Positions 1 through 45,935 of a stretch of DNA of 45,935 nt are shown here, one piece after another. Made by a program: the position numbers and the translations under genes. Under the pieces are notes generated by a model. The model worked only from the letters and a program-made list of their open reading frames with translations, made no database searches and was not told where the DNA came from. Each line of letters opens with the position of its first letter. The first letter of the stretch is position 1. Location of the stretch: positions 1 to 45,935 of the forward strand of contig JAMOSZ010000023.1 in NCBI GenBank assembly GCA_027062625.1, in the 5' to 3' direction. This DNA is from Nautiliaceae bacterium (GTDB lineage: Bacteria > Campylobacterota > Campylobacteria > Campylobacterales > Nautiliaceae).

Positions 1-615
1 ATTGACAAACTTGAACGCGATGAGCCAATAATTTTATATGTGATGACGGGAAGTTTATTAAGTAGGGAAACTGCGCCAATATTAAATAAAGTTACCTTAT
101 CTATGATACAGAGCAGTATTGGGAGAGTGTATAGTTCAGGGAAAAAATATACGCATAGATTAAATATATTTATTGACGAAGCAGCGAGTGCGGTATATAG
201 AGGAATTGAGACAATCCCGGCTCAGGGGAGAGGGGCAAATGTAGCGGTTCATTTTATTACTCAATCGCCTGCTGATATGATAGCTCAAATTGGAGAAGAT
301 AGTGCAAGAAGACTTATGGATTTAACTTCAACAAAAATAATTATGAGGCTTAATGAAGAAGAAAGCGCACGAATTATAAGTTCTTACGGCGGTAAAATCA
401 GGACATACTCACCCATTTTAGACACTGATGGTAGGGTAATGACAAGAGAAGTTGAGGATTTCGCAATAAAACCGGAGGATGTGTTAAGGCTTAAAAAGCG
501 AGAATTTTTTTATTTCGGATTTGAAGGCGAATTTAAAGGTAAAACAGCACGGGTCGAACCTACTGAAGTTATAATTAAAATGCCTAACGCTTTAGCGACT
601 GGAGAAATAAAATGA
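1..615 (+). CDS. traD: TraD-type coupling protein, 3' end
   Basis: C-terminal part of the type IV coupling protein, the inner-membrane ATPase that passes the relaxase-DNA complex to the secretion channel. The frame is open from base 1, so the start lies outside the window and 204 residues are visible. IFIDEAA near visible residues 56-62 is a Walker B with its following acidic residue. GRGANVAVHFITQSPADM and the later TKIIMRLNEEESA are typical of the TraD/TraG RecA-like motor after Walker B. The stop overlaps the next gene by 4 bp, so the two are probably translationally coupled. TraD next to an HD-domain protein recalls the traI-traD pairing of SXT/R391 and IncH elements. The Walker A part is not in the window. 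Confidence 0.85.
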   Translation: MDKLERDEPIILYVMTGSLLSRETAPILNKVTLSMIQSSIGRVYSSGKKYTHRLNIFIDEAASAVYRGIETIPAQGRGANVAVHFITQSPADMIAQIGEDSARRLMDLTSTKIIMRLNEEESARIISSYGGKIRTYSPILDTDGRVMTREVEDFAIKPEDVLRLKKREFFYFGFEGEFKGKTARVEPTEVIIKMPNALATGEIK

Positions 616-1997
616 TTTGGTATATCGTTGCTTTTTTATTCTTAACTGCTTTTATAGTTGAATACGCTTTTTTCAAAGCGACCGGTTATATAGACTTAAC
701 AATTTTTTATAATCCACAGGTATTGTCAAGCCTGGTTTTTTTTTATCGAAAAGAGGTGGGATTATATGGAATTTTTGTAGTATTAATGTTTTTAGTTATA
801 TATTTTTACCAGGAAAACAAAATAAAAAAAAGAAAGAATTGTGCCTTGCAAGAAGTGGATTTAGCCGATATTGCGAAAATTTGGCTTGAAGCAGAAGAGT
901 ATAAACAAGCTGTAAGAGCTGAATTTTCACAGCCTACAAAAACAAACAAAGAAGAAGTAAAAATAATTATCCCGAATTTTCAAAAAGAAAGAAGTAAAAA
1001 ACTATTTGAATATATAAATGAAAAAAGAGAATATTTTGGAGAAAAAGGAATAGAAATAATTAAAAACTTAATTGAACTTCTTGAAAAAAACCCGGCAAGC
1101 AGCGTTGCGAGCTGGTTTAAGAATGATAGCAATACAAAAGATTACAAAGATTTAGTTGTGGGCAATAAAACAAGTTATGATATTTTAAGCGAATATAGTT
1201 TATATGAACACACAATGGATGTTGTGGAGGAAATTATTGAAATTGTCGAGCAAAAAGAAGAGGCAGGGTTGTATTTTGAAAGAGCGATAATAGCTGCTTT
1301 AGCGCACGACATTGGCAAACTTAAATCAATTCAAAATTATTCTAACAAAATAACATCGGAATTATTCAGAACAGCTCCTCATAATGTAATAAGTGCTCTT
1401 TTTCTTCGTGAAAAATACCCGGATTTTTCAAAAGAAGTAATTGAAGCAGTTGAATTTCATCACGGTGCGGTAAAGCCTAAAAATAACTATATACTTGAAA
1501 TGCTTATAAAAGCTGACAAGAAAGCGCGAGAAAAAGAGATACAAAAATGGTTAATTAATAATAAAATAAATAAAAATAAAGAAGATAAAAAAGTTGAAAA
1601 ACTCCCAGAAGAAAAACCGGAAGAGAAACAATCCAGGATAGAAATTCAGGAAAAAGAAAATGATATACCTGAGGATGATATATTTGATTTGGATATGGAA
1701 GATATATTTGGTGATGAAGAGGATGAGGTCTTTGATTTAAAAAGAATATTAGAAGAAGAGCCCTGTAAAATAAAAAAAACAATAAGAGGAGTTGATTTAG
1801 AGGAACTTTTATTCGTAAATGGCGGATATTTGTATATAAGTTTACCTTATGCGAACAAGCTTGGCCTAAATGAAAAGCCCGGGAAATTTAAGGTATCTTT
1901 CCAAGACAGTGAATACGAGCTTTTATTAGTAAAAATTAAGCCCGACTTTTTAGGAAATTACGAATGTGAAGGAGTATCAGTGGAGGAAATAGAATGA
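612..1997 (+). CDS. Membrane-anchored HD-domain protein, possible MobH/TraI_2-like relaxase
   Basis: 461 residues. Two hydrophobic segments (about 1-20 and 50-67) precede a soluble part with an HD-type metal site: H200, AHDIGK with H232-D233, H257 in TAPHN, and H283-H284 in EFHHG. An acidic linker (about 345-378) leads to a C-terminal globular region (about 380-461). MobH relaxases (TraI of SXT/R391, R27) carry such an HD fold in the TraI_2 domain, with a PAS...LxHSL...LLHDIGK pattern and a separate C-terminal domain. Here NPASS, SLYEHT and LAHDIGK follow the same order, and the gene adjoins traD. It is shorter than classical MobH proteins and lacks their HHH triplet, so it could instead be an HD phosphohydrolase. 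The HD fold is seen; the relaxase role is inferred. Confidence 0.55.
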   Translation: MIWYIVAFLFLTAFIVEYAFFKATGYIDLTIFYNPQVLSSLVFFYRKEVGLYGIFVVLMFLVIYFYQENKIKKRKNCALQEVDLADIAKIWLEAEEYKQAVRAEFSQPTKTNKEEVKIIIPNFQKERSKKLFEYINEKREYFGEKGIEIIKNLIELLEKNPASSVASWFKNDSNTKDYKDLVVGNKTSYDILSEYSLYEHTMDVVEEIIEIVEQKEEAGLYFERAIIAALAHDIGKLKSIQNYSNKITSELFRTAPHNVISALFLREKYPDFSKEVIEAVEFHHGAVKPKNNYILEMLIKADKKAREKEIQKWLINNKINKNKEDKKVEKLPEEKPEEKQSRIEIQEKENDIPEDDIFDLDMEDIFGDEEDEVFDLKRILEEEPCKIKKTIRGVDLEELLFVNGGYLYISLPYANKLGLNEKPGKFKVSFQDSEYELLLVKIKPDFLGNYECEGVSVEEIE

Positions 1998-2491
1998 CGG
2001 CGAAAGGACATTTTTTTTTAGCGATATTGCCGGCCGAAATTATAGCTTTTACAAGTTTAAACAATGAAGCCCAGATTATATTTTTATCAGGCGCAGCAAT
2101 TGGAAGTTTGCTTCCAGACATTGACGAGCCGAGGAGTTATATTGGTTTAAAATTCCCTTATCTCTCAATTCCTTTAAAATTGCTTGGAATAAAACATAGG
2201 ACCATTACTCATTCTATCTGGTTTGTTTTTATATTTTTATTGCCGGGTATTCTTTTAAAGAATATATTTTTGATTGGTATGGCATTTGGAGTGTTTATGC
2301 ATCTTATTGGCGATATGTTAACCAAAGGGGGAGTTCCGTTGTTTTACCCTTATAATAAAAAATACACTTTATTACCAAAAAAATTAGCGTTTTACACAAA
2401 TTCCCTGATTGAACATATAATAGTTGCGTTATTGGTAATATTAAATATATTTGTATTCTTTATAATAAGTGGAAGTTTAAATGTATTATGA
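1994..2491 (+). CDS. YdjM-like membrane-bound metal-dependent hydrolase
   Basis: 165 residues with the conserved polar pattern of the YdjM/DUF457 family: His6 near the N-terminus, LLPDIDEP (D41, D44), KHRTITHS (H68, H73) and HLIGDMLTKGGVPLFYP (H103, D107). These cluster around 3-4 hydrophobic segments, as expected for an inner-membrane protein with a lipid-side or cytoplasmic metal site. Substrates of the family are not well established; E. coli YdjM is a LexA-regulated inner-membrane protein. The start overlaps the HD-protein stop (ATGA), and the stop overlaps the next gene by 11 bp, so the three form one translationally coupled unit downstream of traD. Its role in transfer is unknown. Confidence 0.75.
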   Translation: MTAKGHFFLAILPAEIIAFTSLNNEAQIIFLSGAAIGSLLPDIDEPRSYIGLKFPYLSIPLKLLGIKHRTITHSIWFVFIFLLPGILLKNIFLIGMAFGVFMHLIGDMLTKGGVPLFYPYNKKYTLLPKKLAFYTNSLIEHIIVALLVILNIFVFFIISGSLNVL

Positions 2492-2990
2492 GTGGCTCTT
2501 TTTTTCTCTTTTAACAATTATATTCTTAGAAAAGATAAAAGATAGGATTTTATATTCTAAAAATATGTTTTTAGTAATGCTTATGGGATTATTTACGACT
2601 TTACCCCACGAACTTGCTCATTATATCGTGGCGTTAATACTCGGAGGTCGTCCCGAAGGTATATATTTGATACCAAAAAAGATAGAAAAAGGAGGAGTTA
2701 TTTATTACACTTTTGGCAGTGTTAAAAGCTATATAAACGGCTTAACGGCTTTTTTTATTGGTTTTGCACCGCTTTTGTGGCTTTTGGCAGGATTTTTTTT
2801 AGCAAAGAACTGGGAAATTAAAAGTTTTATAGATTTAGAGACATTTTTTATCCTTGAATGGATTTTTATTACAAACGCAATCCCTTCAAAAACGGATTTA
2901 AAGATTGCTTTTTCATCCGGTTGGGCATATATAATATTAATTTTAATAGGAGTGGCAATATGGCTAAAATTTGGAAAGAACTTCATATAA
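2481..2990 (+). CDS. Membrane protein with HEXXH (M50-like zinc protease candidate)
   Basis: 169 residues, about four hydrophobic segments. PHELAHYIVA at residues 42-51 is an HEXXH zinc-binding motif embedded in a membrane helix, as in site-2 proteases (M50) and related membrane zincins. I do not see the second M50 motif (NPDG-like), so this may be a small relative such as the DUF3267/M50-like group, or a non-proteolytic one. The gene overlaps its upstream neighbour by 11 bp and its own 3' end overlaps the start of the RHH gene, so it belongs to the traD-linked operon. No substrate can be inferred from sequence. Confidence 0.6.
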   Translation: MYYEWLFFSLLTIIFLEKIKDRILYSKNMFLVMLMGLFTTLPHELAHYIVALILGGRPEGIYLIPKKIEKGGVIYYTFGSVKSYINGLTAFFIGFAPLLWLLAGFFLAKNWEIKSFIDLETFFILEWIFITNAIPSKTDLKIAFSSGWAYIILILIGVAIWLKFGKNFI

Positions 2991-3115
2991 GAATTGAACA
3001 AAATACATACGAAGAAATCAAAAAGCTTGCGGAAGAAGAAGGACTGAGTGTCACTGCGTTTATACGCGTTGTTCTTAATAAAAAAATAAAAAATAGTAAA
3101 AGGAAAAAAAGATGA
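2960..3115 (+). CDS. Small ribbon-helix-helix DNA-binding protein
   Basis: 51 residues. The frame is open further upstream, but the ATG at 2960 with an AGGAG eight bases before it is the only start that makes sense; the upstream extension is a shadow of the preceding gene. KELHIRIEQNTYEEIKKLA gives the ribbon strand and first helix, and GLSVTAFIRVVLNKKI the second helix of a CopG/Arc/MetJ fold. A Lys/Arg-rich tail follows. RHH proteins are common relaxosome accessories (TraY) and plasmid autoregulators. Its place between the traD/HD genes and the GC-rich structured element suggests it may bind DNA there, for example an oriT, but this is inference. Confidence 0.65.
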   Translation: MAKIWKELHIRIEQNTYEEIKKLAEEEGLSVTAFIRVVLNKKIKNSKRKKR

Positions 3116-3408
3116 GAAAAGGTCAAAAAAAAAGACTTGATATTCTTAAGAAAAGTAAAACTAAATTTTTTTTACCAAAAACCGCAACCACAATACCTTT
3201 ATATGACCTTTTGATTGAGATTGATTTTTTTCTTGATAGAGTTAAAAAAAGTGATATTCCTGATGAAGAAAAGTCTAAAGTTTTAAATGGATTTAAAAAA
3301 CTAACGATAAACTTAAGCGAGACTTTCAAAAAACTATCAGAGAAATACAATATACCATTCAACGAACCGTTTGATATAACAATGTTTAGGGATGATTTGA
3401 AAAAATAA
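3112..3408 (+). CDS. Conserved-looking protein of unknown function
   Basis: 98 residues, overlapping the RHH stop by 4 bp (ATGA), so clearly in the same operon. Very basic N-terminus (KKRLDILKKSKTK), then two amphipathic helices with a possible coiled coil (about 30-85). No motif recognised. It is the last gene of the leftmost plus-strand operon, immediately before the structured GC-rich element. A nucleic-acid-binding partner of the RHH protein is possible, but nothing in the sequence proves it. Confidence 0.55.
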   Translation: MRKGQKKRLDILKKSKTKFFLPKTATTIPLYDLLIEIDFFLDRVKKSDIPDEEKSKVLNGFKKLTINLSETFKKLSEKYNIPFNEPFDITMFRDDLKK

Positions 3409-3434
3409 ATAAGATTTGTTAAAATAAAATTACA

Positions 3435-3700
3435 TTTACCGCTTTGCGGCTGTCTCTTCAATACCCTAACGCTCGGGTGAAGAGCTAAAGTGTATCGGGT
3501 GAGCGAACGCATCCCCCCTGCGTCCCGATGCACGGCAGGCAAAACCTGTCGAAGGTGGGGGTTTAGTCAGTATCCCGCCCGGGATACTTGATAAAGCCTC
3601 GGGGAACCCGAGAAGGCTGTCACGGCTTTTTTTAAAAGCCGATGGCAGTAAAGGGGTGGAGTATGCCCTCTTCCCCGGGGCTTTGGAATGGAGTTAGTCT
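3435..3700 (+). ncRNA. GC-rich, multi-hairpin element: novel structured RNA or single-strand DNA control element
   Basis: A strongly GC-rich island in very AT-rich surroundings. Hairpins I can pair by eye: 3439-3442/3446-3449; 3454-3460/3478-3484 with inner CCC/GGG; 3490-3499/3524-3533 enclosing 3507-3511/3519-3523; 3534-3539/3545-3550; 3570-3576/3581-3587; 3599-3603/3607-3611; 3617-3622/3643-3648 enclosing 3623-3630/3634-3641. The C-run loop at 3513-3518 can pair with GGGGG at 3557-3561 (pseudoknot), and 3596-3604 can pair over nine bases with 3673-3681. Four wobble pairs (3493-3530, 3535-3549, 3620-3645, 3599-3678) are G-T on the plus strand and would be A-C on the other, so the plus-strand sequence is the one that folds. 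It matches no RNA family I know. Alternatives: oriT, or a single-strand promoter of the Frpo kind. Confidence 0.5.
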
Positions 3701-3720
3701 TCTTAAATCTTAAATTTCCA

Positions 3721-3742
3721 AAAAATCATTGCAATGATTTTT
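3721..3742. other. 22-bp perfect palindrome
   Basis: AAAAATCATTG followed by its exact reverse complement, between the GC-rich element and the first GGAGTTAG-led gene. As RNA it gives a hairpin ending in a short U-run, so it may terminate the upstream RNA; as DNA it could be a protein-binding site. Being AT-rich, it would be a weak terminator. Confidence 0.45.
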
Positions 3743-3785
3743 AGTTGTTAAAAAAAATAAAAAAATTAATTTAAAAGGAGTTAGT

Positions 3786-3989
3786 ATGACATATTTTGAA
3801 ATGTTAGAAAATATTGATGCAGAAGTAACTTTTGTAGGAATTGATGAAGCAGAATGGAAATTGCTGGTGACTGATAAAGCGAAAAAAGCTGGAATACCAA
3901 ATGAACTTATAAAACAATATGTTGATGGAGATTTGGTAATTGTGAACGGAACACCATATGACCTTAATGGCAATCAACTTAAATTTTAA
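3786..3989 (+). CDS. Small acidic protein of unknown function
   Basis: 67 residues, acidic, predicted mixed helix/strand with no signal peptide or TM segment. The start is fixed by AAAAGGAGTTAG ending one base before the ATG. It is the first of seven plus-strand genes sharing this leader and the first gene after the structured element. Small acidic proteins at the head of plasmid leading regions are often antirestriction or DNA-mimic proteins, but I see no specific motif and do not assign that role. Confidence 0.6.
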   Translation: MTYFEMLENIDAEVTFVGIDEAEWKLLVTDKAKKAGIPNELIKQYVDGDLVIVNGTPYDLNGNQLKF

Positions 3990-4025
3990 TTAAAAGCATA
4001 AAAGATTATTAGAAAGGAGTTAGAA

Positions 4026-4112
4026 ATGGAATTAGCACTTATTGGAGCAGGAATGGTTATTTACGGAATTTTTAAATTCAAACAAGTCCAAGAACGCTTA
4101 AATGCGTTTTGA
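4026..4112 (+). CDS. 28-residue single-TM micropeptide
   Basis: Short frame starting at the ATG two bases after AGAAAGGAGTTAG, ending with TGA. The peptide is a hydrophobic segment (residues 2-16, LALIGAGMVIYGIF-like) followed by a basic/polar tail (KFKQVQERLNAF). It is supported by the same leader and exact spacing as its larger neighbours. A membrane micropeptide is plausible; function unknown. It resembles in character the broken small hydrophobic frame at 9986-10094. Confidence 0.5.
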   Translation: MELALIGAGMVIYGIFKFKQVQERLNAF

Positions 4113-4159
4113 GGCCTGTTATTTAGTGTATTTATTTAATACTTAGAAAGGAGTTAGAA

Positions 4160-4795
4160 ATGAGAATGAGTGAAACAATTAGTAAAATTAGCGCAGATTT
4201 AGTTAAAGTAATGGCAGAAGTAAAAGATGTTACAAAAAACTCAGAGGGGTTTGGATATAAATACGCTTCACTTGATGAGGTATTAAAAGTCGTAAGACCT
4301 ATTGCCGCACAACATAGTATCTCTATTTTTCAATCTCAAAAAATAGAAGATGGAATTGTAAAAGTAGAAACAATGCTTTTACATTCAAGCGGCGAATATC
4401 TTATCAGTGAAGTAGAAGCTCCATACACAGAACTAAAAGGTATGAATGCTTACCAATCTCTTGGAGCGGCTATTACATACCTTAGAAGATACTCATTAAG
4501 CAATGCGTTTGGTATCTCTTCAGAAGAAGATACAGACGCAAGTAATAAATATCCAGAGCCTCAAAAATCTCAAAAACAAACCCAAAAACCTCAACCGCAA
4601 AAACAATCTGATGAAGCAGATGAAAAATCTCTTGAAGCATTGGGAATTGAGTTAATTGAAAAAGATGGATATGTAAAAGCGGTTGAAAAAGTTAAAGGTG
4701 CAATCTATCAAAACAGAGAAGTTTTGAAAAAATTAGGGTTTAAATTTAGTAAAGAAAAAAAAGTTTGGTATAAGAAACTTACAGAAGCAGTATAA
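4160..4795 (+). CDS. ERF-family single-strand DNA annealing protein
   Basis: 211 residues. ERF proteins bind ssDNA ends and promote annealing in phage and plasmid recombination. Residues 25-45 (EGFGYKYASLDEVLKVVRPI) and 93-129 (GMNAYQSLGAAITYLRRYSL, then NAFGISSEEDTDAS) are the conserved ERF core. A Gln/Lys/Pro-rich linker (about 130-152) separates it from a basic C-terminal segment that may bind DNA. Start at ATG 4160 after AGAAAGGAGTTAG; the downstream ATG two codons later has no own RBS. In a gene cluster with an antirestriction protein, it would fit repair or recircularisation of incoming single-stranded plasmid DNA (inference). An SSB is encoded elsewhere on the element at 42.2 kb. Confidence 0.88.
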   Translation: MRMSETISKISADLVKVMAEVKDVTKNSEGFGYKYASLDEVLKVVRPIAAQHSISIFQSQKIEDGIVKVETMLLHSSGEYLISEVEAPYTELKGMNAYQSLGAAITYLRRYSLSNAFGISSEEDTDASNKYPEPQKSQKQTQKPQPQKQSDEADEKSLEALGIELIEKDGYVKAVEKVKGAIYQNREVLKKLGFKFSKEKKVWYKKLTEAV

Positions 4796-4807
4796 AATTA
4801 GCTATTA

Positions 4808-4827
4808 GCCAAAGCCTTGGGCTTGGC
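4808..4827 (+). other. Hairpin between ERF and next gene
   Basis: GCCAAAGCC and GGCTTGGC pair with one bulge. No T-run follows, so it is not a classical terminator; it may attenuate or protect the transcript. Its core AAGCCTTGGGCT recurs in the true terminator at 6649-6677. Confidence 0.4.
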
Positions 4828-4904
4828 ATCCTTAAAATATTCAAAAATCACTGACACAAATCTAAAACAAGATAAATTAAAAGATTATTAGAAAGGAGTT
4901 AGTA

Positions 4905-5120
4905 ATGTTTCCAAAATGGAATTTAGAAAAACCTCGTAACGAAATGTTAAAAGGCTTTTCTGTATTTTTAATACAGGATATAGCCTATACATACGGACTT
5001 GATATTGCAAATAAATTTGTAAAAAAGGTATATGAGGAAGCTAAAAAATTTTACGGAGATTTTGAAGTAATAAAACATTCTACATATACTGAATTTAAAA
5101 AAACATTTGAAAGGAGTTAG
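4905..5120 (+). CDS. Small protein of unknown function
   Basis: 71 residues, Lys/Phe/Tyr-rich, helical (a long amphipathic helix around residues 28-50). Started by AGAAAGGAGTTAG two bases before ATG. Its last codons GAA AGG AGT TAG are themselves the GGAGTTAG leader of the following ArdC gene, so stop codon and next RBS coincide and the pair must be translationally coupled. No family recognised. Confidence 0.6.
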   Translation: MFPKWNLEKPRNEMLKGFSVFLIQDIAYTYGLDIANKFVKKVYEEAKKFYGDFEVIKHSTYTEFKKTFERS

Positions 5121-5122
5121 TT

Positions 5123-6016
5123 ATGAGTAAATTATCAGAAATTAGAAAAGAATATCAAAAAACTATCAGCGAGCTTAAAGAAGTAATGCTTACAAACCCA
5201 AAATGGGTAAAAGATTGGGTTATTGGTATAAGAAACTTTTTTGGAAAAACCTCTTACTCGGTATTAAACCAGCTTAACCTCTCTATGCTTATGGCATTTA
5301 GGGGAGAACACAAAGAGCCTTATTTTGCCACTTTTAAACAAATTAAAGACAGAGGCTACAAATTAAAAAAAGGCTCAAAGGGTTATCCAATCTTTTTTTA
5401 TAAACCTTATGAGATTGAAAAAAAAATAGAAAAAGAAGTCGTAGATATTGATGAAAACGGAAATGAAGTAATTAGAACTGAAACTGTAAAAGTTAAAAAA
5501 ACTATCCCTCTTTTAAAAAGATACATTGTTTTTAATATAGAAGACATAGAGGGAATTGAAATACCAAAAGAAGAAACTTTGGAACTTTCAAAAAGGGGAA
5601 TCTTTGAAAGAATAAAAGATGAGGTAACAATTACTTACGGCGACCCGGCCTGGATAGTAGGTGAGAAAAAAATTTTAATGCCTAAAGTGGCTGACTTTGT
5701 AAATCAAGATGCTTTTTTGGCAGCATTGCTTCACGAATTTTCTCATTATACCCATTGGAAAATAGGTCTTATGGACGCTGACAACGCAAAAACCACCAAA
5801 ACTTATGCTTTTAACGAAGTTGTGGCCGAAACAAGCGCCGCCGTGTTATGCAATATTCTCAATATTGAATACCCGCTTGAAAGACACGCCGGATACTTGA
5901 AAAGCTGGGGTGAGCTTTTAAGTGACAAAGAGTTTGAAAAAGCTATTAAAGAGGCGGGAAAGGTCGTAGATAACATAGTTGCACATTTGAAAAAAAAAGT
6001 GGTCAGCGCCGCTTGA
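5123..6016 (+). CDS. ardC: ArdC-like antirestriction protein / zincin metallopeptidase
   Basis: 297 residues with the two parts of ArdC-family proteins. The N-terminal ssDNA-binding ArdC domain (about 25-95) includes WVIGIRNFFGKTSYSVLNQ, PYFATFKQI and LKKGSKGYPIFFYKP. The C-terminal zincin part has HEFSH at 204-208 (HEXXH) and the downstream glutamate helix NEVVAE (231-236). ArdC proteins protect incoming ssDNA or plasmids from restriction during conjugation. A 30-residue charged insert (about 97-128) interrupts the domains. It is translationally coupled to the preceding gene and sits in the cluster with the ERF protein, which supports a role early after transfer. Confidence 0.85.
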   Translation: MSKLSEIRKEYQKTISELKEVMLTNPKWVKDWVIGIRNFFGKTSYSVLNQLNLSMLMAFRGEHKEPYFATFKQIKDRGYKLKKGSKGYPIFFYKPYEIEKKIEKEVVDIDENGNEVIRTETVKVKKTIPLLKRYIVFNIEDIEGIEIPKEETLELSKRGIFERIKDEVTITYGDPAWIVGEKKILMPKVADFVNQDAFLAALLHEFSHYTHWKIGLMDADNAKTTKTYAFNEVVAETSAAVLCNILNIEYPLERHAGYLKSWGELLSDKEFEKAIKEAGKVVDNIVAHLKKKVVSAA

Positions 6017-6038
6017 GATTTTTAGAAAGGAGTTAGTA

Positions 6039-6359
6039 ATGATTGAAATAATTAAGACTACTTATCAAGTAAGCAACGAGAGTATTTCCCATTATTGTGG
6101 AGAAATAGATATAGAAATAGAACTTTACAATATTAATGGAACTATAACCCACGAGGTGGGTTGTGGATACGAGGTTAATATTGACCCGGATGAGGTTTCA
6201 ATTTCTATTACAAATGAAAGCGGTGAAGATATTGCCAAAAAAGTAAATGACCTTTACGGATTGAAACAGGACTTAATTGAAAGTCTTGTAATTGAATACG
6301 GTAACTTGGAATTTGACGCTGACATTTGTAAGACTATTGAAAATTACATAACTACTTAG
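6039..6359 (+). CDS. Acidic protein of unknown function
   Basis: 106 residues, strongly acidic (many Asp/Glu, about five Lys), with alternating hydrophobic residues suggesting beta strands (residues 20-60), then a helix. Leader TTTAGAAAGGAGTTAG two bases before ATG. The acidity and its position beside ArdC make an antirestriction DNA-mimic conceivable, but I recognise no ArdA or Ocr motif. Confidence 0.6.
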   Translation: MIEIIKTTYQVSNESISHYCGEIDIEIELYNINGTITHEVGCGYEVNIDPDEVSISITNESGEDIAKKVNDLYGLKQDLIESLVIEYGNLEFDADICKTIENYITT

Positions 6360-6372
6360 AAGGGAGTTAGAG

Positions 6373-6648
6373 ATGGACTATAAAACATTTGAAGTAAATG
6401 AAGAGGGCTATACGGCACTTGAAGCATTTTTAAAATCACGCCCAAAATGGAGACCTCTTACAGAAGAGGAACTCGATAAATATAGATTTTGGGATGATTT
6501 TGAATGGGGAAGTTTTGCACACACAGACCCAAGCTATTTTGTGGTATCTCCAAATGGAAAAGTTTGGAAGTTTGTGTCTTTTTTGCACAACAATACTTTT
6601 GTGTATGAGGTAACGCTTAAAAGCGCTACTCCAAAAGGATTTATTTAA
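6373..6648 (+). CDS. Protein of unknown function, last gene of the GGAGTTAG cluster
   Basis: 91 residues, aromatic-rich with a strand-rich C-terminal half (SYFVVSPNGKVWKFVSF) that looks like a small beta domain. Begins 13 bases after the preceding stop with AGAAGGGAGTTAG as leader. A strong terminator follows the stop immediately, so this closes the plus-strand cluster. No family recognised. Confidence 0.6.
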   Translation: MDYKTFEVNEEGYTALEAFLKSRPKWRPLTEEELDKYRFWDDFEWGSFAHTDPSYFVVSPNGKVWKFVSFLHNNTFVYEVTLKSATPKGFI

Positions 6649-6677
6649 CCCCAAGCCTTGGGCTGGGGATTTTTTTA
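6649..6677 (+). terminator. Rho-independent terminator of the 3.7-6.6 kb cluster
   Basis: CCCCAAGCC and GGGCTGGGG form a GC-rich stem with one bulged A and a three-base loop, followed directly by ATTTTTTTATTT. It begins at the base after the stop codon of the last gene. Confidence 0.85.
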
Positions 6678-6685
6678 TTTATACT

Positions 6686-6713
6686 TATTTCATACCGATA
6701 TCGGTATGAAATA
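6686..6713. other. 28-bp perfect palindrome between convergent operons
   Basis: Fourteen-base arms (TATTTCATACCGAT and its exact reverse complement) with no spacer. It lies between the terminator of the plus-strand cluster and the end of the minus-strand cluster. No T-run flanks it, so it is probably not a terminator; a dimeric protein-binding or recombination site is more likely. Confidence 0.6.
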
Positions 6714-6751
6714 CAAAAGCAAAAAGAAAAAAAGAAGAGAATTTCTAAAAA

Positions 6752-7381
6752 CTACTGCTTTGCAGCGTTTTCTTTTAAAAATCTTCTAAATTCGTTTCTA
6801 AGCGAAGTCCATTTGATGAGGTATTTTGCCCTTACTTTATCTTTAAAGATATTAAATGTAAAGTCTTTTAACTCTTTTAACGCTTTTTCAAATTCATTTA
6901 AAAGCTCAATCCATTCTTTTGCCTTATTGCTTCTTTTAATCCTATCATTAAATGTATCAATTCTTATAAGGGCTTCAAACAATATATCTTCATCCTCATC
7001 ATTGCTTACAAACACCTCAACCATAGGAGAATTTACCCTGTTTATAAGTCTTATTTTTGTATTTACGGCAGTTGCAAGAAGCTTTGAATAATCCACATCC
7101 CCGAACTCTTTTGTAAATTCAATAATTTTTCTTGCAGTTTCTAAAACTTTGTTAAATTTTTCTTCAATTGCTTTTTTATCTTCATCTCCTATTTGAAATC
7201 CCCAGAGTTCCATCACGGCTTCTTTAATATATGCCGCCTCTCTCGTAATTTTTGCAAATCTGTCCCTTATAATCGGAGAATTAAAAACATATACCACGCT
7301 GTTTGCCGGATTTTCCCTTACAACCTGGATTTTTTTAGCTTTATACGCATTTGGATTGATGTTTAGTTTTTTTTGTGCCAT
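6752..7381 (-). CDS. Unknown protein, last gene of minus-strand accessory operon
   Basis: 209 residues, charged, mostly helical with likely coiled coil (about 80-110 and 155-205). The SPMVEVFVSNDEDEDILFEALIRIDTFNDRI type segment (about 125-150), a short Ser-Pro motif followed by an acidic helix, faintly recalls DUF1845/AcaB proteins of integrative elements, but not enough for assignment. Start ATG 7381 has a GGAGTTAG leader one base away, the same leader used by the plus-strand cluster, and a second identical GGAGTTAG lies 24 bases further upstream (7407-7414). This is the only gene of its operon with that leader. Confidence 0.55.
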   Translation of the reverse strand: MAQKKLNINPNAYKAKKIQVVRENPANSVVYVFNSPIIRDRFAKITREAAYIKEAVMELWGFQIGDEDKKAIEEKFNKVLETARKIIEFTKEFGDVDYSKLLATAVNTKIRLINRVNSPMVEVFVSNDEDEDILFEALIRIDTFNDRIKRSNKAKEWIELLNEFEKALKELKDFTFNIFKDKVRAKYLIKWTSLRNEFRRFLKENAAKQ

Positions 7382-7429
7382 TCTAACTCCTTTTTCTAAA
7401 AATTTTCTAACTCCTTTTGGAGTATTTTA

Positions 7430-7642
7430 TTATATAGTTTCTTTAACCATTTTCTCAATTACTTTTAATAATTTTTGGGCAATTTTTTCAAAATTTTCCT
7501 CATACAGCTTCGGTTCTATCAAAACCACCTCATTATTGTCAAAACCGCACATAGAATATACTTTTTGTGTTTTAAGCTCAAGAAAATAGTTATCCCTTAA
7601 CGGGATAAAAGTGTTTTTAAATTCTTTAACCAAGACTCTCAT
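7430..7642 (-). CDS. Small protein of unknown function
   Basis: 70 residues. Start overlaps the stop of the upstream gene (ATGA), so translation is coupled. N-terminal half likely beta (PLRDNYFLELKTQKVYSM), C-terminal amphipathic helix (ENFEKIAQKLLKVIEKMVK). No family recognised. Confidence 0.55.
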   Translation of the reverse strand: MRVLVKEFKNTFIPLRDNYFLELKTQKVYSMCGFDNNEVVLIEPKLYEENFEKIAQKLLKVIEKMVKETI

Positions 7643-8064
7643 AATTTCCCCTCTAAAATATTGTTTAAAATTCCTTTTGCTTCTTTAACAAGCCTGTCGC
7701 ATTTATTGGATATAACGGGATAGGGGATATTTTTAATTTCAAACCTGTTTGTATTCTCCAAAGCGTCCAAATCTTTATTTTTTACGCATAAAATATTAAA
7801 ATCGGTTTTGTTTTGCGAATTTGCTATATCTTTTACCAAATCTTTAATGTTTTGAAATCCTCCTCCTTTTGCTCCTACACTGTCAAATGAATAAAAACCT
7901 TTATAATCAAAATAAACTGCTTTATTCGTAACAACGACAGGGGCGCATAAGTGATAAAAATTTGATTTTTCTTCTTCTATTAAAAAATAAACATTTAATA
8001 TCTTTTCATCTTTGTCAAGATATTTTGAAATACCGTTTCTCATATCAATTCTTTTTTTTACCAT
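7639..8064 (-). CDS. Protein of unknown function
   Basis: 141 residues from ATG 8064; the GTG one codon upstream is in frame, but ATG with GAGGAG seven bases before it is preferred. The start overlaps the preceding stop by one base (TGATG). Mixed alpha/beta composition, no TM segment, a Gly-rich stretch (AKGGGF) near residue 66 and a C-terminal helix. No motif recognised; a stand-alone soluble protein of the accessory operon. Confidence 0.55.
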   Translation of the reverse strand: MVKKRIDMRNGISKYLDKDEKILNVYFLIEEEKSNFYHLCAPVVVTNKAVYFDYKGFYSFDSVGAKGGGFQNIKDLVKDIANSQNKTDFNILCVKNKDLDALENTNRFEIKNIPYPVISNKCDRLVKEAKGILNNILEGKL

Positions 8065-8258
8065 CACATCTCCTCTAATTTAAGTTTATATACATTGCCA
8101 ATAATTAAATACTCAATTTTTTTGTTTCTTCTTTTCTTTTTTTTTGCTTTTTGTGCTTTTTTAATAACTGGTATGGGAACTTTTGAATTTTTATCAAACT
8201 CATATCCTTGGATTGAAAATCCAAGTTTTTTGGCCTGGGAAATTGGTATTTTAATCAT
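8064..8258 (-). CDS. Small highly basic protein
   Basis: 64 residues with a long Lys/Arg run around residues 33-47 (KKAQKAKKKKRRNKK). Probably binds nucleic acid or a membrane surface. Coupled to both neighbours by overlapping stop/start codons. No family recognised. Confidence 0.5.
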   Translation of the reverse strand: MIKIPISQAKKLGFSIQGYEFDKNSKVPIPVIKKAQKAKKKKRRNKKIEYLIIGNVYKLKLEEM

Positions 8259-8455
8259 CCTTCAAATCCAAATTTTCTTTTGAATTCTTTTACCTTTTCG
8301 ACATCATAAGCTCCCCGTTTTATAATATGGCCGCTTTTTAGATAAATCACTATCTCATATTTGTTAGCTGCTTGAGTATTGATTTCAAATGAAACCACTT
8401 CGTTTTTTTGAAGATAGAAATTCGGTTCTATTTTTATTAAATTAATATAACTCAT
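8255..8455 (-). CDS. Small protein of unknown function
   Basis: 66 residues, strand-rich (EVVSFEINTQAANKYEIVIYL), ending in a basic helix. Start immediately follows the stop of the preceding gene; its own stop overlaps the next start (ATGA). No family recognised. Confidence 0.5.
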   Translation of the reverse strand: MSYINLIKIEPNFYLQKNEVVSFEINTQAANKYEIVIYLKSGHIIKRGAYDVEKVKEFKRKFGFEG

Positions 8456-8719
8456 TTATTCCTCCTTAAAGAATTTTTCTTTCATTTCTTTTAAGATTTC
8501 TTCAACTTCATTCATCACTCTATCGTGAATAATTTTTGCAATTTTACTTCTTTTATTTGCATCATATTTAAAGTTATAAGCAATTTCAAGTTTTTTAATT
8601 TCATCTTTTTGAAACGGAATACATAGTCTTTCTTTTATTATTTTTTCAGCAATTTCTTTTAATCTCTCTTCATCATCTTTTTCGTTTTGTAAATTTTGAA
8701 ATGTATTGCGTTCTTCCAT
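8456..8719 (-). CDS. First gene of minus-strand accessory operon, charged helical protein
   Basis: 87 residues, extremely charged, almost wholly helical (coiled-coil-like Glu/Lys pattern). Start ATG 8719 is preceded by AAAGGAG. As first gene behind a promoter with a long inverted repeat it could be a regulator, but no HTH or RHH motif is evident. Confidence 0.55.
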   Translation of the reverse strand: MEERNTFQNLQNEKDDEERLKEIAEKIIKERLCIPFQKDEIKKLEIAYNFKYDANKRSKIAKIIHDRVMNEVEEILKEMKEKFFKEE

Positions 8720-8752
8720 TTATTCTCCTTTTTTTCGTTTTTTATATATGTC

Positions 8753-8799
8753 ATTATAGTAAAAAAAATGTTATTTAATCAAATGTATAAATAACATTT
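8753..8799 (-). promoter_or_regulatory. Promoter with inverted-repeat operator candidate
   Basis: On the minus strand a perfect TATAAT (8753-8758) precedes the six-gene accessory operon by about 35 bp. Directly upstream, 8766-8799 holds AAATGTTATTTA and its exact reverse complement separated by 10 bp. The repeat covers the -35 position, as expected of a repressor operator. Confidence 0.6.
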
Positions 8800-8885
8800 A
8801 GGCAAAATAAGCGGTTTTTTTCTTAAAAATAGGGTAAAATAAGGCTTAAAGTGTATAAATAATATATCATTATTTCATATCTTTT

Positions 8886-8894
8886 TGATATAAT
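8886..8894 (+). promoter_or_regulatory. Extended -10 promoter for the recombinase
   Basis: TGATATAAT on the plus strand, about 110 bp before the recombinase start. The rest of the 8720-9005 gap is AT-rich, with the operator region at its left end. Confidence 0.45.
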
Positions 8895-9005
8895 TTAATT
8901 AACAGAGTTAAAAAATGAAAAATTTTGCTTAAAAGAGTGTTTAAAATAAAAAAATTCCAAGAAAGTTAAATTTTTTAAGAATAAAAAAATAAAGGATTTT
9001 AAAAA

Positions 9006-9959
9006 ATGAACAAAATAAGCACTTTTAATGAATTGCTGGAATGGAAAAAAAGATATTTTGATGAATTGAAACTAAAAAGCAATTCAGAAAATACTTTTAA
9101 AACTTATCAACGAGCGTTAAATGAGTTTTTTTCTTTTTTGGAATTTGGGTTGGGTGAAAATGGCTTGGATGAGTTAAGGTGGGAGGATTTTAACAAATTT
9201 TTATTTAATGCTTTTTTACAAAATTTAAAAATCAGGTTAAATGAAAAAAGCGTAAATCTTTATATGAGAATAGTTAAAAACTTTTTAAAATACATTGCAG
9301 AACATAACGAAGAGGGAATAGACCCATATTATAAAATAGAAAATGTAAAACCTTTAAAAGAACCGGTGGAAGAGATAACAGTATTTGAAGAAGATGAGCT
9401 TGAGAAGATAGACAGAACTCTATTTAGACTGCTTGATAAGACAAAAGAATATTCCAAATACAAAAACCTTTTGTGTATTCTTTTTATAAGATATACCGGA
9501 ATGAGGGCGGATGAATGCTTATCTTTGCAGATAAAAGACATAAATATACAAGAAGACGGAATTAAACTGATAGTTACGGGAAAGGGCAATAAACAAAGAC
9601 CTCTTTATTTAGACATAGCTTTTTTGCCTTATATAAAAAAAATGCTGGATTTAAGAGAAAAACACAACATAAAAAGCCAATATTTCTTTGCCACTAAAAA
9701 CGATAAAAAAAGCACAATCCAGGGTCTTTACAGGGCAAATAAAAAGCTTTTAAAAGAAGCTGGAATAAAAGATAAAAATAAAATCGGGCTGCATACTTAC
9801 AGGCATACATTCGCCTCGCTGCTGGTGACTGAAGATGTAAATATGGAAACAATAAAAGAGATTTTGGGACACTCAAACATTCTTACCACAAGCAGATATT
9901 ATGCAAGAACAAATGAAAAAGCCAAAAAAAAGAGTATGTTAAAAATTCAAAAAAGATAA
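9006..9959 (+). CDS. Tyrosine recombinase (XerC/D-like integrase)
   Basis: 317 residues. N-terminal SAM-like core-binding domain (about 8-105), then the catalytic domain with all expected residues: R167 in TGMRADE, a beta-hairpin Lys in GKGNKQR (K193), H263 and R266 in HTYRH, H289 in LGHSN, and nucleophile Y298 nine residues later in TTSRYYAR. Such enzymes either resolve plasmid dimers or integrate and excise mobile DNA. The gene is alone behind its own promoter, without an excisionase beside it, and the plasmid has its own origin and partition genes. That favours dimer resolution or site-specific rearrangement, though integration cannot be excluded. I found no certain core site; the 28-bp palindrome at 6686 is one candidate. 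Confidence 0.9.
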   Translation: MNKISTFNELLEWKKRYFDELKLKSNSENTFKTYQRALNEFFSFLEFGLGENGLDELRWEDFNKFLFNAFLQNLKIRLNEKSVNLYMRIVKNFLKYIAEHNEEGIDPYYKIENVKPLKEPVEEITVFEEDELEKIDRTLFRLLDKTKEYSKYKNLLCILFIRYTGMRADECLSLQIKDINIQEDGIKLIVTGKGNKQRPLYLDIAFLPYIKKMLDLREKHNIKSQYFFATKNDKKSTIQGLYRANKKLLKEAGIKDKNKIGLHTYRHTFASLLVTEDVNMETIKEILGHSNILTTSRYYARTNEKAKKKSMLKIQKR

Positions 9960-9985
9960 AGTAATATAAAAAAAGGAGAAAAAAA

Positions 9986-10094
9986 ATGACTTCAATACAA
10001 TCAAAAAGACCTGAATTTTGACACAAAAATTGCAGAAGTTATCGGTGCGGTTATAATGTTAATTGGTGCATTATTAATTTACGGGAGTTTATGA
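9986..10094 (+). pseudogene. Frameshifted small TM protein downstream of the recombinase
   Basis: A good RBS (AAAGGAG) precedes ATG 9986, but the frame stops after 11 codons (MTSIQSKRPEF). Removing one T from the TTTT run at 10016-10019 joins it to a hydrophobic frame, DTKIAEVIGAVIMLIGALL and a short tail, ending at TGA 10092-10094. The joined product would be about 35 residues with one TM segment, like the micropeptide at 4026. Either the gene is broken, or a +1 slip or a sequencing error in the T-run restores it. Confidence 0.4.
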
Positions 10095-10110
10095 CTCCCC
10101 TATTGTTTTT
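10083..10110 (+). terminator. Rho-independent terminator
   Basis: GGGAGT and ACTCCC pair around a five-base loop, followed within a few bases by a T-rich tract (TATTGTTTTTT). It ends the recombinase transcript before the convergent tra operon. Confidence 0.6.
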
Positions 10111-10162
10111 TGCAACTTACTTAACATAAGATATATTCTCTTAAAAAGAGTCTTACTACCCT

Positions 10163-10939
10163 CTAAGCGCTTAAACCTAAGAAATACTTTATCTTTTTAA
10201 AAAATGGCAAATACTTAATAATATCAATTTTGTTTATGTCATCATAAACCTGGATTCCATTCTTTCCTATAATTTCAATATTGTAACTATACAACCACAT
10301 CAGCCAATTCTCTTCTTTATTTTCTATTAAATCTCTTTCCTTTGATGAGATTATAACTTGATAATTATATTTCTCAAGTTCTTTTTTTATGAGATAGAAC
10401 TTTTCCATTAAGTTATAATCAATCACATATTCGGTCTTAGTTATACCAGATATTTTTGTATAGCTTTTATCAAATGCTCTTATTACTTTTGCTAAAGCCG
10501 TTCGGTGATTTCCATCACCATCGACAAACGCTATTTTCTTATTGTCCTGCGTATTAAATTCAGAGTAAAATATAGTAGGAGATTTTGGTTCTTTATCATA
10601 GTAGTATTGAGGGTTTTTCAAAAGTAAGGGTATATTGATATCCATCTTTATACCCTTTTCTAACATTCCCAGATATGTCATTCCAATATATTTTAGATGG
10701 TCAGTGCCAACGATTTTATCTATTTCGACCTCATCCTCTCTTTTCCATTTTTTAGATACTATAAAAGGCGACACTTTATTTTTAAAATGCTGAAGAGAAT
10801 AAATTTTTTGATTAAGAATATCAAAATTCCAAAAATCATCCTTTAAAGTTTCTATACTTTTTTTAAAACATTCCTGAATGTTTTTGTTATTACATTGTAT
10901 TTTTTTTAAGAGACTATTTATTGGTAAATTTCCTTGCAT
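10163..10939 (-). CDS. ParB/sulfiredoxin-fold protein at the end of the tra operon
   Basis: 258 residues. FVDGDGNHRTALAK at 138-151 is the phosphate-binding GxxNHR motif of the ParB/Srx superfamily; the preceding region (about 68-137) has the strand and helix pattern expected before it. The rest is charged and lacks the HTH of partition ParB proteins, so a partition role is unlikely. Stand-alone ParB-like domains can be nucleases or NTP-binding enzymes. It lies 8 bp after traN and is the last gene of the minus-strand transfer operon. Its Asp-rich variant (DGDGNHR) is worth noting. True partition ParB is at 37.0 kb. Confidence 0.6.
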   Translation of the reverse strand: MQGNLPINSLLKKIQCNNKNIQECFKKSIETLKDDFWNFDILNQKIYSLQHFKNKVSPFIVSKKWKREDEVEIDKIVGTDHLKYIGMTYLGMLEKGIKMDINIPLLLKNPQYYYDKEPKSPTIFYSEFNTQDNKKIAFVDGDGNHRTALAKVIRAFDKSYTKISGITKTEYVIDYNLMEKFYLIKKELEKYNYQVIISSKERDLIENKEENWLMWLYSYNIEIIGKNGIQVYDDINKIDIIKYLPFFKKIKYFLGLSA

Positions 10940-10947
10940 AACCTCTC

Positions 10948-13257
10948 CTACTCTACTTTTGTATTTTCAATCTGATTTTCTACGCTATTTTTTATATAAC
11001 TACTTATACCGTCTGCTACCTGTTGCGAAAAATTTTGAGTTATATCTTCATAATAATCACTTAAGTCCATTTTTGAAAAATCAAGTTTTTGGAATTCTTC
11101 TGGTCTAAAACCACGACAATTTGGATGTTTTGCATCACCCCAACTCATTTTTAACTGCTCTCTACCCTGCTCTTGTATTATTCTCGCAAGTTTTGAATTA
11201 AAGCAGCAATAAGTTTTTTTGTGCTGAACGCAAACTTTCGTAAACGCTAAATTTACCTTTTTGGAACAATACTTTCCTACATAATGGCATTGCTTCTGGT
11301 CATTTTTTTTAGCAAGCAGCTTCTCTTCATCTTTACATTGAACAAGACCTAAAAACACTTTGTCTTTATCGCAGCACCCCCCGCCAGATAATCCAAAATA
11401 TGCATCATCGCTTCTACATCTCATATCTTTCCCGTTAAATATATATAACTGACCGCTACAACTTCCATCGTTATTCCATCCGTCATTTTCTTTATCGTTT
11501 ATTCCAACTGGGGTGTCATCAGTGGTTACATTATAATCACCCTTTCCCTCTCCAAAGCACGGAAAAGGAGAACATTGCCATTGGTTATCTACCATTACGC
11601 ATTTTCTATCAGGCGCGGGAACACAGGTAAAACTTTTTGCCTTACAATTGTTTGGTGGAGGAGTTGGGGAATTACAACTATCGGGAACTCCATCTCCGTT
11701 AGTATCTATTAAATCCTCTTGGCTTTTAGGCTTACAATCGCCTCCAGGGTCTTGCGGTTCATACTCTTCACCATATTCATTTGCCCCCGAACAAAGATAT
11801 TTATAGTAAGTATAAACAATCGGTGCTTCTCCACAAAGATTATTATCAACTACATCCATACCATCAGGACATATAGGGTCATATTCTATCTTCTGATAAA
11901 TAGGCATATATCCATAAACTTCATCTCTTATTTTCCACCCTTGCCCATCATAAGTATTACCGATATATACATACAACTGGTTTCCCACTCTTTTAAATCT
12001 TGCATAAATTCCGTCCATATAAGTCCATCGGACAAGTTGCTGACGATACCACGGGTCAACATAGGGCGTATAATAATGAGCATCTGCCCAGCTTTCCGCA
12101 GGAGACCTCATCAACCCGGTATCATAGTTTGGATTGCTCTCAGCAGCCTTTAGATTAAGAGTTCCGTTATACACCCTACTCCAACCCCCTTTCCCGTCAT
12201 ATGTATGTAATTGCTCTAAATACACACTGGATGGAGAATAACATTTATACCTTAGTTTTGTTACAAATCTTTTTCCGCCCCATATTTTTATCTCTCCTTT
12301 AGGAACCCCGGCTATTCCTTTATTAATAAATCCTCTTTCTCCAAACTCGTGCCAGTTCCCGTCACAATTTATTTTTGTGACTTCTTTAACACATTTTTTT
12401 ATATCTTCATCATATTCGCCCTCAGGGCATATAATGGTATTTACTACACATTTATTTAATTCTTTTGAATAAGAAGTTCCCTTAGGACACGCAATATTAA
12501 GTTTATACGCAATGCTGTATCCATCTTTATAACTCCAGGTTTCTCGACAAGGAGCAAGTGCTACCGGACAGTAATATTCGCCGTTTGGGTCTTTTAAGCA
12601 ATTGTGACTCTCTCCAGGAACAACCTCCCCTGAAGTATTGTCATAAATTTTAGTATTACATTTGGCACCGCTCCAGGTTTCATCAACTTCGGTTGGGGGA
12701 GTATAACACTCAGGCATTTTTTCACATTCGATTAGAGCATAATGTTTTACCGGGTTATTATATTCATCGAAATGATTTCCGAAATCAGCCCATTTTCCAT
12801 CCAACGAACTTATTGCCACCCAATGCTCACCAAGAGGTGATACCATCTGTTTGCCATTTTGTATATCATATTCCTTCACTAAGTTATCGGGTTGTCTTGT
12901 GGCCCAATTTTTGTATATAAGCGCTCCTCCTTTTATAGTTAAGAACCTGCTATCATCAAAAAGACAGTTTGCACCGCCATAACAATAATTACTTGTATAT
13001 TGTGGGTCATAAATTCCAATCCATGCATATTTTGGGGTAGGAATTAAAGATTTTAAAAAATCATTCTCATTTTTGTCATTTGGGATAGCAAGATAACATC
13101 CCTCACTTTCGGCAAGCTGTTTGGCTTGTAAAAAAGTAAGTTTGCTTTTTGTGGTAGTATAGTAATGTCCGTTATACTTTTTAAACTCTTCTATATCTGA
13201 ACAATTAAATGCATTAAGAAAACTTAATAATAAAATACTAACTTTTAAAAATTTCAC
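10948..13257 (-). CDS. traN: TraN-like mating-pair stabilisation protein with N-terminal C-type lectin-like domain
   Basis: 769 residues, very Cys-rich, secreted (signal peptide about 1-18). F-family TraN is an outer-membrane protein that stabilises mating pairs by binding a recipient surface receptor. The C-terminal part is clearly TraN: KTYCCFNSKLARIIQEQG at 681-698, then PNCRGFRPEEFQKLDFS with DLSDYY. Residues 24-180 look like a C-type lectin domain: GCYLAI (C54), WIGI 79-82, NWATRQPDN 117-125, EHWVAIS, GKWADF with the W156-x-D158 motif, and C178 near ALIEC. Such a domain is not part of F TraN. It could bind glycans on recipients. Middle region is Cys-rich repeats. Start ATG 13257 follows GGAG. 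Confidence 0.8.
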   Translation of the reverse strand: MKFLKVSILLLSFLNAFNCSDIEEFKKYNGHYYTTTKSKLTFLQAKQLAESEGCYLAIPNDKNENDFLKSLIPTPKYAWIGIYDPQYTSNYCYGGANCLFDDSRFLTIKGGALIYKNWATRQPDNLVKEYDIQNGKQMVSPLGEHWVAISSLDGKWADFGNHFDEYNNPVKHYALIECEKMPECYTPPTEVDETWSGAKCNTKIYDNTSGEVVPGESHNCLKDPNGEYYCPVALAPCRETWSYKDGYSIAYKLNIACPKGTSYSKELNKCVVNTIICPEGEYDEDIKKCVKEVTKINCDGNWHEFGERGFINKGIAGVPKGEIKIWGGKRFVTKLRYKCYSPSSVYLEQLHTYDGKGGWSRVYNGTLNLKAAESNPNYDTGLMRSPAESWADAHYYTPYVDPWYRQQLVRWTYMDGIYARFKRVGNQLYVYIGNTYDGQGWKIRDEVYGYMPIYQKIEYDPICPDGMDVVDNNLCGEAPIVYTYYKYLCSGANEYGEEYEPQDPGGDCKPKSQEDLIDTNGDGVPDSCNSPTPPPNNCKAKSFTCVPAPDRKCVMVDNQWQCSPFPCFGEGKGDYNVTTDDTPVGINDKENDGWNNDGSCSGQLYIFNGKDMRCRSDDAYFGLSGGGCCDKDKVFLGLVQCKDEEKLLAKKNDQKQCHYVGKYCSKKVNLAFTKVCVQHKKTYCCFNSKLARIIQEQGREQLKMSWGDAKHPNCRGFRPEEFQKLDFSKMDLSDYYEDITQNFSQQVADGISSYIKNSVENQIENTKVE

Positions 13258-13259
13258 AT

Positions 13260-14423
13260 TTACTCCTTGGAACAGGTGAGGTCTTTGACGGCTTGCTCAA
13301 TTCCGTTTAAAGCACTTACAACTTCTGCAAAATCATTTATTTTACCGCAATCGTGCTTAATACTTCGTCCTTCTTCTACCGGGCAATACCAATTTCCGTC
13401 AGTATTTTTTCTACATTCTATAATTTCACTTTTTTTGGTAGTGGCAGATGAGGTGGAGGTTTTGTTTGTATTATCAGAGTAAGATTGTGTATCTTTTTCA
13501 ATCCACTCAACTTCACAAAACTCAACTTTTTTTATATCTCCTACAAACACTTTTCCGCTTACATCTCTGTTACCGTCATTATAAGAGTAAGTGCCGTCTG
13601 AATATTTTGAATTTTGGGATACGGTATTATATTTAGATTTTAAAGAATTTTTATATTCATCATTTACACTTGAATTTTTATCTTCATTTTGAGTTATTTC
13701 ATATAAAAGTGTATAGTTTTCGCTTTTTTTTGCTTCTTCGGTTTTTTCATTAAGAGAAGCTGAACTCATCCCGGCTGGAATATTTTTTCCGCCGCAATTC
13801 ATACCTTTTCCATACAAATAAGCAATAGTCCCGTCAATTCCCGCATTTGAGATTATATAATAGCTATGATTTAACACCGAGGAAAATATCCCCGTAAGAG
13901 TTGATAATGTCTGATTATAATTTTTATACACATCTCCGCAGGAGCTGTTTATACAATAGCAACCCCAAACATTTGGCGCTTCAACTTTTTTTAAAGAAAA
14001 ATCGGTCCCGTTAAATTGAACTTGATAATACTTACAATTATTCCAAGTTCCGCTGTTACATTTTATAACGCCGTTTGCACAAACTCCACTTATATTATAA
14101 AATACAAAACTTTTCTCATATTTATCATCAAGGTTTAAATCAGCTTGGATATTTATATTAATGTCACCGCCGTTTCCCGGATAATAAGTAAGTTTTAGTA
14201 TTTTATATTCCCGACCGCAATCAAGCGATACATTGGCGCTTTTTGAGTTATCCAGAGTATATAATTTTTGCTCTTGTGTGATAGGTTTTTTTACTCTTTT
14301 TTCAAAATTATTTTTATATTCGCCTAACATTCTTTCTACCTGTTTACTTCCTTCATCCCAATACTGACTTTGCCCGGCAAATAATATAAAAGGAAAGATG
14401 AAAAAAATTTTTTTATAGCCCAT
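13260..14423 (-). CDS. Secreted Cys-containing protein of the tra operon, function unknown
   Basis: 387 residues with a signal peptide (GYKKIFFIFPFILFAG). Periplasmic or surface, Ser/Asn-rich, about 14 Cys including VWGCYCINSSCG near residue 170 and the paired C near ECRKNTDGNWYCPVEEG (about 350). The CP..NG.W.CP style motif recurs in the adjacent TraN (DPNGEYYCP), so the two proteins may share a small disulfide-bonded module or interact. It overlaps traH by 11 bp and stops 2 bp before traN. I cannot place it in a named Tra family. Confidence 0.5.
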   Translation of the reverse strand: MGYKKIFFIFPFILFAGQSQYWDEGSKQVERMLGEYKNNFEKRVKKPITQEQKLYTLDNSKSANVSLDCGREYKILKLTYYPGNGGDININIQADLNLDDKYEKSFVFYNISGVCANGVIKCNSGTWNNCKYYQVQFNGTDFSLKKVEAPNVWGCYCINSSCGDVYKNYNQTLSTLTGIFSSVLNHSYYIISNAGIDGTIAYLYGKGMNCGGKNIPAGMSSASLNEKTEEAKKSENYTLLYEITQNEDKNSSVNDEYKNSLKSKYNTVSQNSKYSDGTYSYNDGNRDVSGKVFVGDIKKVEFCEVEWIEKDTQSYSDNTNKTSTSSATTKKSEIIECRKNTDGNWYCPVEEGRSIKHDCGKINDFAEVVSALNGIEQAVKDLTCSKE

Positions 14424-15918
14424 TCGCGCTCCAAATCGGCGAGCGTTTATACATCTCTTTCTCTAATGCTGAGAAGCGATTGATTAAATCTTCTTGTATT
14501 TGAACTTTCTTTTTAGCCTCCGTTAACCTTTTATTTAAAAGACTTTTTATTGCTCTTATATTTTTATATGCCATCTCTCTCCACTTATTTAATTTATCTT
14601 TATCATAGGTTTTTGCCAAATCTTTATTATTTGCAAGTGATATAACAGCTTTGTTTATTTCATTAAAATAACTATCAACGAAACTCTGCAATATTCTATA
14701 TGACAGATATTCCTCAACTGCTTTTAAAGAATCCTGTTCAAGGTTTAGGGTGGATACTATATTAACCATTTTATAAACTGGAAGCGGCATTGCGTTTATA
14801 AAATTAATTTCTTTATCAGTTAAAGATTCTTTTGCTTTAAGTTTATTTATAATATTTGATATTTGGGTATTAACATAATTAAATACGCTGTCATCTCCTT
14901 TAATCTCGATATCCGTTGTGCTCAAAACACCTGTTGTTTTCTGTGCGGTTTTAAAATCAAGGTCTTTTACATCAACTGGTCCGCATATTCCTTTATCATC
15001 GCAATTAGGATTAAGGACAATTGCTCTTATTTTACCTCCGAAAACAATCGCTCTTATAAAACTTTCTCCATCAACTGCGGCCGGAGGAACAATATCATAT
15101 TTACTTATACTCATATGAGTTACACCCGAACTGTCCGTGCTTTTTACTGCATATCCGTAAACATCGCCTGTAATTGCTCTCATCATTGCCGGAAATTCTC
15201 CGTCACTAAATCCACCACCTGGTTTATAAATATTTGAAATCCTATTAATTAAAGAGCCATAACCCAGCTTATTTTTCATACCTTCTTTTCCAAGATTTCC
15301 AAACCAGTTTGAAGCAGTCTCAATTGACTTTGTTATTGCCCACTCAGTATCGGTCTTTACTTTTGGTCTCGTGTCCGAAGCGTCCTGAGTAACACCTGAG
15401 CTTGATAAAAGATTTGTAATATAACTTGCACCTTTTCCTGCCAGCGCTTTTGTAGCTTGACAAGCATTAAGGTTAAAATTATTAAGACTATCAGCTATCT
15501 TTTCCAAATTTGTCATAATAGTATTACACTGCTCACACAGTGTCATTATGGCCATTTGGAAAGCCATTGCCGGGGCTGCGGCAGATATTTTTTTAAGTTT
15601 TTCAACCAGCTTGTCAAATCCAAGGTATGAGAAAGAACCAAATGTCATATCTACTCCGTTACATCCAACCGCAAAATGCGGAGCTTCCGCGTGAAAAAGA
15701 TTAATATTCGCACCACTCATATCCCATCTCACCCTAAGTCCTCCACCAGTCCAAAAACCACCACTTTGCGTTTTATAATACCCAGCATTTGTAACTTCCA
15801 GACTTCCGTTTAATTGGTCTCTTATGAAATTTCCTATTGAAGCAGATGAAGTGGAGGCTAACAACGAACTTAAGATAATAGAAACACTTATATTTTTTAC
15901 CAATTTAGTAATACCCAT
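14413..15918 (-). CDS. traH: TraH pilus assembly protein
   Basis: 501 residues. TraH is a periplasmic/outer-membrane-associated F-pilus assembly factor, in the TraF-TraH-TraU-TraW-TrbC group. Evidence: signal peptide (about 8-26), then GGLRVRW, APHFAVGCNGVDMTFGSFSY with the conserved Cys and Gly pattern, MTLCEQCNTIMTNLEKI (CxxC) and NACQATKAL, all diagnostic of TraH. The C-terminus has a coiled coil (about 455-490). It overlaps the peptidase gene upstream by 22 bp and the following gene by 11 bp. Confidence 0.9.
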   Translation of the reverse strand: MGITKLVKNISVSIILSSLLASTSSASIGNFIRDQLNGSLEVTNAGYYKTQSGGFWTGGGLRVRWDMSGANINLFHAEAPHFAVGCNGVDMTFGSFSYLGFDKLVEKLKKISAAAPAMAFQMAIMTLCEQCNTIMTNLEKIADSLNNFNLNACQATKALAGKGASYITNLLSSSGVTQDASDTRPKVKTDTEWAITKSIETASNWFGNLGKEGMKNKLGYGSLINRISNIYKPGGGFSDGEFPAMMRAITGDVYGYAVKSTDSSGVTHMSISKYDIVPPAAVDGESFIRAIVFGGKIRAIVLNPNCDDKGICGPVDVKDLDFKTAQKTTGVLSTTDIEIKGDDSVFNYVNTQISNIINKLKAKESLTDKEINFINAMPLPVYKMVNIVSTLNLEQDSLKAVEEYLSYRILQSFVDSYFNEINKAVISLANNKDLAKTYDKDKLNKWREMAYKNIRAIKSLLNKRLTEAKKKVQIQEDLINRFSALEKEMYKRSPIWSANGL

Positions 15919-16436
15919 TTTTCTTCTCCTACAAAATCTTTTTTATCCACAAAACCCCAGTATCTGCTATCAAAGCTTCTTGGATGAGGTGCAAACATAA
16001 AATATTTACCTTCAGGTATTGTTCCGTTATATTCAAAATGTTTAACCGGTTTACCTTTGCTATCAGTTTTTCTTGCGACCGCAATAAGTTTTTTATTACA
16101 AAAGAATTTAACGCCTCTTGTCTCAAGATAATCCCCCGGAAGACATTTTGCGTATTTAATAAACATATATCCTTTTTTATAATATATGGTTTCAACCGGT
16201 AGTTTGAACACATAAAGCCTCTCTCGCTTTATTTTTAAATCGTCTGGACTTTCAATTTTATAAATAACGGCTTTTTTAAAAATGCTTGGTGTATCAATGA
16301 GCCCTATCCTGTAAGGAATTTGCGGATAATATATATATGTTATTATTATACCAAAAATCATCCCACTTATTCCTAAAAGAAACTTTTTCGCAAAAGCTTT
16401 ATCTTCTCTTAAAGCGATAAGCAATTTTTTTATCAT
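15897..16436 (-). CDS. TraF/LepB-like conjugative signal peptidase (S26)
   Basis: 179 residues with one N-terminal TM (about 17-37). It has the S26 layout: candidate nucleophile S51 in DTPSIFKKA, general base K94 six residues before PGD in KYAKCLPGD, and the closing FMFAPHPRSFDSRYWGFV segment (147-163). In IncH and R391-type systems a TraF/TrhF peptidase of this kind processes the pilin or other transfer proteins; F itself lacks it. It is distinct from the thioredoxin-like TraF at 20.7 kb. Overlaps trbI by 4 bp. The normal SMxP motif is changed to PSIF, so activity should not be assumed. Confidence 0.78.
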   Translation of the reverse strand: MIKKLLIALREDKAFAKKFLLGISGMIFGIIITYIYYPQIPYRIGLIDTPSIFKKAVIYKIESPDDLKIKRERLYVFKLPVETIYYKKGYMFIKYAKCLPGDYLETRGVKFFCNKKLIAVARKTDSKGKPVKHFEYNGTIPEGKYFMFAPHPRSFDSRYWGFVDKKDFVGEEKWVLLNW

Positions 16437-16768
16437 TTTGATATTCCAATCATTAAAACTTCGTTAGTTATGTCTTTATCGTAATTGTCACTTAATATGG
16501 CCTTTTTTACATAAACAATTGCATTGTCTCTTTGTGCAATGTAATTAATTATCTTTTTAAATTTTAAATCCAAAGTTTTAACCTCATCAGCATTTAATCT
16601 ACCCTGCGTTATCCCCATTCGCAAAAGCCTTTTTTCCGCAGCAATAAGCTTTTCAGTATCTACAATATATATTTTTCTTTCTTTTTTAGGTAATACAAAC
16701 TTTTGATAAGCCACAATTCCTCCCAGGGTAACTGCCAGGGAAATAACAATTATCTCAAGATATTTCAT
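16433..16768 (-). CDS. trbI: TrbI-like conjugation protein
   Basis: 111 residues, one N-terminal TM (about 5-21), then a periplasmic domain. The order ..IYIVDTEKLI... LNADEVKTLDLKFKKIINYIAQ... IVYVKKAIL... DITNEV follows F-type TrbI (a strand, a helix, then the AVV..DIT pattern). F TrbI is an inner-membrane protein affecting pilus retraction/outgrowth. Overlaps both neighbours (ATGA), inside the trhF-like/topoisomerase stretch. Confidence 0.65.
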   Translation of the reverse strand: MKYLEIIVISLAVTLGGIVAYQKFVLPKKERKIYIVDTEKLIAAEKRLLRMGITQGRLNADEVKTLDLKFKKIINYIAQRDNAIVYVKKAILSDNYDKDITNEVLMIGISK

Positions 16769-19080
16769 TTCTTACTCCTTATAAATTCTCCCTCTATCTT
16801 TCCATTTTCCGAATACCACACTTTCATTTTATAAGGTTTACCTTCTTTGCTTTTTAGACTTATCGTTACCTTTTCTCCTTTAAGTATCTTTTCGGCCTGT
16901 TTTAGAGTCAGTTTTTTGTTTCTGAATGTTTTAAATATAAATTTATCTCCCAGTCTGTATGTTTTATTCGTCTCTATTAATACATCATCTCTTTTTTTAA
17001 ATTCCCCTTTTATAAAATAAGGGTTATTCAAATCAAGCGTAATTTTTATAACTTCGTTTTCTATGCTCTGGCCGCTTAAAAGTTTTTCCAAATCTTTTTC
17101 GCTTAGGGTTATGAATTTACCTTGTTTTATGATAAAAAACTTACATCCTTTCATTTGTTTCGTTTTGGGGTCGTATTTTGCGTTTTCGCACATAAAGACT
17201 TTTGGCTTTTCGATAATGTTTCCGCCGCACAGAGGGCATTTAAGAGAAGTTTTTTTGTTAAATTCTCTTAACTCTCCTCTTTTTTTTATTTCTTCGCACG
17301 CTTTTATAATATACTCTTTTGCCTCTTCGTAAAATTCCTCTTTTTGTTTTCTGCCTTTTACTATTTCGTTTAATTTTTCTTCAAATGTGGCCCTTACGAT
17401 AGGAGAGGTTAAATTCTCCGGCAAGGAAGCTATCAAATCTCTTGCTTTTTGGGTTGAGATGATTTTTCCTTTTTCTACCTTAAAGTATGCTTCCCCTGCA
17501 CTGTCTTTTTTTTTCAAATCCTCTATTATCTGGGCCCTCGTAGCCGGAGTTCCTATTCCACTATCTTTTAACACCTCTTTTATCTTTTCGTCTTCAAAGA
17601 AATTATGCACTCTCTCCATTGCTTTAAGAAGCGTGGCTTCCGTAAAGCGTGGTTTTGGTTTGGTAAATTCTTCTTTAATAGTTAAAGTATCGGTTAGTAT
17701 TTCTATTTCGTCTCCTATATCAAGATGAGGTATGGTGCGTTCTTTTTCCTTATGCTCTCCCGTAACTTCCTTAAAACCCGCCTCTAAAGGCACATTTTCC
17801 CTAAATTCGGCTATTATGTTTTTGAAATTAGCTTTTCCTTTAATAGATAGATATTCATAATCCGGGTAAAACTGAATAATGTATCTTACGGCTACAAGGT
17901 GAAACACCTTTTTTTCAAGCTCATTTAGATTTTTAAGCTTCTCAAGCCTTGCTTCGGTTGTGGGAGCAAGGGCGGTATGGGCTGTAACCTTATTATCATC
18001 AAAGATTTTTCTTTTTAGTAGATTGTTTAAATCAAGTTTTGAGATGAATTTGTTATATTGCCCCACGCTGCTTAAAGCTTCAAGGACTCTTGGGGCCTGG
18101 AGATATTCGCCCTCGGAATAGTAATTGTTATCGGTTCTTGGGTAACTCTGGACTTTGTGGTTTTCATACAGACTTTGGGCAAGCTCCAAAACCTTTTTGG
18201 CGGTAAGTTTAAATTTTTTACCAGCTTCGTTTTGCAAATCCGTTAAGCTGTAAGGCTTGGGCGGTGCTTCTTTTTTCTTAACTTCATTAAATTCAAACAC
18301 TTTAAGTTTATTGTTTTCTTTTATGACATCTACAAGTTTTTGGGCTGTTTCTTTTTTTTCTATTTTTTCTTTGTCTTTAATTCCAAAAGTAACTTCAAAT
18401 ACTTTTCCTTTTGCCCTTGCTTCTGCCTTAACCACATAATAAGGTATCTTTTTGTGCTTTTCAAATTCTAAATCCCTATTAACCACCATCGCAATTGTTG
18501 GAAGTTTTACCGCTCCTATATTTAGGAGATTGTTTCCTTTGTTAAGATATTCCGTGGCCATAATCGTAGCGTTAAAACCAAAGAGCATATCGAATATAGC
18601 TCTGCTCCTTCCAGCGTCATACATTCTCTTATAAGGAATTTTGTTTATGGTTTTTACCTCTTTTACAAGAGAATATATATCAAGCTTTGACATATTAATC
18701 ATACCAATTACCTTATGAAGCGCTCCGCATTTTTCGACCGCTTCAAGTCCAAGAGTTACACCCTCGTTATCCGGGTCTGTTGCAAGAATTATTTTATCGG
18801 CTCTTTTTATAGCTTCGCAAACTTCATCGAAAATATTTTTGTTTGCAATTTTTTTCATAGATATTGAGTATGGGTTTGGAGGAAAGAAAGGGATTTTACC
18901 CTCTTTTACAAGAGTGTTCCAGCTTTTTTTCTTAAAGTCTTCGTCAAGGTCTTTGAACTCTTTAAGTGCCAAAATATGTCCAAGCAGGGATTTTATCTCA
19001 AAATCTTTAATTCCGGCTTTAATTAAAGCTTCTTTTAGTGGTTTTATCTGTGAAGGTTTTTCTACCAAATAAAGCGTCAC
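16765..19080 (-). CDS. Type IA DNA topoisomerase (TopB-like)
   Basis: 771 residues. Relaxes negative supercoils and decatenates through a 5'-phosphotyrosyl intermediate. Toprim domain: LVEKPS (E7) and TDPDNEG (101-107). Active site Y313 in QSYPRTDNNYY, closer to topoisomerase III (YPRTD) than topoisomerase I (YMRTD). GIGTPATRAQII marks the later core. A zinc ribbon CPLCGG...C...C lies around 630-660. Start is GTG 19080 with AAAGGG before it, only about 14 nt from the predicted transcription start. Plasmid topoisomerases (TraE of RP4) sit in transfer regions and may help unlink strands in transfer or replication. Embedded between the HTH gene and trbI, with 4-bp overlap to trbI. Confidence 0.92.
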   Translation of the reverse strand: MTLYLVEKPSQIKPLKEALIKAGIKDFEIKSLLGHILALKEFKDLDEDFKKKSWNTLVKEGKIPFFPPNPYSISMKKIANKNIFDEVCEAIKRADKIILATDPDNEGVTLGLEAVEKCGALHKVIGMINMSKLDIYSLVKEVKTINKIPYKRMYDAGRSRAIFDMLFGFNATIMATEYLNKGNNLLNIGAVKLPTIAMVVNRDLEFEKHKKIPYYVVKAEARAKGKVFEVTFGIKDKEKIEKKETAQKLVDVIKENNKLKVFEFNEVKKKEAPPKPYSLTDLQNEAGKKFKLTAKKVLELAQSLYENHKVQSYPRTDNNYYSEGEYLQAPRVLEALSSVGQYNKFISKLDLNNLLKRKIFDDNKVTAHTALAPTTEARLEKLKNLNELEKKVFHLVAVRYIIQFYPDYEYLSIKGKANFKNIIAEFRENVPLEAGFKEVTGEHKEKERTIPHLDIGDEIEILTDTLTIKEEFTKPKPRFTEATLLKAMERVHNFFEDEKIKEVLKDSGIGTPATRAQIIEDLKKKDSAGEAYFKVEKGKIISTQKARDLIASLPENLTSPIVRATFEEKLNEIVKGRKQKEEFYEEAKEYIIKACEEIKKRGELREFNKKTSLKCPLCGGNIIEKPKVFMCENAKYDPKTKQMKGCKFFIIKQGKFITLSEKDLEKLLSGQSIENEVIKITLDLNNPYFIKGEFKKRDDVLIETNKTYRLGDKFIFKTFRNKKLTLKQAEKILKGEKVTISLKSKEGKPYKMKVWYSENGKIEGEFIRSKK

Positions 19081-19090
19081 TTTTGGCCCT

Positions 19091-19135
19091 TTTTTTCTTA
19101 ATTATACCAAACATTTGAGGGATAAAAAAGGGACA
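19091..19135 (-). promoter_or_regulatory. 45-bp repeat, copy 1: promoter of the topoisomerase-traN operon
   Basis: Identical over 45 bp to 19765-19809. On the minus strand it contains an extended -10, TTTGGTATAATTAAG (TATAAT at 19101-19106), with a T-rich -35 side. CAAACATTTG-type sequence just upstream of the -10 could be an operator. Transcription would start about 14 nt before the GTG of the topoisomerase. Confidence 0.7.
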
Positions 19136-19208
19136 TCAAGAAAGGTTTAGCTATAAGCACAGCATCTATTATTGCAAGTGAGTAATTATTGGATTGAATA
19201 AACTAAAC

Positions 19209-19679
19209 TTACATTAGAATTTTAATCTTATTCTTCTCTCCCGCTTTAGAAGAGTTGTAAAGCAGGGCGTCCTCCGTAAGTTCTTCAATCAAAAAGTCTC
19301 TTAGTGTAGCTTCATCTTTTTTGATTTTTTCAAGCCATATGTCAAGGTTTTTTTCAATCCAAAACTTTTTGGCCGTGTTATAGTGCACCTTTGCCTCTTT
19401 TGCCAGGAGAGAAATATTTATATCCCTTTTAAAAAGGGAATTTAAAAATCTTTCGAGGGTTTTATAAATTTTTATGTTTGCAACGGCTTTTTTTATCCTG
19501 GCCGCTTCAAGTGCTTTGTCTTTTTTGTTAAGCATTTCGTTTTCGTATTCAACTCTTCCTTTTAAAATATCATAAAAAGATATTTTATAAGATTTATCTT
19601 TTTTATATTCTTTTAAGTGTTTTTCAAATTCCTCTTTTGAAATTTTAAGATATACATAATCTTTATAACTCTTTTTCAT
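19209..19679 (-). CDS. HTH-containing protein, possible regulator
   Basis: 156 residues, Lys-rich. NISLLAKEAKVHYNTAKKFW (about 89-108) reads as a helix-turn-helix (turn at EAKVH), the rest as charged helices. The C-terminal EATLRDFLIEELTEDA resembles EYTLRDFLILEAKEEA in the unknown protein at 36457, so the two may share a domain. It lies between trbC and the topoisomerase and has its own promoter, identical to that of the topoisomerase operon. It may thus control both (inference). The start is coupled to a 26-codon upstream frame by ATGA. Confidence 0.6.
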   Translation of the reverse strand: MKKSYKDYVYLKISKEEFEKHLKEYKKDKSYKISFYDILKGRVEYENEMLNKKDKALEAARIKKAVANIKIYKTLERFLNSLFKRDINISLLAKEAKVHYNTAKKFWIEKNLDIWLEKIKKDEATLRDFLIEELTEDALLYNSSKAGEKNKIKILM

Positions 19680-19756
19680 TTTCTTTCCTTATATTCCGTT
19701 ATCGGTTTGCAGCTTAATGCCAAAAAATATTTAGAAAAAAATGTTTTTAAATCCAT
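19676..19756 (-). CDS. 26-residue leader peptide, coupled to the HTH gene
   Basis: ATG 19756 has AAAAAAGGAG eight bases upstream; TGA overlaps the HTH-gene start in ATGA. Peptide is basic and aromatic (MDLKTFFSKYFLALSCK and a charged tail). It is the first frame after the -10 of repeat copy 2, so it would be the transcript's first translated unit. A regulatory leader or a simple translational coupling device. Confidence 0.5.
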   Translation of the reverse strand: MDLKTFFSKYFLALSCKPITEYKERK

Positions 19757-19764
19757 TTTTCTCC

Positions 19765-19809
19765 TTTTTTCTTAATTATACCAAACATTTGAGGGATAAA
19801 AAAGGGACA
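19765..19809 (-). promoter_or_regulatory. 45-bp repeat, copy 2: promoter of the HTH gene
   Basis: Exact copy of 19091-19135; TATAAT of the minus strand at 19775-19780. Lies between the trbC stop and the leader peptide. The two copies flank the HTH gene 674 bp apart in direct orientation, so recombination between them would delete the gene and keep one promoter. Confidence 0.7.
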
Positions 19810-19817
19810 ATAAAATC

Positions 19818-20660
19818 TTAAAAAAAACTTCCCCTCATATTCTTAATAAGCTTTGATAGTGTTTTAGATTTTGCTTTTTTATTTATCTTTTCAAGAGCAT
19901 ATATAAGATTTGCGTCACCATAAGCTATATAAGTCTCTTCTCCCCGCTCTTCCTTTGGAAGAGTCTCGTATTTATCTAAAAAACCATCGTATTTTTTAAC
20001 AAAAATTATAGCCGGCACTTCGCTTATGCCAAAATGTTCAGTAACTTTTGGATTAATTTGAATAGTTACTTTAAACCTATTGTCTTTTGAGGATTTTTTA
20101 TTTGAGTCTTTTGTAAGAACTTTATTTATCCAATTAAGAGTGGGTTTTATTTTTCTTATATCATTACCAATCAGACCTCTTAAGACAAATGTAATATCTT
20201 GACCGGCTCTTTGTGCCGTTTCAAAATAATTTTGAATGGTGGTTATAGGCATAGATGAACTTATTACTATATAAATTTTCTCCTTTTCTCCTAAATAATT
20301 ATTTTTTTTAAGTTTAATATGTAAATCCTTTGGGATATACTTGGAAAAATCAAGTTTTTTATCATATAAAATATATTTTTTCATCTTTCTTATATTTTCT
20401 TGATAATTGTTACTTTTTATATAAGAATTAATTTTATCGGCTTCATTTTCTGCTTTAATGTTTTTTTGTTTTTTAAAATTTACCTTTTTCAATGTATTGT
20501 TCATATCAATCTGAATATTTTGTATATTGATATTTTGTTCTAAAAGTTTTGAGTTGTTTATTTCTTTTTCATACTGCTTAACTTGTGAGAGATATTTTTC
20601 CTCAAACTCCTTATTTATCCCAAAAAGTAAAAAAGGGATTAAAATTAATAATTTTTTCAT
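19818..20660 (-). CDS. trbC: TrbC-type pilus assembly protein
   Basis: 280 residues, signal peptide (about 1-14), a long Asn/Lys-rich coiled region (15-120), then the F-type TrbC thioredoxin-like domain: YIVISSSMPITTIQNYF, RAGQDITFVLRGLIGND, VTIQINPKVTEHFGISEVPAI, and YIAYGDANLIYALEKI. TrbC is periplasmic, needed for pilus assembly and works with TraW (fused to it in some plasmids). The active-site CxxC of thioredoxins is absent, as usual in TrbC. The first codons overlap the traF stop (ATGA). Confidence 0.88.
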   Translation of the reverse strand: MKKLLILIPFLLFGINKEFEEKYLSQVKQYEKEINNSKLLEQNINIQNIQIDMNNTLKKVNFKKQKNIKAENEADKINSYIKSNNYQENIRKMKKYILYDKKLDFSKYIPKDLHIKLKKNNYLGEKEKIYIVISSSMPITTIQNYFETAQRAGQDITFVLRGLIGNDIRKIKPTLNWINKVLTKDSNKKSSKDNRFKVTIQINPKVTEHFGISEVPAIIFVKKYDGFLDKYETLPKEERGEETYIAYGDANLIYALEKINKKAKSKTLSKLIKNMRGSFF

Positions 20661-21466
20661 TGTTTTCCTTCTTTATCTTTTGGAGCAATTATATTTTTAT
20701 ATACGAATATTGTATTTTTTACCAACTCATCGAGTGTTGTAAGCCCGGTTTTAACCCTTGCCCATATTCCTTCTCCTTTTGGGTTTTTATATACGAAAAA
20801 GATATCCGGTAACTCTTTTATGTTAAATTTCCTAACCAAATCTGGTCTTTTTGTAATATCTATCCATACAAAATCAAACTCTCCAAACTCTTTTTTAAAA
20901 GTATCAATTATCCATTTTTCTCTTGTATTTGTCATTTTGTCTTTAGGATTAAAAAACACCACAAACCCCAAGTCTTTTAAATGTTTTTTAAAAAATGTTT
21001 TTTCTTTTTCTTTTTCCTGTATCATTTTTGTGTCTCTTGCATAAGTCGAAGCTTTTATTTCCGGATATCCAAGCTCATTAGGATTTTGTAATGTTTCTAC
21101 ATACCATACTTGCGTAAATTTTGTAGCCTGGTCAGTCATAAATTTTTGCATTTTTTTAACTACATAAACATTTTCTCTTGTCGGTTTCATTACCGCAATT
21201 CCCTTTGCTCGTTTAAAAACTTTATTAAAAGTCTTGGCACTATATAATTCAAGATTATTTAATGGAATTGTTTTCATAAACACATCATCCGGGAGTTTCA
21301 TTATTTCTTTTTCATTATAAGGATTTATTTTCAATGTTTTTGTCTGATTTGTTTCGTTAGTCTCGTTATTTTCGTTAAAAAACCAGCCGGTCTTAGGTGT
21401 ATTATAAAAGCTGTTGTTTACTTTTGCAAAAAGCAAAAGGGGTAAAAGAAGTAATATTGCTCTCAT
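20657..21466 (-). CDS. traF: TraF pilus assembly protein (thioredoxin-like)
   Basis: 269 residues, signal peptide, GWFF near residue 27 (the TraF GWxFY signature), PTRENVYVVKKMQKFMTDQATKFTQVW in pieces around 95-120, and a thioredoxin-like C-terminal domain (about 165-240) with cis-Pro ELPDIFF. The CxxC is missing. F TraF is a periplasmic partner of TraH, TraW and TrbC in pilus assembly. Start ATG 21466 follows AAGGAG. Overlaps trbC, 9 bp after traG. Confidence 0.83.
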   Translation of the reverse strand: MRAILLLLPLLLFAKVNNSFYNTPKTGWFFNENNETNETNQTKTLKINPYNEKEIMKLPDDVFMKTIPLNNLELYSAKTFNKVFKRAKGIAVMKPTRENVYVVKKMQKFMTDQATKFTQVWYVETLQNPNELGYPEIKASTYARDTKMIQEKEKEKTFFKKHLKDLGFVVFFNPKDKMTNTREKWIIDTFKKEFGEFDFVWIDITKRPDLVRKFNIKELPDIFFVYKNPKGEGIWARVKTGLTTLDELVKNTIFVYKNIIAPKDKEGKQ

Positions 21467-21475
21467 CTTACTCCT

Positions 21476-24400
21476 TTAAGGCAATAAATCACTCGGTTTT
21501 GAATAGCGAGCTGATTGATTGGTTTTATTTTCATTTACCGGTTCAGTCCGTATTTCTTCCGTTTTATTGCCACCTTCGGGTTTAAAAGCATTTACACCAG
21601 GTATGTTAAATTTTAAAGTATTTACCAATTTTTCAGGAGACTCTATTTCCGAAAGAGCCATTGGAGCAACCCCCCATACTCCTTTTTGTGCAGCAAGTTC
21701 AAGAACCTCCCTTGCTTGTGGATTTTTTTGAATATAATTTTTCATTTCATCATATGGAACATCAGTATTTATCGCTTGAGCTTTTCCATCAGCAGTTTTA
21801 ATCACCACACTTGTTGTGTCGCTGCCAAACAAATGAGATGAAGGAGCAAAGCCAGCAAATTGTCCACTATAAATACTACTATCACTTATTTGAGTAGGAG
21901 CAAGAGGAGTTCCATCTATTAAAGTAAGAGCCGTTATTCCAGCAGTTGTTTTTACTGCGTCTAAGAAAAAAGATGATTTTGGCGCTGAAGTGGCTACTTC
22001 AGTTGCCATTACCGCACCTTTATTCGGATTCCCTATATTTATTTTCGTTCCATCAGTAGTAAATACAGGTGCAGTAGAAGCATTTTTAACAATAACGCCG
22101 TCTCCTGTCATATGAGTCTCTCCGGTCAATAACTTCCCTTCTTTATAAGGGAGACCCTTTGCTTCAGTATGAGGCAGCTTTTCGGTATCAGTATAATGTA
22201 TTTTATCATTATTGTTAAATCTTGTAGGCTTTTCATCATTTATTATTTCCGGCGTAATTGCTCTGTTTGCTTTCCAATATTTATACACCCCATATCCCAA
22301 AATCCCTCCAACTGCTAAGCCGTTTAATACCGTTTGAGCCTTGTTATCTTCCCAAAAATTCTCAAAAACCGATTGATTTAAGCGTCTGTTTACTTCATTT
22401 GTTGCCCCTCCAACCTCATCATTTAGATTGCCTCCGGTAACTTCTCTCATTTTTTTATCATCATAACTCGCTTTTATATCATCAAATGATTTATGATTTT
22501 CTCCAACGGCTTGTTCTATATACCCTCCTCTCTCTTTTATATTTTCTTTATTTTCATTTATATTTTCAATTGTTGAGGTAGCGAGACTTTTATTTACTTT
22601 TATACTCTCTTCACCTTTTTTATATTTATCTTCAAAACCTTTTTGATTAATTATCTCATCTACAAGACCTCTTTTTTTTATTTCATCTTTAAGAGTATTT
22701 TTTTCAATCATATCCGTAATATTGCTTACGGCAAGTTTAACGGCTTCCTTATCGCTTAAATTCGGATTTTTAGTTTTATATTCTTCAACCAAATCCATTG
22801 CAAGAGCATTTAAAAGATTTTGAGAAAAAGTCATACCCTTGCTTTTTACAAGATTTTCCATCTGCTCTAACGACTTAAGTTTACTTTGTGACTCACTTAA
22901 TTGATGACTAACACCACTTATCTGACTATACAGTTTTGTATTTGTGTGAGATGTATCTTTCAAGAAAGCTTCTCTTGCACTTTCATTTGTTACAAGTTCT
23001 TTAGAAAAAGTTTGCGCAAACTGCTCTCTAAACGCTTCAGCTTCTTTTCCGGTTAAAGTAAGCGTATATTCTTTACCTTGAGAGTCAACTCCAGTTATCT
23101 CAAACCTTCCATTTACTCCCGCTACTTTTTTTATCTCAAAACCTAATCCATCTTTTATTGCAATGTTTTTCATTGTAGTAAATACTGAAGACTCTTGAGT
23201 GTCTTTTGATAAAACCTTCTCAAGCGCACTCATTACGGCTTTTGACTCCGCTTTTCTCTCACTATCCGTTAAGGTTTTATCGTTTCCAATACTAAAACCG
23301 TTTTTATCAGTTATGGCTTCGGAAATTCCTGAACTTGTAGTTTGAGTAAAAGTAGTAGTGGTTTGTTCTAAATGCTGTTGAGTCGCTTTTATTTGTTGTT
23401 GTAAATTTTCTTTTATTGAACTTTGAGCCATAAGAGAAGCCGCAGGTGAAGAAACATTTATACCCGATACTCCACTTTGGCCAATATTCGCATTTGCCGT
23501 TACAATCCCGTCAACGGCTAATGCTAATTGTTGAGTGCTGCCCATATTAACCATTTTTTCATCTACCGAATGACCGCCATAGCTGTATTGTTTTTCTCTT
23601 TGTATTCCTCCTCCCGGCATATCCGTAAAAGTAGTATCACCAACTCTCATCTTAGGGGCAGGATTTTGTGCATTGCTTACATCGGCACTCGCACCGGCGC
23701 TCGCTCCGCCTCCAGCCATACCCGAAAGAGACGAAGCAATTGATACAAATCCGTATTCACTTGCTTTTGCGATAGCATAAGCAAGAGGAGGGGTTACCCA
23801 TACTAAATAACCGAGCCAGGCTAATGTTGATGATACTTTATTATTAAGAAATGAAGATGTAAATAGTGTTATTGTCTGCCCTGTATCATTTGTAATTTGG
23901 CTAAACACTTTTGCCACATTTACATCTCCAATATAATTAATAATTACTAAAATAGGTGTCCATAACATAAGCCAAAGCAGCAAAAACACATATTTCGTAA
24001 GATATCTAAAATCCATAAATATTACTGAAAGCAAAGCAATAATCCAACTAAGCCCAACTATTAAAGCAGTTAAAACCCCTTTTGCGATAGGTAGATAATC
24101 CTTTGCAAGATACCCCATAGTTATAAATCTGTCATTTGTGCTTTGTTTTGCAACTGCTGCGGAATAAGAAAGCTGACTTTCGCTAAGTCCTGTCGCTGCG
24201 GCAATAGAAGCAAACGACCCTTTAACCATATTAATTAAAAAGTTTTGCTGTAAATAATCTCTTGCACTTTTAGTTGCATTAAAGAATAACTGCGTTACAT
24301 CAGGAATTTTATCTTCAAGTTGAGTAGTAGTAGTGCTCAGCATAGCTGCAGCAAGTTTTTCAATTTGAGGGACTAAATTATTTTTTACATAATCGGTTAT

Positions 24401-25141
24401 ATGTTCATACGCGTCTTTACATTCAACTACTTCTCCTTGAGGGTTTGCTGATGTATAAACCTTCGTTAGTCGAGTATCTCCGTTAGGGTCAAGAGCTACT
24501 AAGAGGTCTTCGGCAGATAATATTTTAGTTACATCTTTTTCGCCTGATTGTATTTCATAAAGAGTGCAATTTTCAATAAACTCTTTTAAGGTCAATGTAA
24601 AATAGATATCACTTGTTTTTAACTCAGGCATAATACTTTGCGCATTTAAAGGGAACCCAAATCCACTATTTCTATATGTAATTGAATTTGGAAGTGAAAA
24701 TTCTCTCTCCATTGCTGCAGCTATTTTGTCTTCTAAGTTGCTTATTAAGCTAAGAGGTTCTCCAATACCAGTAGGGACCTGTTCAACTACATATTGAGCA
24801 CCAGTTACTTTATCGGTAATAATATATCTGTGCTTAGCATCGTTTGGAGCAGATAAAAACAGATACCATACCACTACAAATAATAATAATAATTTCCCAA
24901 GTTCTATATGGACCGCTGCACGCTCATCAGTAGCTTTTTTTAAAGCAAACAATAAAAATGCCACACCCATTGCTGCTTTAAATATAACACTTAATCCGTT
25001 GTTATCTACTAATGCTCTAATTGCTTCAAGTATTTCCTTTAAAAGTTCTCCGTAACCCCAGGTGAAAATCTCACCTTGATAACTTGCTGCAAAAGACAAT
25101 ACGGGGAAAAGGAATAAAAAAAAAGTTATTACAAGACGCAT
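21476..25141 (-). CDS. traG: TraG mating-pair stabilisation/entry-exclusion protein
   Basis: 1221 residues. The first ~470 residues form the F-type TraG_N membrane domain: signal-like start, TM segments near 45-65, 80-92, 355-410 and 425-460. GGASAGASAD marks the turn to a long soluble region rich in Gln/Ser/Glu helices (about 540-930), followed by one more TM (about 957-972, VLNGLAVGGILGYGVYKYW-like) and a C-terminal domain. In F, TraG acts in pilus assembly and mating-pair stabilisation, and its C-terminal part interacts with TraS for entry exclusion. Longer than F TraG (938). First of the traG-traF-trbC run; start ATG 25141 after AAGGACAT. Confidence 0.85.
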   Translation of the reverse strand: MRLVITFFLFLFPVLSFAASYQGEIFTWGYGELLKEILEAIRALVDNNGLSVIFKAAMGVAFLLFALKKATDERAAVHIELGKLLLLFVVVWYLFLSAPNDAKHRYIITDKVTGAQYVVEQVPTGIGEPLSLISNLEDKIAAAMEREFSLPNSITYRNSGFGFPLNAQSIMPELKTSDIYFTLTLKEFIENCTLYEIQSGEKDVTKILSAEDLLVALDPNGDTRLTKVYTSANPQGEVVECKDAYEHITDYVKNNLVPQIEKLAAAMLSTTTTQLEDKIPDVTQLFFNATKSARDYLQQNFLINMVKGSFASIAAATGLSESQLSYSAAVAKQSTNDRFITMGYLAKDYLPIAKGVLTALIVGLSWIIALLSVIFMDFRYLTKYVFLLLWLMLWTPILVIINYIGDVNVAKVFSQITNDTGQTITLFTSSFLNNKVSSTLAWLGYLVWVTPPLAYAIAKASEYGFVSIASSLSGMAGGGASAGASADVSNAQNPAPKMRVGDTTFTDMPGGGIQREKQYSYGGHSVDEKMVNMGSTQQLALAVDGIVTANANIGQSGVSGINVSSPAASLMAQSSIKENLQQQIKATQQHLEQTTTTFTQTTSSGISEAITDKNGFSIGNDKTLTDSERKAESKAVMSALEKVLSKDTQESSVFTTMKNIAIKDGLGFEIKKVAGVNGRFEITGVDSQGKEYTLTLTGKEAEAFREQFAQTFSKELVTNESAREAFLKDTSHTNTKLYSQISGVSHQLSESQSKLKSLEQMENLVKSKGMTFSQNLLNALAMDLVEEYKTKNPNLSDKEAVKLAVSNITDMIEKNTLKDEIKKRGLVDEIINQKGFEDKYKKGEESIKVNKSLATSTIENINENKENIKERGGYIEQAVGENHKSFDDIKASYDDKKMREVTGGNLNDEVGGATNEVNRRLNQSVFENFWEDNKAQTVLNGLAVGGILGYGVYKYWKANRAITPEIINDEKPTRFNNNDKIHYTDTEKLPHTEAKGLPYKEGKLLTGETHMTGDGVIVKNASTAPVFTTDGTKINIGNPNKGAVMATEVATSAPKSSFFLDAVKTTAGITALTLIDGTPLAPTQISDSSIYSGQFAGFAPSSHLFGSDTTSVVIKTADGKAQAINTDVPYDEMKNYIQKNPQAREVLELAAQKGVWGVAPMALSEIESPEKLVNTLKFNIPGVNAFKPEGGNKTEEIRTEPVNENKTNQSARYSKPSDLLP

Positions 25142-25165
25142 TGAAGATGTCCTTAAAAAAATATT

Positions 25166-25531
25166 TTAGTGTTTATCAATATTAAAAATATTTCCTGTTA
25201 AATTCATATATTCTGGGTCAACTATAAAATCAATTGGGTTAATTTCATAACTATCACCATCCATATTTTCATTTCTCCCGTTTTTAAGTAATAGGACGAT
25301 AAAAGCAATTAAAAAGCCCAAAAAGGCAAAAAACTCGATTGTTAAAAACTCTTCCAGGTTAAATTCTTTTGAGAGTTTGTAATCAATAAGCAAAAATATT
25401 GCATTTATTATAAATGATATCGGTATTAAAACTTTGGCTATCTCTTTGAGTTTTGCTTTAAATCTCGCTTTCTTCTCTATTGCCATATATTTGTGTCTGT
25501 TCGGCTGATGAACTCTCCCTACTGATTTCAT
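25166..25531 (-). CDS. Two-TM inner-membrane protein, possible entry-exclusion candidate
   Basis: 121 residues from ATG 25531, which has AAAAAGGAG six bases before it; the open frame runs further upstream inside the RHH gene but without RBS support. A basic N-terminus (about 1-35) precedes two TM segments (about 40-58 and 72-92) and an acidic tail. It overlaps the RHH gene by 74 bp in another frame and lies 24 bp before traG. In F, the entry-exclusion protein TraS is a small inner-membrane protein encoded next to traG, so this is a positional candidate only; no sequence similarity can be claimed. Confidence 0.5.
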   Translation of the reverse strand: MKSVGRVHQPNRHKYMAIEKKARFKAKLKEIAKVLIPISFIINAIFLLIDYKLSKEFNLEEFLTIEFFAFLGFLIAFIVLLLKNGRNENMDGDSYEINPIDFIVDPEYMNLTGNIFNIDKH

Positions 25532-25778
25532 TTGTTTCTCCTTTTTGAACCAATAATGATTTAAAAAACTTAATAGCTTCTTCGTCAAACAATCCTTCTT
25601 TTTCAAGTGCTTCTATTATTATATCAGATTTTGATTTATTTGTTGCTTTGCTTACCACTTCAATGGCTTCATATTGCTCTTCAGTCATCCTAATTGATAA
25701 ACTTTTTGTTTTATGATTTTGTTCGTGATTGCTTACAAGTTTTTTTAATTCATCAATTAACTTCTTTTGTTTAGCCAT
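25458..25778 (-). CDS. Ribbon-helix-helix protein, first gene of the traG operon
   Basis: 106 residues. KTKSLSIRMTEEQYEAIEVV and TNKSKSDIIIEALEKEGLF form a CopG/Arc ribbon-helix-helix (about 22-65), with a helical N-terminal extension and a Ser/Glu-rich tail. Start ATG 25778 after AAAAAAGGAG. It faces the traA operon across a 271-bp divergent gap, the position of TraY-like relaxosome or regulator proteins, so it may control both tra operons or bind an origin there (inference). Confidence 0.65.
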   Translation of the reverse strand: MAKQKKLIDELKKLVSNHEQNHKTKSLSIRMTEEQYEAIEVVSKATNKSKSDIIIEALEKEGLFDEEAIKFFKSLLVQKGETNEISRESSSAEQTQIYGNREESEI

Positions 25779-26049
25779 CTTATCTCCTTTTTTCGTAATT
25801 ATAAAATATAAAAATTACAAATGCAAGAAAAAGTATATATAGATATATTACAAATATTATAACGGCATTTACTTTACACAAAAAATCGACAAATTATATA
25901 ATTACTTTATACCATAAAATAATTAAACTATATGTTTAACCTAATTATATACTGCTTGATTGATAACCAATCTACTATATCCTCAATTTTCTCACACATT
26001 AATGATATAATTCCGTAACCTCAAAAATACCGCAAAAAGGATAATTAAA
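25779..26049. promoter_or_regulatory. Divergent control region between the two tra operons
   Basis: No gene. Minus-strand TATAAT at 25798-25803 serves the RHH/traG operon. Plus-strand extended -10 TGATATAAT (26003-26011) lies 39 bp before the 26050 gene. The remainder is very AT-rich with A/T runs but no strong palindrome; an origin or regulator site here is possible but not visible. Confidence 0.5.
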
Positions 26050-26427
26050 ATGGAGAAAAAAGATAAAATCGAGGAAATTATTGAAGCCTTAATGATAAAA
26101 GCTTTTTTTGAGAAATTTACAAGAGGAAAAAAAATATATATTCACGGGATGTATAATTTCCTGAAAAATAAAGTCGGTCTTGTGTGGTTAAAAGAAAAAC
26201 CATTCTATTCAAAAGCCCGCAAAATTTACAAAAAATTTTATATGCGTTATAGAAACGCGAAAAAACAAAAAACACTCCAAAAAATTCAAAATAAATACAA
26301 AAAATTAAAAATAGTTGAAAGTTATACTTATCTCCACTATAAAGATAAATTCCATTTTAAAAACGAAGATTTCGAAATTTTTGAGGAATTTCTTGAAATA
26401 CTTTTTTCTGACATTAAGAAAAAATAA
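26050..26427 (+). CDS. Very basic small protein of unknown function
   Basis: 125 residues, Lys/Arg-rich (pI clearly high) with many aromatic residues and helices; RYRNAKKQKTLQKIQNKYKK is the densest stretch (about 66-85). No signal peptide. Preceded by AAAAAGGA. It sits alone before the strong traA promoter. A nucleic-acid-binding regulator or relaxosome accessory would fit, but no family is recognised. Confidence 0.5.
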   Translation: MEKKDKIEEIIEALMIKAFFEKFTRGKKIYIHGMYNFLKNKVGLVWLKEKPFYSKARKIYKKFYMRYRNAKKQKTLQKIQNKYKKLKIVESYTYLHYKDKFHFKNEDFEIFEEFLEILFSDIKKK

Positions 26428-26437
26428 ATATAATAAA

Positions 26438-26466
26438 TTGACCGAATTAAATCGCTTTGTTATAAT
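26438..26466 (+). promoter_or_regulatory. Consensus sigma-70 promoter of the traA operon
   Basis: TTGACC, 17-base spacer, TATAAT, ending 31 bp before traA. Among the best -35/-10 pairs in the window, consistent with high pilin expression. Confidence 0.8.
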
Positions 26467-26496
26467 TTTATTGACCACAAAAAAGGAGGTAGTAAA

Positions 26497-26775
26497 ATGA
26501 AAAGAATCAAACTTATTTTTGCGTGGATGGCTTTAGCACCAGTTATTGCAATAGCAGGGACAGAAGATAATTTAGGGGTTCAAAATGTGTGGGATAAGAT
26601 AAGTGGTTGGCTAAATGACGGTTATATCCAAAAAATAGTTGCTGCGATTTTCTTCGTTATTGGTGTAATGAGAGCAACACAATCAATTTTGCAATTCTTC
26701 ATAATGTTAGGATTTGCTGTTCTTATTTTTAACGCGCAAAACATCATTGATAAACTCGCAGCAGCCACCTTCTAA
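26497..26775 (+). CDS. traA: TraA-type conjugative pilin
   Basis: 92 residues. Basic start and hydrophobic signal (about 1-20) with a candidate cleavage after IAIAG/A; mature part has the two-hydrophobic-segment layout of F-type pilins (about 45-62 and 65-82) around a short charged loop, ending IIDKLAAATF. The leader GGAGG and the consensus promoter just upstream indicate strong expression. The peptidase at 16.4 kb could process it. F-type systems of this layout (traA-L-E-K-B) start with the pilin, which this position supports. Confidence 0.75.
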   Translation: MKRIKLIFAWMALAPVIAIAGTEDNLGVQNVWDKISGWLNDGYIQKIVAAIFFVIGVMRATQSILQFFIMLGFAVLIFNAQNIIDKLAAATF

Positions 26776-26816
26776 CCCCTATTTTTTTTCTTTTTTAAAC
26801 TTTTAAGGAGGAATAA

Positions 26817-27116
26817 ATGGAAGATTACAGAGTAAAAAATTATGAATTTCTTGACAGTAAACCGTATTTTGCTTCTTGGGAAATTGATGTATTTATTGTG
26901 TTTGTTACATTTTTTGGTCTTGCCTTTTTAACGCCAACAGGCTCATTTCTACCATTTGTTATCTTATCAGTAATTGGCCTTATTGCGGCTTATAGTTACT
27001 CTAAAATAAAGCACTCAAAAGTAAAAGGATATTTTTTTCACATATTATACTCGCTTGGTATTTTAAAGACTAAAACGCTTCCGCCAAGCTATATGAGAGT
27101 TTTTTTTGGAGCTTAA
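26817..27116 (+). CDS. traL: TraL pilus assembly protein
   Basis: 99 residues, inner membrane. TraL signature seen: Trp-Glu-Ile-Asp near the start (WEIDVF), two TM segments (about 25-42 and 44-62), a basic segment and KTKTLPPSYMRVFFGA at the C-terminus, which matches the LPPSxxRxFxG ending of F-type TraL. Upstream GGAGG. Follows traA by 41 bp with no strong terminator; the intervening T-rich stretch could attenuate. Confidence 0.85.
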   Translation: MEDYRVKNYEFLDSKPYFASWEIDVFIVFVTFFGLAFLTPTGSFLPFVILSVIGLIAAYSYSKIKHSKVKGYFFHILYSLGILKTKTLPPSYMRVFFGA

Positions 27117-27217
27117 ATATCCCACTTTTGTCCCCTCTTTTTATCTTTAACTCTTTTAATTTTTACCGATATAAAGTATAATTTAAAACAAAAACAAATC
27201 TACAAAAGGAGACACAT

Positions 27218-27775
27218 TTGCTGTGGGATAAATACAAATTTAAACTGGATAAATACATTTATGAGAACTGGACTTTTAGAATAGTAACACTCGTTTTAGT
27301 TGCGGTAATTGTTTTTCAAAGCTACATAATTGCTCAAAAGGCTCAAAACCAAAGAGTAATAGTATTGCCTCCTAAAGTCACAAAAGAATTTTGGGTTACC
27401 GGAAATAAAATAAGTAAAAGTTATTTAGAACAGATGGGGCAGTTTGTAGCATTTTATTTATTTAATGTTTCGCCGAACACAGCAAAAACATCAATAGAAA
27501 ACATACTTGCATATGTAGAGCCGCAGTTTTATTCAAAAGTAAAAGCATTGCTTTATGAGCAAGTTAACTACATTACACAGAACGATATATCAAGAGTCTT
27601 CTATCCATCAGTTGTAAAAATAGAACCAGGAGTAATTAAAGTAATTGGTATAATAAAAGACATTATAGGAAATAAAGTGGTTAATCAACAACAGGTCGAA
27701 CTTAATATAGGATATACAATTAAAGAGGGAAGATTTTGGATAAATTCAATAGTTGTAAAACCTTATAAAGGATAA
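27218..27775 (+). CDS. traE: TraE pilus assembly protein
   Basis: 185 residues, one N-terminal TM (about 18-40) and a periplasmic domain with TraE features (FWVTGNKISKSYLEQMGQF, then NVSP, then VYPY-like FYPS). Start is TTG 27218 after AAAAGGAG with seven-base spacing; the next ATG is far inside the domain. Inner-membrane/periplasmic component between TraL and TraK in the core complex order. The 100-bp gap before it has a T-rich segment and a weak TATAAT (about 27175), so it may have an own promoter. Confidence 0.85.
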   Translation: MLWDKYKFKLDKYIYENWTFRIVTLVLVAVIVFQSYIIAQKAQNQRVIVLPPKVTKEFWVTGNKISKSYLEQMGQFVAFYLFNVSPNTAKTSIENILAYVEPQFYSKVKALLYEQVNYITQNDISRVFYPSVVKIEPGVIKVIGIIKDIIGNKVVNQQQVELNIGYTIKEGRFWINSIVVKPYKG

Positions 27776-27779
27776 CAAG

Positions 27780-28553
27780 ATGAAGAAAATTTTAATTCTT
27801 ATTTTAGGATTTTTTCTTGCTAACGCAGCAATTATTATAAATAATCCTCACGGACTAATAAAGGTTTATCTCTCAAAAACATCAGTTAATAGAGTTGTAT
27901 TGCCTTCCAAAATTTTGGACCTAGCATATTCAAAAGAAAAAGGACTTATTGTAAAAATAGTTGACAATCAAGCATTTTTAAAATATAAAGTTGAAAAAGA
28001 ACAAAAATTTGAAAAAATAGCAGGAAATGCAAATCCAAACGCATTAAAACCGGTAGGAGAACCTAAGATAAAATATATTGCTAAACCTACCGAAGTCTAT
28101 TTTATAACAAAAGACAAAACATACTCTTTTCTTTTTATACCTAAAAATATCCCTCCACAAACAATTATAGTAAACGATTTTGGAGCTAAGGCAAAAGAAA
28201 TAATAAAATATGAAACGGAAGACGATTATGTAAAAAATTTATCAAAAATCACAAAAAGCATTCTGAACAATCAAACTCCATACGGATATAAACTTAAAAA
28301 GATAAGCAAAATCGTTTATAAAGATAACTCTTTTACTACTATTCTAAAAAAAGAATATGATGGAGTATTATATAAAGCTTACTTATTTGAAATCAAAAAC
28401 AAAACGGCAAAGCCAGTTAAATTAAACCCTAAAATATTATACAACTTGGCTGATAAACCACCTATTTCGTTATCTATTTTTTATAACAATGAAGTTAACC
28501 ATTTACTTCCATATTCAGAAGCATATGTCGTTATAATCGAAAAAAGGAATTAA
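27780..28553 (+). CDS. traK: TraK secretin-like outer-membrane component
   Basis: 257 residues, signal peptide (1-16), then a strand-rich domain. TraK forms the outer-membrane ring of the F-type core complex with TraV and TraB. Seen: PTEVYFITKDKTYSFLFIPK, IPPQTIIV, DYVKNLSK, and a C-terminal LLPYSEAYVVI. Four bases separate it from traE and two from traB, so the three form a tight block. Assignment is by position plus pattern; sequence conservation in the family is low. Confidence 0.82.
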   Translation: MKKILILILGFFLANAAIIINNPHGLIKVYLSKTSVNRVVLPSKILDLAYSKEKGLIVKIVDNQAFLKYKVEKEQKFEKIAGNANPNALKPVGEPKIKYIAKPTEVYFITKDKTYSFLFIPKNIPPQTIIVNDFGAKAKEIIKYETEDDYVKNLSKITKSILNNQTPYGYKLKKISKIVYKDNSFTTILKKEYDGVLYKAYLFEIKNKTAKPVKLNPKILYNLADKPPISLSIFYNNEVNHLLPYSEAYVVIIEKRN

Positions 28554-28555
28554 TA

Positions 28556-29794
28556 ATGTGGGAGAAAATTTATAAATTCTTTTCAGTTGATAAAAACCCA
28601 AACGAAGCGGAGAACATACAAAAAAAGAACATAATAATAATTGGTATTTCACTTTTTGCAATTTTATTATTTCTTATGTTTATAGTAGATGATGACAACA
28701 CAAAAAAAAGAGAAAAAATTGGAGAATTTAAAATAATAACAGACAATGAAGCAGCAAAAACCACCTGGGTAGGTAAAGTAGCACCAGAAGTGCAAGTAAC
28801 GAATAAACAAGTAAGAGAAGTTATAAGAAAAAATCAACAGCTGCAAAAAGAAATTGAGCTTCTAAAAAAAATGCTTATTGAAATAAAAAAAGAAACAAAA
28901 GAAACAAACAAACCTCAACCTCAACATAATAAAAGAAATATTGCACCACAAAATCAAAACACAAAATTATATTCTAACTACCCGCTTCCACCAAAACCTC
29001 AAAAACCGCAAGAAGTAGGACTTAATACATTTGGAAAAGTCCCTGTTTTAAAAAAACAAATCGTTGTAAAAAAAGAAGAACTGCCCGACCCTTTAGCATA
29101 TGTAAAAATAGCACAACCTGAAAAAGAAAAACCAAAACCTCAAAAGCCGAAACCAAAAAATATTATTCCTACGGGAACTATAAATAAAGTCATTTTGCTT
29201 GGAGGAATGGACGCTCCTACAATGGCAAGAGCAAAAGACAACCCTCTTCCGGTTTTGATGAAAGTTACAGATTTATCTTTTTTGCCAAACGATTGGAGAG
29301 AAGATATAAGAGGCTGTTTTATACTGGGGGAAGGTTATGGAGATTTAAGCAGTGAGAGAGCATATATTAAAACAACTACCCTATCGTGTATAACTAATGA
29401 CGGATATCATATAGACACGCCTTTTAGAGGTGCCGTATATGGAGAAGACGGAAAAGTAGGATTAAGAGGTAGAGTTGTTACAAAACAAGGCGCATTAATA
29501 GCAAGAACCCTGCTTGCTGGTTTTTTACAGGGGATAAGCGAAGCGTTTAAACAAAACACTACAATAGTAAGCGTTTCTCCTCAAGGAACAACTCAGACAA
29601 TCGACCCAAACAAAGCGTTTCAAGCAGGAATATTTAATGGAGCAGCCACAGCTACCCAAAAATTGGCAGAGTTTTACTTAAAAATGGCAGACCAGGTGGC
29701 TCCTGTTATAGAAATAAGCGCGGGAAGAAGAGTTGATGTAATAGCGCTTGAACCAATAGAATTAAAACCTATTGAATTAATGAAAAAAAAATAA
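28556..29794 (+). CDS. traB: TraB core-complex protein (VirB10-like)
   Basis: 412 residues: cytoplasmic start, one TM (about 27-46), coiled coil (about 82-105), Pro/Lys-rich periplasmic spacer (110-200), then the VirB10/TraB beta-barrel domain beginning at GTINKVILLGGMDAPT (about 205-225) with RGCFILGEGYGDLSSERAY and RGAVYGEDGKVGLRGRVV. It spans both membranes. Closely follows traK. The transcript then meets a hairpin with T-run at about 29795-29860. Confidence 0.92.
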   Translation: MWEKIYKFFSVDKNPNEAENIQKKNIIIIGISLFAILLFLMFIVDDDNTKKREKIGEFKIITDNEAAKTTWVGKVAPEVQVTNKQVREVIRKNQQLQKEIELLKKMLIEIKKETKETNKPQPQHNKRNIAPQNQNTKLYSNYPLPPKPQKPQEVGLNTFGKVPVLKKQIVVKKEELPDPLAYVKIAQPEKEKPKPQKPKPKNIIPTGTINKVILLGGMDAPTMARAKDNPLPVLMKVTDLSFLPNDWREDIRGCFILGEGYGDLSSERAYIKTTTLSCITNDGYHIDTPFRGAVYGEDGKVGLRGRVVTKQGALIARTLLAGFLQGISEAFKQNTTIVSVSPQGTTQTIDPNKAFQAGIFNGAATATQKLAEFYLKMADQVAPVIEISAGRRVDVIALEPIELKPIELMKKK

Positions 29795-29949
29795 GGGGAG
29801 GGAGGATTTGTTTAAAAAAAAATGCGAAGCGGAGCGAAGCAACAAATCCGAGCCCCCTTTTAAATAAATGTGAGCGAATAAGCCTTTAGGCTATATGAGC
29901 GAACATAAAAAATTAATTGAGACCGCCTTTTGGCGAGGCGAAATTAATT
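29795..29949 (+). promoter_or_regulatory. Hairpin-rich intergenic leader between traB and dsbC
   Basis: First hairpin: GGATTTGTT (29804-29812) with AACAAATCC (29841-29849), extended by G-runs and C-runs and followed by TTTT, so terminator-like. Second: AGCCT/AGGCT (29881-29892). Third: CGCC/GGCG around TTTT (29924-29935) enclosed by AATTAATT copies at 29911-29918 and 29942-29949. TGAGCGAA occurs at 29871 and 29896. Probably controls how much transcription passes into the dsbC-traV-traC part. Confidence 0.55.
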
Positions 29950-29961
29950 AAAGGAGAATAA

Positions 29962-30720
29962 ATGAAAAAGAAAATTATAAGCTTAATGGCCGCCGTAGCT
30001 TTTTTACAGGCCGTCGGTTTGATTGAACAAGAAGAATTTAGTTTAGTTCAATCTGTTATTCCCGGAACTAAAATAGAAAAGGTAAAACATACGCCTATTG
30101 ACGGCTTATACGCCGCATATTTAAAAAACGGAAATATTTTATATGTTTATCCTTACAAAAGGTTAATAGTAGTTGGAGCAATTTATACAAATACCGGGAT
30201 TAATCTAACAGACAAAGAAAAAAAAGTTTGGCAAGAAGAAGTAAAGAAAAAAGAGTTAAAAAAACTTAATAAATATGAACTTATAAAAGATGCCTTTAAA
30301 CTAAATTACGGCAAAGGTTCTAACAGATACGAAATAGTGCTTTTTACAGACCCGGAATGTCCATTTTGTAGAAGAGTAGATAAATTCTTAAGAGAAAAAA
30401 AACCTGATGTTACCTTTTATGTAAATTATATGCCTTTATACTTTCATCCGCACGCTAAAAAATGGGCTTTGGAAATATTATCAAGCAAAAATAAAAAAGA
30501 AGCAATAGAAAAAATAGAAAAAACAAATAAAGATTTGAATGTAACTATTACAAAAGAAGCAATGGAGACTCTAAAAAATATGCAGGCTCTCGCAAAAAAA
30601 CTTAGAATAAGAGGAACACCCACAATGTTCGTAATAGATAAAAAAACAGGCAATATAGTAGATGTCATTAATGGAGCTGATTTACAAAAACTCAAAAAGT
30701 GGATTAAGGAGAACAAATGA
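29962..30720 (+). CDS. DsbC-like periplasmic thiol-disulfide protein
   Basis: 252 residues, signal-like N-terminus, a DsbC-type N-terminal domain (about 20-95), and a thioredoxin fold with C133-Pro-Phe-C136 in FTDPECPFCRRV and cis-Pro in RGTPTMFV (about 219-226). Likely isomerase/oxidase for disulfides of the Cys-rich transfer proteins TraN, TraU, TraH and the TraV lipoproteins. F-type systems often carry such a DsbC. Start ATG 29962 after AAAGGAG; stop overlaps the traV-N start (ATGA). Confidence 0.88.
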   Translation: MKKKIISLMAAVAFLQAVGLIEQEEFSLVQSVIPGTKIEKVKHTPIDGLYAAYLKNGNILYVYPYKRLIVVGAIYTNTGINLTDKEKKVWQEEVKKKELKKLNKYELIKDAFKLNYGKGSNRYEIVLFTDPECPFCRRVDKFLREKKPDVTFYVNYMPLYFHPHAKKWALEILSSKNKKEAIEKIEKTNKDLNVTITKEAMETLKNMQALAKKLRIRGTPTMFVIDKKTGNIVDVINGADLQKLKKWIKENK

Positions 30721-31349
30721 AAAATTATATAATCATAGCCGCTTTGGGAACTCTTTTTCTTTCGGGGTGCTCACTTATGCCTTATCACGATAATTTTATG
30801 TGTCAAGGCGGTAGCAATGTAAAAATATGTAAAAGAGTAAGCGATGTTTTAGAAGAGAGTGATGAATTAAACCTTAAAGAAAACACGACTTTACATAAAC
30901 AGAATTCAGCTTATAATAAATCTTTTGATTGCGATGAAAAGCAAACAAATTACTATCAGTCAAATTGCCTTGAATATAAAAATTGTAAAAATAAACTCGA
31001 AAGATACCTTAAAGCAAAAGAAAAATTAACACAAGAAAACAAACAACTCAAAGATATGATAGAAGCAGTAAGTCTTGAAGAATTACAAAAACCAATAAAA
31101 ATCGAAATTGAATGTAAAAGCGCAGATAATTTAAAAAAGGACTATAAACCGCTTAACAAAATTGTGAAAGTATGCGTATTTAACGCAAACATAAGAGAAA
31201 AACCAAGTTGTAAAGCAAAAGTTTTAAAAGTAGTAAAAAAAGGAACAAAACTCTATGGATTAGCCCTTATAAACAATACCTGGGTTAGATTAAAAGAAGG
31301 ATATATACATAAAAGCCTGGTATGTGGTGAATGCAAGGAGGAGAGATGA
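30717..31349 (+). CDS. traV: Lipoprotein with TraV N-terminal motif and SH3b domain
   Basis: 210 residues. Lipobox LFLSGC18 followed by an F TraV-like head: CSLMPYHDNFMC, then C38 after SNVKI, then RVSDVLEES. F TraV has CAGTSTEFEC and DTC at the same spacing. A coiled coil (about 90-125) follows, then an SH3b-like domain (about 143-205: NANIREKPSCKAKVLKVV, TKLYGLALIN, WVRLKEGYIH). It lacks the C-terminal TraV block, which is found instead in the gene at 31798. Overlaps dsbC and the next gene by 4 bp. An outer-membrane lipoprotein of the core complex. Confidence 0.65.
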   Translation: MKNYIIIAALGTLFLSGCSLMPYHDNFMCQGGSNVKICKRVSDVLEESDELNLKENTTLHKQNSAYNKSFDCDEKQTNYYQSNCLEYKNCKNKLERYLKAKEKLTQENKQLKDMIEAVSLEELQKPIKIEIECKSADNLKKDYKPLNKIVKVCVFNANIREKPSCKAKVLKVVKKGTKLYGLALINNTWVRLKEGYIHKSLVCGECKEER

Positions 31350-31804
31350 AAAAAATGATTTTAATTGCTTTAAGTCTTAGTTTAAGTTTTACTAACGCAG
31401 AAGTGTTAAATAACAATGATAATAACATCTCTTTGAACAGAAAAGTTGACTTATTAACAGACGCTGTGAGTATTTTAATCGAAAAAAACAGGCAATTAAA
31501 AAACCAAATCGAAGCGCTAAAACAAGTTACGAAAATAAACTCTCAAATGATTGCGTCAAATAGACATATTATCGAAAATTTGGATAAAAACGGAGTTAAT
31601 TCATTGGCAATAGTAACGGCTTACAAGCTTAATGTAAGAGCAAAACCTTCTTCAAAATCAAAAGTTATCAGAAAGCTAAAAAAAGGTGATGTCGTAAAGG
31701 TTTATGATACGATAGCTAGAAATAAAGAAGTATGGTATAAAATAGTAGATGGTTATATTTCAGCATATTATACAAATTTAGTAGTAAGGAGAAAAAAATG
31801 GTGA
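31346..31804 (+). CDS. Secreted coiled-coil SH3b protein between the TraV halves
   Basis: 152 residues from ATG 31346 (GGAGG eight bases before it); the frame opens five codons earlier but that ATG lies inside the RBS region. Signal peptide (about 1-18), coiled coil (about 28-75), SH3b domain (about 90-150: YKLNVRAKPSSKSKVIRKLKKGD, with KEVWYKIVDGYIS). The SH3b copies here and in the preceding lipoprotein are clearly similar (NxREKPS vs NVRAKPS), probably a duplication. SH3b domains often bind peptidoglycan. Coupled to neighbours by overlaps (ATGA upstream, 7 bp downstream). Confidence 0.65.
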   Translation: MKKMILIALSLSLSFTNAEVLNNNDNNISLNRKVDLLTDAVSILIEKNRQLKNQIEALKQVTKINSQMIASNRHIIENLDKNGVNSLAIVTAYKLNVRAKPSSKSKVIRKLKKGDVVKVYDTIARNKEVWYKIVDGYISAYYTNLVVRRKKW

Positions 31805-32277
31805 AAAAGACGCTAAAACCAATTATAGCAACTATAACAATTTTAACAATACTTGGGTGTAGTTCAAATCAACCTCAGCCTAAAAAAGTAACGACAGGTA
31901 ACACTAAAAATAAAAAAATCAAAGAAATTGAAAAGTTTGTAAAAAACAATAAAACCTCAAAAACCTCAACAAAAAAAATAGCAGTTTACACAGACAAACC
32001 GATAAATATAAAAGAAGTAAACAAAATCTTATTAAAAACCAGCCCTTTATATGCTAAGAAATACAAAAAAGAAGCGTTAAAAGAGAATATGAGACTAACG
32101 CCAAATACACCTCTTTACCGACCGCCGCTTTTTGCACAAATGATAGTTTATCCGTATGTAAGCGATGACGGAATTTATCACGACACTCAGTTAGTTTGGA
32201 TTAAGGTTAAAGATGGAGAATTTGTTTTAAACCAAAAAAATCATAATACAACACAAAAAGTGTTTAGTATTAAATAA
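31798..32277 (+). CDS. Lipoprotein with TraV C-terminal motif
   Basis: 159 residues. Lipobox TILGC21, a Lys/Thr/Ser-rich linker (22-75), then a C-terminal block (about 112-148): PLYRPPLFAQMIVYPYV, SDDGIYHDTQLVWIKVKDGEF. F TraV ends with PLRTGEQTAALWIAPYIDN, QDVYHQPSSVFFVIKPSAW; the spacing and key residues (Arg/Pro, A-hydrophobic-Pro-Y, D, YH, aromatic-V-hydrophobic-K) correspond. Together with 30717 this looks like a split TraV. It directly precedes traC, as TraV does in F-type order. Assignment by motif, not by full alignment. Confidence 0.6.
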   Translation: MVKKTLKPIIATITILTILGCSSNQPQPKKVTTGNTKNKKIKEIEKFVKNNKTSKTSTKKIAVYTDKPINIKEVNKILLKTSPLYAKKYKKEALKENMRLTPNTPLYRPPLFAQMIVYPYVSDDGIYHDTQLVWIKVKDGEFVLNQKNHNTTQKVFSIK

Positions 32278-32287
32278 GGAATTAAAA

Positions 32288-34750
32288 ATGAGCAAATTAA
32301 AAGAACCTTTAAATGAGATTGTTTCTTTACCTGTAAAAGTATGGAACAGTATCTTTAAAAGATACAGATTAAGCGATTTCCTTCCTTGGGCGTTTTACGA
32401 TAAAAAGGAGAGGCTATATGTAAATTCCGACAATACATATGGATTTGTTTTAGAAATAACGCCGAGAATAAGAATGGGGCCTAAAAGCGCAGAAGCGGTT
32501 GAAGATATGTTAAGTAAACTCCCCCCTAATACATATTTACAATTTATGTTATATGGCTCGCCAAATATAGTTCCTTTGGTAGAGAGATGGAGAGTTGGGC
32601 ATCTTAACAGACCTGAAGAAATTTTATACGCAATAATTGAAGAAACCGCCCAAATGTATTATGAAAAAACAAAAAAACCAATAACTCCAACTTTTAGCGC
32701 AAAAATAAGAAACCATAGACTGCTTATTTCGGTAAAAGGAAAAGATAAAAATCAAGTATCTAACTATAAATTAATACTTGAAGGAATATTACAGGCAAAC
32801 CAATTTTATCCAAGAGCCTTGTCTCCAGAAGAGCTAAAACCACTTTTATGGGAAATTTTCAATATAAACCATAACCTTAAAGAAATTCCAGGATATGATG
32901 AAAATATGCCAATAAACAGACAGGTAATAAGTCCAGATACAAAAATTATCGTTAAAGACTCGCATATTGAAGTAGATAGAAAATATTGGGTGTCACTTGC
33001 TCCTCAAAAACTCTCTAAATATGCTTCAATTATGGATTTTGGAGAGAAACTCGGAGATTATACATCAGAAACACCTGAAACATCTATATTTCCTGATAAC
33101 TTCATTGTAACAATGACAACTTGCCGTCTCCCAAAAAAAGAACTTACTATGGTAGAGAACAATCATAAAATCATTGCGACACAAAAATGGGACAGAAGAA
33201 TATTTAGAGCTTTTGCCAAAGCTCAGGATGAGAGCATAGAAATACTTGATAGGATTGACTCTAAAGAACCATTGTTTGCGATGGATTTGAATGTTTTAGT
33301 ATCTGGAAACACATATGAAGAGTTAAGAAAAAACATTGAAACGGTTGAAACTTTTTATAAAACAGGAGGAGCAGAAAGCAGCATTCCTTTAGTAGAAACA
33401 ACTGGAGTTCATCATTTAAACTTCCTTGCTTCATTACCGATGGGAGTAAATGATGAATATATGTTTAAAGTTACTAAAAAATACCGCTCTATGTTTATAA
33501 AAAATGTAGCTCAATACGCACCTCTGGAGGCTGATTTCAAAGGTCAGGGGGATAACTTTTTAATGATTACAAGAAGAGCACAGCTTGCAGCATATGACCT
33601 TTTTGAGTCGGATAAATCTTTTAACGCTTATGTAGTGGCTACCTCAGGTGCCGGTAAATCGGTGTTTCTTCAAACTATCGCTTTAAATTCTTATGCAAGA
33701 GGAGACAGGGTTTTTGTATTAGACTATGACAACTCTTTTTATGGCCTTTGCCAGGCGTTAGACTCACAATATGTAGCTTTAAATCCAAATAAACCAATCA
33801 GCTTCAATCCTTTTAGTGAGATAAAAAATTTAGAACAGCTAAAAGAGGACCTGGTTTATCTATCTGAATTTATTTATTTGTTAGGAAGTAACAAAAACGC
33901 AATAAGAGCAGAAGAAGAAGAAAAATTAATTAAGACAAGAATTCAAGAGGTATTGATTGAGTTATTTATACAATATGGGAATAAACTTGAGATAACACAT
34001 ATAAGAAATAAATTAAGACAAGAAAATGATAAAAGATTTAAAGACTTCGCAACCCAGCTTGGCGCATTTTCTCGTGAGGGTATTTATGGAAAATTTTTTG
34101 AAGGACCAAACGAATTTAATATTAAAAAAGATTTTATAGCAGTTGAATTTAAAGAAATGAGCGAACATCCGGACATAAGAGACCCTATTATTATGATGTT
34201 AATTTACCACCTCAACCAGATGATGTATTCTGGTAAAAACAGAGAAGGTAAAATGCAAGTCATCTTGGACGAGGCCCATAGATTTTTAGGGAAAAATCCA
34301 AGAATGGACGACTTTATTGAGCAAGCTTACAGACGGGCAAGAAAATATAATGGAAGTATTATTTTAGCTACACAAGGTTTTGAAGACATCTACGACTCTA
34401 AAGGAGGGTTAAGTCCTGCCGGAAAAGTTATTATTGCAAACAGTCCTTGGAAATTTTTTCTAACACAAACCGAAACAAGTCTAAATATGCTATTTCAATC
34501 AGAAGTATTTAATTTCGATGAACTTGACAAAAAAGTATTAAGAAGCATTCACACACACAAAGGAGAATATTCGGAGATATTCGTTATTACCCCAAATGAA
34601 TTAAAAATACCAAATAGACTCATTATGAACAAATTTTTCTATTATGTAACGACCACCGACCCAAGTGATAAAGCAAAAATAAAAAGATATATTGATATGG
34701 GATTTGATTATATTACAGCAATTAAAAAAGTAGTTGAGGAGGAGAGATGA
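32288..34750 (+). CDS. traC: TraC ATPase of the type IV secretion system
   Basis: 820 residues, VirB4/TraC family. Walker A GAGKS at 454-458 in VVATSGAGKSVFLQTIA, Walker B ILDEAHRF near 657-664, the later RRARKYNGSIILATQ. TraC_N domain covers the first 400. Peripheral inner-membrane ATPase that drives pilus assembly. The traU start overlaps its stop (ATGA). Length matches F TraC (about 875). Confidence 0.95.
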   Translation: MSKLKEPLNEIVSLPVKVWNSIFKRYRLSDFLPWAFYDKKERLYVNSDNTYGFVLEITPRIRMGPKSAEAVEDMLSKLPPNTYLQFMLYGSPNIVPLVERWRVGHLNRPEEILYAIIEETAQMYYEKTKKPITPTFSAKIRNHRLLISVKGKDKNQVSNYKLILEGILQANQFYPRALSPEELKPLLWEIFNINHNLKEIPGYDENMPINRQVISPDTKIIVKDSHIEVDRKYWVSLAPQKLSKYASIMDFGEKLGDYTSETPETSIFPDNFIVTMTTCRLPKKELTMVENNHKIIATQKWDRRIFRAFAKAQDESIEILDRIDSKEPLFAMDLNVLVSGNTYEELRKNIETVETFYKTGGAESSIPLVETTGVHHLNFLASLPMGVNDEYMFKVTKKYRSMFIKNVAQYAPLEADFKGQGDNFLMITRRAQLAAYDLFESDKSFNAYVVATSGAGKSVFLQTIALNSYARGDRVFVLDYDNSFYGLCQALDSQYVALNPNKPISFNPFSEIKNLEQLKEDLVYLSEFIYLLGSNKNAIRAEEEEKLIKTRIQEVLIELFIQYGNKLEITHIRNKLRQENDKRFKDFATQLGAFSREGIYGKFFEGPNEFNIKKDFIAVEFKEMSEHPDIRDPIIMMLIYHLNQMMYSGKNREGKMQVILDEAHRFLGKNPRMDDFIEQAYRRARKYNGSIILATQGFEDIYDSKGGLSPAGKVIIANSPWKFFLTQTETSLNMLFQSEVFNFDELDKKVLRSIHTHKGEYSEIFVITPNELKIPNRLIMNKFFYYVTTTDPSDKAKIKRYIDMGFDYITAIKKVVEEER

Positions 34751-35721
34751 AAAGATTAATTGCTGTTTTTTTATTGGTAGTTAACCTCTTCGCAAAATGC
34801 GCACCCAATCCAAGTCAGCTTGCCATAAACATTACAGCTCTTGATTATTCAGCTATGCTTCCTTTAACGATTGCGGGGGCCACTATACTTCCTGGTAAAA
34901 TGCCAAACACGATAGGAACTCCAAACACGGCAATTTGCACCTGTCCAGCCCCTCCGCCTATCTTTATAAGAATAGGAATTCCGGTTGGTTTTTTTAACCC
35001 TGATAGGATTATTGACTCCGTAAAAGACCCTTATTGCTTCGAGGGACTTGGTATTACTTTAGGACTTGATACAATACAGGGCGCAGGAGTTCAATCTGAT
35101 GACCCACAAAGCGGAACACACTCTTTTTTTCAGACTCATCTTGTCTCTTTCCCGGTATTTGAAGTATTAAATATTATGACTGATTTTATATGTCTTCAAT
35201 CTTCCACGGGTGTAGATATGCTATATATGACCGAACTTGACCCTATGTGGAACAGCGATGCATTATCTGCGCTTATACAGCCAGAAGCCTTACTTTTTGG
35301 AAACCCTGTCACAAATCTGGCCTGTATGGCCGACAGTGTCTCTTCTCAAGCATTTAGAACACTTGATACTCTTTTTTGGTGCAAGGGAAGCTGGGGAAAC
35401 GCTTATCCACTTACCGGAAGCGTTACAAGCGGAGATTTGGTTCAATCAAGTGCTTCAGCTGCCGCAAGTCTGCTATATAAGCTTCATCGTCAATTAATGC
35501 TATGGGGGCAATGGGGATATGCTGGTCTTTGCGCTAAATACCCTCTGCCGATTTGGCAAAAATCGGCTTACAGATTACAAATTATTGCACCGGTTCCAAA
35601 TCCTTACGCAATTGTAATTGGCCAAACAAGCATTGTGTGGGGAGCTGCTAAAAACATTCCTTTTAAAGGTGATAATTTTAGTTATATTCTCTTTAGAAAA
35701 AGGGACTGCTGTGCGTTTTAA
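34747..35721 (+). CDS. traU: TraU pilus assembly/DNA transfer protein
   Basis: 324 residues, signal peptide (about 1-17), many Cys. TraU family segments visible: ITALDYSAMLPLTIAGATI, CTCPAPPP, VGFFNPDRIID, PYCFEGLGI, ELDPMWNSDALSALIQPE, WCKGSWGNAYPLTG, KLHRQLMLWGQWG. Periplasmic, Cys-rich, likely a DsbC client. The C-terminus overlaps traW in another frame by 11 bp. Confidence 0.93.
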   Translation: MKRLIAVFLLVVNLFAKCAPNPSQLAINITALDYSAMLPLTIAGATILPGKMPNTIGTPNTAICTCPAPPPIFIRIGIPVGFFNPDRIIDSVKDPYCFEGLGITLGLDTIQGAGVQSDDPQSGTHSFFQTHLVSFPVFEVLNIMTDFICLQSSTGVDMLYMTELDPMWNSDALSALIQPEALLFGNPVTNLACMADSVSSQAFRTLDTLFWCKGSWGNAYPLTGSVTSGDLVQSSASAAASLLYKLHRQLMLWGQWGYAGLCAKYPLPIWQKSAYRLQIIAPVPNPYAIVIGQTSIVWGAAKNIPFKGDNFSYILFRKRDCCAF

Positions 35722-36394
35722 AATTTTTCTTATTTTTTTAATCTCAGCCGTTTTTGCAAACGCAAAAGTAGTTGAGGTTCTACATTTGGGAAAAACCTAT
35801 CCGTTTGCTGAAGAAGATTTTTTAGTAGCACTTCATAAATACATTCAAACACATAAAAAAGAAATAGATAAAAAACTTCAGAAAATAAGAAAAGAAGCAA
35901 AACAAAAGATAATAAAATTTAAACCTCAGGGAATTAATCCCCTAACCCCTGCAACAAAAAACCGGACTTTTTATCCGGATTTAACCTACACACTGCCTTA
36001 TGACATAAAAGACGCACAGGGAAATATTATTTACCCAAAGGGCTTTAAATTCAACCCCGCCAATTATGTTAGACTTCCTTATACGATAGTAGTAATTAAC
36101 GGAGAAAGGAAAGAAGAACTTAAGTGGGCTGAGAAAAACGGATACTTTAATAATATTCATTACAGAATTTTTCTAACCGACGGGAATTGGTATGAGATTA
36201 TGAAAAAATACAAAACCCAGGTTTATTACTGTATGCCCCAGATTGAAAAAAGATTTAAGCTAAAACATACTCCCAGTATCATTACCCAGATTGGAAACAA
36301 AATAGAAGTAAAAGAAATCTGTCTGGAGTGTAAAGATGATAAAAAGAATAATCTTAATTCAAAAATTAATACAAAAGAAAAGGAAAAGAATTAA
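35711..36394 (+). CDS. traW: TraW pilus assembly protein
   Basis: 227 residues from GTG 35711: this start gives a clean signal peptide (MRFKIFLIFLISAVFANA), and AAGGGA precedes it. The frame opens 31 codons earlier inside traU without sense. Features of TraW: LGKTYPFAEEDFL near the mature start, DLTYTLPYDIKDAQGNIIYPKG, FNPANYVRLPY, TDGNWYEI and LKHTPSIITQ. Periplasmic; partner of TrbC. It closes the plus-strand tra operon. No strong terminator; a weak hairpin (ATGGAT/ATCCAT, 36414-36429) follows. Confidence 0.87.
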   Translation: MRFKIFLIFLISAVFANAKVVEVLHLGKTYPFAEEDFLVALHKYIQTHKKEIDKKLQKIRKEAKQKIIKFKPQGINPLTPATKNRTFYPDLTYTLPYDIKDAQGNIIYPKGFKFNPANYVRLPYTIVVINGERKEELKWAEKNGYFNNIHYRIFLTDGNWYEIMKKYKTQVYYCMPQIEKRFKLKHTPSIITQIGNKIEVKEICLECKDDKKNNLNSKINTKEKEKN

Positions 36395-36456
36395 AAATAA
36401 ATAAGGAAACACTATGGATGTTTATCCATTTATCACTATATTATCTTTATCTCCTT

Positions 36457-36996
36457 TTATAAATATTTTTCTCGATAAATTTCTACATTATTTAAAGCAT
36501 TATAAAATAAATTATCCATACGCCCTTTAATTGTATTAATAATTCTATTTGCCTCTTCCAAATATTCTCTTAAAGCGTAATAAGTTATTGTTTTTGTTTC
36601 ATCTATTAAAATAATTTTTCTTTTTTTAATCTCTTCTATTGTCGGTTCACTGCTTTCTTTGTTTACGCCTAATATAGGTTTGGAACAGATTTCATTTCTT
36701 TTTTGTTTTAAAAGTTTCATATTATATTTTTTCATATATGGAAGAATAAATTTATATGCCTCCTCTTTTGCTTCTAAAATTAGAAAATCTCTTAATGTAT
36801 ATTCTACATCAAATGACTCATCGTATCGTTTTCGATTTATTTCATTTATTGCTTTTGCCATTATTTTTTTTAATTCATTATCCTTTTCGTTTTCAAGTTT
36901 TTGATACATTAATGCTATTGCTAAATTCTCTAAATTTATCATACTTTTTATTATGTTATTTTTTCTTAGTTCCCTTAAATGTTCAAGTCCTTTCAT
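36457..36996 (-). CDS. Unknown helical protein downstream of parB
   Basis: 179 residues, highly charged, almost all helix. EYTLRDFLILEAKEEAY (about 66-82) resembles a segment of the HTH protein at 19209, hinting at a shared domain. Start ATG 36996 after AAGGAG, 14 bp beyond the parB stop, so it is likely the last gene of the parA-parB transcript. No function known. Confidence 0.5.
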   Translation of the reverse strand: MKGLEHLRELRKNNIIKSMINLENLAIALMYQKLENEKDNELKKIMAKAINEINRKRYDESFDVEYTLRDFLILEAKEEAYKFILPYMKKYNMKLLKQKRNEICSKPILGVNKESSEPTIEEIKKRKIILIDETKTITYYALREYLEEANRIINTIKGRMDNLFYNALNNVEIYREKYL

Positions 36997-37010
36997 TTTT
37001 TTCTCCTTAT

Positions 37011-37937
37011 TTAGATTCCAAAAAGCAATTTTACCTCCTTTTTATACTTTTCAATTAACCTTTGCAACTCTTCCTCAAACTCTTCTTTTTTCTTATCATC
37101 TAAGCTAAGATTTTCCCTTATCTTAATTGTAATTCCGTTCTTTTTTGTTATTTTCAATTCTACTTTCGGTTTTGCTTTCTCTTCCCGTTTCAGTCTGTTT
37201 TCAATCTCTTTTTTTAGCCACTCACGCCCGTTTTTTAAAAAGCCCTGATAAAGTTCAAAAACCTCATCTTCCCATTTTTGGGAAATCACACTTTCCAAAC
37301 TACCCGATTTTTCGGGGTTTTGAGATTTTGTTAGCACGCTAACATTGCTTTTTTTTAGTTTTTTGTAAAACGAATTAAGCCAATTAAGTGCGGTAACATC
37401 TTTTGTGGATTTGTTCTCTTTTACATCTTTGATAATCCTATCCGGTAAATTTAAAACATTTAACATCTGAGTTACAGCACTTCTGCTTTTTCCTATCTCT
37501 TTTGCTATTTCTTCATCGGTTTTACTGAATTTTTCTTTATATTGTTTTAAAGCGATAGCTGTTTCTATTAAATCCAAATCTTCTCTTTGTAAGTTTTCAA
37601 CTATCGCCATACTTGCAAGCTTATTTTCGTCTGCTTCTATCACATACGCTTTTATCTTGTCTTTTCCTAAAAGCCTGTGAGCTTCTACTCTTCTGTGCCC
37701 TCCCACAATATAGTAATTGCCGTTGTCGGCTTTTGTGACAACAATCGGCTGAATAAGCCCCTGTTCTTTTATGCTGTCGGCAAGTTCTTTTACCTCATCG
37801 GGTTTTATCTCGATACGGGGCTGATAAGGATTTTCAAGAAGTCTCTCAAGTGGGATTTCGGTTACATTGTTAATCCCTTTTTGCTGTTCTTTCATTTTTT
37901 TCATTTTTGCAACCATTACTTTTGTCATATCCCCCAT
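37011..37937 (-). CDS. parB: ParB partition protein
   Basis: 308 residues. NPYQPR 36-41, GGHRR 79-83, and ENLQREDL near 113-120 are the three ParB N-terminal CTPase-domain motifs; an HTH follows (about 137-165: TDEEIAKEIGKSRSAVTQML), then a Lys-rich C-terminal region. ParB binds parS-like sites and ParA to segregate the plasmid. It starts 2 bp after the parA stop. No obvious parS repeats seen near it; the inverted-repeat cluster at 41.8 kb is a possibility. Confidence 0.95.
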   Translation of the reverse strand: MGDMTKVMVAKMKKMKEQQKGINNVTEIPLERLLENPYQPRIEIKPDEVKELADSIKEQGLIQPIVVTKADNGNYYIVGGHRRVEAHRLLGKDKIKAYVIEADENKLASMAIVENLQREDLDLIETAIALKQYKEKFSKTDEEIAKEIGKSRSAVTQMLNVLNLPDRIIKDVKENKSTKDVTALNWLNSFYKKLKKSNVSVLTKSQNPEKSGSLESVISQKWEDEVFELYQGFLKNGREWLKKEIENRLKREEKAKPKVELKITKKNGITIKIRENLSLDDKKKEEFEEELQRLIEKYKKEVKLLFGI

Positions 37938-37939
37938 CT

Positions 37940-38809
37940 TTAATTCCTTTCCCCAAACAGACAGTCTTTAAGTCTGTTATTCATTTCTTTAACTCTCTTT
38001 TTAAACGCTTTATAAGCAATTTTGTTTGTGAGGTCCAGCTCATCAATGCTTTTTTTCTCCCTCTCCATTGTAGATACCGCTTTTGAGAATTTAAGCGTAG
38101 CACTGCAGCTGTATTTATCCCCAAGTATTTTCTTAACCTCATCCTCAATCGGTTTTAACTCTTTTTCAATGTCTTCATCATCCTGATACATATTAAATAC
38201 AAGTGCAAATTTTACTTTGTCGTTATCCATAATCTCCAAAATGGATTTTATGGTATCAATCGTGGTTTCTTTGCTTCTGTTCCCCTTGGTAAAAGGAATA
38301 ATTATATAATCCACATCATCAATTATGCTTAATACCTCATCGGTTATGCTTCCCGGAGTATCGTATATAATCCATTCTCTGCCTTCATCTTTTAAGACAT
38401 CAAGTAGTTCGTCTATTTCAATACTGTTTTCCTCTTTAAGGGTAAGAAAATTAATCGTATCGGAATAGTTTGAATTTTCGGCATTTTGAGTATCCAGATT
38501 AATAACTACCTTATTTGGCAGGTCTAAGAGATTTGCAATCGTTGATTTTCCAACCCCACCTTTAAAATTTATTATCGCTACCTTTTTCATTTTTTTATCC
38601 TTTCTCTCTTTTTTTATATCGCTTAACATTCTTCTAAATCCGGCATAAGTAGTATCAAGTCCTCTTTTATTCAGCTCTTCTAAAATATCTTCAAGCGTAT
38701 ATCCGGCTTTTTTTGCCTCTTCAATTTTATCCAGCAGGGAGGCGACTATTTTACTTTTTACGCCTCCCCTGATTTTTATATCCCTAAAAATCTCCTCAAG
38801 CGTTTTCAT
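37940..38809 (-). CDS. parA: ParA partition ATPase with N-terminal extension
   Basis: 289 residues from ATG 38809, which has AAAAGGAG before it; the frame opens eight codons earlier but lacks an RBS. Deviant Walker A KGGVGKST at 83-90, YDTPGSITDEV (Walker B side) near 152. The first ~75 residues are an extra helical domain (EEAKKAGYTLEDILEELNKR, RRMLSDIKK), the kind that in type Ia ParAs binds operator DNA for autoregulation. Pairs with parB; preceded by the coiled-coil gene it overlaps by 14 bp. Confidence 0.92.
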   Translation of the reverse strand: MKTLEEIFRDIKIRGGVKSKIVASLLDKIEEAKKAGYTLEDILEELNKRGLDTTYAGFRRMLSDIKKERKDKKMKKVAIINFKGGVGKSTIANLLDLPNKVVINLDTQNAENSNYSDTINFLTLKEENSIEIDELLDVLKDEGREWIIYDTPGSITDEVLSIIDDVDYIIIPFTKGNRSKETTIDTIKSILEIMDNDKVKFALVFNMYQDDEDIEKELKPIEDEVKKILGDKYSCSATLKFSKAVSTMEREKKSIDELDLTNKIAYKAFKKRVKEMNNRLKDCLFGERN

Positions 38810-38990
38810 ACATTCTCCTTTTCCATTCTTCATATTGTTCTTCTATTGTAGTATGTAAAACTTGTATTACCTCATCAAAATAGTTATATATCTCATCAAT
38901 TAATTTTTCTAATTCTTTTATTTGATAATCATTTAAAGATATTTTATCTTTTAGGTTATTTAATTCTTCTTTTGCTTGGTCTTTTCTCAT
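38796..38990 (-). CDS. Small coiled-coil protein upstream of parA
   Basis: 64 residues, heptad-like Leu/Ile/Glu pattern through most of its length (ELNNLKDKISLNDYQIKELEKL). Start ATG 38990 after AAAAAGGAG. Its 3' end overlaps parA, so it is coupled to the partition operon. Could tether or regulate ParA; unknown. Confidence 0.5.
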   Translation of the reverse strand: MRKDQAKEELNNLKDKISLNDYQIKELEKLIDEIYNYFDEVIQVLHTTIEEQYEEWKRRMYENA

Positions 38991-39005
38991 TTTTTTCTCC
39001 TTTTT

Positions 39006-39239
39006 TTAAAAATCGCCCCAACCGCTTGTAAGCATTGCATAAAGCAATGTAGCAATAATCCAAATTCCCGGTTCTTCTTTTTTTACAAAAAAGTAAATAT
39101 AACCGGAAAAAAATATATAGAGATATCCGGCGGCCATTGCTTCCAACCCGTTAAATCCTTTGTAAAAAAGGAAAAAATTAATCATAAATGGTATGACTGA
39201 GTGGATTACCTGTTTGATTTGTGAAATCTTAAGAGTCAT
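39006..39239 (-). CDS. Small membrane protein at the head of the partition operon
   Basis: 77 residues from ATG 39239, supported by GGAGGT seven bases upstream; the frame extends further but without RBS. Three hydrophobic segments (about 14-28, 34-50, 58-72). Unknown function. A weak minus-strand -10 (TACAAT) lies about 30 bp upstream. Confidence 0.5.
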   Translation of the reverse strand: MTLKISQIKQVIHSVIPFMINFFLFYKGFNGLEAMAAGYLYIFFSGYIYFFVKKEEPGIWIIATLLYAMLTSGWGDF

Positions 39240-39370
39240 TTTATACCTCCATTGTTTAGTTAGTAATATTGTAACATAAAAACTCACAAACTTATAACAA
39301 ATTTATCACAAATTTACATTTTTTTTCATTTTTTTACTTTTTGATACAATTTTCTTAAAAAAGGGGAAAT

Positions 39371-39541
39371 ATGGGATTATCTAAAATTTTATATTTGATA
39401 TTACTTTTTATAACACCTGCTTATATTCTTACCACACACGGAGAATATATCCTAAGCGGAATGTATATTGGGGCTATGAGTATTTTAATAGCAATAGAAA
39501 AGAGTGAAAAAGTAAGGGATATTATAAGGAAGATTTTTTAA
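39371..39541 (+). CDS. 56-residue membrane protein
   Basis: Two hydrophobic segments (about 4-20 and 26-42) and a basic tail (KSEKVRDIIRKIF). Preceded by AAAAAAGGGGAAAT and an extended -10-like TGATACAAT at about 39344. Its 3' end overlaps the convergent gene by 20 bp. It sits opposite the small membrane gene at 39006, which is on the other strand. Function unknown. Confidence 0.5.
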   Translation: MGLSKILYLILLFITPAYILTTHGEYILSGMYIGAMSILIAIEKSEKVRDIIRKIF

Positions 39542-40370
39542 TTACTTTTTTTACCTCATCAAAAAGTATAGGTTTACTTCCATAGAGTCTCACATCTTTA
39601 AATCCAAATGGCATTTGCTCAATATATAAATCATCATATGTATAAAAATTCCCTATTACCGCTCCGCATTTTCCACATACATTTACTATATTGCCACCAA
39701 AACTATTTCTTTTTCTTAGTTTTATTTTTTTTAACTCTTCATAAAAATGTTTATTTAAAAAATCTAAAAACTTCTCATTTAATTCATCTAAAGATAAACA
39801 ATTATTATCAATTTTTAATCCGACCAACACTTCTATATCCGAATGGCATTTCCAGCAATTATAATTCTCTATCCAAAGTCCTACATTTACTTTAAAGGTT
39901 GTTTTCGGAAAATAGGGACGGTATCTCCACATTTTTTCATCTATAAGCTCTTTATAGTCATTTATGTATTCTTTTTGACACATAAAGATTATAGGATAAT
40001 ATTTATAAGAATACTGAGGGTTTTGAGTAAGTTCATTATTTATAACAACAAGAGCGCTTTTAAGCGATGTTAAACTCCGATAGGTTAAAAAAGTATTTAC
40101 TGAAATAACTAAGTGCTTACTATTCTCTCTTGCTTTTTTGGCAGCGAGCAAAGCCAGTTCTATTAAACTTGAATTTTTACTAAATTTTATATTTTTTTCT
40201 TCAAAAAATCTCATAATGGATTTTTTGGGAGTATCTTTTATGTCTATACGCCAGATATTTAATTTTTCTGTAAGCTCTTTTAAGATATACTCGCATTCAT
40301 TCTTGTCTGCCACAATCATAAACGAATGATTAGGTTTAATCTTTTTTATAATTTTTATGAGCTCTTTCAT
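39522..40370 (-). CDS. CxxC zinc-finger-like protein beside rep
   Basis: 282 residues. Two CxxC pairs, NCWKC (C172, C175) and VCGKCG (C232, C235), probably bind one zinc; between them is a Lys-rich helix. The N-terminal part (1-120) is alpha/beta with an IVAD and a VISVNTFL strand, resembling a NTPase or nuclease core but with no motif I can name. 13 bp downstream of rep, so likely in the same transcript. May act in replication or DNA processing. Confidence 0.5.
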   Translation of the reverse strand: MKELIKIIKKIKPNHSFMIVADKNECEYILKELTEKLNIWRIDIKDTPKKSIMRFFEEKNIKFSKNSSLIELALLAAKKARENSKHLVISVNTFLTYRSLTSLKSALVVINNELTQNPQYSYKYYPIIFMCQKEYINDYKELIDEKMWRYRPYFPKTTFKVNVGLWIENYNCWKCHSDIEVLVGLKIDNNCLSLDELNEKFLDFLNKHFYEELKKIKLRKRNSFGGNIVNVCGKCGAVIGNFYTYDDLYIEQMPFGFKDVRLYGSKPILFDEVKKVIKKSSL

Positions 40371-40383
40371 TTTTTACATCCTT

Positions 40384-41478
40384 TTATTCATTCTTTTCCT
40401 CTTCTTGTATTCTTATAATATCTTCTTGTAACGAGAGCCAAGTTTCTTTGTTACTTTTCGAAATTTCTTTTAATGACGCGCCCTGTTCGATTAATTGTCT
40501 GTAAATATCGCTATTTTGAGCGATTTTGAGCCAAATATCATAAATTTTCGCGCTTTCGATTGAATTAAAGTCTATTATTTCATCTCCAGCCGTTCCATAT
40601 ACTAAGCCGTCTTTATCAAGCCCCAGCCAATAATGTGTTTTGTCGATTGTTTTCCATCCCCAGAATTTTCTGTTTCCCGAATAATTTTTTCTCAAAAGCG
40701 ATACAAAGTTTTTGCGAGAGTTAAAATAAGAATTTTGAAGTTTGGATATTTTTGCCGGATTAACACAAATAATAAATCTCAAATGAGTTACTCTCCGGCC
40801 TGTTTTTACCTCATCATATTCAAACAAAATATCAGTATTTTCATTAATCTGTTTTTTTGCGATTTCCAAAACTCTTCTTTTAAAATCAGCATATTTATAA
40901 TTTTTTGGAACAATCAGGATTTCTCTTAAATAATCAACTTCTATTATCTCTTCAACTTTACTAATATTTCGTTTAAAAGTCTTTTTTTTATATATATCTT
41001 TTAAAATCTCATACAGCCTTATGGCGTATTTGCTGCTTAGCGATAAGATATTTTCAATATCATACATAAGATACCTGCTTTTCGTTTCCTTCAGAAGGGG
41101 AAATATATCTTCATCGAACTTTAAAGTAATAATTCCTAAGTTTTTTTCAATTACGGGTTTTCTTAAAATATGAAAACCACTCCATCTGTTTTCATCTTCA
41201 ATCTGTATCACTTTTTCCATAATTTCCACAACTGCCTCTTTAACTTCCTTATACATCCTCTTATCTTCAGTTTTAGAAATATTCATGAAATGTTTTATAT
41301 CGAATTGATAAATCGTATCCGCCGTGTCCTCATCTTTTATCGAAGCTATAAGGGCAGCAAGTATTTTTAAAGCAAGAGAAGAAAAATCAAATTTCGCAGT
41401 CACGAGTTTTTCGTTTTTTTTAACCTCAGAGCCTTTATAAAGTATCACGCTTTTACCTTTTTTATCCGATTTTAGCAT
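40384..41478 (-). CDS. Rep_3-type replication initiator
   Basis: 364 residues, two winged-helix domains as in RepE/RepA/PI (Rep_3). Pointers: TAKFDFSSLALKILAALIASI, a SKYAIRLYEILKDIY recognition-type helix in the first WH (about 132-147), VDYLREIL, KYADFKRRVLEIAKKQIN and the following LRFIICVNP. It binds the iterons upstream of its own start and initiates theta replication. Start ATG 41478; a consensus promoter (TTGACA-17-TACAAT) lies just before it and overlaps the first partial iteron, consistent with autoregulation. Confidence 0.88.
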   Translation of the reverse strand: MLKSDKKGKSVILYKGSEVKKNEKLVTAKFDFSSLALKILAALIASIKDEDTADTIYQFDIKHFMNISKTEDKRMYKEVKEAVVEIMEKVIQIEDENRWSGFHILRKPVIEKNLGIITLKFDEDIFPLLKETKSRYLMYDIENILSLSSKYAIRLYEILKDIYKKKTFKRNISKVEEIIEVDYLREILIVPKNYKYADFKRRVLEIAKKQINENTDILFEYDEVKTGRRVTHLRFIICVNPAKISKLQNSYFNSRKNFVSLLRKNYSGNRKFWGWKTIDKTHYWLGLDKDGLVYGTAGDEIIDFNSIESAKIYDIWLKIAQNSDIYRQLIEQGASLKEISKSNKETWLSLQEDIIRIQEEEKNE

Positions 41479-41499
41479 TTTAATACCTTTTTTTAAAGT

Positions 41500-41528
41500 A
41501 TTGTATTAATAATATGTCTTATTGTCAA
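41500..41528 (-). promoter_or_regulatory. rep promoter
   Basis: On the minus strand TTGACA (41523-41528), 17-base spacer, TACAAT (41500-41505), 22 bp upstream of the rep start. The -35 abuts the iteron array. Confidence 0.8.
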
Positions 41529-41541
41529 GTATGTCATCTTT

Positions 41542-41779
41542 AGTATGAAAAAAGTCATATTTAGTATGAAAAAAGTCATATTTAAGTATGAAAAAAGTCA
41601 TATTTAGTATGAAAAATGTCATATTTAGTATGAAAAATGTCATATTTAAGTATGAAAAATCCCAATTTTTCGGGCATTTTAAACCTCTACATTATACAAG
41701 ATACATTAATAAGAACATCTACACTATAAAAGAAAGTAATTTTCTAAAAATTAATAAAAGTATGAAAAAAGTCATATTA
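41542..41779. repeat. Iteron array: plasmid replication origin
   Basis: Five tandem 21-22 bp copies of AGTATGAAAAAAGTCATATT(T), the last two with TGTCAT instead of AGTCAT, start at 41542, 41563, 41585, 41606 and 41627. A degenerate copy begins at 41649, a partial one lies at 41528, and an isolated copy is at 41759-41779. The 21-22 bp pitch places sites on one helix face, as iterons do. The A+T-rich stretch 41660-41760 between the array and the distal copy may be the melting region. Confidence 0.88.
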
Positions 41780-41842
41780 AGTATTTTTACACATTTTCTT
41801 TTTAGCAGCGTTCTACTTTTAAAAGTAAACAAATAAAATACA

Positions 41843-41941
41843 CTTAAAAAGCCTTTAAAAGCTTTTTAAGCTTAAATCTTTTATTTAAGCATATCTTTAT
41901 ACCCATTTAAGCAAAAATCGCTTAAATATCGCTTAAATGGG
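41843..41941. repeat. Inverted repeats beside the iterons
   Basis: CTTAAAAAGC (41843) pairs with GCTTTTTAAG (41861-41870); CCCATTTAAGC (41902) pairs with GCTTAAATGGG (41931-41941), with further GCTTAAAT copies at 41919 and 41884 inverted. The TTTAAGC unit thus recurs about six times. The right stem overlaps the end of the 41933 gene. No T-run, so not a terminator; a protein-binding cluster of the origin or partition system is possible. Confidence 0.55.
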
Positions 41942-42175
41942 CTTATTGTTATTTGTCTGTTTTAATTTATCTTTTACAACACTTCTTAACAAAAAGAATA
42001 AAGGAAATATAAGTAAAGCTTCAAACAAATTTTTATTATGCATAAATAAATAATAAAAACCTAATAAAAAAATCAAATCAAACACAAAAGTAGTAAAACT
42101 AAGACTTTCAAAAAGCTCTTTTAAAAAAAATAAAGAAAACATTACAACTATTCCATAAAATAAAATTCCTTCCAT
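41933..42175 (-). CDS. Small membrane protein next to the origin
   Basis: 80 residues, three hydrophobic segments (about 5-20, 30-46, 54-66) and a basic tail. AAGGGATTAAAG before the ATG is a modest RBS. Downstream of ssb, possibly co-transcribed. Unknown. Confidence 0.5.
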   Translation of the reverse strand: MEGILFYGIVVMFSLFFLKELFESLSFTTFVFDLIFLLGFYYLFMHNKNLFEALLIFPLFFLLRSVVKDKLKQTNNNKPI

Positions 42176-42202
42176 CTTTAATCCCTTCTATCTTTTCTTT
42201 CC

Positions 42203-42622
42203 TTAAAAAGGTATTTCCTCATCCTCTATATTTGGAGGAGTCGGATTTTTCGATTTAGTTTGTGGCTGAGGCTGGGAAATTTGATTGGCATTTACCGATT
42301 TTGGAAGCAACTGCATCTTTTCAACAATTACCTCGTGTTTTTGTCTTTTGCTTCCGTCACTGCCAACCCACTGATTAAGCGTAAGTCTTCCGATTAAAAA
42401 GACCAGGTCCCCTTTTCTAAGATACTGATTTGCAATCTCAGCGCTTCTTCCAAAAAGATTAATATCTATAAACATAGTTTCTTCTTTTTGTCCCCCGGTT
42501 ACTTTATCTTTATATTTATAAGATGTAGCAACGCCTGATTTTGCAACAGCCAGACCGTTTTGTGTATATTTAAGTTCTATGTTTTTTGTGAGTCTTCCTA
42601 AAATAGTAATTTCGTTAAACAT
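42203..42622 (-). CDS. ssb: Single-stranded DNA-binding protein
   Basis: 139 residues from ATG 42622, with AAAAGGAGGTAAAAAA before it (an upstream in-frame ATG is unsupported). OB-fold pattern: MFNEITILGRLTKNIELKYT, FIDINLFGRSAEIANQYLRKGD, LIGRLTLNQW. A Gln/Pro/Asn-rich linker leads to the acidic tip DEEIPF, the interaction tail of bacterial SSBs. Protects ssDNA in replication and transfer. Likely works with the ERF annealing protein. Confidence 0.95.
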   Translation of the reverse strand: MFNEITILGRLTKNIELKYTQNGLAVAKSGVATSYKYKDKVTGGQKEETMFIDINLFGRSAEIANQYLRKGDLVFLIGRLTLNQWVGSDGSKRQKHEVIVEKMQLLPKSVNANQISQPQPQTKSKNPTPPNIEDEEIPF

Positions 42623-42636
42623 TTTTTTACCTCCTT

Positions 42637-42876
42637 TTACAAACATTTACTACAATACACTTTGCCGTAATCTCTTCCTTCAAAGAACCAATCAGCAAAG
42701 CGTTTATTAAAATGGGTTTCATCAACCCACAGCTGTTTTCCAACCTCAACCCCCTGAGTTTTATTTTTAAACTCTTCAAGGGTAAGCTCCTGTCGTTTTA
42801 AAAATAAATCAACCTCCCGGCAGTTTTCTTTGTGGTGAGAGATTGTTTTTGAGACTTTATTAAGTGAAAAAATCAT
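42637..42876 (-). CDS. Small protein with terminal CxxC
   Basis: 79 residues; ends KVYCSKCL, with another Cys at residue 19 and His pairs (HHK). Possibly zinc binding. Precedes ssb by 14 bp, so probably its operon partner. RBS AAAGGAG. No family recognised. Confidence 0.5.
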   Translation of the reverse strand: MIFSLNKVSKTISHHKENCREVDLFLKRQELTLEEFKNKTQGVEVGKQLWVDETHFNKRFADWFFEGRDYGKVYCSKCL

Positions 42877-42978
42877 TTTCCCTCCTTTATAAATTGTTTT
42901 ATTAATGGTATTATAAATAAAATTATAAATACTGTCAAGAGTTTTGAAAAGATTTTTCTTAAAAAAATATAAGAATAG

Positions 42979-43041
42979 TTTTATTATGATACTTTTTCCT
43001 TGATTTTTGGCCGCACTTTTATTATGATAAACTCATATAAT
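42979..43041 (+). promoter_or_regulatory. Promoter with 13-bp direct repeats before the 43076 HTH gene
   Basis: TTTTATTATGATA is repeated exactly at 42979-42991 and 43017-43029. TATAAT of the plus strand is at 43036-43041; the second repeat lies in the -35 area. It suits autoregulation by the downstream HTH protein. Confidence 0.5.
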
Positions 43042-43075
43042 AAAAATTTGTAGAAAAACCAATTAAGGAGGAACT

Positions 43076-43408
43076 GTGAAACTGCCTAATTTAGATACAA
43101 CAGCCGAATTTAACGGCGTATCAAAATCAACCCTCATAAGATGGAAAACCCCTGAAACGATAGAAGGAGTTAAATTTCACCGTCCCTTTGGAAAACACAA
43201 CCTGTATAAAGGGGCAAGACTTGCAGCTTATCTTTTTTCACACGACTTTCAAAACGAAGAAGAAATGGAATGGGAAAACAATTTTGAAAAGATAAAAGAA
43301 GCGGTTGAAGAGCTAAAAGAGATAGTAAAAGAAGAAAAAATCTCACCGCTTCTTGACTTTATAAAAGCCGTTGAAAAAATCGAACTTGAACTTGCAAAAG
43401 GAAATTAA
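43076..43408 (+). CDS. HTH (MerR/excisionase-like) DNA-binding protein
   Basis: 110 residues from GTG 43076 after AAGGAGG. TTAEFNGVSKSTLIRWKTPE (about 9-28) is a winged HTH start like MerR/Xis; then a KFHRPFGKHNLYKGARLAAYL wing. The C-terminal half is an acidic coiled coil (about 57-100), probably for oligomerisation. Probable operon regulator. Confidence 0.6.
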   Translation: MKLPNLDTTAEFNGVSKSTLIRWKTPETIEGVKFHRPFGKHNLYKGARLAAYLFSHDFQNEEEMEWENNFEKIKEAVEELKEIVKEEKISPLLDFIKAVEKIELELAKGN

Positions 43409-43909
43409 ATGAATGAAAAAGCTCTTTTGCTTATAGTATATTCATTTTTGCTTGAAGCAATTACCAGGTGTGATTTAGACCCGCTTGGGAAAAAAAGATA
43501 CGGAAGACTCATCCCGGAAAACACTTTAAAGCTTATTACCGTTTTTAGAAAATTAAAGCAGCTTCATAAAAGCTACGCCAACCCAAAAGTCAGGGATTTT
43601 CTTATAAAGAAAGTCGAAGACCCGGGTAAAAAGTATGTCATAGATATAGTCTATGTGGCTATACTTCTTTTGTATTTTTACAGAATAGCAGACATTAAGC
43701 GTAAAATCACCCCAATAAGCGTTAAAGATGCAAAAGAGCTTTTGTATAATATTTTAAAGGAAGATTTAACCGCAGATGAGGTAATGGCTGCAAGGGACAT
43801 TTTCATAAGCCTTTATCCCAATAAAGAAGTCACAACCGAGTTTATAAAAGAAAGAATATTAAAGGAGATTGATGAAAGAGAAAATTGCCAAACTTCTCTC
43901 ACAGGCTGA
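43409..43909 (+). CDS. Unknown helical protein
   Basis: 166 residues, starts directly after the preceding stop. AAAGGAAATTAA precedes ATG. A hydrophobic stretch VIDIVYVAILLLYFYRIAD (about 78-96) may be a TM helix or a buried core. No family recognised; second gene of a four-gene operon. Confidence 0.5.
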   Translation: MNEKALLLIVYSFLLEAITRCDLDPLGKKRYGRLIPENTLKLITVFRKLKQLHKSYANPKVRDFLIKKVEDPGKKYVIDIVYVAILLLYFYRIADIKRKITPISVKDAKELLYNILKEDLTADEVMAARDIFISLYPNKEVTTEFIKERILKEIDERENCQTSLTG

Positions 43910-44576
43910 AAAAAAAACATTTGATAACAGGGAAGTCTTTTTTGTGGGAAGGGATGTTTTTATGGAACTTTGGAAATTAAGAGAAGCCGAAATAAAAAGA
44001 ATGGTTGAGGAGGGACACGATGAAAGCTACGCACTAAAAACGGCTTTAAGTGGCTTTTTTAAGCTTCTCAACCCGAAACCTCAGCCGATGAAATTTAAAA
44101 GTTTCGGCTATCACCCTAAATACTCCCTTGTAAGAGACAGAGAAAAAATATTTAATAAATACGACCTTGAAAAAGACTTTTACAGGTGGGCTAACAGGGA
44201 AAGAAAAATGATTAAAGAATACATAAAAGAAAATATATTTGATGAGGTTGAAGCCCAAAAACTTCTTGATATGGTTGAAAGAAAAATAAAAAAAGCCGAA
44301 CTTACCCTTAAAGAAATTAAAAAAAACCCGGATAGGTTTAACATTATAAGAACCGACATTATCCACAGGGGAGATAAGGTTTATAAACCTGTTTTATATG
44401 CAAGATTTAAAGAAAATTCAAGAAGTTATCCCCTTTATTTAAAAGAACTCGTGCCAAATGTCTTTTGGGAGTTAAAAGAACCCGTAATCAAAAAGAAAAA
44501 AGAGATTAAATTCCTAAAAGAACTTGAAGAGTATGAAAATCCTTTTCATTATTACTACATTAAGGAGAAAAAGTGA
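43872..44576 (+). CDS. Unknown basic protein
   Basis: 234 residues from ATG 43872, with AAAGGAG five bases before it; the TTG one codon earlier is in frame but unlikely. Overlaps its upstream neighbour by 38 bp. Very charged and helical (RERKMIKEYIKENIF, VERKIKKAELTLKEIKK), with a strand-rich PVLYARFKENSRSYPLYLKE region (about 170-190). No motif recognised. Confidence 0.5.
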   Translation: MKEKIAKLLSQAEKKTFDNREVFFVGRDVFMELWKLREAEIKRMVEEGHDESYALKTALSGFFKLLNPKPQPMKFKSFGYHPKYSLVRDREKIFNKYDLEKDFYRWANRERKMIKEYIKENIFDEVEAQKLLDMVERKIKKAELTLKEIKKNPDRFNIIRTDIIHRGDKVYKPVLYARFKENSRSYPLYLKELVPNVFWELKEPVIKKKKEIKFLKELEEYENPFHYYYIKEKK

Positions 44577-45364
44577 AACATCCAATATATAATCAAAAAT
44601 GGATAATAGGGAATTTTTGGGTATCTACTAACAAAGGCAAAGAGGTTAAAGAATTTTTAAGAAGTGCCTCTAAGCAGGGATTAAACCCAATTGAAATATT
44701 AGCACCTCTTCAAATAGCAGAAAAAATAGAAAAAAACGGAACCGTTCTTATTACTGCAAAAAAAGAAGAGTTAATAGATAAAGTATCTATTAATACTCTT
44801 AATCAGTTTACTTTAAAAGATTTTCATTATCCTTTCCCTGCTTTTAGTATTTTATTTAATGATGAGATATTAATCTCATTTGCAAGTGAAATTGAAGACT
44901 TAAGTGGAGAAAATAAAAAAATATCAGCCTTTTATCTTGAAAGTGCAAAATACAATAAAAGGCTGATAGGAGTTATCGAAAAAAATAAGATAATACAAGA
45001 TATTACAAAAAACTCTGAAAAGCTGTTAAATGAATATATCTATGCTTTTTTTTCTTTAGTTTTATATATGGAACATTTCAAAAACGACAAAAAAAGAGTT
45101 CCCACCCCAAGAGCCGTTAAACAAAAAGCAAAATTACCTTTTAAAATTCCTAAAAAATTATATGTAGTTAATTTAAAACCTCCTCAACCTCAACAGCAAG
45201 AAACTAAAAAAGGCGGTGGAGAAAAAAGAGTAATGTATCTAGTGAGAGGACATTGGAGAATGCAGTATTATCCGTCCCTTAAAACTCATAAGCCAAAATG
45301 GATTGATGCCCATTGGAGAGGATTGGATAACGAACATAAAAACCAAAAAATTTATAAATTATAA
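44573..45364 (+). CDS. Unknown protein with VRGHWR C-terminal motif
   Basis: 263 residues from GTG 44573, overlapping the previous stop (GTGA). Residues 1-190 have alpha/beta character without a motif I know. After a Pro/Gln-rich linker (about 200-218) comes YLVRGHWRMQYYPSLKTHKP and WIDAHWRGLDNE. This GHWRxQxYPS..H+PxWI...RG tail occurs on many otherwise unrelated phage and mobile-element proteins (recalled, not searched). Last gene of the operon. Confidence 0.55.
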   Translation: MKHPIYNQKWIIGNFWVSTNKGKEVKEFLRSASKQGLNPIEILAPLQIAEKIEKNGTVLITAKKEELIDKVSINTLNQFTLKDFHYPFPAFSILFNDEILISFASEIEDLSGENKKISAFYLESAKYNKRLIGVIEKNKIIQDITKNSEKLLNEYIYAFFSLVLYMEHFKNDKKRVPTPRAVKQKAKLPFKIPKKLYVVNLKPPQPQQQETKKGGGEKRVMYLVRGHWRMQYYPSLKTHKPKWIDAHWRGLDNEHKNQKIYKL

Positions 45365-45657
45365 AACTCAAGATTAATCTTTTTATAATAGAGTAAAACC
45401 TCTTTCACTGATAAGTTGTTATAACTGTTTAATCATATACCTAAAAACCTTTACTCTTATAATAGATTTAGCATATTATCTCTCTTAATCATCGTGGAAT
45501 AACAATCAGCCTAAAAAGCCCTCAATAAACCGCTATTGCTTTTTGATTTATTCTTTTTTAATCAAATTTATTTTCTATATATTACTATATAGTGATATCA
45601 CAATACCGCAATACTGTAATACTATTAATAGTTAAAGTCTATTACTACTCTTAGTTT
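45365..45657. other. Gene-free gap with overlapping palindromes
   Basis: No coding frame seen. Holds two overlapping perfect 10-bp palindromes, ACTATATAGT (45584-45593) and GTGATATCAC (45592-45601), and a loose inverted pair GAGTAAA (45392)/TTTACTC (45452). Lies between convergent genes; a regulatory or recombination site is possible. Confidence 0.4.
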
Positions 45658-45891
45658 TTATTTGTAAAACCCGTATTTTTCTTTTATATTAATCTTTATA
45701 TCTGTTTTTAATTTTTGTTTAACAACTATATATAATGCCAGGTCTTTTTCTCTATCCAGTTTCCAGATTTTATTTGCTATTTTTTTTACTCGTTCTATCG
45801 AAATATTTGTAATTCTTGCTATTTCTTCTATTGAATACTTTTGTTTTTTTAAAAGTTCTATTACCTTTTTTTCTTTTTTGCTCTCTTTCAT
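45658..45891 (-). CDS. Small HTH protein
   Basis: 77 residues. KYSIEEIARITNISIERVKKIANKI (about residues 18-42, broken here only by length) is a clear helix-turn-helix with the turn at NIS. Short charged tails. RBS AAAGG upstream of ATG 45891. Likely a regulator; its target cannot be seen. Confidence 0.6.
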   Translation of the reverse strand: MKESKKEKKVIELLKKQKYSIEEIARITNISIERVKKIANKIWKLDREKDLALYIVVKQKLKTDIKINIKEKYGFYK

Positions 45892-45935
45892 TTTTAAACC
45901 TTTCTCTTTTTTTCAAGATAAAGTCTAATAACATC

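Follow-up and report, generated by a model that had tools for sequence, protein, structure and literature searches.

The DNA analysed here (the window, at its full length) is an entire contig (C23) of 45,935 bases from a genome of 1.48 Mb. A Rep3 initiator, ParA/ParB-like genes and an F-type transfer system are encoded on it, and because of this gene content the contig is read as that of a conjugative plasmid. A structured element separates the end of the traD operon from an operon of small ORFs, ERF and ArdC (Table 1). The end of the traD operon comprises genes for TraG-D_C, an HD-domain protein, a YdjM-like protein, an M50B-like protein, a ribbon-helix-helix (RHH) protein and a 98-aa ORF. 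The ribosome-binding string GGAGTTAG recurs before the genes of the following operon at 3786, 4160 and 5123, and it is also found at 3690-3697, directly after helix P6 of the element, without a start codon.

The best boundaries of the element enclose about 245 bases, and sequence conservation with a congener (G006) reaches 3703. The element marks the GC maximum of this AT-rich contig, so that the GC-rich island claimed by an earlier, sequence-only reading of this DNA is borne out: the two GC-richest 266-base segments start at 3431 and 3441 (0.55, compared to a contig mean of 0.32). It should be noted that other stretches of the window also resemble contig C41 of G006. The non-coding stretch 4804-4907 behind ERF is 92% identical to C41 1387-1492 and contains the hairpin GCCAAAGCCTTGGGCTTGGC; positions 6639-7647 are 93% identical to C41 3382-4392, compared to mostly 70-80% for the rest of the two plasmids, and this block includes the ORF 6752-7381, a homologue of an ORF embedded in the group I elements described below. 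Positions 41575-41776 align with C41 in several registers, as would be expected of iteron-like tandem repeats close to the Rep3 gene.

Table 1. Features of the element, its surroundings and the related group I elements (window coordinates unless a locus is named)
Feature	Position	Strand	Basis or remark
RHH gene, weakly NikA-like	2960..3115	+	Pfam scan of window proteins
98-aa ORF	3112..3408	+	related plasmids have homologues at traD operon end
Predicted sigma-70-like promoter	3397..3425	+	TTGAAA-N17-TAAAAT, TG before -10; 10/12 matches
Structured RNA element, whole	3438..3681 (approximate)	+	folding, covariation and tree-edit comparison
P1 hairpin	3439..3449 (3439-3442 with 3446-3449)	+	1 covarying pair
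P2	3454..3484 (3454-3459 with 3479-3484)	+	3 covarying pairs
P3	3490..3533 (3490-3499 with 3524-3533)	+	bulge; 3 covarying pairs
P3b, inside P3	3507-3511 with 3519-3523	+	closes 7-nt C-rich loop; 4 covarying pairs
Pseudoknot	3514..3561 (P3b loop 3514-3518 with 3557-3561)	+	adjoins conserved GUUUAG; 1 covarying pair
P4 hairpin	3534..3550 (3534-3539 with 3545-3550)	+	4 covarying pairs
P5 hairpin	3569..3588 (3569-3576 with 3581-3588)	+	4 covarying pairs
P6 long-range helix	3596..3681 (3596-3604 with 3673-3681)	+	nearly invariant; competes with local P6'
P6' local helix	uses invariant strand 3607-3616, CCCGAGAAGG	+	energy close to P6
P7	3617..3648 (3617-3628 with 3636-3648)	+	conserved bulged A; 7 covarying pairs
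P8	3653..3669 (3653-3656 with 3666-3669)	+	conserved loop ending AGTATG; two pairs with G-U exchanges
AT-rich hairpin, few T after; possible weak terminator or attenuator	3721..3742	+	folding energy
Operon behind element	3786..6016	+	67-aa ORF, then ERF 4160-4795, ArdC 5123-6016
Group I element, pHRV44	L081:1500-2660		
Group I element, pCIG1485E	L077:31540-32770	-	
Group I element, C. upsaliensis	L080:11690-13220		

Fold, covariation and folding strand

Folded as RNA, the plus strand of 3425-3705 has a minimum free energy of -118.5 kcal/mol (z -5.17), which none of 200 shuffles equalled, whereas the minus strand folds less well (z -2.27, equalled by 2 of 200 shuffles). A diverged full-length copy from another genome of the family (G014, see below), folded alone, gives z -10.4 and contains 58 of the 63 nested consensus pairs. 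In both copies, stability on the coding strand exceeds that of dinucleotide shuffles, as is expected of a structured RNA. The free folds of the two copies are separated by a tree-edit distance of 112, compared to 204 +/- 26 for shuffled G014 sequences, none of which (0/200) came as close.

The window and G014 copies were aligned by structure and fitted by hand, which favours structure, and the comparison comprises two full copies and one fragment. The ten helices comprise 70 pairs, and standard pairs fill 98.7% of the cells; the figure drops to 43-49% once the 3' partners have been slid along by 1-3 bases. Covariation in homologues, which the sequence-only reading had named as a check on its proposal, was found: both sides have changed in 27 of the 70 pairs, compared to 12.2 +/- 2.5 in shuffles and 0-3 with slid partners, and helices P2, P3, P3b, P4, P5 and P7 have three to seven double-changed pairs apiece. 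The compensatory changes that mark a structured RNA are thus present in a hand-fitted alignment of two full copies, and they have alignment-free support as well. The solo fold of the G014 copy and the tree-edit distance are independent of the hand alignment, and its bias therefore does not touch them.

Conservation between the two copies is unevenly distributed. Identity is 25-49% in P1-P5 and P7, compared to 90% in the pseudoknot strand with GUUUAG, 95% in the 5' strand of P6 with CCCGAGAAGG, and 80% in P8. Judged from sequence, such variable stems around an invariant core are the pattern of a functional RNA. The pseudoknot occurs in G014 in an identical register (ACCCAC/GTGGGT), with a 7-nt loop in both copies and one replacement of C-G by A-U.

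The sequence-only reading had listed at least seven stems, a possible pseudoknot, a nine-pair long-range helix and four wobble pairs, all of them G-T on the plus strand. Ten helices were counted here, pseudoknot included; the C-run 3513-3518 does face GGGGG 3557-3561, and the long-range helix joins GCCTCGGGG (3596-3604) to CCCCGGGGC (3673-3681), as had been described. The direction of the wobbles also stands; their number does not, as the window copy has five G-T and zero A-C wobbles. Across copies, the wobble is G-T on the plus strand in seven of the eight wobble-bearing pair columns and A-C in one (sign test ~0.035, by our own arithmetic), and because of this excess the plus strand is taken as the folding strand. 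We are highly confident that the element is a real plus-strand structured RNA. The earlier suggestion of a new structured RNA is supported by the covariation, by the independent folding of the homologue and by the absence of an Rfam match.

Copies of the element and known classes

Two homologues were found. A BLASTN search within the family gave 97 bases at the end of contig C41 of G006, with 91% identity, which cover window positions 3607-3703; the absent 5' half of this copy was looked for in the G006 genome and not found. A search with the ERF protein led to a G014 contig of the same family, Nautiliaceae (JALWNI010000091), where the diverged full-length copy stands at the operon head (L046, reverse complement 1-254). 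The element lies ahead of the ERF operon in all three copies, and the first gene behind it is not the same among them. Both the contig G006:C41 (L047:1) and the contig G014:C91 (L046:3679) break off within the element or right at it; the element may therefore be repeated in those genomes or break short-read assembly. The G014 operon also contains a second, different structured stretch (L046:2335-2455, minus strand; -57.5 kcal/mol, z -6.8) in the gap that separates a homologue of the 67-aa ORF from the gene after it.

Further copies were sought with two covariance models, one (R1) built on the 3' domain and the other (R2) on the element as a whole. In 21 genomes of the family and 397 genomes of the class, R1 returned the known copies and no others; R2 found no new copy in 399 genomes of the order and missed the truncated G006 copy. 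Neither model yielded additional copies on the fetched plasmid loci. Among loci drawn by pattern, R1 found no copy in viral contigs and, in GTDB contigs, the G014 contig alone among the matches listed. Weak R1 matches such as L147 (E 0.0098) were discarded, as these loci had been picked for the P6 palindrome itself. Two weak DNA matches were also rejected: L003 lies inside a protein gene and L018, by reading, appears to do so too. Plasmid and phage sequences searched by BLASTN with the element gave short matches only, mostly to the AT-rich 3' flank, and ERF searches of viral contigs gave no close relative. The element family is rare, or has other members in unsampled habitats. Literature searches, limited to one library, found no account of this RNA or of the group I elements of the related plasmids.

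In Rfam 15, no family reached its gathering score for the window copy (best E 0.71, nothing credible at E up to 10) or for the G014 copy, so that the claim that the element matches no RNA family holds. The element represents a new RNA family, of which three copies are known and which has no relative in Rfam. ARAGORN gave no tRNA or tmRNA match for the element. A T-box was considered for a GGGTGG-like string at P8 and was dropped, being absent among the Rfam results. The traJ 5' UTR and traJ-II are structured leader RNAs of plasmid operons and resemble the element in heading such an operon; however, the element has no Rfam match at gathering score, and the genes and the host phylum are different.

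The sequence-only reading had also offered an origin of transfer (oriT) or a single-strand promoter. We found no positive evidence for an oriT: a Pfam scan of 19 window proteins turned up no recognisable relaxase (the contig being incomplete), a nic site could not be identified, and an elaborate, covarying fold with a pseudoknot is no hallmark of an oriT. The incompleteness of the contig and the NikA-like RHH gene just upstream leave this reading some room, and the window or the related plasmids may encode a relaxase of a type that was not recognised.

Leading regions contain genes of the type of ERF and ArdC. That the element precedes both, that as DNA both of its strands are more stable than shuffles (z -4.5 and -5.2), and that an RHH gene lies upstream would suit a single-stranded DNA element, i.e., a promoter on the entering strand like the Frpo of F-like plasmids, or part of an oriT. 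Frpo, too, is non-coding, structured and located in front of establishment-type genes (PMC9849209, PMC11541004), and it rebuilds its -10 and -35 boxes inside a stem-loop (PMC9849209). In the window, by contrast, such boxes are not rebuilt in a stem of the folded template strand, and the only good hexamers (3397-3425) lie outside the helices. The template of the plus-strand genes is the minus strand, and a single-strand promoter for them would need the minus fold, in which the G-T wobbles of the plus strand become A-C; therefore, this reading is unsupported. With the missing relaxase and nic site, and with covariation and a pseudoknot that point to RNA, a single-stranded DNA element of either kind is very improbable.

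Group I elements of related plasmids

Three related plasmids were reached through the transfer ATPase: Nitrosophilus labii pHRV44, Campylobacter iguaniorum pCIG1485E and a C. upsaliensis plasmid. The order in pHRV44 and pCIG1485E is the traD operon, ending near the homologue of the 98-aa ORF, one further gene, the slot, ssb, Bet and a metallopeptidase resembling ArdC. The C. upsaliensis plasmid has its traD operon at another place, and its slot is read at the head of the ssb/Bet genes. All three plasmids have full F-type transfer genes and are typed non-mobilizable. The R2 model did not find the window element in any of them. Instead, each of the three has in this slot an intergenic group I ribozyme element that is split by an embedded ORF; the three ORFs belong to one family. 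The two halves in pHRV44 match RF00028 with E 3.3e-9 and 5.9e-7, both below the gathering score, and none of the halves in the two Campylobacter plasmids reaches E 0.01 in Rfam; a TTCAGAGACTATC strand and a TATAGTCCGTTC strand are common to all three elements. In pHRV44 and pCIG1485E, a TG-extended sigma-70-like promoter stands directly before the element. Homologues of the 98-aa ORF in other Campylobacterota genomes have no adjacent group I motifs or evident RNA element, among the matches listed.

Like the window element, the group I elements are structured RNAs that head an ssb/Bet/ArdC-like operon of related F-type conjugative plasmids. However, the window contains neither an RF00028 match nor the P7 strands of group I (TTCAGAGACTA / GATATAGTCC), the element has no Rfam match, and no relation in sequence or structure was detected. 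Another difference is in the embedded ORF, the homologue of which (32% identity for pHRV44) stands alone in the window at 6752-7381, outside the element. Since structured RNAs head equivalent operons, the slot seems, from gene order, to attract or require a structured RNA, as a result of either a shared function or an insertion hotspot.

The element might then be a new ribozyme, self-cleaving or otherwise catalytic, that fills the role of the group I ribozyme of the related plasmids. The pseudoknot, the compact multi-helix fold and the invariant core strands would be in keeping with catalysis, as would the group I ribozyme in the equivalent slot of pHRV44; against this, the element resembles no ribozyme family in Rfam, lacks the group I P7 strands and may share the slot by coincidence or because it is an insertion hotspot. 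We regard a new ribozyme as improbable. The same low expectation is attached to a broader proposal, in which the element is a plasmid ribozyme or a fold-switching RNA of a new class and does the work of the group I ribozyme at this operon head in the sister plasmids, so that two unrelated complex RNAs would have one function.

Transcription, alternative folds and possible function

The predicted promoter ends about ten bases short of P1, with a predicted transcription start at ~3432-3436, just before this hairpin. Such sites occur at chance level in this AT-rich region, and the site is therefore only suggestive; together with the wobbles, it agrees with a plus-strand transcript that would begin at the element. 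A promoter scan of the interval between the element and the first gene found no comparable site, and the operon may therefore depend on read-through. A hairpin is found at the place of 3721-3742 in both the window and G006, with different sequences (-5.4 and -8.3 kcal/mol). The terminator scan does not call it in the window, and an antiterminator pairing with it was looked for and not found.

The strand 3596-3604 has two partners: 3673-3681, forming P6, or, for the most part, 3607-3616, forming P6'. When either helix is forced in the window copy, the energies are -110.0 (P6) and -109.8 kcal/mol (local alternative), a difference of 0.2; the corresponding values for the G014 copy are -133.8 and -131.7 kcal/mol, a difference of 2.1, with the pseudoknot outside the model in both cases. 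The two folds that the sequence-only reading had thought possible are thus almost isoenergetic in both full copies. All three strands involved are nearly invariant, and therefore covariation cannot say which helix forms. Because the near-equal stability is found in two diverged copies, a real switch between P6 and P6' is plausible on these modelled energies.

The explanation that we tentatively prefer is that the plus-strand RNA is a 5' leader of the ERF/ArdC operon with a P6/P6' switch. RNA polymerase would start from the promoter at 3397-3425, so that P1 would be the 5' end of the transcript. Helices P1-P5 would fold and be locked by the pseudoknot that the P3b loop forms with the strand preceding GUUUAG; in the 3' domain, the strand 3596-3604 would then choose between P6' and P6. 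This choice might help to set the read-through of transcription past the hairpin at 3721-3742, or the translation of the operon, with ERF/ArdC as the presumed target in cis. The structure, its conservation and its strand are the part of this explanation that the data establish. Placement of another structured RNA at the equivalent operon head of the related plasmids supports a leader, whereas a first gene that differs among the three copies is odd for a leader controlling a given gene. Given a real structured RNA, a leader acting in cis has an even chance; the whole explanation, switch included, falls slightly short of that.

The main rival is a discrete plasmid RNA of ~300 nt that ends at the 3721-3742 hairpin and acts in trans by binding a protein or another RNA, e.g., in plasmid establishment or transfer, the operon being a mere neighbour. 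A large pseudoknotted fold with an invariant core, the hairpin after the element in the window and G006, and a first downstream gene that is not kept between copies would all be compatible with such an RNA. Conversely, an ERF operon follows each of the three copies, the stretch from the element to the operon has no good promoter-like site, and the hairpin is AT-rich and is not called as a terminator. We consider a trans-acting RNA rather unlikely, and the cis-acting leader is retained as the preferred reading.

To our knowledge, there are few complex pseudoknotted bacterial RNAs of this size, and several of them have proved to be ribozymes, riboswitches or protein scaffolds. Since a diverged homologue is at hand, the covarying pairs and the invariant core have been mapped and the operon is defined, the element is ready for probing and reporter tests. 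The presence of a group I ribozyme in the same slot of related plasmids raises the question of whether the operon for single-strand DNA annealing and anti-restriction has to be headed by a structured RNA in these plasmids.
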